Below are positions 1-64,000 of a stretch of 64,000 nt of DNA, piece by piece. The DNA is from Kosakonia sacchari SP1. Its GTDB lineage: Bacteria > Pseudomonadota > Gammaproteobacteria > Enterobacterales > Enterobacteriaceae. Made by a program: the position numbers and the translations under genes. Below the pieces are notes generated by a model. That model ran no database searches, was not told the DNA's origin, and worked only from the letters and a program-made list of their open reading frames with translations. Location: the NCBI RefSeq assembly GCF_000300455.3, contig NZ_CP007215.2:3224001-3288000 (forward strand), written 5' to 3'. Position 1 is the stretch's first letter; every line of letters begins with the position of its first letter.

Positions 1-271
1 TGAACAGTTTTTCGCGCAGCTCCGGGTTATTAATGGCGTCCGGCTGGTTGGCACGAAGCCACAGCAGCACCGGAGCCATCAGCAGATTCTGGTCACCGCT
101 GAAATCTTCGATCACCACATTCAGGGTATAGCGGTATTCCCATGACATGGAGCTGGCACCGGTTGTTACCAGTGATCCGTTATCCACGAAAAGATGCAGC
201 TTGTCCGGGTTGTCCTGGACGTAAGGCACTGCTTTATTCAGGGCGTGGCGTAAAGACTGCGGCTTGTTCAC
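1..271 (-). CDS. R: phage tail completion protein R, partial
   Basis: P2 gpR-type protein needed for tail completion. It begins at a GTG codon preceded by an AGGAG ribosome site seven bases upstream; the N-terminus (MNKPQSLRHALNKAV) and the later phrase FVDNGS match P2 gpR as I remember it. The gene runs off the left edge after about 90 codons. Its first 38 bases overlap the end of lysC, which is the usual compact arrangement at the end of the P2 lysis cassette. Confidence 0.85.
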   Translation of the reverse strand, partial: MNKPQSLRHALNKAVPYVQDNPDKLHLFVDNGSLVTTGASSMSWEYRYTLNVVIEDFSGDQNLLMAPVLLWLRANQPDAINNPELREKLF

Positions 272-524
272 TGTTTCGCTCCTGACACGCAATTATCGTG
301 TCCACTTTGTCGGCACAGCGCGCCCAGGCGGCCTCTGTTTCATCCAGTAGCGCATTCAAATCGCCGTTATTGCGCGGCGCTGATCTTTCCAGCCGGCACT
401 GCGTCACTCCCGGACAACCACTCACGGTAAGCTGCACCTCCGGCAAGGGCCGGACGTTCGCGCAGCCGGATAATATCAGCAGGCAAAGGAGTGTCAGCCC
501 AGCGGCGCAAATCCTCGTTCTCAC
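234..524 (-). CDS. lysC: Rz1-type spanin outer lipoprotein LysC
   Basis: Outer-membrane spanin subunit, the Rz1 partner of LysB. The 96-residue product starts at GTG and has a lipoprotein signal ending in the lipobox LSGC around residue 21, followed by a proline-containing short mature chain. Most of the gene is nested in a different frame inside the 3' half of lysB, the arrangement typical of Rz/Rz1 and of P2 lysB/lysC. Together the two proteins are expected to bridge and fuse the inner and outer membranes at lysis. Confidence 0.85.
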   Translation of the reverse strand: MRTRICAAGLTLLCLLILSGCANVRPLPEVQLTVSGCPGVTQCRLERSAPRNNGDLNALLDETEAAWARCADKVDTIIACQERNSEQAAVFTPRPE

Positions 525-792
525 GTTTCAACTCCTCGATCCGGTGCTGGCGACTTCGCAGCAGCGCGGTGGTTTGTTCCGCTGCTGCATAAAGCCGCGT
601 CTGCTCCCGGCTGTTGGTTTCGGTCAGGATGGACAGGCCGATCAGCTGGCTGTTTTTCTTTGCCAGCTCCTGCGCCTGGCTTGCCAGCGTCGCGCCCTGC
701 GTCTCGATGGTGTGGCTGGCGTTGTTGAGCCGCCACGACTGCCAGCCCAGCGCCGCCAGCAGCACCAATACCATCACCAGCGTGCGCGTCAC
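367..792 (-). CDS. lysB: Rz-type spanin inner-membrane subunit LysB
   Basis: Inner-membrane spanin subunit. I place the start at the GTG that overlaps the lysozyme stop codon as GTGA, giving 141 residues that begin MTRTLVMVLVLL; an upstream GTG would add seven residues. One N-terminal membrane anchor is followed by a long alpha-helical, probably coiled-coil periplasmic stretch (about residues 25-105). The gene follows K directly and encloses lysC, so the lysis cassette order is Y-K-lysB-lysC. P2 lysA is not present between K and lysB. Confidence 0.85.
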   Translation of the reverse strand: MTRTLVMVLVLLAALGWQSWRLNNASHTIETQGATLASQAQELAKKNSQLIGLSILTETNSREQTRLYAAAEQTTALLRSRQHRIEELKRENEDLRRWADTPLPADIIRLRERPALAGGAAYREWLSGSDAVPAGKISAAQ

Positions 793-1304
793 GAGCTGAC
801 ACCCTGCAGACACCAGGCCATTTCCCGCTTACGGCGGTTTTCCAGCCCCTGATTAAACACCCCGTTGACGTACACCCAGCGCGGTAGCTGGCGGCACGCA
901 TCCGCCCAGCGCTTTTGGTTCAGCAATTTAACCAACGTGGAGCTGCAGGCGTTGCCGGTGCCGACGTTGAAAGTGAATGACACCACCGCGTCATAGACCT
1001 TTTGCGGCGCCGGCTGCGCTACACACTTTTCAAGCCGTCGCTCCACGCGCAGCACGTTGGTGATCAGCCCCTGCGCCGCCTGCCGTTCCGTGATGGTTTT
1101 ACCGGGCACCACGCCGGACGTGTTGCCAATTCCGTCGGTCCATACCCCCGCGCTGCACTGATAAGGCTGCAGCCGGCATCCTTCGTAATCGGCAATCAGT
1201 TTCAGTCCTTCGACGGAGGTGTGGAGTTGCTGAAAACCGGGCAATGTAGCAGCGATAGCCAGCACCGCGCCGATAAGGCAGCGCTTAGCGATTGAAGGAT
1301 TCAT
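789..1304 (-). CDS. K: phage endolysin (lysozyme) K, SAR type
   Basis: Glycoside hydrolase family 24 muramidase of 171 residues that cuts the glycan of peptidoglycan. The start follows a GGGAGG ribosome site. The N-terminal hydrophobic segment (about residues 10-25) is not a cleavable signal by eye and suits a signal-arrest-release anchor. The region DYEGCRLQPYQCSAGVWTDG carries the Glu and Asp of the Glu-Asp-Thr catalytic triad of this family. P2 gpK itself is an R-type lysozyme; this one looks closer to the R21-like group. It overlaps the holin gene by 20 bases. Confidence 0.87.
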   Translation of the reverse strand: MNPSIAKRCLIGAVLAIAATLPGFQQLHTSVEGLKLIADYEGCRLQPYQCSAGVWTDGIGNTSGVVPGKTITERQAAQGLITNVLRVERRLEKCVAQPAPQKVYDAVVSFTFNVGTGNACSSTLVKLLNQKRWADACRQLPRWVYVNGVFNQGLENRRKREMAWCLQGVSS

Positions 1305-1503
1305 AGTCCTCCCGCGTGATTTGCCCCGCGCGCAGCAGCAGGTATGTCTTGTGCTTGTAGTACCAGTTGATCGCCAGCATCAGCACACCAATCAGCACGC
1401 CGCCGACCGTAGAGGCATCTTTGAGCGACAACTCGCCCAGCCACGCGAGCACCACGGCGATGCAGTACGTGGTAAAGGCACTTATTCTTTCAAGCGTCAT
1501 CAT
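1285..1503 (-). CDS. Y: phage holin Y
   Basis: Small holin of 72 residues with two predicted membrane helices (about residues 10-25 and 32-48) and a charged C-terminus, the class II (S21-like) layout. It should set lysis timing and, with a SAR endolysin, depolarise the membrane to release the enzyme. Its ATG immediately follows the X stop codon, so it is translated within the late operon. Confidence 0.85.
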   Translation of the reverse strand: MMTLERISAFTTYCIAVVLAWLGELSLKDASTVGGVLIGVLMLAINWYYKHKTYLLLRAGQITREDYESFNR

Positions 1504-1707
1504 TCAGTCCCATAGCTGGACGGTCTGCATCGTGGTGGCTGCCGTAATGTCCGGCAGATCCACCTGCAGCCCGTGCGGTAAAAGTGGGCCATACTCTGCC
1601 AGCCCCGGATTGGCCTGCAGCACCTGCTCCGTAACGCCCTGCGTGCGCCCGTAATGCCGCCAGCAGAGCGCATCCACCGTGTCATATTGGTGCGCACGCA
1701 CTTTCAT
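1504..1707 (-). CDS. X: phage tail protein X
   Basis: P2 gpX family, 67 residues, with a LysM-like fold element (phrases YGRTQGVTEQVLQANPGLAE and LPHG match P2 gpX). It is a minor tail protein. The start is the ATG that shares its A with the TGA stop of L; the longer frame beginning 21 bases upstream has no ribosome site. Confidence 0.88.
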   Translation of the reverse strand: MKVRAHQYDTVDALCWRHYGRTQGVTEQVLQANPGLAEYGPLLPHGLQVDLPDITAATTMQTVQLWD

Positions 1708-2171
1708 CAGATAAGCTCCACCGTGCAATGCGCGGCATCCTGCACCCGGCTGATTGCCCAGCGGGCATCACGCCACAGATCACCGCTGGCCTCTGCCAGT
1801 TCCTCCCCGCGCTTAACACCGGACGCCGTGGCGTCGTAATCCTGGTAGCGCTCATTGAGCACGGCGCGCGCCCAGCAATAAACGGCGTTGTGGTAGTACC
1901 GGATTCGCTCGTTTTTGCCGTCGAGGATTTCCGTCGGAACCTCAGCCAGCGCCCGATAACCCAGCATTTGCTGGCGGTGGCGAAAGTCGTAAAGCTCAGC
2001 GTTAACCTCTGAAATTGCCGTAAGCACCACCTGCTTTAAACGTGGCTGCGTCACCGTGCCGTCAGTGCGCATCACACTGCGAAACTCCGACAGATCCACA
2101 TCAGGCCAGAACGGCGTATTTTTGATGACCTCCGCCTGCTCCGGTGCCTGTTCGGGGGCAACAAACTTCAT
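1707..2171 (-). CDS. L: head completion/stabilisation protein L
   Basis: P2 gpL family, 154 residues, involved in head completion and joining of head and tail. The phrases FWPDVDLSEFR and RYQDYDATASG are typical. I choose the ATG at the upper coordinate because AGGAGA lies eight bases before it; the upstream extension (22 residues) is poorly conserved in character. It sits between M and X in the standard P2 order. Confidence 0.88.
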   Translation of the reverse strand: MKFVAPEQAPEQAEVIKNTPFWPDVDLSEFRSVMRTDGTVTQPRLKQVVLTAISEVNAELYDFRHRQQMLGYRALAEVPTEILDGKNERIRYYHNAVYCWARAVLNERYQDYDATASGVKRGEELAEASGDLWRDARWAISRVQDAAHCTVELI

Positions 2172-2264
2172 GCGGGTTTCTCCTGAATAAGTGGGCGGTG
2201 GACGGGGTTTTGATGTGGCAATGCCTTTCGCCACCCCGTGCCGCCCGTGCGCGGGGCACGTTCT

Positions 2265-2912
2265 TTAGCGGTCGTTGCGCAGTCTGCGCTCCAGTTGCTG
2301 TTTTTCTTTTTTCACACCGCAGCGAGGATCAAGCTGCAGCGCATGGGTGATGTGATTCAGAGCCGATGCCGGGTTGCTTTCACTCAGTACCAGTCCGATG
2401 GCTTTATGCAGGCGCGCCCGCGACTGGTCCGGCATATCGAAATCCGTTGTCAGATCCAGCGCCAGCAGGAGCAGACCGGCATCAAAAGCGGTGGCGGCAA
2501 GCAGCGCGCTTTGCGCCGCGTCTGCCATTTCTTCTGCCAGAACGGTTTGCACGTTGCGATTGCCCAGCGGCATCACCCAGCCATGGCGCAGCGCATGGCG
2601 CCCGATTTCCAGCGCACCGGCATAATCGCCGGCATCGATACGCCACAGCATCACGTACATCAGCACGTCGTCCTGCTGCGCGCCGTCGGCAGCCAGCACG
2701 CCATCAGCCCAGGCGGCATATTTCGGTAGCAGTTCCACCTTGATTTCCGCCTTTTTCACCGTGGACTGGATGCCCTTGAGACGGCGGCGGTCCTCTGCCA
2801 GTTGCAGCAGCATCAGGTCATAGCCCGTTGTGTGGCGAACGCTGCCGCCCTCACGGGCGGCCTGCTCGGCCTGAATGCGCAGGCGGTGCTGCCGTGCCGG
2901 ACTCAGGCTCAT
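2265..2912 (-). CDS. M: terminase small subunit M (endonuclease)
   Basis: P2 gpM family, 215 residues against about 247 in P2; the difference is a shorter basic C-terminal tail. With P it forms the terminase that cuts at cos and packages DNA. Helical repeats such as GALEIGRHALRHG match the family. It starts three bases after the stop of N. Confidence 0.9.
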   Translation of the reverse strand: MSLSPARQHRLRIQAEQAAREGGSVRHTTGYDLMLLQLAEDRRRLKGIQSTVKKAEIKVELLPKYAAWADGVLAADGAQQDDVLMYVMLWRIDAGDYAGALEIGRHALRHGWVMPLGNRNVQTVLAEEMADAAQSALLAATAFDAGLLLLALDLTTDFDMPDQSRARLHKAIGLVLSESNPASALNHITHALQLDPRCGVKKEKQQLERRLRNDR

Positions 2913-2915
2913 GCG

Positions 2916-3995
2916 TTACTCTCCGGTTTCGGTTTCAGGGGTTTCTGACGAGGCCAAAGACGCGCTGAAATCACTGATTTCGATGTTTTCAACCAGCGCC
3001 GCGCAGCGGTAATCCTCAACCACATACGCCTCGTTAACGGATTCAAAGTTTTCAATCCGGTCGCGTTTCGGGTTGTCGATAACAGAGCGGCGGCGGGTGT
3101 CTTCCTGCCAGTAGATGGAGAGGTTATCCAGACGGGTGATCAGCAGGGCATTCGCCGGGAAGTAAGGCGCACGCACGGCCTGCAGGCCGCCCATACGTTT
3201 CTGGCTGATGATCAGATCGGCTGCCAGCTTCTCGCTGTTTTCCTGCTCTTTGTTGACCAGCGGGAAATATTTGTCGGACAGCAGCTCGCGCCCGCAGATA
3301 ACAACCAGATCGTCATCATCCTGATACACGGCGTCGATAAGCTCGTTGACGGCATCCATCACCACGGCGTCCAGGTTAGCGTAGTCACCTCCCTTGCCTA
3401 CCTTCACAGCGCCTTTAGTGGTTACGCCGTCTTTGGTTGCGCTGCCCATCACGTGATCGGGCGCGTCTTCGCGGATTTTCTGCAGCCAGCCCTTGTTCAC
3501 GTCCTGCAGCAGTGGGTTATCAGCACGGCTGGAGGTTTTGGCGCGCTTCTCGCCGTTGAAGCCGATCATGATGCGGTCCAGCGCCTGACGCTTAACGATG
3601 GCGTCGCGGATACGCACCTGAAAGTCCTGGAACTTGGCCCACAGATCCAGCTTGGCGTAGGTCAGCACCGTATCAAAGTTGGTCTGCTCGCATTTATATT
3701 CCGCGTCCTCCATCAACGTCGGATCGGTCGGCTCACGCTCTTTGGTGGTGGTGTCGGTGGTTCCGGCAATGGTGCTGCCTACGCCCAGCCCCAGCAACTG
3801 ACCGGACTGCTCCGCAACCGGCGTGATGTTAATCAGCGTCAGGAATGCAGCGGATTGCTGGATCTGGTCTTCCAGCGTCTGCTGCACGGATGGCTCCACG
3901 GTAAACTTGCTGGAGAGTTCTTTTACCTCCACACCGTTCAGGCGCGCCAGTTGCTGCAGATAGGCATTGAAGGCAAAGCGGGTTTTCTTTTTCAT
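2916..3995 (-). CDS. N: major capsid protein N
   Basis: P2 gpN family HK97-fold capsid protein, 359 residues, near the 357 of P2. The N-terminus (MKKKTRFAFNAYLQQLARLNGVEV) and the phrase GFNGEKRAKTS are typical. In P2 it is matured by the protease domain of O. A GGAG ribosome site precedes the ATG. Confidence 0.93.
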   Translation of the reverse strand: MKKKTRFAFNAYLQQLARLNGVEVKELSSKFTVEPSVQQTLEDQIQQSAAFLTLINITPVAEQSGQLLGLGVGSTIAGTTDTTTKEREPTDPTLMEDAEYKCEQTNFDTVLTYAKLDLWAKFQDFQVRIRDAIVKRQALDRIMIGFNGEKRAKTSSRADNPLLQDVNKGWLQKIREDAPDHVMGSATKDGVTTKGAVKVGKGGDYANLDAVVMDAVNELIDAVYQDDDDLVVICGRELLSDKYFPLVNKEQENSEKLAADLIISQKRMGGLQAVRAPYFPANALLITRLDNLSIYWQEDTRRRSVIDNPKRDRIENFESVNEAYVVEDYRCAALVENIEISDFSASLASSETPETETGE

Positions 3996-4011
3996 CGGGT
4001 TTTATGCTCCA

Positions 4012-4842
4012 TCAGCAATTGGTCAGTGTGCCTGCCGGTGCGTCACCGCCCGGCGCGCGCTGGCGGTAATCTTTGCGGCTGTCTTCCTGGCTCAGCTTCT
4101 GCTCAAGCTCGGCAAAGGCGGTCTGTTGTTCCTGCAGGGAGGACTCCAGCGTGGAAAGGCGCTTATCCTGGTCGGACAGGGATTTGTCCGTGCGTTCGCT
4201 CAGGTTCTGCTGCTCGGTAGCGACCAGCTCAACGGCTTTATGCACATCAGAGAAACGCGCGTCATCGGTCTGCTCTTTTTTGGTGAACAGCGCGGTGACA
4301 CGGGCAAAGAGCGAGGGTTTGTCGTCCTGAAATTCCAGCTCAATCACCGTTTCTTCTGCGGCGGTGAACAGGTTTTCCGGGTTCTGTTTGCGGTTTGCCA
4401 GCGGGTTATGCGTGGCGCTGGCGCTGAATGCCAGCATTTCAGTGCCGAGGCTCGCCGGATCGTCAGTGGCAGCCAGGCCAACAAGGTAGGCTTTGCCGGT
4501 GTCGGCAAATTTCGGGCTAACCTCCATGGAGGTGAAAAGCTTCTGACCTTTCTTCACCAGCGCCACTAAGGAGTCCGTCGGCTCAACATCGGCATAAAGC
4601 GCCATCTTGCCCGCCAGCGGAGCGTCCTGGATCTCTTCGGCAACCAGCGCCGTTACTTTGCCGTAGCGGTTAAAGGCGCTGTCCGGGGAGTAGGACTTGA
4701 TATGCTCGAGGTTAATCAGCGCGGTATAGAAAGTCGGGTTATAGCTGGCAGCCATCTGTTCCAGCCATTCGCGCTGGATTTCGCGCCCGTCGGTGGTGGC
4801 ACCTTCCACCCCGATACGGAAACGCTTTGCTTTCACTGTCAT
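4012..4842 (-). CDS. O: capsid scaffolding protein with protease domain O
   Basis: P2 gpO family, 276 residues. The N-terminal half is a serine-type prohead protease (about residues 1-140), and the C-terminal half is a charged coiled coil (about residues 180-260) that acts as scaffold. It is the first gene of the leftward late operon and diverges from P. No catalytic residue is visibly lost, but I could not align the active site. Confidence 0.92.
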   Translation of the reverse strand: MTVKAKRFRIGVEGATTDGREIQREWLEQMAASYNPTFYTALINLEHIKSYSPDSAFNRYGKVTALVAEEIQDAPLAGKMALYADVEPTDSLVALVKKGQKLFTSMEVSPKFADTGKAYLVGLAATDDPASLGTEMLAFSASATHNPLANRKQNPENLFTAAEETVIELEFQDDKPSLFARVTALFTKKEQTDDARFSDVHKAVELVATEQQNLSERTDKSLSDQDKRLSTLESSLQEQQTAFAELEQKLSQEDSRKDYRQRAPGGDAPAGTLTNC

Positions 4843-4916
4843 GAACCGTGCTCCGTTAAAAAACTTACTGGAGCCTTATGGTTGCGGTGATGGTGGAGTG
4901 AAACAACGCGCGGCGC

Positions 4917-4936
4917 TTGTACCCTCCGCTATACAA
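4917..4936. promoter_or_regulatory. Ogr-type late activator site between O and P
   Basis: TTGT, 12 bases, ACAA: an exact match to the dyad bound by the P2 late activator Ogr. It lies in the 139-base gap between the divergent genes O and P, where P2 has the late promoters Po and Pp. The two late operons are probably activated from here by an Ogr homologue encoded beyond the left edge. Confidence 0.7.
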
Positions 4937-4981
4937 AACGAAGCCGGGGAAAGCCTTGACTCAAGGCCGTAACCTTGTGCC

Positions 4982-6748
4982 ATGAACACCACACTGACAC
5001 CCGCAGACCTCGATCCCCGCCGGCAGGCCATGCTGCTCTATTTTCAGGGATACCGCGTCGCCCGCATTGCTGAAATGCTGGGTGAGAAAGTTGCAACCGT
5101 TCATAGCTGGAAGAAACGCGACAAGTGGGGCAGTTTTGGGCCGCTGGATCAGATGCAGCTCACCACCGCCGCGCGTTACTGCCAGCTCATCATGAAGGAG
5201 CAGAAAGAGGGGAAAGACTTCAAAGAGATTGACCTGCTGGCGCGCCAGTCGGAACGTCATGCCCGGATCGGCAAATTCAATGATGGCGGGAACGAAGCGG
5301 ATTTAAACCCGAACGTTGCCAACCGTAACAAAGGCCCGCGCCGGCAGCCGGAAAAGAATGTTTTTACCGATGAGCAGATCGAGAAGCTGCAGGACGTTTT
5401 TCACAGCTCCATGTTTGATTACCAGCGCCACTGGTTCAACGCAGGCAACCGCCACCGTATCCGCAATCTGCTTAAATCGCGCCAGATCGGGGCGACTTTC
5501 TTTTTTGCCCGCGAGGCGCTGATTGACGCCATCACCACCGGGCGCAACCAGATTTTCCTGTCAGCCAGTAAAGCGCAGGCGCACGTCTTTAAGCAGTACA
5601 TCATCGACTTTGCCAAAGAGGTTGAGGTGGAGCTGAAAGGCGACCCGATGACGCTCAGCAATGGCGCGTGCCTGTACTTCCTCGGCACCAATGCCCGCAC
5701 GGCGCAGAGCTACCACGGCAATCTGTATCTTGATGAATATTTCTGGATACCGAAATTCCAGGAGCTGCGTAAAGTCGCCTCCGGGATGGCCATTCATAAA
5801 AAATGGCGCCAAACCTACTTTTCCACGCCGTCCAGCCTGACTCACAGCGCTTATCCGTTCTGGTCTGGCGCGCTGTTCAACCGGGGCCGCGCCAAAGCGG
5901 ACAAAGTGGATATTGACCTGACCCACGGCAATCTGGCACCCGGCCTGCTTTGCCCGGACGGGCAGTATCGGCAGATCGTCACCGTAGAGGACGCGGTGCG
6001 CGGCGGCTGTAACCTGTTCGACATCGACCAGTTGCGCATGGAATACAGCCCGGATGAATACCAGAACCTGCTGATGTGTGAATTTATTGACGATCTGGCG
6101 TCGGTGTTCCCGCTCAGCGAGCTGCAGGCGTGCATGGTGGATAGCTGGGAAGTCTGGTCCGATTTTCAGGCGCTGGCGCTGCGACCGTTTGGCTGGCGCG
6201 AAGTCTGGATCGGTTATGACCCGGCGAAAGGTACACAGAACGGCGACAGTGCCGGGTGCGTGGTGGTGGCACCGCCAGCCGTTCCGGGCGGTAAATTCCG
6301 CATTCTGGAGCGCCACCAGTGGCGCGGCATGGACTTCCGCGCGCAGGCGGACGCCATCAAAAAACTGACGCAGCAGTACAACGTGACCTATATCGGCATC
6401 GACTCCACCGGCGTCGGTCACGGTGTTTACGAGAACGTCAAAGCGTTCTTTCCCGCCGTGCGGGAGTTTGTCTACAACCCCAATGTCAAAAACGCCCTGG
6501 TGCTCAAGGCCTACGACATTATCAGCCACCGCCGTCTGGAGTTTGACGCCGGGCACACCGACATTGCGCAGTCGTTTATGGCTATCCGCCGCGCCACCAC
6601 CGCCAGCGGCAACCGCCCTACTTACGAAGCCAGCCGCAGCGAAGAAGCCAGCCACGCCGATTTGGCCTGGGCAACGATGCACGCGCTGTTTAACGAACCG
6701 CTGCAGGGCGAATCCGCCAATACCAGCAATATTGTGGAGATTTTTTGA
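4982..6748 (+). CDS. P: terminase large subunit P (ATPase)
   Basis: P2 gpP family, 588 residues. An N-terminal helix-turn-helix (about 18-50) precedes the ATPase domain with a deviant Walker A SRQIGAT near residue 163 and Walker B LYLDEYFW near residue 248. The C-terminal nuclease domain has acidic motifs GYDPAKG near 410 and GIDSTGVGHG near 473. It drives packaging and cuts cos with M. Its stop overlaps the ATG of Q. Confidence 0.94.
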   Translation: MNTTLTPADLDPRRQAMLLYFQGYRVARIAEMLGEKVATVHSWKKRDKWGSFGPLDQMQLTTAARYCQLIMKEQKEGKDFKEIDLLARQSERHARIGKFNDGGNEADLNPNVANRNKGPRRQPEKNVFTDEQIEKLQDVFHSSMFDYQRHWFNAGNRHRIRNLLKSRQIGATFFFAREALIDAITTGRNQIFLSASKAQAHVFKQYIIDFAKEVEVELKGDPMTLSNGACLYFLGTNARTAQSYHGNLYLDEYFWIPKFQELRKVASGMAIHKKWRQTYFSTPSSLTHSAYPFWSGALFNRGRAKADKVDIDLTHGNLAPGLLCPDGQYRQIVTVEDAVRGGCNLFDIDQLRMEYSPDEYQNLLMCEFIDDLASVFPLSELQACMVDSWEVWSDFQALALRPFGWREVWIGYDPAKGTQNGDSAGCVVVAPPAVPGGKFRILERHQWRGMDFRAQADAIKKLTQQYNVTYIGIDSTGVGHGVYENVKAFFPAVREFVYNPNVKNALVLKAYDIISHRRLEFDAGHTDIAQSFMAIRRATTASGNRPTYEASRSEEASHADLAWATMHALFNEPLQGESANTSNIVEIF

Positions 6749-7782
6749 TGAGTGAACACGACGCCCTCACCAGCATTGCGCCAACGGATACGGTTGAGCA
6801 GCCAGGCAATACCCTTTCTGCGGAGGCGTTCAGCTTTGGCGATCCCATTCCGGTGCTGGACCGCCGCGAACTGCTGGATTACGTGGAGTGTGTGCCGATG
6901 GATCGCTGGTATGAGCCGCCGGTCAGCTTTGACGGATTAGCGCGAACCTACCGTGCCGCCGTGCATCACAGCTCACCGATTGCCGTTAAGCGCAACATTC
7001 TGACCAGCACGTTTATCCCGCATCCGCTGCTTAGCCAGCAGGCGTTCAGCCGTTTTGTGCAGGACTATCTGGTGTTTGGTAACGCCTATCTGGAGAAGCG
7101 CACCAACCGGCTTGGCGGTATCCTTTCACTGGAGCCATCGCTGGCGAAATATACCCGCCGTGGTCTGGATCTGGATACCTACTGGTTTGTGCAGTACGGC
7201 ATGACCACGCAGCCGTATGAATTCACCAAAGGCAGCATCTTTCACCTGATGGAACCGGATTTAAACCAGGAGATTTACGGCCTGCCGGAGTACCTGTCCG
7301 CCATTCCTTCTGCGCTGCTTAACGAGTCCGCCACGCTGTTCCGCCGCAAGTACTACATCAACGGCAGCCATGCGGGTTTTATCATGTATATGACCGATGC
7401 AGCGCAGAATCAGGAGGACGTAAACAACATCCGCCAGGCAATGAAAAGTGCCAAGGGACCGGGCAACTTCCGCAACCTGTTCATGTACTCACCCAACGGA
7501 AAAAAAGACGGCATTCAGATCATCCCGCTGTCAGAGGTGGCGGCAAAAGATGAGTTTCTGAACATCAAGAACGTAAGCCGGGACGACATGATGGCAGCGC
7601 ACCGCGTACCACCGCAGATGATGGGGATAATGCCGAATAATGTTGGGGGGTTTGGGGATGTAGAGAAGGCCAGTATGGTGTTTGTTAGGAATGAATTACT
7701 ACCGCTACAGAAAAGAATGACAGAAGTAAACAACTGGTTAGAAGGAGAGGTTTTGCGATTTGAGTCATACATACTGGAATAA
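6748..7782 (+). CDS. Q: portal protein Q
   Basis: P2 gpQ family portal vertex protein (PBSX-family portal), 344 residues, matching P2 length. The ATG overlaps the TGA of P. The protein is conserved to the end (MMGIMPNNVGGFGDVEKA and onward), but base composition changes abruptly at about 7630: upstream codons are GC-rich, while the last 50 codons use AT-rich third positions like the following nuclease gene. This suggests that the 3' end was exchanged together with the neighbouring cargo. Confidence 0.94.
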   Translation: MSEHDALTSIAPTDTVEQPGNTLSAEAFSFGDPIPVLDRRELLDYVECVPMDRWYEPPVSFDGLARTYRAAVHHSSPIAVKRNILTSTFIPHPLLSQQAFSRFVQDYLVFGNAYLEKRTNRLGGILSLEPSLAKYTRRGLDLDTYWFVQYGMTTQPYEFTKGSIFHLMEPDLNQEIYGLPEYLSAIPSALLNESATLFRRKYYINGSHAGFIMYMTDAAQNQEDVNNIRQAMKSAKGPGNFRNLFMYSPNGKKDGIQIIPLSEVAAKDEFLNIKNVSRDDMMAAHRVPPQMMGIMPNNVGGFGDVEKASMVFVRNELLPLQKRMTEVNNWLEGEVLRFESYILE

Positions 7783-7804
7783 TAATCCTTGTAAATCAAT
7801 ATGC

Positions 7805-7832
7805 TTTGCTGTTCGATAGAACGAACTATAAA
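7805..7832 (+). promoter_or_regulatory. promoter with operator-like dyad for the HNH gene
   Basis: A candidate -35 TTTGCT and -10 TATAAA are separated by 16 bases, and this spacer holds the inverted repeat GTTCG, six bases, CGAAC. It ends 21 bases before the ATG of the HNH gene, which has its own AGGA ribosome site. The dyad placement would suit repression. The bound protein is unknown. Confidence 0.5.
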
Positions 7833-7853
7833 TTTACGCATTAGGATAAGTTC

Positions 7854-8810
7854 ATGGCACAGCAAGCGTGGTCCTTCAAAGCAATCGAGAAAGGTGATCT
7901 TAGATACTGGGGAAATGATGGTTACCACGATGACTCATCAGTTTTTTATCGTTATAACGATTCTGTACCTAATCACAAGAAGGTGAAGCAAGGGGACATT
8001 GTAATAATCAGAGATAGAGAGAAAATTTTAGGCGTATCTATTATAGAAAAGCTAGAAACTCGCAGCACAAATAAAATAGTATATAAATGCCCCCATATGG
8101 AATGTAATGCAAAAAAAATTCGCCCGAGAGAAACAATAAAACCTAGGTGGCGTTGTGACAAAGGGCATGAATTTGATGAACGAAGAATAGTTTTAGAACC
8201 TGCAACAGAATTTATAGCTAACTACGGTTCCTTTTTCAAAGAACTTAAAGACGTATCTTTACTTAATCTAGAAACAGAAAGTCCACGCTACAATATCCAA
8301 TTGTCCATACAAGAAGTAAATCTTCACTGGGCTAAAGAATTGATTGGTAATCTACCGGAATTAGTTTTCCCTCTTAATTCAGAGGATGCTGAAAATGATC
8401 AGCCTGATTTACTTGAAGGAGATCAAAGAAAAATTGCATATAGGCAAATCAAACAAAGGCGTGGACAAAAAACGTTCCGGGATAAGCTGTTAAAGTCCAA
8501 TCCCATATGCGCAGTCACTGGTTGCGAGCTTGTAGATATTCTCGAGGCTGCGCACATCGATGCATATCGGAATGACAGCCACAATCATATTAGCAATGGG
8601 TTATTATTAAGGAGTGACATACATACTTTATTTGATTTAGGAATGATAGCTTTTAATCCTAAAGATTTAAAAATTTACTTTTCTGAGGAAGCATTAAAAT
8701 CTGGCTACAAACCTTACCATGGCATAAAACTGGTAACCAATCATAGCCTCTCTAAAAGTGCCATTTTAAAAAGATGGCTATCTTTCCGTATTAACAACGA
8801 CACCAAATAA
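7854..8810 (+). CDS. PUA/EVE-like plus HNH nuclease, putative defence protein
   Basis: A 318-residue protein with three parts. Residues 1-68 resemble a PUA/EVE-type domain (KQGDIVIIRD..ILGVSII), a fold used to read modified bases. Residues 79-105 form a likely zinc ribbon (Cys79, Cys84, Cys101, His105). Residues 215-265 are an HNH_2-type nuclease (Cys219, Cys224, His234, Asn248, His257). By family logic this could be a modification-dependent restriction enzyme that cuts incoming phage DNA. The gene is AT-rich compared with its neighbours and lies between Q and cos, a place where P2-like phages carry accessory genes. A homing-type nuclease is less likely because no intron or interrupted gene is seen. 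Confidence 0.75.
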   Translation: MAQQAWSFKAIEKGDLRYWGNDGYHDDSSVFYRYNDSVPNHKKVKQGDIVIIRDREKILGVSIIEKLETRSTNKIVYKCPHMECNAKKIRPRETIKPRWRCDKGHEFDERRIVLEPATEFIANYGSFFKELKDVSLLNLETESPRYNIQLSIQEVNLHWAKELIGNLPELVFPLNSEDAENDQPDLLEGDQRKIAYRQIKQRRGQKTFRDKLLKSNPICAVTGCELVDILEAAHIDAYRNDSHNHISNGLLLRSDIHTLFDLGMIAFNPKDLKIYFSEEALKSGYKPYHGIKLVTNHSLSKSAILKRWLSFRINNDTK

Positions 8811-8811
8811 A

Positions 8812-8851
8812 TTTATGACGGTGATAATTTTAATTACATCACCGTCATAAA
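8812..8851. terminator. bidirectional terminator between convergent cargo genes
   Basis: Perfect 14-base arms (TTTATGACGGTGAT and its complement) around a 12-base loop. It begins one base after the HNH stop codon and ends nine bases before the stop of the convergent gene. A and T runs on both sides make it work in both directions. Confidence 0.85.
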
Positions 8852-8860
8852 AACCATACA

Positions 8861-9724
8861 TTATATTTTGGATTTGATAAGATTGCGCATATATCTTGCG
8901 CCACTAAAATTAAGACCACTCTCTGGACTGCAATAACCTAATTCAACCATATCTTGAGAAAAGGGACTGCGGCCATCTTTCCAATATTTTCGATTAAAAA
9001 AATTAATTACATCTCGCAAGTTTATTTTATAATTTCCGTCAGGCACACCCATGGCAGTCATTAAATCTGGAATCACCCTAGTAATCATATTCATTTCAAC
9101 CCTATCCTGTGCATCGTTGCGTCCTGGCATATCTGCAGCCATGGTGACTTGCTCTCGGTCTTTTAGTTGCGCAGTCAACAATCTTTTATTTAACCTTGCA
9201 AGTTCAAACTGAAGATTCTGTAACTCCTCTTCTTTCGAGTTTAAAGTATGCTGAATCTTTTCTTTTTCTTCATGTTCAAGATTAGCTTTTTCTAGCAGTT
9301 GCTCAATTAGCTTAGAGCGCTCAGCTTTAACTTTATTAAGCTCAGTTTCTTCTAATTCAATTTTTTCTTTTGTTTCAGTAACATCGCCATTCTTCCCAGG
9401 AGACATCATACTCCTCATTGAATTATAGCTTTCATCTAAACTCTTTAACCTCTCACCAAAACCACTTTCAATCCTAATAAGTAACCCTGCGATATCTTTT
9501 GTGAACTTAAATGTATTATCATAAAAACTGTTGCTTGTTTCAGTCGCTTTGAAATAAAAAACAGCTGATAGGCCAACCGAAAATAAAGCAAGCACAGTTG
9601 AGAGCAAGGCAATGAAGTCGAAATTCATTGTAAAAGTAGAGTTGTAAAATTTCAATGAAACAAAAAAAACAATAACAACAGACAATAGAGCCTTAACCCA
9701 ATCCCAAAGATTTGCTTTTTGCAT
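8861..9724 (-). CDS. membrane-anchored coiled-coil protein, unknown cargo gene
   Basis: I do not recognise this 287-residue protein. Two membrane helices lie near the N-terminus (about 10-26 and 34-58), followed by a long coiled coil (about 110-195, rich in Glu, Lys and Leu) and a small globular C-terminal domain (about 210-287; INLRDVINFFNRKYWKDGRSPFSQDMVELGYCSPESGL). It is AT-rich, stands alone on its strand and faces the HNH nuclease across a shared terminator. The layout, a membrane anchor with a sensor-like coiled coil and cytoplasmic domain, together with its position between Q and cos, suggests a superinfection-exclusion or abortive-infection role. That is inference only. Confidence 0.65.
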   Translation of the reverse strand: MQKANLWDWVKALLSVVIVFFVSLKFYNSTFTMNFDFIALLSTVLALFSVGLSAVFYFKATETSNSFYDNTFKFTKDIAGLLIRIESGFGERLKSLDESYNSMRSMMSPGKNGDVTETKEKIELEETELNKVKAERSKLIEQLLEKANLEHEEKEKIQHTLNSKEEELQNLQFELARLNKRLLTAQLKDREQVTMAADMPGRNDAQDRVEMNMITRVIPDLMTAMGVPDGNYKINLRDVINFFNRKYWKDGRSPFSQDMVELGYCSPESGLNFSGARYMRNLIKSKI

Positions 9725-9881
9725 GATAACTTACATTAATGTTTGACATACAGGGAATGATATATCTGATTTTGAATGACATCAATCCTCATCCTTTATA
9801 TAACTGCAACTATTTTTTTGAAGTTTTCTTCTCACATTTTACTAATAGAAACATATTATTCAACATTCAATTATAGTGTGC

Positions 9882-9920
9882 TCAGCGCGCGCTCGTATCC
9901 CCGCCACGCCTGCCCGCTTT
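9882..9920 (-). other. cos packaging site
   Basis: On the minus strand the sequence GGCGTGGCGGGGATACGAGC followed by GCGCGCTGA parallels the P2/P4 cos region, whose cohesive end reads GGCGAGGCGGGG followed by a GCGCGCTGA element as I remember it. It lies where cos belongs, on the Q side of gene A. The 19-base cohesive end would correspond to about 9892-9910. No gene overlaps it convincingly. Confidence 0.75.
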
Positions 9921-9955
9921 ATGTAGTGGTTTTCATGCGCCTGCATGACATAAGC

Positions 9956-9979
9956 AAAAGCCCGCCAGAACTGGCGGGC
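9956..9979 (-). terminator. terminator of the early (gene A) operon
   Basis: Nine-base-pair GC-rich stem (GCCCGCCAG, AA, CTGGCGGGC) followed on the minus strand by TTTTGC. It ends the leftward transcript that carries A and the small downstream gene. The rest of 9725-10133 holds cos and no gene that I can support. Confidence 0.85.
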
Positions 9980-10133
9980 CGGGGTAAAAACGATCCTCAC
10001 GGGATCATGCGAATCCATGCAGCATAGCCATGCACGACTTGCTAACGCCTCGCTGCGCTCGTTGTTCAACCTTGCCAGCGTCAGAATTAGCATTCTTTCC
10101 CCTGGCAACGTTCTCGAATTTAACCCGCAGCGG

Positions 10134-10322
10134 TTAGCTGGAGGCCTCCATTGATTTGCTGTATTCATGGCTGCGGATCTTCGCCATCAGCTCGTCGGTC
10201 AGCTCTGAAACCCACTGGATCGCCAGCCCCTTTTCTTCGTTGCTGCATTCACTCATCGCGACAAGCTTGATAAAAAAATCAATACGCTGGAGCTTCACCG
10301 ACTCCAAAAAATAATCCTGCAT
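10134..10322 (-). CDS. small P2-like phage protein, unknown function
   Basis: A 62-residue, mostly helical, acidic protein (FFIKLVAMSECSNEEKGLAIQWVSELTDELM). It has a good GGAG ribosome site. It follows gene A in the same direction, in a place where related prophages carry a small conserved gene. I cannot name a function. The 160 bases between it and gene A are AT-rich and could hold its own promoter. Confidence 0.65.
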   Translation of the reverse strand: MQDYFLESVKLQRIDFFIKLVAMSECSNEEKGLAIQWVSELTDELMAKIRSHEYSKSMEASS

Positions 10323-10483
10323 GTTACTCTCCTATAACTTAAATTTTGATACAGATAACTGTATATAAATACACTGTTTATAAAAACAGTATAACAGCAA
10401 TTTCCGAAAGTAAATCATTTTCTAACTTCAACTAACTCAACGAGTTAACATCATTAACCGCATGAATTATTGACGCCGAAATA

Positions 10484-12874
10484 TCAATACCACTGTCGCC
10501 ATTTGTCATCTTCCTGCAGCCTGCCGTTCCGATAAAAAATACGCATCCCGGCCCCGGAGGGAATGCTGCCGCCGCGCAGAAGCAAATCAATCTCCGGTTC
10601 ACTGCCCGCCAATCCTCGGGACTTCAATTCCGCCTCAAGCTGCAGCCGTTGGTGCTCGGTAATATCCTGCTTGTACCCCTTCCGGCGTCTCGGTTTCACC
10701 AACCGCAGCCGCGCGTTTAGCTCACGCAGCTCCTTTTTGCTCATATTGTGGAAATCAGGCGGTGGATCTGCCTCGCCTGTTTCCTCTGGATCACTCTCGA
10801 AATAGTTCATTTTTTCAACAGGGGGACAGTTATTGCCACGAGTCCAAGGGGCGCAAGCGCCCTGGTCGGCTGACGCCTCCTGAACGTCAACGGCCTTACG
10901 CACCACTTTCCATTTCATGGCGTGCGTGCAGATCCTGCCCTCTACAATCGGGGACCAGACGCCATAAATACGGATGCCGTGATCGCCGTAAGCGCCCGGT
11001 TCATCATTCAGCTCGTAGGCTGTTCGGATAAGGTGATGCTTGCGGGGAACCAGCACGCCGCCCTGCTTCATGATGTAAGTGGCAAAACAGCCGGCATCGG
11101 CGGCAGCCAGCACCGCATCCAGACGCGGATTATCCAGCACCGGCACGCCCGCTTTGCTGTCGCTCTGCACTCTCGCCACCTGCCCCGCCAGCAAACGCAG
11201 CTCGCGATATGCCTGCCGCCCTGGAATGCCAAAGAAACGGAATTGCTGAACGCGATGCAGCGACGCCCAGGCACTGACATGCTCGGCGCTATCGCGCAGT
11301 GATTTGCCGGTTTCCTTACTGATTTCTTTAGCCAGCCCGCGCCCGTCGATGTTCTTGCTGATGTATTTGGCGATATAGCTGGTCGGCGTGCCTTTGCGCG
11401 GGTTGATAAGCTCTGACTTAAAGCGCGGCCCGGTGTCGTTCCCCAGTTCCTCGCGGTCTTCACGGATGGCAAATTTACGCAGCAGTGTGGTGATGGAACG
11501 GCGATCTTTTTTGCGCATAAAACACAGCAAATGCCAGTGCACGGTGCCGTCATGGTGCGGCTCTGCAACACGGACGCCATACCAGCGCAGCGCGGTCTTA
11601 TGCATTGCCTTGCGAAAAGCGGCGAATGTCGCCACCAGATAATCGCTGCTCTGGCGAACCGTGGCAGTGCTCCACTTCGGGTTTGGCCTGCCGTTGTTGA
11701 GGGTTGCGTGAAGGCGTGACGGGCAAGTGATGGTGTAAAACACCGCACAGTCTCCGCGCGTTTCCGCGATCAGCTCCATCCCTTTAACGCAGGCCATCAT
11801 TTCATTGCGGCGGTGCGTTGGATTGCTGCTGCTCGCATTTACTACGTCTTCCATCTCCAGCGCGTCGCCGTCGGCATTGACCAGCTCGTGCGAGCGGAAA
11901 AACTCCAGCGCTCTGCGGCGTTGCTCGCGTTTGTGGATCACGGCCTCGAGGCTGATATACGGCGAGGCTTTTCTGTTGACCAGGCAAACGGCGCGTAGCT
12001 GTTCCTCGCGCCACTCACAGCGCATCTGCCACAACTTACGATACCACCAGTCCGCGCACAGCATCCGCGCCAGCGAGCCGGGGATCAGATCATAAGGCAC
12101 TGGCTTACGGCGTCGTTTCTTGCGGCGTAGCTGCTCAAATGCTGGCGGTATCACCTCCAGGCGCATAGCCTCTGCGGCAACTCGTTCCCACGACTTGCGG
12201 ATCTGTTCGGGCTTAACGTCGTCGGTAACAAACAGCTCGCCGCAGGCCGCATCGAGACACATGCTCATATGCGCCGCAACCAGCGTGGAAAGGCGCTTAA
12301 CGTGTTCCTGATTCATTTCAGGCAGTGCCAGCAGCCCGTCCAGCCCTTGCTGGCTCGCCATAAATCGGAACGAGGCAGATACCTGACTGCAGCGCACGCG
12401 CTCCAGCCGCTCGAGGCACGGACGAATTGTTTCGCGCAGGTAGCGGGACCAGGCTTTCACTCTGCCCAGGCTGCGGAAGTAATTAATCCGCTCCAGCAGT
12501 GGCTTGCTGATATGTGGCGGCATGGCGCGAACGTCAGCCAGAATCGCCAAATCAGGGTTGTAGCGCTGCTGTTCGTGCGCCATTGTGACGCGGCTTAGTA
12601 GCTGATCCTGCTCGATTTCATGCTGAAACGGATCACGGTTCTCATTGAAAAAATAGCGTTGCCAGACCTCATCACTCAGCGCCTCGCGGCGCAGCCGTTC
12701 ATGCTCGTTATCCGTAGCGTAAAGAGCGATCAGGTTTGAAAGCGCAGAAGCCGGCGCAACTTCCGCCGGGTCCAGATAAGGGTTAACTGCTTTTTTAGGG
12801 GCATTCCATGAATAAACTGTGGCGGCTTTATCTGCGCCGCCAGGGTTATTCATCACCGGAGCTAAAGGCTTCAC
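10484..12874 (-). CDS. A: replication initiation endonuclease, gene A protein
   Basis: P2 gpA family rolling-circle initiator, 796 residues, that nicks the phage origin. The metal-binding HUH motif HWH lies near residue 445 within [15 protein letters not shown]. The paired catalytic tyrosines are in [12 protein letters not shown] near residues 500 and 504. The start is uncertain: the open frame begins at a GTG without a clear ribosome site, and an ATG seven codons downstream ([10 protein letters not shown]) is possible. In P2 the origin lies within gene A, so it probably does here as well. Confidence 0.93.
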
Positions 12875-12899
12875 AGGGAACGTCCATTACCGCACATGA

Positions 12900-13127
12900 T
12901 CACAACGCGCCTCTGCTGTAATGCTTCCCTTTCAGCTCAGCGATTTCCTGACAGGTGATGCAGCACTGCACGCCCGGAACGGCGCGGCGTCGCGCTGGCG
13001 GGATTGGCGCGTCGCATTCAATACAGAACAAACGGGAAATACCCGGTGTGGTGCGCCGGGCAGTGTGAATGTGGCGCTGGCGTTCTTCTTCCTCGCGCTG
13101 CTGTACGAGATCCATTGAGTCTGCCAT
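12900..13127 (-). CDS. TraR/DksA-type zinc finger protein
   Basis: A 75-residue protein with a C4 zinc finger (CIECDAPIPPARR then CCITCQE) in the order of the DksA/TraR family, equal to the P2 orf82 type. Such short phage members may act on RNA polymerase like TraR, but function here is inferred. It overlaps the stop of the preceding gene by one base (TAATG), so the two are translationally coupled. Confidence 0.85.
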   Translation of the reverse strand: MADSMDLVQQREEEERQRHIHTARRTTPGISRLFCIECDAPIPPARRRAVPGVQCCITCQEIAELKGKHYSRGAL

Positions 13128-13363
13128 TAGTGCCAGTCCCCTCTTGATTCCGCCTCGCAGCGGGCAGCTTCACGGCGCAGCAATTCCGCTGCTTCGATGC
13201 CATTCATTCCCTGCTGCAAAATATGAATCGCCAGGGCTTCCATGCGGATGGAAACCGCAAATGCCCGGTTTTTGCGCTCATCCAGCCGGGCCTCGGTGAG
13301 CAGGATATTCACTCCCGCATCGTCAGGGCCGGTTTGCGTTTTACGTGTCTGGGTATTTTTCAT
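13127..13363 (-). CDS. DUF2732-type phage protein
   Basis: A 78-residue helical protein of the DUF2732 type found upstream of the TraR-like gene in P2-like phages (equivalent to P2 orf81). The phrase LLTEARLDERKNRAFAVSIR is characteristic. Function unknown. Confidence 0.75.
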   Translation of the reverse strand: MKNTQTRKTQTGPDDAGVNILLTEARLDERKNRAFAVSIRMEALAIHILQQGMNGIEAAELLRREAARCEAESRGDWH

Positions 13364-13429
13364 TTAACTTCTCCTGAATTCAGGCAAAGGAATGCCCGGC
13401 GGGTTTACGCCATTTATTTCTGGTTTGGT

Positions 13430-13771
13430 TTAATCCGGCAGGGTTAGCCGTTTTGGAAATAAGCTCACCACTGCACGAAAATGATTCATTGCTTTAATCA
13501 GTTCCCGCTTTTCGTCAGTAGTCAGATCACTAATATTGACGCCGTGACGTTCTGCCGGAATTTTTGCCATAAAGAACAGGGCTGCCAGTGCCCGCTCGTT
13601 CTGTAACTTATTTACGTCTCGCGGATCACGCATATCTTTTATGAACCGTTCAAGCTCGGCTTCAATATTCAGGCCGAACACTTTAGCTCTTAATTCCGCG
13701 ATATGGTTTAGCCCATCGAGACGTTGACCAATGTTTATTGGAACAGTCGCTACATCGCCTTCAATAGCCAT
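13430..13771 (-). CDS. DUF5347-type phage protein
   Basis: A 113-residue protein of the DUF5347 type seen in the early operon of 186-like prophages. I choose the start MAIEGDVAT because AGGGGGG lies just before it; six upstream codons are possible. No known function. The opposite strand carries the leader of the convergent membrane-protein unit, so the two transcripts overlap. Confidence 0.7.
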   Translation of the reverse strand: MAIEGDVATVPINIGQRLDGLNHIAELRAKVFGLNIEAELERFIKDMRDPRDVNKLQNERALAALFFMAKIPAERHGVNISDLTTDEKRELIKAMNHFRAVVSLFPKRLTLPD

Positions 13772-13889
13772 CGTTCCCCCCTTGTTCATCCTTTTGAAAA
13801 TATGCCGGGATTTTTCAACACGCCCGGCGCGTGCCCTGGTGGTAGACTATTTGCGCCAACAACCATCTACCCCCTCAAGGAGAAACCTG

Positions 13890-13970
13890 ATGTCAGACAC
13901 TGACAATTTTCACGTACTGCCTCGCCCCGCGCCTGCACCGCAACCACAGCCGGGGCAAGATAAAAAATAG
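13890..13970 (+). CDS. 26-residue proline-rich microprotein
   Basis: An ATG preceded by AAGGAG opens a 26-codon frame (MSDTDNFHVLPRPAPAPQPQ and six more residues) that ends nine bases before the next gene. The strong ribosome site and tight spacing suggest either a real peptide or a translated leader that couples into the membrane protein. It runs against the early operon. Confidence 0.5.
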   Translation: MSDTDNFHVLPRPAPAPQPQPGQDKK

Positions 13971-13978
13971 GAACCGGC

Positions 13979-14437
13979 ATGATTAAGCAAAGCTCCGAGT
14001 ATTTTCATTTAACCTACTGCTATTACCTTGAAGCAATGACAGCAACGTTTCATGGCAGAGCAGATAAATTAATGACGGCGATCCAGCTTATTAGCGGAAC
14101 TGCTGTATTTACGAATATGAGCCTGAGCTGGTTATTCGCTTTACCTGTCGTCGTTATCGCGACAATTCAACTTGTGTGGCAACCCGCAATTATTTCTGAA
14201 CGGGCAAACGTACAAAGCCGTCAGTATGGTGAATTGCTTTATGAGGGGGATGAATTGACCCCGCAACTGATCGCACAAAAACTGAAAACCCTGCACCACT
14301 CTGATTCCGCAACTTTCGGTTCTTTGTTAAATCCGGCCTATAAAAGAGCGGCTATTGCCTGTGGTCTGACCGATGACGTTAACCTCAGCTTTCAGGAAAA
14401 ACTTTTCGCCTGGTTCGCTGGGTGCCTGCCACGTTAA
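13979..14437 (+). CDS. unknown two-helix membrane protein, antisense cargo
   Basis: A 152-residue protein with an N-terminal helix, two membrane segments (about 32-48 and 50-68) and a cytoplasmic C-terminal region. The layout recalls SLATT-type effectors, but I see no decisive motif. It is transcribed against the early lytic operon, so it is most likely expressed in the lysogen. Its stop codon overlaps the stop of fil on the other strand in a shared TTAA. Confidence 0.6.
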   Translation: MIKQSSEYFHLTYCYYLEAMTATFHGRADKLMTAIQLISGTAVFTNMSLSWLFALPVVVIATIQLVWQPAIISERANVQSRQYGELLYEGDELTPQLIAQKLKTLHHSDSATFGSLLNPAYKRAAIACGLTDDVNLSFQEKLFAWFAGCLPR

Positions 14438-14619
14438 CTGTTCAGGGGTTTAAGCACTCTCGTCCTTCCTGTTCCCCGCACAGCCTGCTGGCGGGGAACC
14501 ACTTCAATAGATGGATGCCATTTTTTCCCGCCGGGTAAAAGTATCCAGCCGTGTCCGTAATGCATTGCCGGGCTTTGCCTGACAAGCAGTGATGCGAATG
14601 ATGGCTCTTTTCTCAACAT
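14434..14619 (-). CDS. fil: Fil-type phage protein (DUF2724)
   Basis: A 61-residue protein of the Fil/DUF2724 family. The segment ASLLVRQSPAMHYGHGWI followed by KKWHPS is the family core. In phage 186, Fil blocks host cell division and causes filamentation. The start MLRKEPS is chosen because GAGGTGGCT precedes it; the longer frame lacks a ribosome site. Confidence 0.75.
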   Translation of the reverse strand: MLRKEPSFASLLVRQSPAMHYGHGWILLPGGKKWHPSIEVVPRQQAVRGTGRTRVLKPLNS

Positions 14620-14626
14620 AGCCACC

Positions 14627-15136
14627 TCAGAGCAAACCGAACGACGCACCAAGGCCGGTGACGGTATCCACCGCGCTTGCCATCGCAGGGTTAACATGCA
14701 AACGCGCCTGTAATGACACCGCAGTGAGTGCCATCAGGCGCGTAACGGCATTAACGCTGCTGATCACATCGCGGCGGCCCGCCGTGGTTTTCACCTCACC
14801 GGATACCGCGCCGGCGGCGACACGCCCGATTTCAGCGGTCGCGCTCAGGACGTAATGCGGCAATTTCTCTTTTGCTACCTCATTCACCGGAACACACGGC
14901 AGGCAATGGATCTGCGCCAGGAAACCATCGACCAGTGTTGAGTCCTCCGTGAGATCGGTCAGCAACCAGATATCTGCTGCTGTGAGTTGGTGCGGCTGCG
15001 AGGGGTTCAGCTTGTTACGCAGCATCTGGACGTTCATTCCGGCACGCGCCGCCAGCTTCGCCATATTATGGCGCAGTGCGAAAGCACGGCAGGCATCATT
15101 GAAATACGGTTGTTGTGAAACGCGATAGTCAAACAT
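14627..15136 (-). CDS. cII: CII-type phage regulatory protein
   Basis: 186 CII family (Phage_CP76), 169 residues. An N-terminal helix-turn-helix (RHNMAKLAARAGMNVQMLRNKLNP) is followed by the conserved DLTEDSTLVDGFLAQIHCLPCVPVNEVAKEKLPHYV region, broken here into its motifs. In 186, CII activates the establishment promoter for CI. GGAG precedes the start. Confidence 0.88.
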   Translation of the reverse strand: MFDYRVSQQPYFNDACRAFALRHNMAKLAARAGMNVQMLRNKLNPSQPHQLTAADIWLLTDLTEDSTLVDGFLAQIHCLPCVPVNEVAKEKLPHYVLSATAEIGRVAAGAVSGEVKTTAGRRDVISSVNAVTRLMALTAVSLQARLHVNPAMASAVDTVTGLGASFGLL

Positions 15137-15168
15137 AGTCAGCTACTCCGCAAAGTCTCAGAATGGAA

Positions 15169-15390
15169 CTAGTTGATAGTCACGTTGCAATCAGAAAGGG
15201 CATCAACCGTCATTGCCGCGATGTTGATCATCACTTTTTCACGCTTTTTGTCCTTGCGAAGACGATGGCGGAGCAAACGTCCATCCGCCAACATATCGTT
15301 GATGGTGTCGATAGATAACCCTGTGAGTTCACTATATCTTTCGATAGTGACGTGGGGGGTAATGAGAGTGATTGAAATGTTAGGTCTCAT
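15169..15390 (-). CDS. Apl/Cox-like excisionase-repressor
   Basis: A 73-residue DNA-binding protein with a MerR/excisionase-like helix-turn-helix (TIERYSELTGLSIDTINDML). It is the first gene of the early lytic operon, opposite CI, the position held by apl in 186 and cox in P2. By analogy it would repress the lysogenic promoter and help excision. The ATG at MRPNISI is chosen; a TTG eight codons upstream is an alternative. Confidence 0.72.
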   Translation of the reverse strand: MRPNISITLITPHVTIERYSELTGLSIDTINDMLADGRLLRHRLRKDKKREKVMINIAAMTVDALSDCNVTIN

Positions 15391-15435
15391 GATGCAACAT
15401 TCCTCGTTTAGCAATGATTAATCAGGGTGAATACT

Positions 15436-15473
15436 GATCGTTTGTATTTTGTGAACACCATAAACATACGATC
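15436..15473. promoter_or_regulatory. CI/Apl operator region between divergent promoters
   Basis: An 18-base arm starting GATCGTTTGTATTTTGTG is matched at 14 of 18 positions by the inverted arm at 15456-15473. The dyad sits in the 125-base gap between the Apl/Cox-like gene and CI and is the best candidate for a CI operator. A further gtgaac/gttcac pair flanks it closer to CI. Confidence 0.6.
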
Positions 15474-15515
15474 GCACCATGAAATCGTCAAGACAAAAGT
15501 TCACTTGAGGTGATC

Positions 15516-16085
15516 ATGAATCTGGAAAAAGGCGGCCGTGGTGCTATAGAGCGAATGGTTGAAGCCTATGGCTTTAAGACGAGACAAGCTTTGTGTGACC
15601 ATTTAGGGATTTCAAAAAGTACCCTTGCAACGCGCTACATGCGCGACTCTTTCCCGGCTGAATGGGTAATTCAGTGCGCACTTGAGACTGGCACGTCGCT
15701 TAACTGGCTAACTACTGGTCAGGGCACATTAAAAAGTTCACAAAAAGAAAACATCAAAGAGATTGAAAAGAAGATTTTATCAAGTGGAAAACTACTTCCT
15801 GATGGTTTTTACGTTTTCGATAACAACTTTTTGCCTGTAAACCTGAAAAACCCTTTTGTTGTGATCGATGGCACATCAAAGTATATCTGTGATAAGGATT
15901 ATGGAGATGTACGTGATGGTAAGTGGATCGTTGGTATCGATGGCGAAGTTGCTATCAGGAAGCTGACCCGGCTGCCAGGGCATCGTATAAATGTCGAGGG
16001 CAGTAACAGCTCCTTTGAATGCAGAATAGATGAAATTGATATCATCGGAAAAATTACAAGCGCGATAGTGAATTTTGCAAGTTAA
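15516..16085 (+). CDS. cI: prophage CI repressor, 186 type
   Basis: 186 CI-type repressor, 189 residues. The N-terminal helix-turn-helix domain ([29 protein letters not shown], shortened here to MVEAYGF and [13 protein letters not shown]) is followed by the phrase [17 protein letters not shown] shared with 186 CI. The C-terminal oligomerisation domain ends with [14 protein letters not shown]. There is no RecA-cleavage site as in lambda CI; 186-type prophages are induced through Tum instead. The ATG has GAGG five bases upstream. Confidence 0.9.
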
Positions 16086-16102
16086 TTTATAAGGAAATAA
16101 AT

Positions 16103-16288
16103 ATGTTTTCTAACACCATACGAAATATACTTGTTTGTTTATTTGTAATTCTTCCCATTACAAGTTTTGCCAAAAATTATCCATGTTCTGGTAAGAAAGG
16201 TGGCGTTTCACATTGCACATCTGATGGAAAGTTCGTATGCAACGATGGAACTATAAGTAAGTCAAAGAAAACATGTGCTAAAAACTAA
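16103..16288 (+). CDS. small secreted cysteine-rich protein
   Basis: A 61-residue protein with a signal peptide (about 1-23, ending SFA) and a mature part of 38 residues with four cysteines (28, 38, 46, 58), suggesting two disulfides. It lies 17 bases after CI and 11 bases before the KAP gene, so it is expressed with the repressor in the lysogen. Similar small peptides occur in other prophages, but I know no function. A periplasmic partner of the KAP protein is possible. Confidence 0.65.
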
Positions 16289-16299
16289 GGTGGCTTCAT

Positions 16300-17631
16300 A
16301 TGAATGATGCTATGAATTTTGAAAGCAGAGATGAGTATAAAAGAAAAAGCATTGCGGAAAAAATAATAAGCTTACTCGAGTCACCATTAAAAATATCCCC
16401 TATTGTTATCGATGGCGACTGGGGAACCGGTAAAACAGAATTTTCAAAAAAATTAGCGGCATTAATTGAAAGTAACGATTCTGGGCACAAGGTCGTATAC
16501 GTTGATGCATTTACTGAAGATCATAATGATGCACCCATATTAACGATAATGGCTGCAATTGTTGCATTATATCCGGAGAGTGAAAAGAAGGAGTTAATAT
16601 CAAAGGCATTACCAGCATTGAGATTTGGGATCAAGACTGTGCTTAAAGCTGGAGCTGGTTGGGTTTTAAAACAAAATGCAGATGATATTGCGGATGGATT
16701 TGAAGATGCTATTAAAGATGCTGCTAACTCAGCTATAGATGGTACTGTAGAAGCACTGCTTGACGAGCATATTGAAGCGAAGAAACATCTATTTGCGCTC
16801 AAGGAAGTTCTTGGAGAATTAACTAGAAATAATAAAGTTACTATTATTATTGACGAATTAGATCGATGTAAACCTAGCTTTGCCATTTCAATTATAGAGA
16901 ACATAAAGCACGTATTTGATACTGACAATCTTAATTTCTTGTTAGTTGCTAACATTTCACAACTGAAAGCATCAATAAATCATATTTATGGCTCTGCTGT
17001 TAATTCAGAAAGATACCTTGATAAATTTATAAAATTCACTTACAGCCTTCCGGTTACTTTCACTGAAAACAATTATGATAATATTCTGGCTTCGAATTCT
17101 CATTGGAGAATGCTATGTAACGAGTCTGAAAACCTAAAAGATGTTGAAGAGAGCAGCATTAATATAGTCCAAAAATTCATTAGCTTAAAAGGCTTGTCGC
17201 TGCGGGAAGTTGAAACTTTATCAAGATATCTAGAAATTTACCAAATCTTATCTCAAAATGGGATAAGCAAAAAATTCATACCCGGCTATTGCAATTATCG
17301 AACACTCGCGGTAATTTTCTATGCATTTAGCCGCGAACTGGCACTTGATTATTTAGAAGATAAAGTAGACCCTCAGTTAATAATCGATTTCTTCGGTGTT
17401 AATAGACTCCCATATCAATCAGACCAATACAACACAGATATTTACTATTATGAATTATTTGGTATAACTTATAAATATATGCCGGAGGGTTCTCCTTTGC
17501 TTCCTTCTGATGAAAAACAAAAAAACAGATGGGCTGAAATAAGCGATTATCATATTTTAAAAGGAGGTGCAGGTATGGAAGATCCAGTTAGAATATTTAA
17601 AAACGCTTTAAAAGTTTTCCTACTTCAATGA
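16300..17631 (+). CDS. KAP-family P-loop NTPase, putative phage exclusion protein
   Basis: A 443-residue KAP-type STAND-like NTPase. Walker A is GDWGTGKT at residues 39-46, and Walker B is TIIIDELDRC near residue 185. The region 95-145 between the motifs is hydrophobic and helical (GIKTVLKAGAGWVLK), where some KAP proteins carry a membrane hairpin. The family includes PifA of the F plasmid, which blocks phage T7. The gene is AT-rich and sits between CI and int, a cargo position in 186/P2-type prophages, so constitutive expression in the lysogen is expected. An anti-phage role is inferred. Confidence 0.8.
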   Translation: MNDAMNFESRDEYKRKSIAEKIISLLESPLKISPIVIDGDWGTGKTEFSKKLAALIESNDSGHKVVYVDAFTEDHNDAPILTIMAAIVALYPESEKKELISKALPALRFGIKTVLKAGAGWVLKQNADDIADGFEDAIKDAANSAIDGTVEALLDEHIEAKKHLFALKEVLGELTRNNKVTIIIDELDRCKPSFAISIIENIKHVFDTDNLNFLLVANISQLKASINHIYGSAVNSERYLDKFIKFTYSLPVTFTENNYDNILASNSHWRMLCNESENLKDVEESSINIVQKFISLKGLSLREVETLSRYLEIYQILSQNGISKKFIPGYCNYRTLAVIFYAFSRELALDYLEDKVDPQLIIDFFGVNRLPYQSDQYNTDIYYYELFGITYKYMPEGSPLLPSDEKQKNRWAEISDYHILKGGAGMEDPVRIFKNALKVFLLQ

Positions 17632-17689
17632 AATGTTTGATTGCAGACCATTAAACATTGACCACTGTTCAAACACACAGTTAAATTTA

Positions 17690-17713
17690 GCCCTCAGATA
17701 TGAGGGCTTTTTT
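17690..17713 (+). terminator. terminator hairpin overlapping the int ribosome site
   Basis: Seven-base-pair stem GCCCTCA/TGAGGGC with a GATA loop followed by six T residues, and then directly the ATG of int. It would end the CI-KAP transcript. The GAGGG that would serve as the int ribosome site is in its right arm, so the hairpin may also limit int translation on read-through RNA. Confidence 0.8.
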
Positions 17714-18733
17714 ATGACAGTACGGAAACTCGAAAACGGGAAATGGATTTGTGAATGCTACCCCACAGGGCGCAGCGGTCGCCGTGTACGTAAGCAGTTC
17801 GCCACCAAAGGCGAGGCATTGGCTTTTGAACGCCATACGATGGATGAGGCAGAGACTAAGCCCTGGCTTGGAGAATCGGTAGATCGCCGGACACTTAAAG
17901 ACGTCGTAGAACTCTGGTTCAAACTGCACGGTAAATCCTTGACGGCTGGCGAGCACGTTTATGACAAGCTGCTCCTGATGGTCGATGCCCTCGGAAATCC
18001 TCTCGCTATCGATCTCAGTTCCAAAATGTTCGCGCACTACCGCGATAAACGTCTCACCGGCGAAATCTACTTTAACGAGAAATGGAAGAAAGGAGCCAGC
18101 CCGGTAACCATCAACCTTGAGCAGAGCTATTTAAGCGGTGTTTTCAGTGAGCTTGCACGCCTCGGGGAATGGACCGCGCCGAACCCGCTGGAGAATATGC
18201 GTAAGTTCACCATCGCAGAAAAGGAGATGGCCTGGCTGACGCATGAGCAAATAACGGAACTCCTATACGACTGTAGCCGTCAGAGCGCCCTTCTCGCTTT
18301 GGTTGTCAAAATTTGCCTCAGTACCGGCGCACGCTGGCGCGAAGCGGTGAATCTCACCCGTTCGCAGGTCACTAAATACCGCATCACCTTCGTTAGAACC
18401 AAAGGCAAGAAAAACCGCAGCATTCCGATCAGCAAAGAGCTGTACGAAGAAATTATTGCGCTGGACGGCTTCAAGTTCTTCAACGATTGCTACTTTCAGT
18501 TTTTGGCGGTGATGGAGAAAACATCGATTGTGCTTCCCCGTGGGCAGCTAACTCATGTACTGCGCCATACGTTCGCAGCACACTTTATGATGTCCGGCGG
18601 CAACATCCTTGCATTGCAAAAAATACTGGGGCACCACGACATAAAAATGACCATGCGCTATGCTCATCTCGCTCCAGATCACTTAGAAACGGCACTCAGG
18701 TTCAATCCACTCGCCACAATGATTGAATCTTAA
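17714..18733 (+). CDS. int: prophage integrase, tyrosine recombinase of 186 type
   Basis: Tyrosine recombinase of 339 residues, close to 186 Int (337). The N-terminal arm-binding domain (MTVRKLENGKWICECYPTGR) is typical. Catalytic residues are visible: Arg near 206 (STGARWREA), HxxR near 281 (HVLRH), the second His in LGHHD near 305 and Tyr near 315 (MRYAHL). The ATG used here follows the terminator T-run; a longer frame upstream reads through the hairpin and is less likely. It integrates and, with an Apl/Cox-like factor, excises the prophage. Confidence 0.93.
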   Translation: MTVRKLENGKWICECYPTGRSGRRVRKQFATKGEALAFERHTMDEAETKPWLGESVDRRTLKDVVELWFKLHGKSLTAGEHVYDKLLLMVDALGNPLAIDLSSKMFAHYRDKRLTGEIYFNEKWKKGASPVTINLEQSYLSGVFSELARLGEWTAPNPLENMRKFTIAEKEMAWLTHEQITELLYDCSRQSALLALVVKICLSTGARWREAVNLTRSQVTKYRITFVRTKGKKNRSIPISKELYEEIIALDGFKFFNDCYFQFLAVMEKTSIVLPRGQLTHVLRHTFAAHFMMSGGNILALQKILGHHDIKMTMRYAHLAPDHLETALRFNPLATMIES

Positions 18734-18764
18734 AAATTAATTTTTAGCCCTGTAAGCCCATAAA

Positions 18765-18791
18765 GGGGTGAGCATTTATATTTATCACCCC
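18765..18791. terminator. hairpin between int and the AbiC-like gene
   Basis: GGGGTGA and TCACCCC arms with a 13-base AT-rich loop, between convergent int and the AbiC-like gene. The T-run is weak on both sides, so termination strength is uncertain. Confidence 0.55.
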
Positions 18792-18812
18792 ACATAACAA
18801 TAATTGGAACGA

Positions 18813-19649
18813 TTAGGGAACACCATTCGAATTCTTATCTTTAACTTTTAGAACAAGCTTTTTCCAGTCGTTATTTCCAAACGAAGATATTGGATACTCC
18901 TTACATATATCATCCAACACCTCTAGCCCAGTCACATAATTTTCTGTATTATAAGAATCTTCTAACATCAGGCCATTCCTAACTGATTCAGAGCAACCTG
19001 AAGCAAACGTATCCCCGTCTAATATGAGATGTTCTAAATACATGTATTTTTCAATTAAACGTCTGTACTCACGATATTGGTTCTCCTCATTCCCATGAGA
19101 AATATTTATAATTAAAAGGAGTGTAATTTCAGAACCTAAGAATGAACGAACCATACTTGTGTAAAATTTTCTTTTTTTACCAAGAAAATCAGCACCATAA
19201 TAGTTTTTATCGATATGCTTAAGCAAGTAGTAAAGTACACGAAAATAACTTCCATAATACGCGTCTAATTGGTGCATTCTTTTATTGCATGAAATCAGAT
19301 CTTTTTCACTTCCAAGTCCTAATATGGATGATAGTTTATCACCAAAATCTTTCCTTGAAAGCAAACTTTTAAGTTGATCATTATGTTGTTCAAGAAGTAA
19401 AGAAAAATTACGTTCAAAAGTATCTCTGCGATTATTTTTAGTAGCAATATACAATGCTACAAAAACAGAACTCAAAGTGCCAAAAGCTACAAAGAACTGA
19501 ATCAATTCTTTATACGAACAAGCAATATTATTACCTTTAGTTAACACCCATGTACTAAGTTCCATCATAGGATTCCTCAAACAAAATAAAACAAAGAAAG
19601 CAAGCAAATAAACAAAAACTTTTTCAGCCCTAGTCATCACAATCCCCAT
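18813..19649 (-). CDS. AbiC-like putative phage abortive infection protein
   Basis: A 278-residue membrane protein with two N-terminal membrane helices (about 11-26 and 46-68) and a helical C-terminal domain with the patterns FERNFSLLLEQHN, YYGSYFRVLYYLLKHID and YTSMVRSFLGSEITLLLIIN. These fit the putAbiC (putative phage abortive infection) family as I remember it. It lies just beyond int at the prophage edge and is AT-rich. The start could be four codons further in (MTRAEKV), where GGGG is better spaced. No mechanism is known for most members. Confidence 0.72.
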   Translation of the reverse strand: MGIVMTRAEKVFVYLLAFFVLFCLRNPMMELSTWVLTKGNNIACSYKELIQFFVAFGTLSSVFVALYIATKNNRRDTFERNFSLLLEQHNDQLKSLLSRKDFGDKLSSILGLGSEKDLISCNKRMHQLDAYYGSYFRVLYYLLKHIDKNYYGADFLGKKRKFYTSMVRSFLGSEITLLLIINISHGNEENQYREYRRLIEKYMYLEHLILDGDTFASGCSESVRNGLMLEDSYNTENYVTGLEVLDDICKEYPISSFGNNDWKKLVLKVKDKNSNGVP

Positions 19650-20244
19650 TCCCTATCATTTAACTTCTCCAGTAACGCTCTTCAATTATAAAAATTGAAT
19701 TATTTTATAAATTAAAACAATAATCAGTTTTTAAAAAAAATAAAAACTCAATCATTTTCATAGAAAATATTATTGTCAATCCTCGTGGGTAAATAATTTA
19801 ACATATAATTACTTAGGAGTATCATAATCTTCTCAAATTTCAATAAGTCAAGAACATAAGCGTTTACACCACTGAAAAAATGTTCGATGCTGCGATGTTG
19901 CATCGAAGGTGAGATATGACCAGCTTACTTTAGCTAATGTCTGAGTAGCCTTCAAATTGATAGCATACCCTAATCTACTTAATGGCGACAAAGTGGCGGC
20001 AGAGGTTGGCATTACCCCTTAGTTGCCCCTCCTCATCACAAACCTAATTCATTGATTTTTATACAAGTCGTTGTTTTTGAAAACCCATTTACATAAATGG
20101 GTTTTTTGTTGCCTTTTTTCATTGCCCTGATCGGTTTGAACCGATAAGAAGCCTGTGTTTCGCCTTTCCTCTGACTCTGGCGAAGCAATGCAGATTTGGT
20201 AATATCGATGCCGAAACAGCTCTACTCGCTATAACGGGAAAACG
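19650..20244. other. prophage/host junction region without a gene
   Basis: About 600 AT-rich bases with no supported gene. It has a hairpin at 19883-19907 (TTCGATGC with a nine-base loop) and the strong terminator at 20081-20107. The prophage attachment site should lie here, probably near that terminator, but the core repeat needs the other prophage end. No tRNA gene is visible. Confidence 0.5.
20081..20107 (+). terminator. strong intrinsic terminator near the prophage edge
   Basis: Perfect ten-base stem AAACCCATTT/AAATGGGTTT with loop ACAT and a T-run. No gene upstream within the prophage uses it, so it may belong to a host transcript interrupted or displaced by integration. Confidence 0.8.
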
Positions 20245-20907
20245 ATGAAAGCGGAAGAAAATAGACTCGAAAGCTGGTTAAAAAAATCATTATACCGCGA
20301 TGTTTTTTATAAAATCGGCATGTGGTGCGTTATCTCCATTATTTCATTTTATATTGCAGGAAAAACGGCGAATTTTGATGTCGCAAAATATCTGCTTAGT
20401 TTTTTAGATAAAAGTATGCCGCAACTTAATTACGGCTGGATGGTGTTATTTATTATTGCCCCGGTATCCTTTTTCATGAAAGATATGGAAGCCATGAAAC
20501 CCGATACCTGGGGAATGGAGACCCTGCGAGGCAAGCTTGGCGCAGCACTGCGCAAAGTGACCAGCGATCTGCTGCTGTGGTCCAGCGGGGTTTCTACAGC
20601 GTTACTGACAATATCATTAATGGCGTTCGCGATTCTCTTTTACAGAGAACCTCAAGTGACCTATAAAAGCCTTATGCAAATCGCTTTTGTATTAACGGTA
20701 TTATTCATTTTCTTATTTGCCAATGTATGGTGTTATTTCATATTAAAACGCAACAATGCTGTACTCTTTTCCATTATGAATAGTCAGCGAGGGATAAAGT
20801 TAGGGCATCTTATTATTATTCTATTCTGTTTATACGCCGCGCATAAAATATCTGTCGATATCGACAAAAAAGCGACGGTTGAACAATCGCAGCCAAGAAC
20901 GTCTTAG
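20245..20907 (+). CDS. unknown four-helix membrane protein
   Basis: A 220-residue inner-membrane protein with about four predicted membrane helices (near 24-40, 64-78, 115-135 and 140-165) and a fifth near the C-terminus (about 185-203). I do not recognise the family. GGGA precedes the start. Its stop overlaps that of the convergent membrane protein gene by four bases. Confidence 0.65.
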   Translation: MKAEENRLESWLKKSLYRDVFYKIGMWCVISIISFYIAGKTANFDVAKYLLSFLDKSMPQLNYGWMVLFIIAPVSFFMKDMEAMKPDTWGMETLRGKLGAALRKVTSDLLLWSSGVSTALLTISLMAFAILFYREPQVTYKSLMQIAFVLTVLFIFLFANVWCYFILKRNNAVLFSIMNSQRGIKLGHLIIILFCLYAAHKISVDIDKKATVEQSQPRTS

Positions 20908-21368
20908 AACACCACGCGAAACCATATCGCCCACAGCGCATAAACACCCCCCGCTAAAAAGCAGAGCCCGTAGCCCCATACAATCCCCGATTCACGGCGC
21001 AGGTAGAATTTAAGCGGGTTGCGGTGCAGATTGGCGGCGTTATAAGTTTTATGGAAGTGTGTCATCTGTTGCGCACCTTTGCTGATAAGCGCAAGGAAAA
21101 AACTCACCGTTATGATCATTGCAAACGCCATATAACACTTCAAAAACAACCTGAGACCGGTAAACACCCACGGACCGGAGTCTCTGCTAACACCCGCAAC
21201 GCCGTGCTTTTTCAGCATAATGGCGGCACCACTTAATATCAGATGCACCAGCAGAAAAAGGCCAAAATGTTTCGCATTTGTGGCAAAGGTATTTTTTAAA
21301 GTGATCCCAAAGATCCAGGCAAAAAACGCTGCCGCGGATATCAGCCACATTACGGTGTTTAACAACAT
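20904..21368 (-). CDS. unknown inner-membrane protein
   Basis: A 154-residue protein with about four hydrophobic helices, ending in YGLCFLAGGVYALWAIWFR. The ATG (MLLNTVMWL) is preceded by AAGGAA; a TTG five codons upstream is possible. Function unknown. Convergent with the preceding gene, so the two may not be related in role. Confidence 0.6.
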   Translation of the reverse strand: MLLNTVMWLISAAAFFAWIFGITLKNTFATNAKHFGLFLLVHLILSGAAIMLKKHGVAGVSRDSGPWVFTGLRLFLKCYMAFAMIITVSFFLALISKGAQQMTHFHKTYNAANLHRNPLKFYLRRESGIVWGYGLCFLAGGVYALWAIWFRVVF

Positions 21369-21492
21369 TCTATTCCTTTTCAACAGGTTGTTTGAATTTC
21401 CTATTTTTGCATTAATACTAAAGCGATCGCCAGCGCCTTGTTCTTCATTGTGCTCTTTTTAACCATCACCCGATACTGCAAGGAGCCCCCTA

Positions 21493-21711
21493 ATGCTGAT
21501 TTACAACGTTTTTGGTCGTTATATTGGTGTGAAGCGCGTGGCGGATGACTGGCAGGTGTTCCGCGTGGACAAAAGCGAAGGCAAGCATTCGCGGCTTTAT
21601 AACATCATTATTCCTGGTGAATTAAGCGAAGCAGAGATCCCCGGTTGGCTGGGGGATATTTTCCATGAGGCCGCAACGGAAAAACATCCCGATGTTTTTC
21701 GCGTGGAATAA
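21493..21711 (+). CDS. small conserved protein of DUF7661 type
   Basis: A 72-residue protein (MLIYNVFGRYIGVKRVADDW, then WQVFRVDKSEGK) of a small conserved family, which I believe is DUF7661. It has a strong AAGGAG site and ends 11 bases before the phosphatase-like gene, so the two form an operon. Function unknown. Confidence 0.65.
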   Translation: MLIYNVFGRYIGVKRVADDWQVFRVDKSEGKHSRLYNIIIPGELSEAEIPGWLGDIFHEAATEKHPDVFRVE

Positions 21712-21722
21712 AGGAGCAGAAA

Positions 21723-22469
21723 ATGTGTGCACAGTGGTACAGCCAAAGGCCGTTCGATGTACGGCTGGAGTGGGGTTTAGCTGCAGCGGAGCACCTGGCG
21801 CGGGAAGCCGATTGTGTGGTGATTGTCGACGTGATGTCATTCTCCACGTGCGTTAGCATCGCCACCGATAACCAGGCGCTGATTTACCCGTGGCCGTGGA
21901 AAGATGCCAGCGCGCAGCGCTACGCGCAGGAAAACCATGCCGATGTTGCCAGCTTCAACCGCACCTTTGCCGGAGGCAAATACACGCTCTCGCCCGCCTC
22001 GCTATTGCCTATTCCCGCCGGACACCGGCTGGTGCTCCCCTCGCCTAACGGTTCCACCCTTTCGTTTAAAGCACGCGACTGCGGCGGCGCAGTATTTAGC
22101 GGGTGTTTTCGCAACCGACTGGCAACTGCGAAGGCTTGTGCAGGTTTTGAGCGTATTTTGCTGATCCCGGCCGGGGAACGCTGGCCGGATGGCAGCCTGC
22201 GCCCGGCGGTGGAGGATTATCTGGCTGCGGGTGCCATTATCGCCGCACTTGGTGCGCGTAAGCTATCGCCCGAAGCACAAGCAGCAAAGGCTGCCTTTCA
22301 TGACAGCGAATTCAGCGATCTCCGTCACTGCGCGTCCGCTAACGAACTCCACGCACGGGGTTTTTCAGCAGACGTAGAATTGTGTCTTGCTCTTGACGCA
22401 AGCCATCGCGCCTGTGCATTAATCGACAACGCGTATCGCTCACTGTCCGGCGAGACGCCCGATCATTAA
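21723..22469 (+). CDS. 2-phosphosulfolactate phosphatase family protein (ComB-like)
   Basis: A 248-residue protein of the ComB family. The motifs [15 protein letters not shown] near residue 32, [11 protein letters not shown] near 105 and [14 protein letters not shown] near 163 fit. In archaea ComB removes phosphate from 2-phosphosulfolactate in coenzyme M synthesis, a pathway that enterobacteria lack, so the substrate here is probably different. A strong AAGGAG site precedes the ATG. The 3' end overlaps rcdA by 30 bases tail to tail. Confidence 0.75.
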
Positions 22470-22982
22470 GCGAATGGCTTCGCGGCTCAGCGGCTCGCGA
22501 TCGACCACAAAATGCAGCGTCATCCCTTCGATAAACGCATCCAGCGCACGTGCCGTCATCGGTTCGAACCAGCGCTCCAGCGTGGTCTGGCTGGTGCGCA
22601 TCCAGTCTTGCATCACATTTTTCAGCGTAGGCTGGCGGTTCATAAACGCATACAACTGATACATCAGTTCCATATTGCGCGTGGTGGTCACCTGAGCGCT
22701 GTAAATCAGCTCGGTTAGCGCCTCACAGGCTTTTGCCTGACTGTCAACACCGTCGAAGAAAGCGGCGTATTGCGCCGACATCTGGCGGGTAAACAAGCTG
22801 AAAGCCTCTTCTAACAACGCATCGATACCGGAAAAGTAATAGGTCATTGAGCCCAGCGGCACATCAGCACAGCAGGCGATTTTACGGTGCGTCACCGCCT
22901 GAATCCCATGTGCGGCAATGGTATCCAGCGTCGCTTGCAGAATGCGGTCACGTCGCTGCGGGTCGTTGGGTCTTCGGGCCAT
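22440..22982 (-). CDS. rcdA: TetR-family regulator RcdA
   Basis: RcdA (YbjK), 180 residues. The N-terminal TetR helix-turn-helix ([21 protein letters not shown]) and the C-terminal [26 protein letters not shown] match E. coli. In E. coli it activates csgD and affects biofilm and stress genes. The ATG at MARRPND has GAGAGGA before it; a GTG four codons upstream is ignored. It diverges from ybjJ across a palindromic site that it may bind itself. Confidence 0.92.
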
Positions 22983-23001
22983 AGATCCTCTCACTCATTT
23001 A

Positions 23002-23015
23002 TGTACAAATGTACA
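23002..23015. promoter_or_regulatory. palindromic operator between rcdA and ybjJ
   Basis: TGTACAAATGTACA is almost a perfect palindrome, placed 19 bases upstream of the rcdA start in the 79-base divergent gap. This is a typical TetR-family operator position, so autoregulation by RcdA and control of ybjJ are likely. Confidence 0.6.
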
Positions 23016-23061
23016 CTTCCTTGCTAGTGTTGTCTTATCTTTTCTTTTTCACAGTGAAAAT

Positions 23062-24264
23062 ATGACTGAAAATGCATCGCGAAAAGCCCTGCAACATCGC
23101 TTGTGGGCGCTGTTTACCTTCTTCTTTATACCGGGGCTATTAATGGCGTCATGGGCCACACGAACGCCAGCAATCCGCGATATTTTATCGGTCTCCACCG
23201 CGGAAATGGGCGTGGTGCTGTTTGGCCTGTCGGTCGGTTCGATGAGCGGCATTCTCTCCTCCGGCTGGCTGGTAAAGCGCTTTGGCGCACGAAAAGTGAT
23301 CCGCGCCAGTATGTCGTTCAGCGTCATCGGCATGATGGTGCTGAGTATCGCATTGTGGCTGGCGTCTCCGCTGTTATTTGCCATCGGCCTGGCTCTTTTT
23401 GGTGGCAGTCTGGGTGCGGGCGAAGTGGCAATGAACATAGAAGGTGCGGAAGTCGAGCGTGAGATGGGCAAAACCGTGCTGCCAATGATGCACGGTTTTT
23501 ACAGCTTCGGCACGCTGGTCGGCGCAGGCATTGGTATGAGCGTTACCGCTATTGGCCTGGCGGCCAACTGGCACATTCTGGCGGCGGCACTGGTGGCGAT
23601 TGTTCCCATCATACTGGCGATTTCTGCCATTCCGCATGGCACCGGCAAAGACTCCGCCGAGGAGAAAGCGCGCGGGGAAAAAAGGCAGCCGTTCTGGCGT
23701 GATACTCAACTGTTGCTGATTGGCGTGGTGGTGCTCGCAATGGCATTTGCCGAAGGTTCCGCCAACGACTGGCTGCCGCTATTGATGGTGGACGGGCACG
23801 GCTTTAGCCCGACGTCCGGATCGCTTATCTACACCGGTTTTACCCTTGGAATGACCGTCGGGCGATTTGCCGGCGGCTGGTTTATTGACCGTTACAGCCG
23901 CGTCACAGTAGTGCGCGCCAGCGCGTTGATGGGTGCGCTGGGCATCGGACTGATTATCTTCGTTGATAGTGCCTGGGTGGCGGGCTTCTCGGTGATTTTG
24001 TGGGGGCTTGGTGCCTCGCTCGGCTTCCCGCTGACCATTTCCGCCGCCAGCGATACCGGCCCGGACGCGGCAACCCGCGTCAGCGTGGTCGCCACTACCG
24101 GCTACCTGGCGTTTCTCGTCGGCCCGCCGCTGCTCGGTTTTCTCGGCGAGCACTACGGCCTGCGTAGCGCCATGCTGGTGGTGATGGGGCTGGTGGTGAT
24201 TGCCGCCGTGGTTGCCCGCGCGGTCGCCAAACCGGCCCCGGAAACCCAGGCTGAAACCTGCTGA
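23062..24264 (+). CDS. ybjJ: MFS transporter YbjJ
   Basis: YbjJ, 400 residues, twelve-helix major facilitator protein, nearly colinear with E. coli (motifs [20 protein letters not shown], and [20 protein letters not shown]). It is a putative exporter with no firm substrate. The start follows the rcdA-ybjJ gap. In E. coli ybjI and ybjH follow; here mdfA is next, in the opposite direction. Confidence 0.93.
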
Positions 24265-24270
24265 TTGCGC

Positions 24271-24295
24271 GGCGGCGCTGTTGATAAGCGCCGCC
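24271..24295. terminator. terminator between ybjJ and mdfA
   Basis: Nine-base-pair GC stem GGCGGCGCT/AGCGCCGCC with a seven-base loop, filling the 31-base gap between the two convergent genes. Confidence 0.75.
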
Positions 24296-25528
24296 CTATC
24301 CTTCCAGCGAATTCCCCACCCGTTTATCACGCAGAAACACCACCATTAAGCCCAGCCACAGCACGCCGTTAGCCAGGTTGAAGAGGCTGAACAAGCCATT
24401 GCCGCCGCTCAGCCAGGCGTGTTTACTGATTTCGATACCGACGGTAAAAATAAACATCTGTAACATGCCCATTGCCGCCGAAACGGTGCCTTTACTCATC
24501 TCGCTGGCAAACAAGGTCAGACGCACCAGCCCGGCATTTGCCAGCCCAATACCAAAGGCGTACAGGCTCAGCCCGGCGGTCATCCATAAGTAAGCATGCG
24601 AAGAGGCAACAGTCGCGACAGCTGCCAGCAGCAACCCGGCCGCGATTGGCCAGCCACCCATAATGATCAGCGCGCGCACGGTGCGCCGGGAAGTAAGCCG
24701 CGCCAGCACCAGGTTACCGATAATCAGCGCGCCAAAAATCGGCACCTGCAACAGGCCATACTCATAGCTGCTCAACTGCTCACCGCTGATGATGATAATC
24801 GGCGACTGGGCAATCCACGCCAGCAAAGGCAGGCTGACAAAACCTGTCGCCAGCGCCCCGGCGACAAAACGCAGGTTCTTCATCACTTCGGCATAGTCGC
24901 GCCACAAGGCTTTAAAGGAGAGCTTTTCACCAAGCCGCGTGGCGGTCTCCGGCATCGCCCGTTGCAGACCAAAAAAGGCAAATGCCGCCAGCAACGCGAA
25001 CAGCACAAACATCCCCTGCCACGGCGCGGCATGCACCCACGCAGCACCCACCAACGGGCCTAGCAGCGGCGCTATCAGCGCCACGTTTGCCATCAGCGCA
25101 GTGATTTTTATGCACACCGCTTCTTCGAAAGATTCCTGGATTGCCGCGTAACCGACCGCGCCAATAAAGCACAAACTAATACCCTGCAAAAACCGCAGTA
25201 GCGTGAACTGCTCAATGTCCTGTGCCAGCAGTGTTGCCAGGCAAGTAACGATAAACCACACCACGCCGGTTAGCATCACCGGGCGACGGCCAATGCGATC
25301 CGACAGCGGCCCTAGCAGCCACTGCAAAAACATGCCGCCCGCAAGGTAAGCGGTCATTGACGTTGGCACCCACTCAATACCGGCGTTGTACTGCTCCACC
25401 ACGGCCAGCATGCCGGGCTGGATCATATCGTTGGCGATATAGGTAGAGAATTCGTAAAGCACCAGGCAGAGGGGAAACAGTAGCGCCCGTCGTCCCAGAC
25501 GTTGGCTCGTTAAGGTATGGTTTTGCAT
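24296..25528 (-). CDS. mdfA: multidrug efflux transporter MdfA
   Basis: MdfA, 410 residues, the same length as in E. coli. A proton-coupled multidrug exporter of the inner membrane. The first helix has [16 protein letters not shown] with Glu26 and Asp34, the two acidic residues needed for substrate and proton binding. MFS motif A ([14 protein letters not shown]) is intact. Divergent from ybjG. Confidence 0.95.
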
Positions 25529-25631
25529 GCAATCTCTTCATCTATGAAAAATCGCGCAGAGTGTAATCAATGCCGCTATGCAGCGATAGGAAATTTTCTG
25601 TCACAGATTAAATAAAGCACATTTCAGTTCG

Positions 25632-25648
25632 TTTAAGGTTCACTTAAG
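25632..25648 (+). promoter_or_regulatory. PmrA (BasR) box upstream of ybjG
   Basis: TTTAAG, five bases, CTTAAG matches the PmrA consensus YTTAAK-N5-YTTAAK at every position. A possible -10 (TAAGAT) lies 11 bases downstream. ybjG is a known PmrA/BasR target in Salmonella and E. coli, so the site is credible. The rest of 25529-25802 shows nothing else clear. Confidence 0.75.
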
Positions 25649-25802
25649 TGCGCAGCCGTAAGATACGCCCTCAGTGGTACGCTCCAGGAATCGTCTAACT
25701 CTCAGATGAGTAAGACAAAACCCCTTTACCGTTGACCATGCCGCTTTTATGGTGGGCGCTTTCGCGTCAATTTTGCTTATTTCATCAAAGAGTAACAAGC
25801 GT

Positions 25803-26411
25803 ATGTTAGAGAGCCTGAATTACACCCTCTTTTACTGGATTAACGCCACGCCAGACTCTCCGCGCTGGCTGATTGCGTTTGCCGATTTTGCCGCCAGCGA
25901 TTTGATCAGCATTGTGCCGCTGCTGGCGGTTGGCCTCTGGTTATGGGGTCCACGCGAGCAAGTGAATGCGCAACGCCAACTGGTGATAAAAGTCACGCTG
26001 GCAATGCTGGTCAGTCTCTGCTGTTCGGCGTTGCTGGGGCATTTTTTCCCGCACGATCGCCCCTTTGCCGATCGCGTGGGCTACAACTTCCTGCACCACG
26101 CGCCGGATAGTTCTTTCCCGAGCGATCACGGCACGGTGATCTTCACCTTTGCGGTCGCTTTCCTTGCCTGGCACCGTTTGTGGTCGGGCGCGCTGTTGAT
26201 GGTCATCGGTCTGACCATCGCGTGGTCACGCGTTTATCTTGGCGTGCACTGGCCGCTGGATATGCTCGGCGCGCTGCTGGTGGGTATCGGCGGCTGTTTG
26301 TCGGCGCAAATCCTCTGGCAAGGCTTTGGCCCGGCGCTCTACCACAGTGTGCAACAACTCTATCGAGCCTGTTTCGCCATGCTGATTCGCCGCGGCTGGG
26401 TACGTGACTAA
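25803..26411 (+). CDS. ybjG: undecaprenyl-diphosphatase YbjG
   Basis: PAP2-family undecaprenyl pyrophosphate phosphatase, 202 residues. The three phosphatase motifs are visible: HFFPHDRP, SFPSDHGT and SRVYLGVHWPLD. It is an inner-membrane enzyme that recycles the lipid carrier of cell-wall synthesis. The start at MLESLNYTLF aligns with E. coli; the ribosome site is weak. Regulation by PmrA is suggested by the box upstream. Confidence 0.93.
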   Translation: MLESLNYTLFYWINATPDSPRWLIAFADFAASDLISIVPLLAVGLWLWGPREQVNAQRQLVIKVTLAMLVSLCCSALLGHFFPHDRPFADRVGYNFLHHAPDSSFPSDHGTVIFTFAVAFLAWHRLWSGALLMVIGLTIAWSRVYLGVHWPLDMLGALLVGIGGCLSAQILWQGFGPALYHSVQQLYRACFAMLIRRGWVRD

Positions 26412-26436
26412 GCCCTGAGGCAAAGGTAATATGAAC

Positions 26437-26464
26437 GCCCTGCTCAATGCAGGGCTTTCTTTTA
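26437..26464 (+). terminator. terminator after ybjG
   Basis: GCCCTGC, TCAAT, GCAGGGC followed by TTTCTTTTA. It ends 13 bases before the deoR start codon. Confidence 0.88.
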
Positions 26465-26476
26465 TTCAGGGGAATT

Positions 26477-27235
26477 ATGGAAACAAGACGCGACGAACGG
26501 ATAGGCCAGCTGCTGGCGGCGCTCAAGCGCAGCGATAAACTGCACCTGAAAGAGGCGGCGACGCTGCTTGGCGTATCTGAAATGACCATTCGCCGCGATC
26601 TCAGCGCCAACAGCGCGCCGGTCGTGCTGCTGGGCGGTTACATCGTCCTGGAGCCGCGCTCCGCCAGCCATTATCTGTTAAGCGACCAAAAAAATCGTCT
26701 GGTAGAAGAGAAGCGCCACGCGGCAAAACTTGCCGCCGGGCTACTTAAAGCACATCAGATGGCCTTTTTCGATTGTGGCACCACCACGCCATGGATCATT
26801 GAAGCCATTGCGGACGATCTGCCCTTCACCGGCGTCTGTTACTCGCTGAATACCTTTCTGGCATTACAGGAAAAACCGCAGTGTCGCGCCATTCTCAGTG
26901 GTGGTGAGTTTCACGCCAGTAACGCCATTTTCAAACCATTGAATTTCAACGAAACGCTGAATAATCTGCGCCCGGATATCGCCTTTTATTCGGCGGCGGG
27001 CGTGCATGCCGAGCAAGGCGCGACCTGTTTTAATCTGGAAGAGTTGCCGGTAAAACACTGGGCGATGGCCTGCGCGCAATACCACGTTCTGGTGGTGGAT
27101 CACAGCAAGTTCGGCAAAGTGCGTTCGGCCTGCATGGGGCCATTGAGCCGCTTTGATGTGCTGGTCAGTGATTGTCGCCCCGACGAGGCGCTGGAGAACG
27201 AAGCAAAAAAACACCAGTTAACGTTGCTCTATTGA
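26477..27235 (+). CDS. deoR: deoxyribose operon repressor DeoR
   Basis: DeoR, 252 residues, same length as in E. coli. The N-terminal DeoR helix-turn-helix (LHLKEAATLLGVSEMTIRRDL) is followed by a sugar-phosphate sensing domain (FFDCGTTTPWIIEAI). It represses deo and nupG genes; deoxyribose 5-phosphate releases it. The start METRRDER follows AGGGGAA. Confidence 0.95.
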   Translation: METRRDERIGQLLAALKRSDKLHLKEAATLLGVSEMTIRRDLSANSAPVVLLGGYIVLEPRSASHYLLSDQKNRLVEEKRHAAKLAAGLLKAHQMAFFDCGTTTPWIIEAIADDLPFTGVCYSLNTFLALQEKPQCRAILSGGEFHASNAIFKPLNFNETLNNLRPDIAFYSAAGVHAEQGATCFNLEELPVKHWAMACAQYHVLVVDHSKFGKVRSACMGPLSRFDVLVSDCRPDEALENEAKKHQLTLLY

Positions 27236-27257
27236 CCGTGCCCGGCTGGGCACGGTC
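27234..27257. terminator. terminator between deoR and dacC
   Basis: Perfect ten-base stem GACCGTGCCC/GGGCACGGTC with a GGCT loop between the convergent genes. T-runs are poor. Confidence 0.7.
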
Positions 27258-27266
27258 GAGGTTGTA

Positions 27267-28469
27267 TCAGGAGAACCAGCCGCCAAACCACTGATGAAAT
27301 TTCAGCAACACAAAATCCCACATCCGGCCAATGAAACCGGCCTCTTTCACCGCTTCCATCACCACCAGCGGGCGTTGCTCAATCGTTTTACCGTTCAACT
27401 GAAAATCGATGGTGCCCACCACCTGACCTTTGGTCAGCGGAGCCTGCAGTTCCGGCTGCGTTAAGGTGTAGCTGGCTTTCAGGTTATTCAGTTGCCCCTT
27501 AGGAATGGTGATAGATCCTGCTTCACCCGCGCCAAGTTTCGCTTCACTCTCATCGCCAAACCACACGCGCTGGCTGACAAATGTCGCGTCAGGTTTAATA
27601 GGCGTGACCGTGTCGAAGAAACGGAAACCCCAGGTAAGCAATTTTTCCGACTCATTAAAGCGGATGCGGTCCGTTTTCGCCCCCAGCACTACGGAAATCA
27701 GGCGCATATCACCTTGCGTCGCCGAGGCCACCAGGTTGTAACCCGCGCCATCGGTGGTGCCGGTTTTCATGCCATCCACGTTCATGCCGGTGTTCCACAG
27801 CAACCGGTTACGGTTCGGCTGGCGGATTTTATTGAAGGTGAACTCTTTTTCTTTATGAATGGCATACTCATCCGGCACATCATGAATCAGTGCCTTGCCG
27901 AGCAGCGCCATATCGCGCGCGGTGCTGAACTGCCCCGGCGCATCCAGGCCGTGCACCGTTTTAAAGGTGGTATTGGTCAGGCCGAGTTTTTGCGCATAGC
28001 TGTTCATCAGGCTTACGAATGAGTCCTGGCTGCCCGCCACGAAATCTGCGATAGCGATACTGGCATCGTTGCCGGACTGGATAATCACGCCTTTGTTGAG
28101 ATCGGCAACGGAAACCTGGTCGCCGGGTTTCAGGAACATCAGCGAGGAACCACGCAGCGCCGGGTTACCGGTCGCCCAGGCGTCTTTGCCGACGGTCACT
28201 GTATCAGTGAGATGAATTTTTCCGGCTTTCAACGCCTGGCCAACTACATAGCTGGTCATCAGCTTCGTGAGGCTGGCAGGATCAAGCTTCTCGTCAGCGT
28301 TGCCTTCTGCCAGCACCTTACCGCTGGCGTAATCCATCAGGATCCACGCCCTCGCATCGACGGTAGGCGCACCCGGCGTTTGTTCCACCGCGTACAACGA
28401 AGGGGAGAAAAGCATCAACAGCGCAGAGCCCGCAACCAGGCTGCGAAGGGATAAAGAGAAATGCGTCAT
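27267..28469 (-). CDS. dacC: D-alanyl-D-alanine carboxypeptidase DacC (PBP6)
   Basis: PBP6, 400 residues. It trims the terminal D-alanine from peptidoglycan stem peptides in the periplasm. A signal peptide (about 1-26) is followed by the three active-site motifs SLTK, SGN (IIQSGNDAS) and KTG (DGMKTGTT), then the beta-rich stalk domain and a C-terminal amphipathic membrane anchor ([13 protein letters not shown]). The start MTHFSLSL matches E. coli; the frame is open seven codons upstream. Confidence 0.95.
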
Positions 28470-28633
28470 AGGGGCCACCCGAGTATCCATTCAAAAACGT
28501 CACAACACCGTGCCGCAACAAACGGTCAGTAATAGCGCACAAACGGAACGAAAAAAACCGTCACTGGGTAAAGTTTTTAAAGTTTACGCAATAACCGCGT
28601 GGTGCGTGCCGTTTGTGCTGAATATTTATCCCC

Positions 28634-28750
28634 TGAATAATTCGAGTTGCACCTTGCGCGTTGAGCCGTGCTTGCGCTGGCACCGAAGGAGCGACGCTTA
28701 CGAAGGAACCGGTAACAAAACCCGCGCATCTGCAACTTGAAGAATGACGG
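28634..28750. repeat. ERIC-like repeat with a divergent centre
   Basis: The left end (TGAATAATTCGAGTTGCA) and right end (TGCAACTTGAAGAATGACGG) match the ends of the enterobacterial ERIC element, but the centre lacks the usual ERIC core (AGGAGCTTACATAAGTAAGTG). It is either a diverged ERIC or a related element with the same ends. It lies between dacC and gstB, about 55 bases before the gstB start. Confidence 0.6.
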
Positions 28751-28805
28751 AGATTGGCACACGATGAATGTCACACCGACACTCATTCACACCACTGAGG
28801 TAAAA

Positions 28806-29435
28806 ATGATAACGCTATGGGGCAGAAATAACTCGACTAATGTCAAAAAAGTTCGCTGGCTGCTGGAAGAGCTGGAATTACCGTACCAGCATATTCTGGC
28901 GGGCAGAGAATTCGGCGTGAACCATGAGCCTGAGTATCTGGCAATGAACCCGAATGGTCTGGTGCCGCTGCTGCGTGATGATGAAACCGATGTGGTGCTG
29001 TGGGAATCCAACACCATCGTGCGTTATCTGGCGGCGCAGTACGGCCAGGGCCGTTTGTGGGTGGAATCCCCTGCTGAGCGTGCGCAAGGGGAAAAGTGGA
29101 TGGACTGGGCGCTGAGCACCCTTTCGCCAAAACATGGCCCACTATTACAGGGACTGGTGCGCACCGCGCCGGAACAGCGTGACAACGCCGCGATTGAAGC
29201 CAATAAAAACGCGCTGGATGAGCTGTTCGCGCTGCTCGACGATGTGCTGGCAAAACAGGCGTGGCTTTCCGGGGAAGCGTTTGGCTGCGGGGATATTGCC
29301 GTCGCTCCGTTTATCTATAACCTTTACAACATTCCCGGATTACGCTGGGCACCGCACGCCAACCTGCAACGCTGGTATGCGCAATTGTGCGAACGCCCCG
29401 GCTTCAAAAACGCGGTAATGATCCCGGTAACCTGA
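28806..29435 (+). CDS. gstB: glutathione S-transferase GstB
   Basis: GstB (YliJ), 209 residues. The N-terminal thioredoxin-like domain starts [18 protein letters not shown] and has the glutathione-binding [10 protein letters not shown] near residue 65; the C-terminal domain is all helical. In E. coli it conjugates glutathione to bromoacetate and similar electrophiles. GAGG precedes the ATG; the frame is open 23 codons upstream. Confidence 0.92.
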
Positions 29436-29553
29436 GTATTTTTTTGACCGGTGGCGCTGGCATTATCACCTGCTGTTGATGGTAAAATGCGTCCGGCGCC
29501 ATCCGGTCCTCCCACGCGGCAATTCGCCGGTCTCGCGTCCAGGCGCAGAGAGG

Positions 29554-30021
29554 TTACTCCTCATCACCCTCGCCATCCGCAAACAGCGGGTCGTCTTCTA
29601 AAGGAGCCAGGCTACTTTCATCCCACTCGATCTCATCCATTGCGTAGTCCATCAGATCTACTTCACAGCACTCCTCCAGCAGCGCTTCTGCCTCATCAAG
29701 GAGTTCGATTGCATCCTGATAAAACGGCATCACGTCAGGTTCGGCCACTTCGTCATTATTTATCGCGTCGAGTTTATGGATAGCAAAATCGATATTTTGC
29801 AAACTCTCCTGCAAAAGCGCCACCTCTTCGCCACACTCTATACCCGAAATTACCGCAGCATGATCATCACTCAGCGCGTCATCCCGCTGAGTAAAAGCGT
29901 GACCGGCTAAGCCAGATTGTCTGGCGACCGACAGAAATGATTGTGATCTTTTCTTTAAAAAATTAGCCCGTTCTAATGAAAGACCCAACTGCTCAGTGGC
30001 GATATTATCCATCATACCCAT
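29554..30021 (-). CDS. unknown acidic protein near the flagellin gene
   Basis: A 155-residue protein with a basic helical N-terminus (residues 15-35) and a strongly acidic C-terminal half (DEAEALLEECCEVDLMDYAM and the end EDDPLFADGEGDEE). No family recognised. It is the second gene of a two-gene unit with the next upstream gene on the same strand, 46 bases apart. The ATG could also be two codons downstream. Confidence 0.6.
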   Translation of the reverse strand: MGMMDNIATEQLGLSLERANFLKKRSQSFLSVARQSGLAGHAFTQRDDALSDDHAAVISGIECGEEVALLQESLQNIDFAIHKLDAINNDEVAEPDVMPFYQDAIELLDEAEALLEECCEVDLMDYAMDEIEWDESSLAPLEDDPLFADGEGDEE

Positions 30022-30067
30022 CTCGTAAAGTGATATAAGATTTTCGTTACTGCTAAATAATTATTTT

Positions 30068-30421
30068 TCACATGGCTTGCATGCGGTACTGAACCGAAAC
30101 ACGCCGAAGCAATACCGGGACGGTTTCTATATATTGAAAGCAGGTGCTAATGGCGTTACTCATTTCTCTGGGGGAGCTGGAATTTAAATAATCATCCAAT
30201 GTTATCAACGCACACTCATAGGTAAATAAAAAATCGGTCAACTCTGGCGGATATGGCTGCAGCGTCAGTTCATCGCGAAGCTCATTATACAGGGCCATCA
30301 ATTTTTTCAGCGCAACGCAGGCATCTGTCCTTTTGTTTTCAAATGCATGCTCATTCAATGCAAGTTTGATAATGGCAAGTAGCGATCGATGAACGTTGGT
30401 ATATTTTGAGTTAAGAAACAT
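30068..30421 (-). CDS. unknown small helical protein near the flagellin gene
   Basis: A 117-residue, probably all-helical protein (MFLNSKYTNVHRSLLAIIKL). A good GAGGTGA site precedes the ATG. Size and helical character recall flagellar chaperones (FliS/FliT type), and the gene lies 1.9 kb from a flagellin gene, but I see no real sequence match. Function unknown. Confidence 0.6.
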   Translation of the reverse strand: MFLNSKYTNVHRSLLAIIKLALNEHAFENKRTDACVALKKLMALYNELRDELTLQPYPPELTDFLFTYECALITLDDYLNSSSPREMSNAISTCFQYIETVPVLLRRVSVQYRMQAM

Positions 30422-30631
30422 GAGTCACCTCTGACATCATAAATTTGCCAGCGTCTACACCCGGCGTTTTATTGACGATTAAGCGCGATAAAAAAGACAC
30501 ATTCTAAAAAGACCCAGCACTACTGCTGAGAGACAAACACTTATCAAAAACGTAATGTTTGTATCTCAACATATTTTTATAGCCAGCGATCATGTCGCCG
30601 TGATTACCGTTTAATTAAGACAATAAAATCA

Positions 30632-31522
30632 CTACAACGTATTCAGCCTTGCGTTAATTCGGCCACCGACATCGCTGCCAAAACTATAATATTTTTCCTT
30701 CATAATATCGCCTTCACGCACCATCATAAAAACCCGGCGCGATAAATTATTATCTTTGATATTAATATATTTAATACTATTGTGTTCGTTACCAAGCGTT
30801 GAAAGTTTCGGGAAAAAGGAGACATTATCCGAATGTTTTACCATATATCTGATGGTTTCCAGATCGTTTGAAATACTCCGTGCATGGTTGAGTATCTCCT
30901 CGCTGCCAGGTTCAAGATTGAGATGTTCTGGCATCGATGTGGTCATAATGAGCTTATGTTTTTTCAACTCATTGAGATCAATCACTTCTTGTTGAGACAG
31001 CGGATGGCTGTTGTTTACGCCCAGGACAAATTGCTCTTCATAGAGCTGAGCTTCAAGGAAGTTATCGTTATCAATAGGCCCAATCAGTAATCCCAACTGT
31101 AATTGCCCTTTTCCTAACATATTCAGTAAATTATCTTCGCTGACTTCATGGAGCTTGATCTCATTATCCGGGAATTTTTCTTTGAAGGCGCTGAACAGAT
31201 CTTCATATATATAGGAACCAAGCGTCGGGGTGACACCAATATTGATAACGCCAACCGGCTGAAAACGCAGCCGCTGGGCTAATTCATGCAGGTTATGTAC
31301 CTCACGAAGAATATTTTCAATCAGCGGCAACAAATGCAAACCGATCGGCGACAGGCTAAACCCTTTGCCTTTACGATGCAGTAGTGGAATGCCTAATTCC
31401 TCTTCCAGTTTTTTGATTTGAATGCTCAGGGTGGGTTGAGAAACATCGCACTCCTCAGCCGCCTTCTGAAAATTCATATGTTTTATCAACGCGACGAAGT
31501 ATTCCAAATCTTGCGTTCTCAT
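30632..31522 (-). CDS. LysR-family regulator
   Basis: A 296-residue LysR-type regulator. The N-terminal helix-turn-helix (MRTQDLEYFVALIKHMNFQ, then VSQPTLSIQIKKLEEELG) resembles OxyR, but the effector domain has no cysteine, so it is not a thiol peroxide sensor. It is divergent from the flagellin gene with a 754-base gap between, and may control it or the two unknown genes downstream. GGAG lies ten bases before the ATG. Confidence 0.85.
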   Translation of the reverse strand: MRTQDLEYFVALIKHMNFQKAAEECDVSQPTLSIQIKKLEEELGIPLLHRKGKGFSLSPIGLHLLPLIENILREVHNLHELAQRLRFQPVGVINIGVTPTLGSYIYEDLFSAFKEKFPDNEIKLHEVSEDNLLNMLGKGQLQLGLLIGPIDNDNFLEAQLYEEQFVLGVNNSHPLSQQEVIDLNELKKHKLIMTTSMPEHLNLEPGSEEILNHARSISNDLETIRYMVKHSDNVSFFPKLSTLGNEHNSIKYINIKDNNLSRRVFMMVREGDIMKEKYYSFGSDVGGRINARLNTL

Positions 31523-32276
31523 AAAGCCAACTCTCCCGTGTGCAGACAAAAAACACAAAAACATCACACAACATAAGCCTTTTATATTTCAGCCAGGGTA
31601 GCAAACACAACCGCGACTGATGCGTGATTTTTCGTGCTAAATTTAATTTAAGTGCCATTTTCGGCACAACTATTCAGTTATTTGTTATATAAACAACGCT
31701 GTATTCTTTCTTATCAGTAATCGAAAATCTGGCACAAAACTTTAATTGTTAATTCATATCGTCAACCGTTTAATAGGATGCAACGATGCAATAATGTAAG
31801 AATTTGCTTTTAGTACCCACACAATGGGCAACATTTAACCTTTTCAGACAAATAACGTCGAAGACAACAACCTATTTAAATATCAGCCTAACAGCATCCT
31901 TGCGTCAGGAAAAGCGAATTTACCTGCTTTAAACTTACAAAAAATAATCTTTTCGCCAAGATCATTCAATAATACTTAATTATAGTTTAGCAATACTAAA
32001 ACAAGTTGGTACGGTTATTCTTATTTATCGACAACCTATCCGGAATTATGATCGGGCATACCTATAAATATTATTAAGATAGAATATTCCAGCGGCAATT
32101 AAAATATATTTACAACCACTATTAGCCATAAAATCATCGCATTAAATCGTTTCATTTATAAAAATAAACTATTAGGCATTTAAATTTAAAGTTTTATTCC
32201 CTGCGGACGATATCCATTTCGCCCAGCGATATTGGGCAATACTGATAGATTAATTCTTTATTTCTGGAGAAATGAA
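31523..32276. promoter_or_regulatory. long AT-rich gap between LysR gene and flagellin
   Basis: About 750 bases, very AT-rich, with no gene that I can support. The only clear element is the sigma-28 promoter close to the flagellin. The length and low GC suggest silencing by H-NS or several regulator sites. Confidence 0.5.
32187..32213 (+). promoter_or_regulatory. sigma-28 (FliA) promoter of the flagellin gene
   Basis: TAAAGTTT, 11 bases, GACGATAT against the consensus TAAAGTTT-N11-GCCGATAA. The -35 is exact and the -10 has two differences. It is 63 bases upstream of the start codon, typical for flagellin genes. Confidence 0.85.
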
Positions 32277-33182
32277 ATGGCCGTTATTAATACCAACACC
32301 TTGTCTTTAATGACCCAAAATAACCTGAGCAAATCTCAGTCTTCTTTAGGAACGTCTATTGAGCGTTTGTCATCCGGCCTGCGTATTAATAGCGCAAAAG
32401 ATGATGCGGCTGGTCAGGCAATTGCTAACCGTTTCACGTCAAATATTAATGGCCTTTCCGTTGCGGTGCGTAACGCGAATGACGGCATTTCACTGGCGCA
32501 GACCACCGAAGGCGCACTGAGCGAAGTGAATAATAACCTGCAGCGTATTCGCGACCTGACTGTGCAGGCGCAGAATGGCTCCAACTCAGCATCCGATGTC
32601 GACTCCATCCAGGCGGAAGTTAACCAGCGTATGGAAGAGATCAACCGTATTACCACCCAGACCGACTTTAACGGCCTGAAAGTGCTGAATACCGGCTCGG
32701 GCGACAGCCAGTATAATTTCCAGGTTGGCGCGAAAGATGGTGAAACCATCAGCATTACCGTGAGCAGCAGCGACGCATTCAACCTCTACAACACCACCGG
32801 TGCAACGGCCGCAACAACAGGCCAGATCGTCAACGGCAGCGCACGTTCTACTGACGCGCATGGTTTCGACGTGCTGCAGGGCGTTGTCAGCTCCGGCGGC
32901 ACCACCGACGGTAATCCGCTGGCCGATCTGGATAAAGCCATCAAAGCCGTGGATACTGAACGCAGCCTGCTCGGTGCTTCCCAGAACCGTTTTGAATCAA
33001 CGATTTCCAACCTGAACAATACGACGAACAACCTGTCGGCAGCGCGCAGCCGTATTCAGGATTCTGACTACGCGACAGAAGTTTCTAACATGTCCCGTTC
33101 GCAGATCCTGCAACAAGCTGGTAGCTCCGTACTGGCGCAGGCTAACCAGGTTCCTCAAACCATGCTGTCCCTGCTGCGTTAA
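32277..33182 (+). CDS. short flagellin (FliC paralogue)
   Basis: A 301-residue flagellin. The conserved D0/D1 parts are complete: N-terminal AVINTNTLSLMTQNNLSKSQ and C-terminal AQANQVPQTMLSLLR. The central variable region is only about 50 residues (about 170-220), so D2/D3 domains are lacking; E. coli FliC is near 500. It is not next to fliD/fliS or other structural genes, so it is probably a second flagellin. GGAG precedes the ATG, and a sigma-28 promoter drives it. Confidence 0.93.
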   Translation: MAVINTNTLSLMTQNNLSKSQSSLGTSIERLSSGLRINSAKDDAAGQAIANRFTSNINGLSVAVRNANDGISLAQTTEGALSEVNNNLQRIRDLTVQAQNGSNSASDVDSIQAEVNQRMEEINRITTQTDFNGLKVLNTGSGDSQYNFQVGAKDGETISITVSSSDAFNLYNTTGATAATTGQIVNGSARSTDAHGFDVLQGVVSSGGTTDGNPLADLDKAIKAVDTERSLLGASQNRFESTISNLNNTTNNLSAARSRIQDSDYATEVSNMSRSQILQQAGSSVLAQANQVPQTMLSLLR

Positions 33183-33189
33183 GTGGTGT

Positions 33190-33221
33190 GAAATCCGCTT
33201 ACCTCCTTCAGAGCGGATTTC
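33190..33221 (+). terminator. first hairpin after the flagellin gene
   Basis: GAAATCCGCT/AGCGGATTTC arms with a 12-base loop, eight bases after the stop. It has no T-run, so it may stabilise the mRNA end rather than terminate. Confidence 0.6.
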
Positions 33222-33302
33222 AAAGATGTAATTCCTTGACTAACACCCGCTTTGTCATGAGGGCGGGCTTCATTGAGCATAACGAATTTATTTTTCTTTT
33301 TT

Positions 33303-33338
33303 ATCCCGCATATGTTGATGGCATTGCGGGATTTTTTT
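33303..33338 (+). terminator. terminator of the flagellin transcript
   Basis: ATCCCGCA and TGCGGGAT arms with a 14-base loop followed by a run of seven T residues. This is the likely end of the flagellin mRNA. Confidence 0.8.
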
Positions 33339-33375
33339 ATTGAAAGGAATGCGTTTTTTATGCGAGATAAACAGC

Positions 33376-33407
33376 AAAAAAAGTGAATGCAATAATATTG
33401 CATTCAC
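33376..33407 (-). terminator. terminator of the cheZ paralogue
   Basis: Ten-base perfect arms GTGAATGCAA/TTGCATTCAC with loop TAATA, followed on the minus strand by seven T residues. It lies 64 bases after the stop of the cheZ-like gene. Confidence 0.85.
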
Positions 33408-33470
33408 CAAAAGAACAATTAGAGGATATCAATAAGCACAACAACGAGGGTGAAGCACTTACAACATAAA

Positions 33471-34085
33471 TTACAGGCCAAGGCTATTCAGCAACTCGTC
33501 AATATCCTCTTGCCCGGTCGGTTGCGTAGCTGAATCAGCGCAGGCTTTATTGATGGCCGCGCGCCCTTCTCGCGGTACGTTTTCTAACAGCACATTCAGG
33601 AACTCTTTCTCAATATTTTCCAGCAACGCCATCATGCGCAAAATAATCCGCGCCGTGGTATCCGGGAAATCCTGCGCCATCATAATTTCCCGCAGGTAAG
33701 ATTTGGTGGCTTCGGTGCAAGTCGGCACTGAACCCAGCCAATCACGCGTGGCGCGGGCAAGCGCCATCGTCTCGTCGATACTTGCGGCTTCATCATTATG
33801 CTGCTGCCATTGCGCAAGCAACTGGCTGGCTTGCTGGCTCAGTTGCTCCTGCAGGGGTTGTGTCAGTTCGATATAGTTGAGCGTCTTACCCGATGCCTGC
33901 GCGGTAAGATCAACCACATATTGCAACCGGCTACGCGCATCCGGGATAGAGTTAGCCAGTTCAACAATGGTGATATCGTGACCTAACTCACGCAGGCTAC
34001 TTCGTAACATGCGGGTGACGTTGCCAATGCGGGAAATCAATTCATAAATATCCGTCGACGCCCCCGAAATACCTTGATGATGCAT
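33471..34085 (-). CDS. CheZ paralogue, possibly phosphatase-dead
   Basis: A 204-residue CheZ-family protein. E. coli CheZ (214 residues) removes phosphate from CheY-P with Asp143 and Gln147 (sequence DLTGQ, from memory). Here the same helix reads AQDFPDTTARIILRMM, giving Asp142 but Arg146 at the Gln position. The C-terminal CheY-binding tail is kept (EDIDELLNSLGL against DDLLDSLGF). It may therefore bind CheY-P without dephosphorylating it. The start MHHQGIS follows AAAGGAG; a sigma-28 promoter lies just upstream. It is not beside cheY or other che genes. Confidence 0.85.
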   Translation of the reverse strand: MHHQGISGASTDIYELISRIGNVTRMLRSSLRELGHDITIVELANSIPDARSRLQYVVDLTAQASGKTLNYIELTQPLQEQLSQQASQLLAQWQQHNDEAASIDETMALARATRDWLGSVPTCTEATKSYLREIMMAQDFPDTTARIILRMMALLENIEKEFLNVLLENVPREGRAAINKACADSATQPTGQEDIDELLNSLGL

Positions 34086-34123
34086 TATTACTTCTCCTTT
34101 AACGCATACTCTAAGATATTCAG

Positions 34124-34150
34124 TTATCGGCAATCGCTGCTGGCACTTAA
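34124..34150 (-). promoter_or_regulatory. sigma-28 promoter of the cheZ paralogue
   Basis: On the minus strand TTAAGTGC, 11 bases, GCCGATAA. The -10 is a perfect FliA consensus, and the -35 keeps four or five of eight bases. It ends 38 bases before the start codon. Confidence 0.8.
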
Positions 34151-34305
34151 ATAAAAGACGCCATATAGCCAGCCGCTATAAAAATAAAAATGGCGGCATT
34201 ATTTTATTTAAAAACAATTAACAGAAAACATTTATATAAAAACAAAATATAGCTTTTCCCTGTTAACGGCAGAAAGAAAAAAGCCACGACTAATACGCTG
34301 AATAA

Positions 34306-34328
34306 AGAAAGGGGAATATCCCCTTTCT
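34306..34328 (-). terminator. hairpin after yliI
   Basis: AGAAAGGGG/CCCCTTTCT arms with an AATAT loop just past the yliI stop, followed on the minus strand by TTTATT. A moderate terminator. Confidence 0.7.
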
Positions 34329-34331
34329 GCT

Positions 34332-35438
34332 TCAGGAGGCCGGACTGACTTTCCACAACGCGCCGTCTGATTCATCGGTCAGCACATAGAGATAACCGTC
34401 GGGGCCAACCCGTACATCGCGAATACGCTGCCCGCGATCGCCAAGAATTCGGCCATCTTCTGTCACCTTCTCGCCCTGCACGCTCATGACGATGACATCT
34501 TCATCTTTCAGCGCGCCGATAAACAGTTTGTTTTTCCACTGCGGGAACACATCGGCATTGTAGAAAGCCATACCGCTGATCGCCGGGGATTTTTTCCAGT
34601 AAAAGATCGGCTGCTCGGTACCGGCGACAATCTCCCCTTTCGCTTCCGGGATCTTCAGCCCGCTATAGTTGATGCCCCATGTGGCAATTGGCCAGCCGTA
34701 ATTTTTACCCTTTTGCGGAATGTTGATCTCATCGCCGCCGCGCGGGCCATGCTCGTTGAGCCACAACGCGTTACTCCACGGGTTCATCGCCATTCCCTGC
34801 GGATTGCGAATACCGTAAGACCAGATCTCCGCTCGCGCCCCCGCTTTACCGGCAAAGGGGTTATCCTCCGGCACCTTGCCCTGGTCCGTCAGCCGCACCA
34901 GTTTGCCCTGCAATTTATCCAGATCCTGCGCCGTCGAACGCTGGTTATTTTCGCCCAGCGCAATCCATAAATAGCCTTTGCCATCAAACACCAGCCGACC
35001 GCCAAAATGGTTACCGGTGGAGAGTTTTGGCTGCTGGCGAAACACCGTCTTAAAATCGTCGAGGCGTTTAAAATCCTCGCTAAGACGTCCATACCCCACC
35101 GCCGTTCCGGCTTTATCATCCTGACCCGCTTCGGCGTAGCTCAGCCACACGCGGCGCGACTGGGCAAAATCCGGTGCCAGCGCCACATCCAGCAAGCCCC
35201 CCTGACCATGCGCCCAGACTTCGGGAACGCCAGTAATCGGGTCGGAAATCCCCTTATCTTGTTGCCACAAACGCAGTTGCCCACCGCGCAGGGTAATTAA
35301 CATGCCCTGATTATCGGGCAGAAAAGCCAGCGCCCAGGGGTGATCGAGTTTGGTTTGCAATACATCGACTTTTACCGCAGCAGGCGCGGCAAACACAGAG
35401 ATTGAGAGAAACAGAAAAAGCAGCGGGATCTGGCGCAT
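34332..35438 (-). CDS. yliI: PQQ-dependent aldose sugar dehydrogenase YliI
   Basis: YliI (Asd), 368 residues. A soluble periplasmic beta-propeller glucose/sorbosone dehydrogenase-family enzyme that oxidises aldoses with PQQ. The signal peptide ends near residue 17 (ISVFAAPA). The active-site regions GLLDVALAPDF, STGNHFGGRLVF, and NPWSNALWLNEHGPRGGDEIN (motifs shortened) are kept. The ATG has AAAGGAG before it; the frame is open 20 codons upstream. Confidence 0.92.
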   Translation of the reverse strand: MRQIPLLFLFLSISVFAAPAAVKVDVLQTKLDHPWALAFLPDNQGMLITLRGGQLRLWQQDKGISDPITGVPEVWAHGQGGLLDVALAPDFAQSRRVWLSYAEAGQDDKAGTAVGYGRLSEDFKRLDDFKTVFRQQPKLSTGNHFGGRLVFDGKGYLWIALGENNQRSTAQDLDKLQGKLVRLTDQGKVPEDNPFAGKAGARAEIWSYGIRNPQGMAMNPWSNALWLNEHGPRGGDEINIPQKGKNYGWPIATWGINYSGLKIPEAKGEIVAGTEQPIFYWKKSPAISGMAFYNADVFPQWKNKLFIGALKDEDVIVMSVQGEKVTEDGRILGDRGQRIRDVRVGPDGYLYVLTDESDGALWKVSPAS

Positions 35439-35590
35439 ACGGCGCTCCTTTATGCAGTTTTTTATTCTGATAAAGGGTAGACCGCACAGCGCCGGCAAAA
35501 GCGACTTTTACACTCCCTATACACAACCGCATGGGCATCGCGATTGTTGCAGTAAAACCGGGGGCAACGCGGAGGAGGTAAACACAGAAA

Positions 35591-35608
35591 GGGGGAGTTT
35601 CCTCCCCC
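35591..35608 (-). terminator. terminator after bssR
   Basis: GGGGGAG/CTCCCCC stem with a TTTC loop, followed on the minus strand by TTTCTG, five bases past the bssR stop. Confidence 0.7.
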
Positions 35609-35613
35609 TGGTA

Positions 35614-35997
35614 TCAGGCTTCTTCGAGCGGTGAATGCTCGTTCAGATACTGAATGCAGTAATTAAGCACATTCAGCGAACGTTCCAGCTTATCGACATT
35701 CACCGAAATGTAGGTGGGACAATCCTGTCGCCCGCTCATCAGACAAACAGCTGCTGAGGAGAGCGCTTCCTCGGCGCGGTATATCGCACTACGTGAGTCG
35801 CGATCCGGCATTTCATTTAGCCGTTCGCCTTTGTCGCGGATCTCCAGCGCCAGGGCAAAGAAGCGTTCACGCAGACGATCATTTTCGCTGACCGACATAT
35901 ACCCTTTCGCTTTTCGCATCTGGATATAGGCCGCAAGGTCACTTCGGGCAGCAATCAACTTCGTCAGCAGACGACGCGCAAGTTCATCAACGGTCAT
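35614..35997 (-). CDS. bssR: biofilm regulator BssR
   Basis: BssR (YliH), 127 residues. The phrases DLAAYIQMRKAKGYMSVSEN and AEEALSSAAVCLMSG match E. coli. It affects biofilm formation, indole and AI-2 signalling in E. coli by an unknown route. Stands alone between yliI and the GST gene. Confidence 0.88.
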   Translation of the reverse strand: MTVDELARRLLTKLIAARSDLAAYIQMRKAKGYMSVSENDRLRERFFALALEIRDKGERLNEMPDRDSRSAIYRAEEALSSAAVCLMSGRQDCPTYISVNVDKLERSLNVLNYCIQYLNEHSPLEEA

Positions 35998-36431
35998 ACA
36001 TCTTCCCCCTTGTCAGCCAGTGTAGGATCATAGTATGGTCGCTTTTTGAACAAAAGCATGCGTCTGGTCAATATTTAATTTTGTCTGCCGGACCTTTACA
36101 TTTCACTTAAAGTGAGCCACGCTCGCCAGCCGCCGTAATTTGCCATGTCGCGCGCGCCCTGCAATTCATAAATTTCACAAATGAATCAACTCACTCGCTC
36201 AATCTTACCCATCGCCACCAGAGCCTGAATACCTACACCACTTTACTGGAGCGCGGTTCCCACACTTACGTGTGCCATACATTGCGTTTTATCCGGGGTG
36301 TTTGGCATCACTAACGTCATGAGCGACCGCGAAGCGCTGCTGCAGGTTGTAACTCATCTGCCAGTGGTCAGAATGCATTTGTCTGGTGTATTGTTTTTAA
36401 ACGATTAATTACACGAATGGACACCTGCAAC
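35998..36431. other. intergenic region with no supported gene
   Basis: About 430 bases upstream of bssR and of the second GST gene. Short open frames exist (for example a 29-codon frame at 36319-36408) but have no ribosome site or match. It may hold the decayed remains of a gene. Promoters for both flanking genes should be here but I cannot assign them. Confidence 0.4.
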
Positions 36432-37055
36432 ATGCTTAAAATTCTTGGTAAAACAACGTCGATAAATGTGCGCAAAGTGCTCTGGACCTGCGAAGAAGCC
36501 GGGCTGGATTATGTTCAAGAAGATTATGGCAGCGGTTTTGCCTCCACGGAAACGGAAGAATTTCGCGCCATGAACCCCAACGCAATGGTGCCGGTCCTGA
36601 TTGATGACGGCTTTGTACTGTGGGAGTCCAACTCGATTTGCCGTTATCTGGTGCGTAAAGCCGGGCGTGAAGATTTGCTCCCCGGTGAGCCGCAAGCCTG
36701 CGCCGACGTCGAACACTGGATGGACTGGCAGGCCACCGAATTCAACAACGCCTGGCGTTATGTTTTCCCGGCGCTGGCGCGCAAAAATCCGGCATTTAAC
36801 GACCCGAAAGCCATCGAAGCAGGCATCAAAGAGTGGAATCACTGCATCGGTATTCTGGAACAGCAGTTGCAGCGCACCGGAGCATTCGCCGCAGGCGACA
36901 CCTTTACGCTGGCGGATGTGGTGCTGGGGCTGTCGGTCAACCGCTGGAAAATGACACCGTTTGACCACCCGCCCGTTCCCGCTATCGATGCGTGGTTTGA
37001 ACGACTAAACCAGCGCCCGGCATTTTTGCGCCACGGTAATAATGGCATGGTGTAA
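36432..37055 (+). CDS. glutathione S-transferase family protein
   Basis: A 207-residue GST. N-terminal thioredoxin-like domain (MLKILGKTTSINVRKVLWTC) with the glutathione site VLWESNSICRYL near residue 62, then a helical C-terminal domain (DVEHWMDWQATEFNNAW). It is a paralogue of gstB in this window. The start is uncertain: an ATG five codons upstream is equally without a ribosome site. Its 3' end overlaps the SH3 gene by 14 bases. Confidence 0.87.
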   Translation: MLKILGKTTSINVRKVLWTCEEAGLDYVQEDYGSGFASTETEEFRAMNPNAMVPVLIDDGFVLWESNSICRYLVRKAGREDLLPGEPQACADVEHWMDWQATEFNNAWRYVFPALARKNPAFNDPKAIEAGIKEWNHCIGILEQQLQRTGAFAAGDTFTLADVVLGLSVNRWKMTPFDHPPVPAIDAWFERLNQRPAFLRHGNNGMV

Positions 37056-37425
37056 AGCGGTGCTACCCCAGGCGAAAGTTATCCGCGATTACACGTCGGC
37101 GTATCCCGATCCGATTGCGGTCGGCAAAGGCGAACGCGTGCTGATAAGCCACTGTGATTTGCAGTGGCGTGGCTGGGTATGGGTGACGTTAGCATCGGGG
37201 AAAAGTGGTTGGGCACCGCAGCAACTTTTCGCACCACTCAGCGCGTGTGAAGGAAGTGCGCTTGACGACTACTGCGCTCATGAACTAACCGTGCATGCGG
37301 GAGAATCGCTTACGCTGATTCACGCCCTCAACGGCTGGTATTACGCGCAGAAAACGAACGGGGAAAAGGGTTGGCTGCCGCAGGAGTGCGTCGCGAAATG
37401 GGAAAAAATAGTGGAAATCAAATGA
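37042..37425 (+). CDS. double SH3-like domain protein
   Basis: A 127-residue protein with two bacterial SH3-like repeats (about 10-60 ending WVTLASGKSGWAPQQLF, and 75-120 ending YAQKTNGEKGWLPQECV). No signal peptide is seen, so it is probably cytoplasmic. It overlaps both the GST gene before and the Nudix gene after (ATGA), which means a translationally coupled trio. Function unknown. Confidence 0.7.
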   Translation: MAWCKAVLPQAKVIRDYTSAYPDPIAVGKGERVLISHCDLQWRGWVWVTLASGKSGWAPQQLFAPLSACEGSALDDYCAHELTVHAGESLTLIHALNGWYYAQKTNGEKGWLPQECVAKWEKIVEIK

Positions 37426-37859
37426 AGCGAGAACGCTATAACTTATCGATTGCGGTATTTGTGTTGCTGAGAAAAGAGAAGCAGATTTGCATGCTTAAAC
37501 GCACCGGAACAGGCTGGATGGACGGTTGCTATAGCTTACCCGCCGGTGGTCTGGAGCAGTACGAAACGCTGGGGGCAGCAGCGGCACGGGAAGCCAACGA
37601 AGAGACAGGCGTTATTATCGCGCCGGATGATCTTCAGTTGGCGCATACGCTGCATGTCTGGACAGAGAATCGCTCGTGGATGGGGCACTTTTTCAGTTGC
37701 ACACGCTGGCAGGGCGAACCGTTTATCGCCGAGCCGGAGAAACATGGCGATTTATGCTGGCACGCCATTAACGATTTACCTGAAAACACGATTGGTTATG
37801 TCAAACAGGCGATTGAGCAGATTGCCGCCGGGCAATCCTACTCTGAATATGGCTGGTGA
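37422..37859 (+). CDS. Nudix hydrolase
   Basis: A 145-residue Nudix hydrolase. The Nudix box runs GLEQYETLGAAAAREANEE and TGV, with all key Gly, Glu, Arg-Glu and Glu-Glu residues. The substrate is unknown; MutT-like or nucleotide-sugar cleaning are possible. The ATG overlaps the SH3 stop as ATGA. Confidence 0.88.
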   Translation: MKRERYNLSIAVFVLLRKEKQICMLKRTGTGWMDGCYSLPAGGLEQYETLGAAAAREANEETGVIIAPDDLQLAHTLHVWTENRSWMGHFFSCTRWQGEPFIAEPEKHGDLCWHAINDLPENTIGYVKQAIEQIAAGQSYSEYGW

Positions 37860-37869
37860 AACGCCGCCC

Positions 37870-38139
37870 TTAGAGACCCATTTTAGCGCGCAGCACTTTC
37901 ACGCCGCGCGCTAAAAGCCAGGCGATCACCAGCACAATTATCACCAGCATAATGGTGCTCGGCGGATCCATTCCCCATTCGTAGGTATCGGTAATCAACT
38001 GATGCCGCCAGAGCAGATCAAATAACCAGCCCGATGACCATTCCCAGAACTGGTTAACCGGCTTGATGACAGCGCTAATAAAAAAGGCGAGCACCACATA
38101 CAGCAGCCCCGCCAGAATCTTCATGATTGCCGTGCGCAT
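37870..38139 (-). CDS. unknown small membrane protein
   Basis: An 89-residue protein with two membrane helices (about 4-24 and 60-80) separated by an aromatic loop (WEWSSGWLFDLLW). AGGGA lies eight bases before the ATG (MRTAIMKIL). The frame is open 30 codons upstream but without support. Function unknown. Confidence 0.65.
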   Translation of the reverse strand: MRTAIMKILAGLLYVVLAFFISAVIKPVNQFWEWSSGWLFDLLWRHQLITDTYEWGMDPPSTIMLVIIVLVIAWLLARGVKVLRAKMGL

Positions 38140-38253
38140 CGTTTTTCCCTTTCCTTTGTTGGTAAACCGGACGGTTTTACCAGCGCGGGAACGGCATAGC
38201 AATGGCAACGCGTTAACTGCATCACCCACTTTTAACGCGATGGTGCAGACGCG

Positions 38254-38727
38254 TTACTTTTCCGTCGGGTTGTTCCTGCTCCTGTAGATATCCGGGCGAG
38301 CAATCGTCCACGTGTAATCGGGCCGGTTGATTGGCACATAACCCGCCTGCGCGTACAGCCAGGGCGCAGTGGAAGTAAAGAGAACAATCCGCCGCAGTTT
38401 TTCAAAAACCGGGTGCGCATGGCAGCAGGCGATTAACCATTTCCCCAGTTTTTGCCCCTGATACGCCTCCAGAACATACACATCACACAGATACGCGAAG
38501 GTGGCGTAATCGGTAACTAACCGGGCAAAACCTATCTGCTCATCACCATGAAAAAGGCCGAAATTAAGGCTATTTTGTACAGAGGTCGCCACCGTTTCCC
38601 GGTCAATCCCTATCGCCCATGTGGATCGCGTCAGATAACGGTGGATAGCAGCAATGTCCTGCTTTTCGGCATCGGTTGTTACCAGATAATCCTCTTTACG
38701 CCATTCCTGAACGTCGAAACTTGCCAT
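38254..38727 (-). CDS. GNAT-family acetyltransferase
   Basis: A 157-residue GNAT. The acetyl-CoA binding loop is VLEAYQGQKLGKWLIACC near residue 82, and the core strand IGFARLVTDYATFAYLCDVYV precedes it (split here at 20 residues: IGFARLVTDYATFAYL). The group is common in bacteria, with unknown substrate. Confidence 0.85.
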   Translation of the reverse strand: MASFDVQEWRKEDYLVTTDAEKQDIAAIHRYLTRSTWAIGIDRETVATSVQNSLNFGLFHGDEQIGFARLVTDYATFAYLCDVYVLEAYQGQKLGKWLIACCHAHPVFEKLRRIVLFTSTAPWLYAQAGYVPINRPDYTWTIARPDIYRSRNNPTEK

Positions 38728-38865
38728 AACTCTGCCCTTAACACGTGCGGAAAACGTTCAAATTAGCATGAATTTTGTGCGCTGGTGAGCACGAGAAAAG
38801 ACGAAAACCAGGGGCTTTTTTGCCGCGTAAGCGAAGCGCATAGTAATAATTTACATCGTGCAGGG

Positions 38866-38892
38866 TAAACGAACGTAGCCTGATGCCGATAA
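38866..38892 (+). promoter_or_regulatory. sigma-28 promoter of a small unknown gene
   Basis: TAAA, 15 bases, GCCGATAA: an exact match to the FliA core consensus. It ends 39 bases before the start codon of the 85-residue protein gene. This is the third FliA-type promoter in a 7-kb stretch. Confidence 0.8.
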
Positions 38893-38931
38893 CGCAATTG
38901 CCCCAACCGTTTCATTTACAAGGAAGATGTC

Positions 38932-39189
38932 ATGAAAACCTATGTGTTCTACTCCAGTGACATTGCCGTGAATGTCTATGAGAAAAAAGCCTTGTCCGCC
39001 GAAGAAGTGCGCCAGCTTAAAGCTGAGGGCTTTCGCAAAATGCCGTTTGAAACCCAGGCAGAAGACGAAGCGCAGGCAATTGATATCATGCTGGCACATT
39101 TCAAAGAGAATCTGGAAGCGCTTGAAGAGTTCACCAAAGACTGGTGTATTCCCGCTACCATTTTCGCTGCGATTTATGCATTGAGCTAA
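38932..39189 (+). CDS. small unknown protein of the likely flagellar regulon
   Basis: An 85-residue soluble protein (MKTYVFYSSDIAVNVYEKKA) with an acidic helical C-terminal half. I do not recognise it. AAGGAAG lies before the ATG, and a consensus sigma-28 promoter is just upstream, so expression with late flagellar genes is likely. It is monocistronic and ended by a terminator. Confidence 0.75.
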   Translation: MKTYVFYSSDIAVNVYEKKALSAEEVRQLKAEGFRKMPFETQAEDEAQAIDIMLAHFKENLEALEEFTKDWCIPATIFAAIYALS

Positions 39190-39197
39190 GCCGCAGA

Positions 39198-39220
39198 AGG
39201 CCGCATTCGCGGCCTCTTTT
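39198..39220 (+). terminator. terminator after the 85-residue protein gene
   Basis: AGGCCGC/GCGGCCT stem with ATTC loop and TCTTTT tail. Confidence 0.85.
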
Positions 39221-40187
39221 ACTGTGCTTCGGCAAGTGTCTCGCCGGAAATATCTAACAGCGCCAAGCGCATTGACGCTGCAAACATCGCGCCGTGCGTG
39301 AGGCCTGGGTAAAGGCGGTAAGTCGCCGATATCCCTCTGCTACGCAGGCGTGAAACCGTCTGGCTTACCGCATTTAACACGTCCGACGTGGCGTTTTCGT
39401 CCCGCGCTTTTCTGTCGCCGTCGCCTTCCATAAACCACAGTGATTTCTGGCTGCCCTGCGCTTCATCGACCTGCTCAAGTGCGTTGAGCAGCGCAGCGTT
39501 ATGACGATCCAACGAAGGAACGGCCGAGTAGAACGTGTGAAAAAAGTCGGACGACAAAAAGCTCTCCAGCACGAACAATCCCCCGTAAGAGTGACCCCAC
39601 AGCGCCCGCTTTTGCGGGTCGATAGCGAGATCTTTCTCAGCCTGCGGCGCAATGGTGTGCTCCAGTAACGTGCGGAAAACCGCGCTACCACCACCGGTTC
39701 TGCCACGCAAATTTTGCGGGCTACTTTGCGTTGCGGGCGTGTAATCGTACGCTCTGGCGGTTAAATCAAACGGCAGAGCGGTCTGATAGCCAATCGCCAC
39801 CAGCACGGGCGGATCGCGCAGCGACAGTTTTTGCAACAGGTCATCAGATAAGCGGTCCATTACCGCGTTGCCGTCCAGCAGATAGAGCACCGGGTAACCG
39901 CTGGCGGGCGGTTTTTTATTCGGGATGGCAGTCCACACTTTGTAATGGCGCTTGCCGTCGGCAGAATCAAAGGTGTTGACGGTGAAATGGTAAAATGCAG
40001 AGCCTTTGTCGGCGATATTCGGCCCCAACGGCGTCATGTCCGGGCGGGCATAACCGTTAGCCGCGCAGAGCAACAGCAAAACCGCCGCCAACTGGCGAAT
40101 CACTGCGCTAAAGATAGAAAAACCCCCTGCGTTAAACGCGCCTAACCGCAGGAATGTAGAGCCATTTTTAAATGAACGCGTGAACAT
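39219..40187 (-). CDS. IroE-like siderophore esterase
   Basis: A 322-residue alpha/beta hydrolase of the esterase D/Fes-like group. RPDMTPLGPNIADKGSAFYH, DGKRHYKVWTAIPN and LPFDLTARAYDYTPA match IroE, which cuts salmochelin and enterobactin once in the periplasm. The nucleophile is in GHSYGG. An N-terminal hydrophobic segment (about 30-48) serves as signal or anchor, after a longer than usual leader. AGGGAAGG precedes the ATG. A Fur box lies upstream. No iroBCDN genes are nearby. Confidence 0.85.
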   Translation of the reverse strand: MFTRSFKNGSTFLRLGAFNAGGFSIFSAVIRQLAAVLLLLCAANGYARPDMTPLGPNIADKGSAFYHFTVNTFDSADGKRHYKVWTAIPNKKPPASGYPVLYLLDGNAVMDRLSDDLLQKLSLRDPPVLVAIGYQTALPFDLTARAYDYTPATQSSPQNLRGRTGGGSAVFRTLLEHTIAPQAEKDLAIDPQKRALWGHSYGGLFVLESFLSSDFFHTFYSAVPSLDRHNAALLNALEQVDEAQGSQKSLWFMEGDGDRKARDENATSDVLNAVSQTVSRLRSRGISATYRLYPGLTHGAMFAASMRLALLDISGETLAEAQ

Positions 40188-40223
40188 TATCCTTCCCTGG
40201 TACCAGAAACTAACAGCAGCAAA

Positions 40224-40242
40224 GTTAATGCGAATCATTATT
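40224..40242 (-). promoter_or_regulatory. Fur box upstream of the IroE-like gene
   Basis: The minus strand AATAATGATTCGCATTAAC agrees with 14 of 19 bases of the Fur consensus GATAATGATAATCATTATC. It lies 37 bases before the start codon, so iron repression is expected. Confidence 0.75.
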
Positions 40243-40392
40243 GATTGCAACCAAAATGGCCTATCCTGCGGTCTCGTCTGATAACCGCTACAGGCTTCTT
40301 ATCTGGAAACAAAAATCATACTTTCGTATGAGAAAACTTTGCCCCGCTGCGTCTGATAATTCAGCAATACCTCCACATTCTGGATCGTGACC

Positions 40393-41427
40393 ATGCGAGC
40401 GATACCCTCTCTTTTGCTGCTTATTTTATGTGGCTTAATCAAGCAGGTGGATGCTCGCGAAACCAGCCCCCTCGGCAATAACAGGCCAGATATTGAGCAA
40501 TACCAGACGGATGATTTACTCAAAAAACATCCGTTCGCGAAGGGAATAAAATCCGCTGAGCAAGAATCAATTCTGTTCAATCTGGCCATCCGCGACATGC
40601 AGCAGGAGGGTATTAATCAGTACCCGACGCGTAACGAAGATAATAAAAATGTCATAGAGAAACTGAAGTTACCGGCAAGCAGCATTGCGGAAAATACACC
40701 AGACTGTGATTCAGCTACGGCTGACTTTTATCGTACCCGCGGCAATAAAGAATCGGCGCAATTAGTCATTACCCGCTGTCAAAAAAAGCTGGAAAAGAAT
40801 AACGTTGAGACATTTCGATATGCCGCTAAATTTATTCCTTCGGTTGTTTATCTGCGATCTTCATTAGAAGCGTGTACCGGCTTTTTAATCAACACCACCA
40901 CCGTTGTTACCGCTGCGCATTGTAATGTTGATACGGCTTATTTTAGTAATGGCGAGTCGAGGAAAGTCAGTAAACAAAATGGCAAAGTGTGTTTTAAAAT
41001 CGAGGGAAGTTATTGCGATTATGCTGCGTTAACGATTGATAAAATCGATATTGTCTCGCCCCCTCTTCAGTGGCAACAAGCCGACGTTAATGATGAATTA
41101 TGGATACCGGGGGTAGCTATTTCATCCCTTGAAATTATCCCGGACCGTTATCCGGCCTCTAATATGGCAGCAACCGATAACCAACAAAATAAAAGCTGCA
41201 AAGTGGTTTATATCAACGATAACTGTCTTATTCATCTGTGTACTGTGCTTGAGGGTTTTTCCGGGGCGCCAATCGTTAATGTGACGAAAAGCAAAAAAGA
41301 AAATAGCGTTGTAATAAGTGGCATACATATTTCATCAAAACAGACCCTCAGTAAAGAGATGTGCAAATTAGACAGCGAAAAATTACTGGCTAATTACGCT
41401 GTACCGAAATCAAAACTCCCCTTTTAA
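40393..41427 (+). CDS. secreted trypsin-like serine protease
   Basis: A 344-residue protein of the S1 (chymotrypsin) fold. A signal peptide (about 1-22) is followed by a 110-residue pro-like region. The catalytic triad is visible: His in VVTAAHC, Asp in CDYAALTI, and Ser in EGFSGAPIVN. Several cysteines suggest disulfides and export. The Ser motif GFSGAPI differs from the classic GDSGGP, so specificity is open. It starts at ATG after an in-frame GTG. A lipoprotein gene follows after 13 bases. Confidence 0.8.
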   Translation: MRAIPSLLLLILCGLIKQVDARETSPLGNNRPDIEQYQTDDLLKKHPFAKGIKSAEQESILFNLAIRDMQQEGINQYPTRNEDNKNVIEKLKLPASSIAENTPDCDSATADFYRTRGNKESAQLVITRCQKKLEKNNVETFRYAAKFIPSVVYLRSSLEACTGFLINTTTVVTAAHCNVDTAYFSNGESRKVSKQNGKVCFKIEGSYCDYAALTIDKIDIVSPPLQWQQADVNDELWIPGVAISSLEIIPDRYPASNMAATDNQQNKSCKVVYINDNCLIHLCTVLEGFSGAPIVNVTKSKKENSVVISGIHISSKQTLSKEMCKLDSEKLLANYAVPKSKLPF

Positions 41428-41440
41428 GAGGTAATCCCCT

Positions 41441-42301
41441 ATGCCTGTAAAAAGAACACTTCTCTTTATCAGCGCACTGCTGGCAGGGTGTGCAAGTGAG
41501 CATGTAAACACTGTGAGTTATAACCCGCAGGCAATAAAAGAGGGTGGAATTGAAGAGATGCGCGCGTTTATATCGGGAGAGCCCTGCCCAGCGGCATTAG
41601 ATGAGGACAGAGGTTCTAATGAAGCCGCCGCGCTATTACTAGCGGTGGCTACGCCGATCCTTAGTGAAACCCTTAAATATGGCTTTTCGCTAATATCAAA
41701 AGTTGGCAGCAATATGGCAAAACCCTATCCGGTAAATGCTTATATTTATCCGAATGAAACCACGATTATTTCCAGCGCGCAATGCTTGACGCTGGTTTAT
41801 GGTCAGTTTGGCGGTTCGGGGAAAAATAACCTGACAACACCCGGATTACCCTATCAATATTACAATACGCCACTTCTGGCCGGGCAATTAACCAGCAATC
41901 TCGGCTTTGCCATGCAAATTAAAATCCAGCGTAGCGAAGATCGATTATCGTTTGTTCCGTATTCTCTTTTTTACCCCAAACAACTGCGACCATACGGCAT
42001 TAATAATCATCACGGGTTAACCGTGGCGATAGATTTTGGTGGCAATGATGTCACGATGGAATTCGATAAAGTAGAGGTTGGTCGCTATTACAATCAAAAA
42101 GCGGTAATTACGCACGGCAAAACCATTGAGCTGGCAAAAGTGACGCCGTATACCCTGAAAATTACGGTAACGGAGGGGCCAGACAATGAAACGCTCGCCG
42201 GGCTGCTGCAAGCGGTGTCATCAAGTGATGTTGTCGCGGCGCAGCAGCAGATCCTCAAAACCTATATCGATAAAAAAATCGCCGAAAAAACGGGAAAATA
42301 A
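41441..42301 (+). CDS. unknown lipoprotein paired with the S1 protease
   Basis: A 286-residue lipoprotein with lipobox LLAGC at residue 17 and an Ala-Ser next, which suggests outer-membrane sorting. A hydrophobic stretch lies at about 65-85. The rest is beta-rich and unrecognised. AGAGG precedes the ATG. It is co-transcribed with the protease and may anchor, inhibit or be its substrate. Confidence 0.75.
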   Translation: MPVKRTLLFISALLAGCASEHVNTVSYNPQAIKEGGIEEMRAFISGEPCPAALDEDRGSNEAAALLLAVATPILSETLKYGFSLISKVGSNMAKPYPVNAYIYPNETTIISSAQCLTLVYGQFGGSGKNNLTTPGLPYQYYNTPLLAGQLTSNLGFAMQIKIQRSEDRLSFVPYSLFYPKQLRPYGINNHHGLTVAIDFGGNDVTMEFDKVEVGRYYNQKAVITHGKTIELAKVTPYTLKITVTEGPDNETLAGLLQAVSSSDVVAAQQQILKTYIDKKIAEKTGK

Positions 42302-42347
42302 GGTCCAGGCATAGCGGTTAAAAGCCTGCCTGTTCGGGACATACAAG

Positions 42348-42377
42348 GCGCTATTAACGGCTAACCGCTAATAGCGC
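42348..42377. terminator. terminator between lipoprotein and MarR-GNAT genes
   Basis: GCGCTATTA/TAATAGCGC arms plus an inner CGG/CCG pairing, between convergent genes. Confidence 0.75.
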
Positions 42378-42384
42378 AACGAAC

Positions 42385-43344
42385 TTAACGCTGCGCTATT
42401 TCCCTGCTGCGGGTAAATTGTTGTTCCAGCATTGAGCTTCCCCACTGTTCGCCCTGCCACTCCTTGTTCAGGGTGAAGCCGAAAGATTCATAAAGTGCAC
42501 GTGCGGCGTTCAGCCCGCTGAATGTCCAGAGCTGCACGGCGGAAAACTGTTGTTCATCGCAAAACTGCATCGCTTTGGCGAGCAATTGACGCCCAATGCC
42601 GGTGCCACGGCATTCATCATCAAGAATAAACCAGCGCAGATGCGCCTCGTTATTGCCTAAATCTTCCCCATCAATGGCAATCGACCCGACGATTTTGCCC
42701 TGATGTACCGCGAGCCAAATATTATTGCGCGCATTATCCAGACGCCCGGCGAATTCGGCCAGGCCCGCAGCCACTTTGCTTTCAAAAAAATAGCCGAAAC
42801 CATAATGTTGCGAATAGTAGCTGGCGTGCATTTCGCTGATGCGGCCAATCATTCCCGGCAGATAACCGGTGACGATTTCTGGCTTTTCACGGGCCGGAAG
42901 CGGCGCACCCTGGCGGCAGGCTTCAAGCGCTGTGGCATAGGCCGACAAGCCGCGAGCTACCGCCTCCTGTTCGGCAGAAGTCAGATGCTGCAGCGCCTCA
43001 CGCACTCGCATGGCGCCGTAGCTGTTAATACGCGTGACGCTCGCTTTGCCCTGCGCGGTCAACTGCAAGGTTTTATAGCGCGCATCCTCAGCCGAGGGAA
43101 CGTCCTGCAATTCACCGGCGGCGATAAGCCGGCTCAGCATACGGCTGACGCTTGATTTCTCCAGCCCGAGGATCTGCACCAGTTGCGCTGCCGTCATCGC
43201 GCCCTGCTTTTCCACTTCCAGCAAAGTATGTACTGCGGAAGGGGAATAATCCGTCGCTGCAAGCGTGCTGTTCATAAAGCCCAGCTCACGCACCATCCGC
43301 CTTGATGCGCTACGAATAGTGTTGATCAATTGGTCAGCAGCCAC
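42385..43344 (-). CDS. MarR regulator fused to GNAT acetyltransferase
   Basis: A 319-residue two-domain protein. Residues 1-145 are a MarR-type winged helix (TAAQLVQILGLEKSSVSRML). Residues 155-310 are a GNAT acetyltransferase with the acetyl-CoA loop DECRGTGIGRQLLAKAMQFC near 240. The fusion is known in many bacteria; targets are unknown. A possible autoregulatory dyad (GTTG, seven bases, CAAC) lies about 25 bases before the start. Confidence 0.88.
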   Translation of the reverse strand: MAADQLINTIRSASRRMVRELGFMNSTLAATDYSPSAVHTLLEVEKQGAMTAAQLVQILGLEKSSVSRMLSRLIAAGELQDVPSAEDARYKTLQLTAQGKASVTRINSYGAMRVREALQHLTSAEQEAVARGLSAYATALEACRQGAPLPAREKPEIVTGYLPGMIGRISEMHASYYSQHYGFGYFFESKVAAGLAEFAGRLDNARNNIWLAVHQGKIVGSIAIDGEDLGNNEAHLRWFILDDECRGTGIGRQLLAKAMQFCDEQQFSAVQLWTFSGLNAARALYESFGFTLNKEWQGEQWGSSMLEQQFTRSREIAQR

Positions 43345-43794
43345 GTTGTTACCTCAGAGGGAAATGGATAGTTGCACAATACAACCATCAACAAACCAAG
43401 CTGTCAACATAGCTTTTATAGGGTCAAAAGCGCTATGACCGGACACGCGACACCACGTGTTACTACACCGTTTCAAGGAGGCTAATCCCGACGGCTGATT
43501 CTGCAGGCGCAGAGCAAACATAAAGATAAGTGGCACAAGCGACAAGGCTTTAAAGCTAACTTCCTGAAGAGAGTGCTATTACTGGAAGCGTGCTCGCAAA
43601 TCCTGACGCGGTAACACAGGATCCGTTGTTGGGGTTTCAGCCCGCGTTGCCGCGTCAGCGACACTTTTCTCGCCCAAAAGCCGAATGTTGCTGTTCAGAA
43701 TTCCTTGCGCTCCCGCTTAATTACCCTATAAATCCAGGCAAGAGCCCTGTACAATCCCTGCCCTAAGATCCTATAACTGATTAATTTTTGAACT
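43345..43794. promoter_or_regulatory. intergenic region between MarR-GNAT gene and rimO
   Basis: About 450 bases without a supported gene. A candidate rimO promoter is TTGCGC at 43705-43710, 16 bases, TATAAA at 43727-43732. The MarR-side half has the dyad near 43372. I see no other structure. Confidence 0.5.
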
Positions 43795-45120
43795 ATGAGC
43801 AATGTGAACCTGCAGCCGAAAATCGGCTTTGTCTCGCTGGGCTGCCCGAAAAACCTGGTGGATTCCGAACGTATCCTCACCGAGCTGCGTACCGAAGGCT
43901 ATGACGTGGTGCCAAGCTATGACAACGCCGACATGGTTATCGTCAACACCTGCGGTTTTATCGACAGCGCGGTGCAAGAATCGCTGGAAGCGATTGGCGA
44001 AGCGCTGAATGAAAACGGCAAGGTGATTGTGACCGGCTGCCTCGGCGCAAAAGAGGATCAGATCCGCGAAGTGCACCCGAAAGTGCTGGAGATAACCGGG
44101 CCGCACAGCTATGAGCAGGTGCTGGAACATGTTCACCACTATGTGCCGAAACCGAAGCACAATCCATTCCTGAGTCTGGTACCGGAACAGGGCGTCAAAC
44201 TGACGCCGCGCCACTACGCTTACCTGAAAATTTCCGAAGGCTGTAACCACCGCTGCACGTTCTGCATTATCCCGTCAATGCGCGGCGATCTGGTGAGCCG
44301 CCCGATTGGCGACGTGTTATCCGAAGCCAAACGTCTGGTCGATGCGGGCGTGAAAGAGCTGCTGGTGATCTCGCAGGACACTTCCGCCTACGGCGTGGAT
44401 GTAAAACACCGCATGGGCTTTCACAACGGCGAGCCGGTAAAAACCAGCATGGTTGGCCTGTGCGAGCAACTGGCGAAACTTGGTGTCTGGACACGTCTGC
44501 ACTACGTTTACCCGTACCCGCACGTTGATGACGTCATTCCGCTGATGGCGGAAGGCAAAATCCTGCCGTATCTGGATATCCCGCTGCAACACGCCAGCCC
44601 GCGCATTCTCAAGCTGATGAAGCGCCCCGGCGCGGTCGACAGGCAACTGGCGCGCATTAAGCAGTGGCGTGAAATCTGCCCGGAACTGACCCTGCGTTCC
44701 ACCTTTATCGTCGGTTTCCCTGGCGAAACAGAAGAAGATTTCCAGATGCTGCTCGATTTCCTCAAAGAAGCGCGTCTGGATCGCGTCGGCTGCTTTAAAT
44801 ACAGCCCGGTAGAAGGTGCAACCGCCAACGAACTGGCCGATCAGGTGCCGGAAGAGGTGAAAGAGGAGCGCTGGAACCGCTTTATGCAGTTGCAACAGCA
44901 GATCTCCGCCGAGCGCTTGCAGGAAAAAATCGGTCGCGAAATTCTGGTAATCATCGATGAAGTGGACGAAGAAGGCGCGATTGGTCGCAGCATGGCAGAC
45001 GCCCCGGAAATCGACGGCGCGGTGTACCTGAACGGCGAAACCGGTGTTAAACCGGGCGACATTATCCGCGTGAAAGTGGAAAACGCCGACGAATACGATC
45101 TGTGGGGTTCCCGCGTTTAA
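43795..45120 (+). CDS. rimO: ribosomal protein S12 methylthiotransferase RimO
   Basis: RimO, 441 residues, as in E. coli. A radical-SAM enzyme that adds a methylthio group to Asp88 of ribosomal protein S12. The N-terminal cluster domain ([25 protein letters not shown]) precedes the radical-SAM motif CNHRCTFC near residue 150 and the C-terminal TRAM domain. In E. coli bssR is next to it; here accessory genes lie between. Confidence 0.96.
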
Positions 45121-45129
45121 ACCTTTCCT

Positions 45130-45152
45130 CCCTCTCCTCATGCAGGAGAGGG
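45130..45152. terminator. terminator between rimO and gsiD
   Basis: CCCTCTCC/GGAGAGGG with a seven-base loop between convergent genes. E. coli has yliE and yliF at this place; here there is only this hairpin. Confidence 0.7.
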
Positions 45153-45158
45153 AATTTC

Positions 45159-46070
45159 CTATCCCTTAATCTTCGGGTCCAGCGCGTCGCGCAGGCCATC
45201 ACCCAGCAGGTTAAACGCCAGCACCGTCAGAAAAATCGCCAGCGAAGGGAATAGCGCCACATGCGGCGCAATCACCATATCCGCACGCGCTTCATTGAGC
45301 ATCGCTCCCCACTCCGGCGTTGGCGGCTGTGCGCCCATACCTAAAAATGAGAGGCTGGCGGCTGAGATAATCGACGTGCCGATACGCATGGTGAAATAGA
45401 CCACAATCGATGACACCGTACCCGGCAGAATATGGTGAAACAGGATCACCGCATCGCTGGCCCCGATGCTGCGCGCGGATTCAATAAAAGTTTGTTGCTT
45501 GAGCACCAGCGTGTTGCCGCGCACCAGGCGGGCAAATGCCGGAACGGAGAACACCGCCACGGCGATGATCACATTCGCCATGCCGCTGCCCATTATCGCC
45601 ACCACCGCAATCGCCAGCAGAATGCCGGGGAACGCAAACAGCACATCACAGATGCGCATAATCAGGCGATCCCACCAACCTTCGTAGTAACCCGCCAGCA
45701 ATCCCAGCACCGTACCGATGAGCGCGCCAATCAGCACCGCAAAAAGACCGGCGGCAAGCGAAATCTGCGCGCCGACCAGCACGCGGCTTAAAATGTCGCG
45801 CCCCAGCGAATCGACGCCGAACCAGTGCACCAGAGACGGCCCTTCATTGAGCCGGTCGTAGTCAAAATAGTTTTCCGCATCGAACGGGGCTATCCACGGG
45901 GCGACAATCGCCAGCAGGATCAGTAGCAGCACAAAAATCCCGGCGGCCATCGCCAGCGGCTGGCGACAGAAACGTCGCCAGAATTCATGCCACGGCGTGC
46001 GCACATGCCCCGGTTTGACTACGGGCATGGCGTTTAACACCGCCTGTCGACGCCAGTTTAATAATCGCAT
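45159..46070 (-). CDS. gsiD: glutathione ABC importer permease GsiD
   Basis: GsiD, 303 residues, inner-membrane permease of the glutathione importer GsiABCD. Six membrane helices and the EAA loop ([20 protein letters not shown]) that contacts the ATPase. Last gene of the iaaA-gsiABCD operon; two bases separate it from gsiC. Confidence 0.95.
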
Positions 46071-46072
46071 CC

Positions 46073-46993
46073 TTACTTGTACCTGATCGCGGGATTAAGG
46101 GCGGCGTAGAGCACATCCACCACTAAGTTGATAAGAATAAACTCCAGCGAGAAGAGCAGCACCTCGGCCTGAATCACCGGGTAGTCGCGCATCTCCACCG
46201 AGTCCACCAGCAAACGGCCCAGCCCAGGCCAGTTGAAGACTTTCTCCACCACAATGGAGCCGCCGAGCAAAAAGCCAAATTGCAGCCCCATCATGGTGAC
46301 CACCGGGATCAGCGCGTTGCGCAGACCATGTTTGAGAATAACCCAGCGCTCGCTCACGCCTTTGGCACGCGCGGTGCGCATGTAGTCCTCGTTGAGCACG
46401 TCCACGAACGAGGCGCGGGTAAAACGCGCCATCACCGCCGCCACTGCCGCACCGAGCGTTAACGACGGCAAAATATAGTGCTGCCAGCTGTCGGCACCGA
46501 CGGTCGGCAGCCAGCCGAGTTCAACCGAGAAGATCTGCATCAGCAACATGCCGAGCGCAAACGCCGGGAATGACATGCCCGTTACCGCCAGCGCCATACC
46601 CAGATGATCCGGCCAGCGGTTGCGCCACACGGCGGCGGCAATCCCCGCGCCAAGGCCAAACAGCATCGCCCAGCACATGCTGGTAATGGTCAGCAGCAGC
46701 GTCGGCATAAAACGGCTGGCGATTTCCTCCACCACCGGGCGGCGCGAAGACATCGATATTCCAAAATCACCCTGCAGCACATTGCCGATGTAGTGCCAGA
46801 ACTGTCGCCACAGCGGTTGATCCAGCCCAAGCTGACGGCGCACCAGCTCAATGACCTGCGCATCGGCTTCCGGCCCGGCAATCAACCGCGCCGGATCGCC
46901 CGGCAGCAAGTGGACAAACAGAAACACCAGCACCGCCACAATCAGTAGCGTCGGGATCAGGCCCAGCAAACGTTTAATAATATAATTTTGCAT
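46073..46993 (-). CDS. gsiC: glutathione ABC importer permease GsiC
   Basis: GsiC, 306 residues, same length as in E. coli. Permease partner of GsiD, with the EAA loop in [20 protein letters not shown]. Start at MQNYIIKRL, with GAGGG upstream. Confidence 0.95.
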
Positions 46994-47038
46994 TGTGCGT
47001 TCCCTCACGCCTCCTTTTGCTCTGCGAGGTGGAGTGAG

Positions 47039-48580
47039 TTATTTCACCAAATCCGCGTTATCAAAACTGAACCCGGTATCGGGCATAATGTAGAAACCGG
47101 TGAGCTTCTTGTTATGCGCTGAAACCAACTTTTCCACCACCAGCGGCACCCACGGCGACTCCTGCCAGATGAGATCCTGCGCCTGTTTGTACAACTGCTC
47201 TTTCTCCGCAGCATCCGTGGTTTTTAGCGCCTCGGCGAGGTCTTTATCCACTTGCGGGTTGCTGTAAAACGCGGTGTTGAACTGCGTTGGCGGCCAGTTC
47301 CACGAGGCGAACAGCGGCGACAGCGCCCAGTCTGCTTCGCCGGTCGAGGCCGACCAGCCGGTGTAGAACATGCGCACGCCGCTCTGCGCTTGCCCTTTGG
47401 CTTCCACTTCCGCTGCGCGCTGCCCGGCGTCCATCGCCGTTACCTGCACTTTAATACCCACCTGCGCCAGTTGCTGCTGGGTAAACTGTAATACTTTCTG
47501 CGCGGTGCTGTGGTTATGCGACGACCACAAAGTCGTGCTGAACCCCTGCGGATAACCGGCTTCTTTTAGCAGTTCTCGGGCTTTTGCCGGATCGTACGGC
47601 CAGGGTTGATAGGCCTGTGAATAGGCAATGGTTGGCGGTACAACGCCGGTGGCGGGCGTCGCGAAACCGGCGAACGCCACTTTAACCAGTGCCGGTCGGT
47701 TAATGGCGTAGTTGATCGCCTCGCGCACTTTCGGGTTATCGAACGGTTTTTGCGTGACATTCATACTGATGTAACGCTGCATAATCGACGGGCTGGCGAC
47801 CAGTTCCAGCTTGCTGTTTCTTTTCAGCACTTCCGCCTGTTCGTAGGGAATGGGAAACGCGAACTGCGCTTCGCCGGTTTGCAGCATCGCCGCGCGGGTG
47901 TTGTTGTCCACCACCGGCCGCCAGGTAATGGAGTCCAGCTTGGGTAAACCTTGCTGCCAGTACCCGGCGAATCGCTTCACTTTCACGTAATCGGTCTGGT
48001 TCCACGCTTCCAGTTCATATGGGCCGGTGCCTACGGGGTGAAAACCAATGTCGTTGCCATATTTTTGCAGCGCCGCCGGAGAAATCATGGCGCTTGCCGG
48101 GTGCGCGAGAATATTAATAAACGCGGAAAAAGGCTGCTTAAGGGTAATTTTTACCGTGTAGGCATCCGCCACATCGGTTTTCGCGATATTTTTATACAGG
48201 TTATAGCGCTTCAGGCTATTGCGCGGATTACTGGCACGATCGAGGTTGGCTTTTACCGCTGCGGCGTCAAAATCCGTCCCATCCTGGAACTTTACACCGT
48301 GGCGCAAGTTGACGGTATAAACCATGCCGTCAGCGGAAACGCTATAGCTCTCTGCCAGCACGTTTTCCAGTAGCATATCTTTATCGAGGCCAAACAGCCC
48401 CTGATAGAACGATTTCGCCACCGCCTGCGATAGCGTGTCGTTGGCATCATACGGGTCGAGGGTAGTGAAATTGGATCCCACCGCGACAACCACATCTTTC
48501 GCCGCAAAGGCCGGGATGGCGGTCAGCGCAAACATCACGCCGGCAAGTCCCCGCCAGTGCCGTGAAATGAATTGTGTCAT
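47039..48580 (-). CDS. gsiB: glutathione-binding protein GsiB
   Basis: GsiB, 513 residues, periplasmic solute-binding protein of the SBP_bac_5 (DppA/OppA) type. Signal peptide cleaved near residue 26 (AIPAFAAKD). It delivers glutathione to GsiCD. Confidence 0.95.
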
Positions 48581-48613
48581 GTTGCTCTCCTGAAGAACCC
48601 TGCCAGTGCTCAG

Positions 48614-50473
48614 TTAAAAACGGGATTGCGTGCTGCCGGGCGTCGAACGGGCAACAAAATGCCCCGGCCCCACGTTCTGCAACTGCACGCGTTGCATTGA
48701 CTCGCCACGTTTGCGGATATTGCTGGGCATGTCATCAGACAACAACACACGCTGCGCGTGATGGTGCGCAGGGTCGGCAACCGGCACCGCCGACATTAAC
48801 TTACGTGTATACGGATGCTGCGGGTTTTCAAACACCGCCTGCCGTGGGCCGATCTCAACAATTTGCCCAAGGTACATCACCGCGACGCGGTGGCTGATGC
48901 GCTCTACCACCGCCATATCATGTGAGATAAACAGAAATGCAATGCCCATCTCACGCTGCAAATCGAGCAGTAAATTAATGATTTGCGCGCGGATCGAGAC
49001 ATCCAGCGCCGAAACAGATTCGTCCGCCACCACCACGCGCGGGTTGAGCGCCAGCGCCCGGGCGATGCAAATACGCTGGCGCTGTCCGCCGGAAAACTCA
49101 TGCGGGTAGCGCCATGCGTGTTCCGGCTTCAGACCGACGCGCTCCAGCAGCCACTCCACGCGCTGCCGGCCCTCTTCTGCCCCTAATAAATTGTGTACCC
49201 GCAGCGGTTCAATAATCGAATCGCCAACGGTCTGGCGCGGGTCCAACGAGGCGTATGGATCCTGGAAAATAAACTGAATATCGCGGCGGATTCGTTTCAT
49301 TTGGCTATCCGCCAGCGTATCAATGCGCTCACCGTTAAAGGTGATGGAACCGCTCTGGTGCTCCACCAGGCGCAGCAGCGCGCGCCCGGTGGTAGATTTA
49401 CCACTGCCGGATTCGCCCACCAGCGACAGCGTTTCGCCCGGCCAGAGATCAAAGCTCACCCCTTCCACAGCGTGCACCTCTTTGGTGACGCGATTAAGAA
49501 TGCCGCTGCGCAGCGGGAAGCGCGCCACCAGATCGCGCACCTGCAAAATCGGCTCGCCCGGCACCACCGTATCCTGCTCGATTTCCGCTTCCTGATGCGC
49601 CTGGTTTTTTGGCGAAATCAGCGGAAAGCGGCGCGGCAGCGTGCTGCCATGCATCGCCCCCAGTTTGGGCACCGCTGCCAGCAGCGCGTTGGTATACGGG
49701 TGCTGTGGATGGTTGAAAATCTGCTCTACGCTGCCGGTTTCCACCGCTTCGCCCTGGTTCATCACCAGTACGCGGTCGGCAACATCGGCGACCACGCCCA
49801 TATCGTGCGTGATGAAAATCACCCCCATCGACATCTCTTTTTGCAGCACGGCGATGAGTTGCAGGATCTGCGCCTGGATCGTGACATCCAGCGCGGTGGT
49901 CGGTTCGTCGGCAATCAGTACCGCCGGGCGACAGGAGAGCGCCATCGCAATCATTACGCGCTGGCGCATGCCGCCGGAAAGCTGGTGTGGAAAGCTGGAT
50001 AAAATCGACTGCGATTCCGGGATACGCACCAGATCGAGCATACGCCGCGCTTCCATCATGGCGTCTTCGCGCCCCAGTTTCTGGTGCAGGCGTATCGACT
50101 CGGCGATCTGCTCGCCTACCGGAAACACCGGGTTGAGCGAGGTCATCGGCTCCTGAAAAATCATCGCAATATCCGCGCCGCGCACGCTGCGCATTTGCGA
50201 TGCGCTCAGCCGGGTGAGTTCCACATTCTGCCGGTTACGCCGGGTCAGGCGCATGTGATCGCAGCTCACTTCGCCGCCCGCTTGCTCAATCAGGCGCAGC
50301 AACGCGAGCGCGGTAACCGATTTACCAGAACCGGATTCGCCGACAATCGCCAGCGTTTCGCCGCGTTTAAGGGAAAAGGAGAGACGGCGAACCGCCGGGA
50401 CGAGTTGCTTGTCATGGCTGAAAGCGACGTTCAGATTACTGACATCCAGCACCACGTTAGCGTCGGTTTCCAT
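48614..50473 (-). CDS. gsiA: glutathione importer ATPase GsiA
   Basis: GsiA, 619 residues, two ABC domains in one chain. Walker A GESGSGKS appears twice (near residues 45 and 355), signature motifs are LSGGMRQR and FSGGQRQR, and both Walker B motifs are intact. It powers GsiBCD. The start METDANVV is chosen; the frame is open 43 codons upstream into iaaA. Confidence 0.95.
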
Positions 50474-50492
50474 CCGCTCAACCCCACTCGCA

Positions 50493-51434
50493 TTATTCAC
50501 GATAAATGCCCACGCTTGGCGCATCGCCCGCGTAACCCCACGCGCGATACATCCCTTCACTGTTGAACGGCAACGCCACGTTGCCTTCGCGATCAACCGC
50601 AATCAGCCCACCGCTGCCGCCCAGCGCCGGGAGTTTTTCCATCACCACCGCGTCGCAGGCTTCCTGCAAACTCAAACCACCGTACTCCATCAGCGCGGCG
50701 ATATCGTAAGCCGCCAGCGCACGGATAAATACTTCGCCGGTGCCGGTGCAGGAGACCGCCACGTTGGCGTTATTGGCATAGCAGCCTGCGCCGGGTAATG
50801 GGCTGTCGCCCACGCGGCCCGGTAATTTATTGGTCATGCCGCCGGTCGATGTCGCAGCCGCCAGGTTGCCCTGCTTATCCAGCGCCACCGCACCCACAGT
50901 GCCAAATTTTTTGCTCTCATCAAGCGGCGCGGAGCCGTGATCCAGCACCGTGTGCCCGGCGTCCCGCGCGTCCATCAGTTGTGCAAAGCGTTCTGGGGTG
51001 GAAAACAGGCTCGGTGATACCGCTTCCATACCGTGGGAAAAGGCAAACTTTTCCGCTCCTTCGCCAATCATGAAAACATGCGGGCTGTGCTCCATCACCA
51101 GACGCGCCGCCAGCACCGGATTGCGCAAGCGGCTGACACCCGCCACCGCGCCCGCTTGTAAGGTGTTGCCGTCCATCACACAGGCATCCAGCTCATGGGT
51201 TTCATCGCGGGTAAATACCGCGCCGATACCAGCGTTAAATAAGGGGCACTCCTCCAGCAGCCGCACCGCTTCCGTTACCACATCCAGTGCGCTAACGCCC
51301 GCTTCCAGCATGCGCTGCCCGGTTTCGATAATTGACGAAAGCACGTGTACGTAACGTTGCTCTTTTTCCGGACTCATCTGCGCACGGCCGATAGCACCCG
51401 CACCGCCGTGTATTGCGATTACCGCTTTAACCAT
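50493..51434 (-). CDS. iaaA: isoaspartyl peptidase/L-asparaginase IaaA
   Basis: IaaA, 313 residues, Ntn-hydrolase that splits itself before the catalytic Thr in GTVGAVALD (near residue 178). It removes isoaspartyl residues and hydrolyses asparagine. First gene of the gsi operon, divergent from moeA. Confidence 0.95.
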
Positions 51435-51597
51435 TTGTGCCGCCTGGATTTCTCTGCGCCTGGAGGGATTTCTGAATATAGAAAGTCGTTACAACGATGT
51501 AAAGCAATGTCATTACAACGGGGTAGGCGTAAGGCATGTTGAGGCCTTCTCTTTTCTGCCATAATGGCCGCTTCATCGCGTTGACTGGATATTAACT

Positions 51598-52830
51598 ATG
51601 GAATCATCAAACGGCCTGATCTCACTCGATACGGCCCTGTCACAGATGCTGTCACGCATTTCACCGCTGACTGAAAGCGAAACCCTGCCGCTGGTGGCCT
51701 GCTTTGGTCGCGTGGTGGCGCAAGATATTATCTCTCCGCTGAACGTACCAGGTTTTGATAACTCGGCGATGGACGGCTACGCCGTGCGGCTGGCGGAAGT
51801 ACAAAGCGGTGACGCCCTGCCAGTGGCGGGTAAAGCGTTTGCCGGACAGCCCTTCGACGGCGAGTGGCCGGCAGGCACCTGCATACGCATTATGACCGGC
51901 GCGCCGATCCCCGCCGGATGCGACGCGGTAGTAATGCAGGAACAAACAGAACAGACCGATGCCGGTATTCGTTTTACCGCCGAAGTGCGGGCTAACCAGA
52001 ATATTCGCCGCGCGGGCGAAGATATTCGACAAGGTGCCAGCGTTTTTGCGGCGGGCACAAAACTGACCGCCGCCGAGCTGCCGGTTATTGCCTCACTGGG
52101 TATTGCCGATGTCAGTGTGCTGCGCAAAGTGCGCGTGGCGCTGTTTTCCACCGGCGACGAACTGCAACTGCCGGGCCAGCCGCTGGCTGACGGACAAATC
52201 TACGATACCAACCGCTTGTCCGTTCATCTGATGCTGAGCCAGCTCGGTTATGAGGTGATTAACCTTGGCATCGTGCCGGACGATCCGCAGAAGCTGCGCG
52301 ACACCTTTATCGCTGCCGACAGCCAGGCCGATGTGGTGCTGAGCTCCGGCGGCGTGTCGGTGGGCGAAGCCGATTACACCAAAACTATTCTTGATGAATT
52401 GGGCGAAATCGCGTTCTGGAAACTGGCGATCAAGCCGGGTAAACCGTTCGCCTTTGGCAAACTGAAGAACAGCTGGTTCTGCGGCCTGCCTGGTAACCCG
52501 GTTTCCGCGACGCTCACCTTTTATCAGCTGGTACAACCGCTGCTGGCGAAACTGAGTGGTAACACCGCCGATACGCAGCCGCTGCGTTTTCGCGCCCGTG
52601 CGGTGGAGCGCCTGAAAAAGTCGCCGGGACGTCTCGATTTTCAGCGCGGGGTGTTAAGCCGTGGCGACGATGGCACGCTGGAAGTGCGCAGCACCGGTCA
52701 CCAGGGTTCACATATTTTTAGCTCCTTTAGCCAGGGTAACTGCTTTGTGGTACTGGAGCGCGAACGAGGCAATGTCGAAGCCGGTGAATGGGTGGATGTC
52801 GAGATGTTTAACCATCTCTTCGGAGGCTAA
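51598..52830 (+). CDS. moeA: molybdopterin molybdotransferase MoeA
   Basis: MoeA, 410 residues. It inserts molybdate into adenylated molybdopterin. The conserved regions [43 protein letters not shown] and KPGKPFAFG are present. It starts the moeA-moeB operon. Confidence 0.96.
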
Positions 52831-52832
52831 AG

Positions 52833-53585
52833 ATGGCTGAAGAACTTAGTGACGCGGAGATGATGCGCTATAACCGACAGATTATTCTGCGCGGTTTTGA
52901 TTTCGACGGCCAGGAGCGGTTAAAAGCCGCTCGCGTACTGGTGGTCGGGCTCGGCGGCCTCGGCTGCGCCGCTGCGCAATATCTGGCGGCGGCGGGTATC
53001 GGGCAGATGACGCTGCTCGATTTTGATACGGTGGCGCTCTCTAACCTGCAACGTCAAACGCTGCACAGCGACGCGGATATCGGCGTGGCAAAAGTGGACT
53101 CGGCGCGCGAATCGTTACTGCGCATCAACCCGAATGTGCAATACACCGCCATCAACGCCCTGCTTGATGACACGGCGCTGCTCACACAGATTGCCGCCCA
53201 TGACCTGGTGCTGGATTGCACCGATAACGTCGCGATTCGTAACCAGCTCAACGCGGCCTGTTTTCAGCATCGCGTGCCGCTGGTTTCCGGTGCGGCTATT
53301 CGCATGGAAGGCCAGATCAGCGTCTTTACCTGGGGCGAAAACGCCCCGTGCTACCGCTGCCTGAGCCGGCTGTTTGGCGATAACGCGCTGACCTGTGTCG
53401 AAGCGGGTGTCATGGCGCCGCTGGTCGGGGTGATTGGTTCGTTGCAGGCGATGGAAGCCATCAAAGTGCTGGCGCATTACGGTACGCCGGCGGCGGGAAA
53501 AATCGTCATGTATGATGCAATGACCTGCCAGTTCCGCGAAATGAAACTGCTGCGCAATCCTGACTGCGACGTCTGCGGGCGTTAA
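52833..53585 (+). CDS. moeB: molybdopterin-synthase adenylyltransferase MoeB
   Basis: MoeB, 250 residues. It adenylates the C-terminus of MoaD. The nucleotide-binding loop is VVGLGGLGCAAAQYLAAAG, and the zinc cysteines are in CYRCL and CDVCG. Two bases after moeA. Confidence 0.96.
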   Translation: MAEELSDAEMMRYNRQIILRGFDFDGQERLKAARVLVVGLGGLGCAAAQYLAAAGIGQMTLLDFDTVALSNLQRQTLHSDADIGVAKVDSARESLLRINPNVQYTAINALLDDTALLTQIAAHDLVLDCTDNVAIRNQLNAACFQHRVPLVSGAAIRMEGQISVFTWGENAPCYRCLSRLFGDNALTCVEAGVMAPLVGVIGSLQAMEAIKVLAHYGTPAAGKIVMYDAMTCQFREMKLLRNPDCDVCGR

Positions 53586-53601
53586 TCTCCCGCCTCTTTT
53601 T

Positions 53602-53624
53602 CCGGATGGCGCAACGTCATCCGG
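53602..53624 (+). terminator. terminator/REP-like hairpin after moeB
   Basis: CCGGATG/CATCCGG arms with a nine-base loop. Resembles half of a REP element. In E. coli fsaA comes next; here there is only about 125 bases before pflE. Confidence 0.65.
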
Positions 53625-53660
53625 CATCGCGATAAAAGGTCGACTTTCGTCACGGAAACC

Positions 53661-53675
53661 TTCATTCGAAAGTAA
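53661..53675. promoter_or_regulatory. shared TTCGAA motif, copy 1 (upstream of pflE)
   Basis: Minus strand TTACTTTCGAATGAA, 35 bases upstream of pflE. The same 15 bases occur exactly before ybiV and with one change before ybiU, so a common regulator is likely. Confidence 0.65.
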
Positions 53676-53679
53676 TTTA

Positions 53680-53704
53680 ATCTCCATATGAAATATATGG
53701 AGAT
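53680..53704 (+). promoter_or_regulatory. hairpin covering the pflE ribosome site
   Basis: Perfect ten-base arms ATCTCCATAT/ATATGGAGAT with a five-base loop. The right arm contains the GGAG ribosome site of pflE. Folding would hide it, which suggests translational control or RNA-temperature type behaviour. Confidence 0.6.
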
Positions 53705-53709
53705 AAATT

Positions 53710-54609
53710 ATGATCTTCAACATCCAGCGCTATTCCACTCACGACGGCCCAGGTATTCGTACCGTTGTGTTCCTGAAAGGCTGCTCGCTAAGCTGCCGCT
53801 GGTGCCAGAACCCGGAGAGCCGCAGCCGCACACGGGATCTGCTGTTTGACAACCGTCTGTGCCTTGCCGGGTGTGAGTTATGCCAGCACGCCACGCCAAA
53901 GGTGATTGAACGTGCGGTGAACGGTTTGGTTATCCACCGCGAAAAACTTGATGATACGCAGCTTGATGCGCTCACCGATTGTTGCCCAACGCAGGCGCTG
54001 AGCGTCTGCGGTGAAACACCCGATGTGCGCGATATCATGAATACCGTTTTGCGTGATAAACCCTTTTATGATCGCAGCGGCGGTGGCATCACCCTTTCCG
54101 GCGGCGAGCCGTTTATGAACCCGCAACTGGCGCAGCAACTGCTTCAGGCCAGCCATCAACACGGCATTCATACGGCAGTGGAAACCTGCCTGCATGTGCC
54201 GTGGCGCTATATCGAACCATCCCTGCCCTTTGTGGATCTGTTTCTCGCAGATTTGAAACATGTCGATGATGCCGCCTTTCGCCAGTGGACCGGCGGCTCG
54301 GCAAAACGCGTGCTGGATAACCTAAAACGGCTGGCGCAGGCGGGGAAAAAACTCACTATCCGCGTGCCGCTGATCCCCGGTTTTAATGCCGATAAAGACG
54401 CCATAAGCGCCATTACCGCCTTCGCCGCCGATGAGCTGAAGGTCAGCGATATTCATTTTTTGCCTTACCACACGCTGGGCATGAACAAGTACCACCTGCT
54501 CGGCGAACCCTACACCGCCCCAGAGAAGCCGCTTGATGCCCCGCAACTGCTGGCGTTTGCGCAGGATTGTGCCCGGCGCAAAGGGCTGACGGCGACATTA
54601 CGAGGATAG
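53710..54609 (+). CDS. pflE: glycyl-radical enzyme activase PflE (YbiY)
   Basis: YbiY, 299 residues. Radical-SAM activase with the motif CSLSCRWC near residue 26, which generates the glycyl radical on the neighbouring PflF. Additional cysteines at about 48-62 and 92-104 could bind extra clusters as in other activases. Four bases before pflF. Active in anaerobic conditions. Confidence 0.93.
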
Positions 54610-54613
54610 AACC

Positions 54614-57046
54614 ATGACCACGCTGCAACTCAACACCCTGACCGATCGTATAAAAGCCCATAAAACCGCGCTGGTGCATATTGTGAAGCCACCGGTTTGC
54701 ACCGAGCGTGCCCGTCATTACACGCAGGTTTACCAGCAAAATATGGACAAACCGCTGCCGGTACGCCGCGCGCTGGCGCTGGCGCATCACCTGGCCGAGC
54801 GCACTATCTGGATCAAACATGACGAACTGATTATCGGTAACCAGGCCAGCGAAGTGCGCGCCGCGCCGATCTTCCCGGAATACACCGTTTCATGGATCGA
54901 AAAAGAGATCGACGCGCTCGCAGACCGCCCCGGTGCTGGCTTTGCGGTTAGCGAACAGAACAAACACGTGCTGCATGAGATCTGCCCGTGGTGGCGCGGC
55001 CAGACGGTGCAGGATCGCTGTTACGGTATGTTTACCGACGAACAAAAAGCGCTGCTGGAAACCGGCATTATTAAAGCCGAAGGCAACATGACGTCTGGCG
55101 ACGCGCACCTGGCGGTGAACTTCCCGCTGCTGCTGGAATTGGGTCTCGACGGGCTGCGCCACAAAGTGGATGAGCGCCGGACACGCATCAACCTGACGGT
55201 GCTCAACGATCTGCATGGCGATCAGTTCTTAAAAGCGATTGATATCGTGCTGGAAGCCGTCAGCCTGCATATTGAACGTTTTGCCGATCTGGCACGCCAG
55301 ATGGCCGGGGAAGAGACGCGGCAAAACCGCCGCGATGAGTTGCTGGCGATGGCGGAAAATTGCCTGATTATCGCCCACGAACCGCCGCGTACCTTCTGGC
55401 AGGCATTGCAACTTTGCTACTTTATCCAGCTGATTTTGCAGATTGAATCCAATGGGCATTCGGTCTCTTTTGGACGCATGGATCAGTATTTGTATCCGTA
55501 CTATCGCCGCGATGTTGAACTGCACCAGTCGCTGCCCCGCGAACAGGCCATTGAGCTGCTGCACAGTTGCTGGCTGAAACTGCTGGAAGTGAACAAAATT
55601 CGCTCCGGCTCGCATTCGAAAGCCTCGGCGGGCAGCCCGCTGTATCAGAACGTCACCATCGGCGGTCAACAGTGGCATAACGGTGAAGCGCGCGATGCGG
55701 TTAACCCGCTCTCTTACGCGATTCTGGAATCCTGCGGACGCCTGCGTTCCACCCAGCCGAACCTGAGCGTGCGTTACCACGCCGGCATGAGCAACGACTT
55801 TCTCGACGCCTGCGTGCAGGTGATCCGCTGCGGCTTCGGCATGCCCGCGTTCAATAACGATGAAATTGTTATTCCGGAATTTATCAAACTCGGTGTCGAA
55901 CCCGCGGACGCCTACGATTACGCGGCCATTGGCTGCATTGAAACCGCCGTTGGCGGCAAATGGGGCTACCGCTGCACCGGCATGAGTTTTATCAATTTTG
56001 CCCGCGTGATGCTGGCGGCGCTGGAAGGTGGTCGCGATGCCACCAGCGGCAAAATCTTTCTGCCGCAAACCCAGGCGCTGTCGGCGGGTAATTTCAACAC
56101 GTTCGATGAGGTCATGCACGCCTGGGACCGACAGATTCGTTATTACACCCGTAAATCGATTGAGATTGAGTATGTGGTCGACACCATGCTGGAAGAGAAC
56201 GTGCCGGATATTCTCTGCTCCGCGCTGGTCGATGACTGCATTGAGCGGGCGAAGAGCATTAAACAAGGCGGCGCGAAGTATGACTGGGTATCCGGCTTGC
56301 AGGTGGGGATTGCCAACCTGGGTAACAGCCTCGCGGCGGTGAAAAAGCTGGTCTTTGACCAGGGTGTTATCGGGCAACAACAACTGGCACAGGCGCTGGC
56401 AGAGGATTTCGACGGTCTGACGCAGGAACAGTTGCGTCAGCGGCTGGTCAACAGCGCACCGAAATACGGCAACGACGATGACAGCGTGGATACGCTGCTG
56501 GTGCGTGCCTATCAAACCTATATTGATGAGCTGAAGCAGTATCACAATCCGCGTTACGGTCGCGGCCCGATCGGCGGTAATTACTACGCCGGAACCTCGT
56601 CTATTTCCGCGAACGTGCCGTTTGGCGCAGCAACCATGGCAACACCGGATGGTCGCAAAGCGCATACGCCGCTGGCAGAGGGTGCAAGCCCGGCGTCCGG
56701 CACCGATCATCTGGGGCCGACGGCGGTGATAAGTTCCGTGGGTAAATTGCCGGTGGAAGCGATTCTCGGTGGCGTGTTGCTGAACCAGAAACTGAATCCG
56801 TCGACGCTGGAAAATGAGAGCGATAAGCAAAAGCTGATGGTGCTGCTGCGCACGTTCTTCGAGGTGCATAAAGGCTGGCATATTCAGTACAACATTGTGT
56901 CGCGCGAAACGCTGCTTGAGGCGAAGAAACACCCGGATCAGTATCGCGATTTGGTGGTGCGCGTCGCCGGTTATTCGGCGTTCTTCACCGCCCTGTCGCC
57001 AGATGCACAGGACGACATTATCGCCCGCACTGAACATACCTTATAA
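54614..57046 (+). CDS. pflF: glycyl-radical enzyme PflF (YbiW)
   Basis: YbiW, 810 residues. The catalytic cysteine is in AAIGCIETAVGG near residue 443, and the glycyl radical site is RVAGYSAFF near residue 786. The GCIE motif is the dehydratase-type active site rather than the CC of pyruvate formate-lyase, so the old name is misleading. A recent report, as I recall, assigns related proteins to 1,5-anhydroglucitol-6-phosphate cleavage; not verified here. fsaA, its usual neighbour, is missing. Confidence 0.93.
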   Translation: MTTLQLNTLTDRIKAHKTALVHIVKPPVCTERARHYTQVYQQNMDKPLPVRRALALAHHLAERTIWIKHDELIIGNQASEVRAAPIFPEYTVSWIEKEIDALADRPGAGFAVSEQNKHVLHEICPWWRGQTVQDRCYGMFTDEQKALLETGIIKAEGNMTSGDAHLAVNFPLLLELGLDGLRHKVDERRTRINLTVLNDLHGDQFLKAIDIVLEAVSLHIERFADLARQMAGEETRQNRRDELLAMAENCLIIAHEPPRTFWQALQLCYFIQLILQIESNGHSVSFGRMDQYLYPYYRRDVELHQSLPREQAIELLHSCWLKLLEVNKIRSGSHSKASAGSPLYQNVTIGGQQWHNGEARDAVNPLSYAILESCGRLRSTQPNLSVRYHAGMSNDFLDACVQVIRCGFGMPAFNNDEIVIPEFIKLGVEPADAYDYAAIGCIETAVGGKWGYRCTGMSFINFARVMLAALEGGRDATSGKIFLPQTQALSAGNFNTFDEVMHAWDRQIRYYTRKSIEIEYVVDTMLEENVPDILCSALVDDCIERAKSIKQGGAKYDWVSGLQVGIANLGNSLAAVKKLVFDQGVIGQQQLAQALAEDFDGLTQEQLRQRLVNSAPKYGNDDDSVDTLLVRAYQTYIDELKQYHNPRYGRGPIGGNYYAGTSSISANVPFGAATMATPDGRKAHTPLAEGASPASGTDHLGPTAVISSVGKLPVEAILGGVLLNQKLNPSTLENESDKQKLMVLLRTFFEVHKGWHIQYNIVSRETLLEAKKHPDQYRDLVVRVAGYSAFFTALSPDAQDDIIARTEHTL

Positions 57047-57054
57047 AACGATGG

Positions 57055-57077
57055 CCGGGCTTCCCCGCAAAGCCCGG
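57055..57077 (+). terminator. terminator after pflF
   Basis: CCGGGCTT/AAGCCCGG arms with a seven-base loop, nine bases past the stop. Confidence 0.75.
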
Positions 57078-57168
57078 TCTACTTTTCGTCTGCCGAAAAC
57101 AGAAGCTCCATCAGTTACTTTCCAGCCCCACTCCTGCAACCCAAAATGACTTTTTCGCTTTTCCGAGC

Positions 57169-57299
57169 TGTTTAACCTATGGATTTCGGATTGCAGGAAG
57201 GCGGCAAGGCGGTAAGTCCCCGGGAGCTTACATCAGTAAGTGACCGGGGTGCGGCGCCGCAGCTAACGCACCTGCGGTTCGAAAGACGACGGTTAAACA
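57169..57299. repeat. ERIC element
   Basis: About 131 bases with perfect nine-base terminal inverted repeats TGTTTAACC/GGTTAAACA. The inside follows the ERIC consensus: TTGCAGGAAGGCGGCAAG, then CCCCGGGAGCTTACAT, then AGTAAGTGACCGGGGTG, then CTAACGCACCTGCGG. It lies in the 365-base gap between pflF and ybiV and can fold as RNA. Confidence 0.92.
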
Positions 57300-57324
57300 T
57301 CTACCCTGAGAAAAGACGACAGAT

Positions 57325-57339
57325 TTACTTTCGAATGAA
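57325..57339. promoter_or_regulatory. shared TTCGAA motif, copy 2 (upstream of ybiV)
   Basis: TTACTTTCGAATGAA, identical to copy 1 in the other orientation, 72 bases upstream of the ybiV start. Confidence 0.65.
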
Positions 57340-57411
57340 ATAAAATTTGTGCTTCCCCTCACATTATCTCTAGAATGTTTCTCGTCGCAGTTACATTCAG
57401 GAGTTTTATGT

Positions 57412-58227
57412 ATGACCGTCAAAGTTATCGTTACCGATATGGACGGAACCTTCCTTGATGACGCCAAGCAGTACGATCGCACGCGATTTTTGGCGCAATT
57501 CGAGCAGCTTCGTCAGCGGAATATTGAGTTCGTTGTCGCCAGTGGCAACCAGTATTACCAGCTGATCTCCTTCTTCCCGGAGCTGAAAGAGACCATTTCG
57601 TTCGTCGCGGAAAACGGCGCGCTGGTGTATGAGCACGGTCAACAGTTGTTCCACGGTGAGCTGACCCGCCACGAAGCGCAAGTGGTGATTGGCGAACTGT
57701 TAAAAGACAGCAGCCTCAATTTTGTTGCCTGCGGCCTGGAAAGCGCGTACGTAAGCGAAAACGCCCCGGCAGAGTTCGTCGATCTGATGTCGAAACACTA
57801 TTACCGTTTAAAGCCGGTGCGCGATTTTCAGCACATTGACGATACCTTGTTCAAGTTTTCGTTGAACTTGCCGGACAGCGACATCCCGCAACTGATCGAC
57901 GCTCTGCATGTCTCGCTCGACGGCATCATGAAGCCGGTCACCAGCGGCTTTGGTTTTGTCGATTTGATAATCCCGGGTCTGCATAAAGCCAACGGCATTA
58001 CGCGTCTGCTTAAACGCTGGGGCATCTCACCGCAACAGTGCGTCACCATTGGCGACAGCGGTAACGACGCGGAAATGCTGCGCATGACCGATTTATCGTT
58101 CGCCATGGGCAACGCCAGCGACGCCATTAAATCCATTGCCCGTCATCAGACCGATGATAATAACCACCAGGGCGCGCTGAATGTGATTCAGGCCGTGCTT
58201 GATAACACCGCACCATTCAATCACTGA
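57412..58227 (+). CDS. ybiV: HAD-family sugar phosphatase YbiV
   Basis: YbiV (SupH), 271 residues. Cof-type HAD phosphatase with DMDGTF near residue 9 as nucleophile motif and [10 protein letters not shown] near 214. It acts on sugar phosphates in E. coli. CAGGAG precedes the chosen ATG; the frame is open 21 codons upstream. Confidence 0.94.
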
Positions 58228-58233
58228 TCCCTC

Positions 58234-58253
58234 GCCGGAGCGCCCGCTCCGGC
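58234..58253 (+). terminator. terminator after ybiV
   Basis: GCCGGAGC/GCTCCGGC stem with GCCC loop, then CGTTCTT. Confidence 0.7.
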
Positions 58254-58350
58254 CGTTCTTGTGGCTACTTTTCCGCTTTGTGCTCCGCATCAAGTTTTTA
58301 AACTTGCATTAACTTATTTTTAACTTATTTTATCACTTGTAAGTAAAATA

Positions 58351-58364
58351 ACTTTCGAATGAAA
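58351..58364. promoter_or_regulatory. shared TTCGAA motif, copy 3 (upstream of ybiU)
   Basis: ACTTTCGAATGAAA, same core as the two other copies. Here the flanks give a full dyad CTTTC-GAAT-GAAAG. It ends 17 bases before the ybiU start, so it would block initiation if bound. Confidence 0.65.
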
Positions 58365-58380
58365 GAATGCGAGGTTCAAC

Positions 58381-59640
58381 ATGGCTTTTACCAGTGAAAC
58401 GCTGCCCATCGATCACAAAGCATCGATCCGTCAGATGAAACAGCAACTGCGTGCGCAGATCGGCGATGTACAGCAGGTATTTAACCGCCTGAGTGAGCAG
58501 ATTGCCGCTCGCGTAGCCGATATTAATGCCCTTAAAGCTCAAGGCAAATCCGTGTGGCCACAAATTGCCTACAGCGACATTGCGCAAGGCAAGGTCAGCG
58601 AGGCGCAGCGGGCGCTGATCAAGCGGCGCGGTTGTGCTGTCATTAAGGGGCATTTCCCGCGTGAGCAGGCGCTGGACTGGGATCGCTCCATGCTGGATTA
58701 TCTCGACCAGAACCATTTTGATGAGGTGTACAAAGGGCCTGGCGACAGCTTCTTTGGCTCGCTGGAGGCCTCGCGCCCGGAAATCTACCCTATTTACTGG
58801 TCGCAGGCGCAGATGCAGGCGCGCCAGAGTAAGGAAATGGCCGCCGTGCAAGCCTTCCTCAACCGCCTGTGGCGCTTCGAAAGTGAAGGCCAGCAGTGGT
58901 TTGACCCGGATGTGAGCGTTATCTACCCGGATCGTATCCGCCGCCGCCTGCCGGGAACCACCTCAAAAGGCCTCGGCGCACATACGGATTCCGGCGCGCT
59001 GGAGCGCTGGCTTCTGCCCGCTTACCAGCGTGTGTTTGCCAGCGTGTTTAGCGGCAAATTTGATGAATATGACCCGTGGAACGCGGCGCACCGCACCGAG
59101 GTGGAAGAGTACACGGTGGATAACACCACCAAATGTTCGGTGTTCCGCACCTTTCAGGGCTGGACGGCGTTGTCGGATATGATCCCCGGCCAGGGGTTGC
59201 TGCACGTGGTGCCGATCCCGGAAGCGATGGCATATATACTGCTGCGCCCATTGCTGGACGATGTGCCGGAAGATGAATTGTGCGGCGTGGCGCCAGGGCG
59301 GGTATTACCGGTTTCGGAGAAGTGGCATCCGCTGCTGATGGAAGCCCTGAGCAGCATTCCGGCGCTGGAAGCCGGAGATTCCGTGTGGTGGCACTGCGAT
59401 GTGATCCACTCGGTTGCGCCGGTGGAAAACCAGCAAGGCTGGGGCAATGTGATGTACATTCCCGCCGCGCCGCTGTGCGCGAAAAACCTCGCGTATGCGC
59501 GCAAAGTGAAAGTGGCGCTTGAGCAAGGCGCTTCGCCGGGCGATTTCCCGCGTGAGAACTACGAAAGCGACTGGTCAGGCCGCTTTACGCTGGACGACCT
59601 GAATATTCATGGTAAGCGCGCGCTGGGTATTGAAGTTTAA
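58381..59640 (+). CDS. ybiU: DUF1479 protein YbiU, probable Fe(II)/2OG dioxygenase
   Basis: YbiU, 419 residues, DUF1479 family with a double-stranded beta-helix fold. The HTDSGALERW region (near residue 201) and the later H in CDVIHSVAPVENQQ (near 343) are the likely iron ligands HxD...H. It is thought to be a 2-oxoglutarate oxygenase with unknown substrate. GAGG lies before the ATG. Its stop overlaps the LacI gene tail to tail. Confidence 0.93.
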   Translation: MAFTSETLPIDHKASIRQMKQQLRAQIGDVQQVFNRLSEQIAARVADINALKAQGKSVWPQIAYSDIAQGKVSEAQRALIKRRGCAVIKGHFPREQALDWDRSMLDYLDQNHFDEVYKGPGDSFFGSLEASRPEIYPIYWSQAQMQARQSKEMAAVQAFLNRLWRFESEGQQWFDPDVSVIYPDRIRRRLPGTTSKGLGAHTDSGALERWLLPAYQRVFASVFSGKFDEYDPWNAAHRTEVEEYTVDNTTKCSVFRTFQGWTALSDMIPGQGLLHVVPIPEAMAYILLRPLLDDVPEDELCGVAPGRVLPVSEKWHPLLMEALSSIPALEAGDSVWWHCDVIHSVAPVENQQGWGNVMYIPAAPLCAKNLAYARKVKVALEQGASPGDFPRENYESDWSGRFTLDDLNIHGKRALGIEV

Positions 59641-60710
59641 GCATCGTACAACCCTTCACGCTCCACGGCGGTACGTTGTTGTCCCGGACGTATCCGCCGT
59701 ACCGATTCGCGCACCGCAAGCGTGCCGTTGAGTAACAGCGAACCGGTGGTGGCCTGCGGGCGGATCAAGCGCTGTTGCAGCAGGTGTACCGCCTCTACAC
59801 CCAGTTCATCACGCGGGACATGCACTGCGGTGAGCGGAACATCCTGGATCGCCGCCAGGTTAAACGCATCAATGCTCATCACCGACACATCCTGCGGTAC
59901 GCGCAGCCCTCGCTGCTGGAGCGCATGAACCGTGCCTTCCGCCATAAAATCGCCACCGACGAGAAACGCGGTAGGCGGTGATTTATGCGCCGGATCATCA
60001 AGCCACTCCCCTACCCGCATCCCCGCTTCTTTGGCACTAAAACTGGGAACGGTGATCAGATCCCGCTTACTTTGAAAACGCAGATTGCGCCGCTGCCAGG
60101 CCTCTTTTATGCCCGCAAGGCGCAGATCCATGGTGTAGCGGCGCAGACACATCACATTCACCACCTCGCGGTGGCCCATATCAAAGAGATAATTGGCAGC
60201 AAACTCGCCGATCGTGCGGTGATCCGGCGCGATGGAAGGCAAGCGCATACGCCCGTCACGGCAGTTGATTAACACGCAGGGTTTACCCATATCGGCCGCC
60301 AGGTCATGAATGTGGGGATCATCAATGCCCAGCAGGATCGCCGCCTGGGTTTCCGGTGCGTTCATGCGCGCGAGAAATTCGTTGGCGTCGCTGTCCAGCT
60401 CTTCCAGTGCGCAGTAGCGCAGCCGCACTTCATGGGGTGCCAACGCTTTGTTAATGCTCTGGATCACACGGTAATAGAAGATATCGGAGCGCTCATCAAA
60501 GGCCCGCTGCGGTGCGAAAACAGTCAGGTTATTCAGAAGCAGTCGCCCGGCGGCAATCCCCTCCATCACCCCCAACTCACGTGCGCAGGCCAGCACTGCG
60601 GTACGCGCTTTTTCACTGGTGTTGGCTTTACCTGCCAGCACACGGGAAACCGTGCTGGTCGACAGGTTGGTGCGCAGGGCAATTTCGTTGATTTTGAGCT
60701 TTTTATCCAT
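59637..60710 (-). CDS. LacI-family transcriptional regulator
   Basis: A 357-residue LacI-type repressor. The helix-turn-helix and hinge (LKINEIALRTNLSTSTVSRVL) are followed by a periplasmic-binding-like sensor domain (from about residue 60). It is divergent from the MFS and GH31 genes, which it probably controls. Dyads with TTTC/GAAA arms lie just before its start (60740-60765). Confidence 0.88.
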   Translation of the reverse strand: MDKKLKINEIALRTNLSTSTVSRVLAGKANTSEKARTAVLACARELGVMEGIAAGRLLLNNLTVFAPQRAFDERSDIFYYRVIQSINKALAPHEVRLRYCALEELDSDANEFLARMNAPETQAAILLGIDDPHIHDLAADMGKPCVLINCRDGRMRLPSIAPDHRTIGEFAANYLFDMGHREVVNVMCLRRYTMDLRLAGIKEAWQRRNLRFQSKRDLITVPSFSAKEAGMRVGEWLDDPAHKSPPTAFLVGGDFMAEGTVHALQQRGLRVPQDVSVMSIDAFNLAAIQDVPLTAVHVPRDELGVEAVHLLQQRLIRPQATTGSLLLNGTLAVRESVRRIRPGQQRTAVEREGLYDA

Positions 60711-61008
60711 TCTGTGATCTTGCTCCGTTTCCGAAATGGGAAAATTTTCATGAATCGAAAAGCCTGATATTCATGGCATGAATATGAGTTTGCCGCATGT
60801 CGCCGCTGATTGATGAGAATCCTTGCACAAAATCCACTTTAGCTGCCGATTTTTCTCGCCTAACGTAAACGTGTCATACAACTTCCATACTAGTTGTAGG
60901 AACAATAACCAAAAAAACGCAGATAAATCATCACGCAAACCTGTGCGGTATAACAACTCCGCAAGAGTTTGCCCCGACTTCCCTACAAGAAGATATGCGG
61001 AGAAAAGA
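60711..61008. promoter_or_regulatory. divergent control region between LacI and MFS genes
   Basis: About 300 bases. Two imperfect TTTC/GAAA dyads lie near the LacI gene (around 60728-60762). A clean dyad TACAACT, eight bases, AGTTGTA lies at 60877-60898, nearer the transporter. No gene is supported here. GGAG lies at the MFS start. Confidence 0.55.
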
Positions 61009-62310
61009 ATGAGCCAGGGGATCAACAATGAAATGGCGGCCAGCAAGAGCCGCCGGATAGTCAAAAAATTACGCTGGTGGATGTTAGTGCTGTTCTTATT
61101 CGGCGTAACGGTGAACTACATCACCCGTAACTCGCTGGGGATTCTGGCACCGGAATTAAAAACCAGCCTCGGCATCACCACCGAACAATATTCGTGGATT
61201 GTCGGCGCGTTTCAGTTGGCTTACACCATTTTCCAGCCGTTGTGTGGCTGGCTGATTGACGTGATTGGCCTGAAAGTCGGCTTTATGGTGTGCGCCATCA
61301 TCTGGGCGCTGGCCTGCATTTTCCACGCCGGCGCAGGCAGTTGGGTACATCTGGCGATTTTGCGTTTCACCATGGGCGCATCGGAAGCGGCAGCGACACC
61401 CGCTAACGCCAAAACCATCGGCGAATGGTTCCCGAAATCAGAACGCCCGGTAGCTGCCGGTTGGGCAGGCGTTGGCTTCTCGATTGGCGCCATGCTGGCT
61501 CCGCCGATTATCTACTTCGCTCATGCCTCATTTGGCTGGCAGGGAGCGTTTATGTTTACCGGTGTGCTGGCGCTGCTGTGGGTGATTTTGTGGTGGGCGT
61601 TTTACCACAACCCGGACAAACACCCCAATCTCAGTAAAGACGAGCTGGCATTTATTCAGCAGGATAATGAACCACCAGCGGTCAAACTGCCCTTCTTTAC
61701 CGCCCTGAAAACTGTCTCGAAAAACAAACGCTTTTACGGTATCGCCATCCCGGCGTTTATGGCGGAACCGGCCTGGGCGGTGCTGAGCTTCTGGGTGCCG
61801 CTCTACCTGGCAAAAGAACACGGTATGGATCTGAAACAGATCGCCATGTTCGCCTGGCTGCCGTTCCTCGCCGCCGATCTCGGCAGCGTCGCCAGTGGTT
61901 ATCTCACCAAACTCTATACCCGCTGGTTTGGCTGCTCCCGCGTGAACTCGGTGGTTGCCAGCTCGGTGACCGGCGCATTTTTGATGATTTCGCTCGCCAT
62001 TGTCGCCATCACTCGCGACCCGTACATCACCATTGTGCTGATTTCGATTGGCGGTTTTGGCCATCAGATCATCTCCTGCATGTTGAGCGCGCTGGTGGTG
62101 GAGTCCTTCGATAAAGGCCAGATGGCAACAGTAAATGGCATGCGCGGCTCGGCGGCGTGGATCGCCAGCTTCCTCTTCTCACTGCTGATTGGCGTTACCG
62201 CCGACAAAATTGGTTTCAACCCGCTGTTTATTGCCATGGGTTTCTTTGACCTGATTGGCGCTTGTTTCCTGGTGGCATTTATTGCTGAACGACGCGCAAA
62301 ACGCGCCTGA
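61009..62310 (+). CDS. MFS transporter of the hexuronate/anion:cation symporter group
   Basis: A 433-residue twelve-helix MFS protein resembling ExuT (NYITRNSLGILAPELK, MGASEAAATPANAKTIGEWF, and GFGHQIISCML). Members import sugar acids or related compounds with protons. GGAG precedes the ATG at MSQGINNEM. The glycosidase gene starts six bases after its stop, so it likely imports the substrate of that enzyme. Confidence 0.9.
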   Translation: MSQGINNEMAASKSRRIVKKLRWWMLVLFLFGVTVNYITRNSLGILAPELKTSLGITTEQYSWIVGAFQLAYTIFQPLCGWLIDVIGLKVGFMVCAIIWALACIFHAGAGSWVHLAILRFTMGASEAAATPANAKTIGEWFPKSERPVAAGWAGVGFSIGAMLAPPIIYFAHASFGWQGAFMFTGVLALLWVILWWAFYHNPDKHPNLSKDELAFIQQDNEPPAVKLPFFTALKTVSKNKRFYGIAIPAFMAEPAWAVLSFWVPLYLAKEHGMDLKQIAMFAWLPFLAADLGSVASGYLTKLYTRWFGCSRVNSVVASSVTGAFLMISLAIVAITRDPYITIVLISIGGFGHQIISCMLSALVVESFDKGQMATVNGMRGSAAWIASFLFSLLIGVTADKIGFNPLFIAMGFFDLIGACFLVAFIAERRAKRA

Positions 62311-62316
62311 TTGTGG

Positions 62317-64000
62317 ATGTCTGATATGAAAACCCTGAAGAACTGGACGTTACAAAAACAGGCAGCTCACCATGTTGAGCTGTTGGTGGACGGACAACAC
62401 ACCTTGTGTCTGTATGTGCTGGAAGAAAACCTGTTTCGCGTGCTGCTCAAGCGTAAAGGCGAGCTGGCGCTGGACAGAACCTGGAGCATCGCGCCGAAAG
62501 ATGATGTGCCGTGGGAAGGTCGCTCGCGTGACGATCTGTCGGGTTTTAGCCTGCCGCAATGGTCGTTAGCGCAACAGCACGAGACAGTAACCATTGAGAG
62601 CGCAAAACTGCGCGTTACCGTGCATCAGCCGCTGTGGCTGGAGTGGCACTACCGCAACGACGCAGGTGAGTGGCAATGGCTGGCGAGCGATCGCCCGACC
62701 AGCGCATATCTGGTTAACGCCCATGGCGACGGCGTGGCGCACTATCTCAGTCGTAAAAAAGAGGAGCGTTTCTACGGCCTCGGCGAAAAAGCGGGCAACC
62801 TGCAACGCAATGGTCAACGCTATGAGATGCGCAACCTTGATGCGATGGGCTATAGCGCTGCCAGCACCGACCCGCTGTACAAGCATATTCCGTTTACCCT
62901 CACCCGCCGCGACGATATCAGCTACGGGCTGTTTTATGACAACCTCAGCAGTTGCTGGCTGGATCTGGGTAACGAGATCGATAACTATCACACCGCCTAT
63001 CGCCGCTGGCAGGCGGAAGCGGGCGATATTGATTACTACATTTTTACCGGCGCGCGTGCGCTGGATGTCACCAAAGCGTTTGTACGCCTCACCGGGAAAA
63101 CGCTGTTCGGCCCGAAGTGGAGCCTCGGTTATAGCGGCTCCACCATGCATTACACCGATGCGCCGGATGCGCAAAACCAGCTGATGAATTTTATTCGTCT
63201 GTGCGAAGAACACGCCATTCCGTGCGATTCGTTCCAGCTCTCATCCGGCTACACCTCCATTAACGGCAAGCGCTACGTCTTTAACTGGAACTACGACAAA
63301 GTGCCGCAGCCGAAAGTGATGAGCCAGGCGTTTCACGATGCGGGCCTGAAACTGGCGGCAAATATCAAACCCTGTTTGTTGCAGGATCATCCGCGTTATA
63401 GCGAAGTGGCGGAGCGTGGTCTGTTTATTCGCGATTCCGAAACCGATGCGCCGGAACGTTCCAGTTTCTGGGATGACGAAGGCTCACACCTCGACTTTAC
63501 CAACCCGCAGACTGTCACCTGGTGGCAGGAAGGCGTGTCCACCCAGTTGCTGGAGATGGGGATCGATTCGACCTGGAACGATAACAACGAATTTGAAGTC
63601 TGGGACGGCGAAGCGCGCTGCCACGGTTTTGGCCAGGAAATAGCCATCAAGCATATTCGCCCGGTGATGCCGTTGCTCATGATGCGTGCCTCGATGGAAG
63701 CGCAGCAGCGATTTGCTCCGCACAAGCGCCCGTACCTGATTTCCCGTTCCGGCTGCGCCGGGATGCAGCGTTATGTGCAGACCTGGAGCGGCGATAACCG
63801 CACCAACTGGCAGACGTTGCGCTACAACATCCGCATGGGCGTAGGCATGAGTTTGTCTGGCCTGTATAACGTCGGTCACGATGTCGGTGGTTTTTCCGGC
63901 GATAAGCCGGATGCGGAGCTGTTTGTGCGTTGGGTGCAAAACGGGGTGATGCATCCGCGTTTCACCATCCATTCGTGGAACGACGATCACACGGTGAATG
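62317..64000 (+). CDS. glycoside hydrolase family 31 enzyme, partial
   Basis: 561 codons to the window edge with no stop. GH31 alpha-glycosidase: the N-terminal beta domain is followed by the barrel with nucleophile Asp in STWNDNNEFEVW (near residue 420) and the later RSGCAGMQRYVQTWSGDN, where the last Asp is the usual acid/base. Without a signal peptide it acts in the cytoplasm on an imported glycoside. The WNDNNE motif is of alpha-glucosidase type; the exact sugar is unknown. Confidence 0.9.
   Translation, partial: MSDMKTLKNWTLQKQAAHHVELLVDGQHTLCLYVLEENLFRVLLKRKGELALDRTWSIAPKDDVPWEGRSRDDLSGFSLPQWSLAQQHETVTIESAKLRVTVHQPLWLEWHYRNDAGEWQWLASDRPTSAYLVNAHGDGVAHYLSRKKEERFYGLGEKAGNLQRNGQRYEMRNLDAMGYSAASTDPLYKHIPFTLTRRDDISYGLFYDNLSSCWLDLGNEIDNYHTAYRRWQAEAGDIDYYIFTGARALDVTKAFVRLTGKTLFGPKWSLGYSGSTMHYTDAPDAQNQLMNFIRLCEEHAIPCDSFQLSSGYTSINGKRYVFNWNYDKVPQPKVMSQAFHDAGLKLAANIKPCLLQDHPRYSEVAERGLFIRDSETDAPERSSFWDDEGSHLDFTNPQTVTWWQEGVSTQLLEMGIDSTWNDNNEFEVWDGEARCHGFGQEIAIKHIRPVMPLLMMRASMEAQQRFAPHKRPYLISRSGCAGMQRYVQTWSGDNRTNWQTLRYNIRMGVGMSLSGLYNVGHDVGGFSGDKPDAELFVRWVQNGVMHPRFTIHSWNDDHTVN

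Follow-up and report, generated by a model that had tools for sequence, protein, structure and literature searches.

Three adjacent transcription units in Kosakonia sacchari SP1 carry nearly the same short sequence upstream of their first genes, and the question this raises is which regulator, if any, reads that sequence and what the genes it unites have in common. The window (the whole stretch of DNA that was analyzed, 64,000 nucleotides) contains the following genes at this locus:

53710..54609, plus strand: pflE (ybiY), glycyl-radical activating enzyme (TIGR02494)
54614..57046, plus strand: ybiW (pflF), glycyl radical enzyme
57412..58227, plus strand: ybiV, HAD-family sugar phosphatase (start ATG 57412)
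58381..59640, plus strand: ybiU, DUF1479/Gig2-like protein (PF07350)
59637..60710, minus strand: LacI-family regulator, which we do not take to be the protein acting at the motif

The product of YbiW, 1-deoxyfructose-6-phosphate, is then acted on by FsaA. In E. coli, YbiW is reported to form it by cleaving 1,5-anhydroglucitol-6-phosphate, anaerobically (review PMC12441222, citing Ma et al.). In the window fsaA is absent beside pflE. The same genome (G000) has a second fructose-6-phosphate aldolase gene (G000:C1:4755584, 71%), and its 3.7-kb locus holds no copy of the operator described below within four mismatches.

A 16-bp dyad upstream of three adjacent units

The sequence-only reading had drawn attention to a 15-base motif, TTACTTTCGAATGAA, before pflE, ybiV and ybiU, and the same positions were recovered here: two exact copies lie at 53661-53675 (minus strand) and 57325-57339 (plus strand) and a third, with a single mismatch, at 58349-58363 (plus strand), with the starts of pflE (53710), ybiV (57412) and ybiU (58381) downstream of them. 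Its claim that chance is a very unlikely cause is borne out, as three matches with up to one mismatch compare with 0.01 expected, and none of 100 dinucleotide shuffles of the window reached that number. With up to three mismatches there is a weak excess (four matches against 1.77 expected), attained by 10 of the 100 shuffles. A scan for consensus promoters found four against 3.4 expected and so carries no information.

The 15-mer is the core of a 16-bp dyad, ACTTTCGAATGAAAGT (ACTTTC-GAAT-GAAAGT), and this longer form gives the better description of the element. In the complete 4.90-Mb genome the 15-mer is present at two exact, two one-mismatch and five two-mismatch places (three for the reversed control), and the 16-mer, with up to two mismatches, at six places against one for its reversed control; the motif is therefore not scattered over the genome. 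The three copies at the locus, described as sites of the DeoR-family regulator YciT for reasons given below, are:

53658..53673, minus strand: candidate YciT-type operator ACTTTCGAATGAAGGT before pflE-ybiW, differing from the 16-bp consensus at one position
57327..57342, plus strand: candidate YciT-type operator ACTTTCGAATGAAATA, two mismatches to the consensus, upstream of ybiV
58351..58366, plus strand: candidate YciT-type operator ACTTTCGAATGAAAGA, one mismatch to the consensus, upstream of ybiU

Conservation of the candidate operator across the family

We compared the locus across the family using 149 genomes drawn from a larger group; pflE is present in 47 of them, and together with E. 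coli MG1655 these provide 48 loci. The dyad was scored within 220 nt upstream of each gene, leaving out upstream regions shorter than 120 nt and the row for moeB, which arose artificially from negative coordinates in truncated loci. With up to two mismatches it is present upstream of pflE in 44 of the 48 loci and upstream of ybiU in 27 of 28, and with up to three mismatches upstream of ybiV in 17 of 25; with simple shuffles the fraction of trials satisfying the same limits was 0 for pflE, 0 for ybiU and 0.008 for ybiV, and three mismatches were reached for these genes in at most 0.012. As a control, the dyad is found in none of 48 ybiW upstream regions with up to three mismatches. In MG1655 there are two mismatches before ybiV, two before ybiU and none in the copy between ybiY and fsaA. 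A further 80 named loci, chosen as nearest by pflE and coming in part from the same species, give a similar result, with the dyad at up to two mismatches in 79 of 80 pflE and 65 of 66 ybiU upstream regions and at up to three in 62 of 70 ybiV upstream regions.

There are several features of these alignments. First, the TTTC-N4-GAAA letters are the most constant and the outer letters vary the most. Second, of the four pflE loci departing by more than two mismatches, three retain TTTC/CTTC-N4-GAA as a dyad in the slot beside an FNR-type box (see below). Third, the ybiV site is the weakest, with at least four mismatches in eight of 25 loci, and at one locus (L093, from G040) pflE is present and the operator absent; both of these count against assignment of the sites to YciT.

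YciT as the probable regulator

The homologues of pflE, ybiV and ybiU are bound by YciT in E. coli, and here a dyad site lies upstream of each of the three. ChIP-exo in E. coli maps YciT to the regions preceding ybiUVWY and fsaA, and deletion of yciT alters expression of ybiV, ybiY and fsaA (PMC8464067); a 2025 preprint reports enrichment of YciT on the ybiYW promoter by DNA chromatography and mass spectrometry (PMC12132413), and Reg-Seq reports that YciT binds at other places in the E. coli genome (PMC7567609). The YciT motif is described as palindromic in the text of PMC8464067. The K. sacchari genome encodes a YciT at G000:C1:2258828-2259565 that is 80% identical to the E. coli protein and scores 502 bits against NCBIfam NF040887.2 (cutoff 450), and the YciT proteins inspected have SEVTIRQDL, with at most slight variation, as their recognition helix.

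The distribution of yciT was examined in the 93 genomes of at least 3.0 Mb, classed from rounded sizes, with presence set at E≤1e-40 for yciT, 1e-60 for the LacI protein and 1e-90 for pflE. Both yciT and pflE are present in 47 genomes, yciT only in 12, pflE only in none and neither in 34 (Fisher p = 1e-15, its significance overstated by the relatedness of the genomes). For yciT and the 16-mer with up to one mismatch the corresponding numbers are 42, 17, 2 and 32. Because the genomes are related, Fisher values such as these are not independent tests.

The gene order also associates yciT with this pathway. Of the 59 genomes with yciT, at least 21 have it beside pathway genes, adjoining ybiW in 15 (in the same direction in 14), ybiU in three (G130, G075 and G031) and fsaA in three (G040, G145 and G032). 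Two of these genomes, G031 and G145, have no pflE match, but the operator is retained in both, along with yciT and either ybiU or fsaA. One genome, G017, has two YciT-like genes (L070 and C1:2851503), one of which (58%) is beside ybiW.

The sites, their conservation and spacing, the co-occurrence and the gene neighborhood are what the present analysis contributes, and we conclude with high confidence that YciT is the protein for which the motif serves as operator; it would bind before pflE-ybiW, ybiV and ybiU and most likely repress them. This conservation, taken with the published YciT binding in E. coli, lends strong support to the earlier proposal that one regulator unites the three units. 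Two further observations weigh on the other side. First, the 16-mer with up to one mismatch occurs in the absence of yciT in five of 47 genomes (G056, G086 and the small G039, G044 and G124). Second, YciT has been tied mainly to osmolarity, and only 23 of its 49 ChIP-exo sites are in regulatory regions (PMC8464067).

In K. sacchari itself, YciT is expected to bind these sites and to act as a repressor. YciT would repress the three units, and in most relatives fsaA too, and would cease to do so once one of the pathway's sugar phosphates builds up; such a sugar phosphate would be the presumed inducer. Only one of 23 yciT upstream regions carries the site, and the 6-kb yciT locus of K. sacchari has none within four mismatches; control of yciT by its own product is therefore not general.

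FNR- and CRP-type boxes beside the candidate operators

The operators before pflE and ybiV are accompanied by a second element at a near-constant distance, and in the window these are:

53640..53653, plus strand: degraded FNR-type box TCGACTTTCGTCAC, 4 nt from the pflE operator, where relatives have TTGA-N6-TCAA
57348..57363, plus strand: CRP-type box TGTGCTTCCCCTCACA, on the downstream side of the ybiV operator at a distance of 5 nt

An FNR-type box stands exactly 4 nt upstream of the pflE operator in 41 of the 48 loci and in 76 of the 80 named loci; such a box with up to two mismatches, at any place, occurs in 0.108 of shuffled upstream regions. This fixed arrangement is seen in relatives, whereas in the window itself the box at that place is degraded. 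Upstream of ybiV a CRP-type box is located 4–6 nt downstream of the operator in 22 of 25 promoters and 4–5 nt downstream in 69 of 70 named loci, and a box of this type with up to two mismatches appears somewhere in 0.062 of shuffled upstream regions. We infer that FNR and CRP use these boxes. In relatives, the box at pflE would couple the operator to the absence of oxygen, and that 4–5 nt downstream at ybiV would couple it to carbon status.

The pflE promoters of relatives resemble class II FNR-dependent promoters in that TTGA-N6-TCAA and the operator are separated by a nearly constant distance; the window differs, its own box being degraded. By arithmetic on the sequence, setting the FNR box at -41.5 puts the center of the operator at -22.5 and a TTTAAT at -12 to -7; a bound repressor would therefore sit between the -35 and -10 regions. 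For E. coli ybiYW, relative to a predicted start, YciT is placed near -5 and an activator that the report leaves unidentified near -20, and the start site is active anaerobically (PMC12132413). The order and rough distance of activator and YciT in that report agree with those of FNR box and operator here; the start differs.

Alternative explanations

One alternative is that another DeoR-family paralogue reads the site, instead of YciT or jointly with it. In G086, which is without yciT, an exact operator (L112 2716-2731) is flanked by a transketolase-like gene and, 300 nt away, by the gene of a different DeoR-family regulator, and G056, also without yciT, carries the yjfP site described in the next section; related proteins may therefore share this operator, as the G086 copy suggests. 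A second dyad, TTTTCGAACGAAAA, is present near the exact operator in L112. Nonetheless, yciT accompanies pflE in all 47 pflE-bearing genomes and two methods have detected YciT at these promoters in E. coli (PMC8464067, PMC12132413), and it seems unlikely that a paralogue accounts for the sites. Among other members of the DeoR family, AgaR, SrlR, UlaR and GlpR resemble YciT in that YciT matches their NCBIfam models, with scores below the cutoffs, and they differ from it in their target genes. Their operators are dyads with TTTC/GAAA-like parts. In a 12-kb stretch of E. coli containing ulaR and ulaG-ulaA (L130), the sole match within four mismatches is the yjfP site.

The sequence-only reading had favored the adjacent LacI-family protein (59637-60710) as the regulator, and there are grounds for considering it: its gene adjoins ybiU in the window, an orthologue is present in 49 of the 80 named pflE loci, the motif is an inverted repeat, and one lacI upstream region (L058) comes within four mismatches of the dyad. 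However, none of 17 lacI upstream regions has the dyad within three mismatches (one has it at four and four at five), nor does any of 14 upstream regions of the adjacent MFS gene. Moreover, only 36 of the 47 pflE-bearing genomes have a LacI orthologue as against 47 with yciT, and the remaining 11 (eight with no match at E≤1e-60 and three with only matches of at most 46% identity) all keep the pflE operator with up to two mismatches. E. coli K-12 likewise keeps the sites and has no LacI gene between ybiU and ybiT. It is because its own and the MFS promoters are without the site, and because the operator persists in these 11 genomes, that we reject the LacI protein as regulator of the motif and regard this explanation as very improbable.

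The genome counts point the same way. Among the 93 genomes, the LacI protein and pflE are both present in 36, the LacI protein only in 13, pflE only in 11 and neither in 33; for the LacI protein and the 16-mer the numbers are 29, 20, 15 and 29, such that an orthologue is absent from 15 of the 44 genomes of at least 3 Mb with the 16-mer, counting as absent four whose best matches are of at most 46% identity. (Those weak matches, in G023, G056, G081 and G125, are not counted; with them the LacI protein would be in 39 of 47 pflE genomes, and a few orthologues may be missed, since no more than 13 candidates were scored in each genome.)

The related TTTC/GAAA dyads that had been noticed in the LacI promoter prove to be another element. 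GGGAAAATTTTCAT, perhaps the dyad that was meant, is only partly conserved in the lacI-mfs region, and the best-conserved element there (14 loci) is ACAACTTCCATACTAGTTGT, not the motif. This 20-bp partial inverted repeat, located in the window within the lacI-mfs intergenic region (60711-61008), is perhaps the site of a different regulator. The gene following the MFS gene beside lacI is, judged by eye, a putative glycosidase gene.

Finally, recent duplication of promoter DNA with no protein binding might explain three similar sites near one another, but conservation of the sites over many genera, their near-constant spacing to FNR-type and CRP-type boxes and the published YciT binding in E. coli (PMC8464067) make this barely credible.

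Further sites outside the locus

Among the sites elsewhere in the K. sacchari genome, a near-perfect YciT-type site is located in the intergenic region between yjfP (esterase) and bsmA, at G000:C1:4351793-4351808 (L106 2794-2809). Its 12-bp core, with up to one mismatch, is present upstream of yjfP in 23 of 55 yciT-bearing genomes as against one of 19 without yciT (Fisher 0.0036, relatedness not corrected); the count covers 74 of the 75 genomes with yjfP, with G028 left out as it has no start and the G050 upstream region being only 152 nt. The MG1655 yjfP site has an intact core and mismatches at three of 16 positions. From these sequences, yjfP/bsmA is a probable additional target of YciT. 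We found no paper on YciT with yjfP or bsmA, and the site may already stand in the full ChIP-exo site list of PMC8464067.

A strong YciT-type site is also present at G000:C1:2494641-2494656 (L105 3642-3657), preceding a gene for a FixJ-like response regulator by about 180 bp. A sensor kinase gene adjoins the latter, and a CRP-like sequence, TTTGTGATAAATCACT, lies beside the YciT-type site. The FixJ-like gene is present in 17 of 149 genomes; of 15 loci read, only two have a site near the gene, both from the genus (K. sacchari itself and G072), and we do not regard it as a general target. The GNAT gene across from this site was likewise discarded as a target, being absent there in L109. The sixth genomic site (4479120, two mismatches) is at the junction of two ORFs on the same strand, overlapping the 5′ end of one of them from within, and probably reflects chance.

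Other locations are recorded from relatives. The 16-mer with one mismatch precedes a DMSO-reductase-like molybdopterin enzyme gene in two genera (L113 2486-2501 and L118 2592-2607), and one of the two genomes, G056, is without yciT. In G108 a ybiU-like gene (PF07350) apart from the pflE locus has a near-perfect operator of its own (L115 2735-2750).

A leader dyad and altered FNR box within Kosakonia

The pflE leader of the window contains an additional element:

53680..53704, no strand assigned: perfect 25-bp dyad ATCTCCATATGAAATATATGGAGAT, between the operator and the pflE start, covering the Shine-Dalgarno sequence

The pflE leader is predicted to fold well as RNA, at -13.5 kcal/mol (z -2.95), and the dyad may act either as a DNA element or as an RNA hairpin. 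Whether the 5′ arm of the dyad is transcribed would depend on the start site, which from the FNR geometry would fall inside the dyad and from the start predicted for E. coli (PMC12132413) upstream of it.

Across 15 genomes of the genus the pflE operator is retained in all 15 with up to two mismatches, and the elements around it fall into two arrangements. Nine genomes have a similar leader dyad, built around ATCTCCAT-N9-ATGGAGAT, and in eight of these the FNR box is degraded to TCGA-N6-TCAC or GCGA-N6-TCAC; the ninth, K. quasisacchari, has an intact box at 6 nt. In the other six, TTGA-N6-TCAA stands at 4 nt and a strong leader dyad is lacking. The gene fsaA is beside pflE in five of the six genomes without a strong dyad and in none of the nine with it (one of these loci being short). 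One locus, L231, looks intermediate, with the box kept, fsaA absent and a weak dyad. With up to one mismatch the dyad is found solely at pflE, once each in eight of 14 genus genomes searched; two-mismatch matches elsewhere resemble chance, and the reversed control has some too. Compared by pflE, the named relatives closest to the window are K. quasisacchari, K. pseudosacchari and K. sacchari, the record of the window itself possibly having been left out.

Implications

The E. coli K-12 YciT regulon is similar to that described here in its target genes, in having the same dyad at homologous places and in its regulator, whose orthologue is 80% identical; it differs in that fsaA is missing beside pflE in the window and that binding here is predicted. 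A shared regulator for these genes is thus already known from E. coli and is seen here in Kosakonia. What is apparently new is the FNR box at 4 nt at pflE, the CRP box at 4–5 nt at ybiV, the probable yjfP/bsmA target, and the change within Kosakonia. The fullest account we can offer has YciT as a dedicated repressor of an anaerobic anhydro-sugar pathway, with rigid FNR and CRP spacing and with yjfP/bsmA in its regulon, and has the oxygen input of part of Kosakonia naturally rewired around a fixed operator, with loss of fsaA, loss or shift of the FNR input, and gain of the 25-bp element; this is tentative, and taken as a whole we give it somewhat less than even credence.

A little-studied regulator, YciT, thereby gains a clear biological setting, and since at least 21 genomes have yciT beside genes of the glycyl-radical route that is reported to act on 1,5-anhydroglucitol in E. 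coli, the sugar phosphates of that pathway are the place to look for its inducer. The near-fixed spacing of the FNR and CRP boxes constitutes a testable logic of signal integration, and the Kosakonia promoters provide a small natural experiment in regulatory rewiring.
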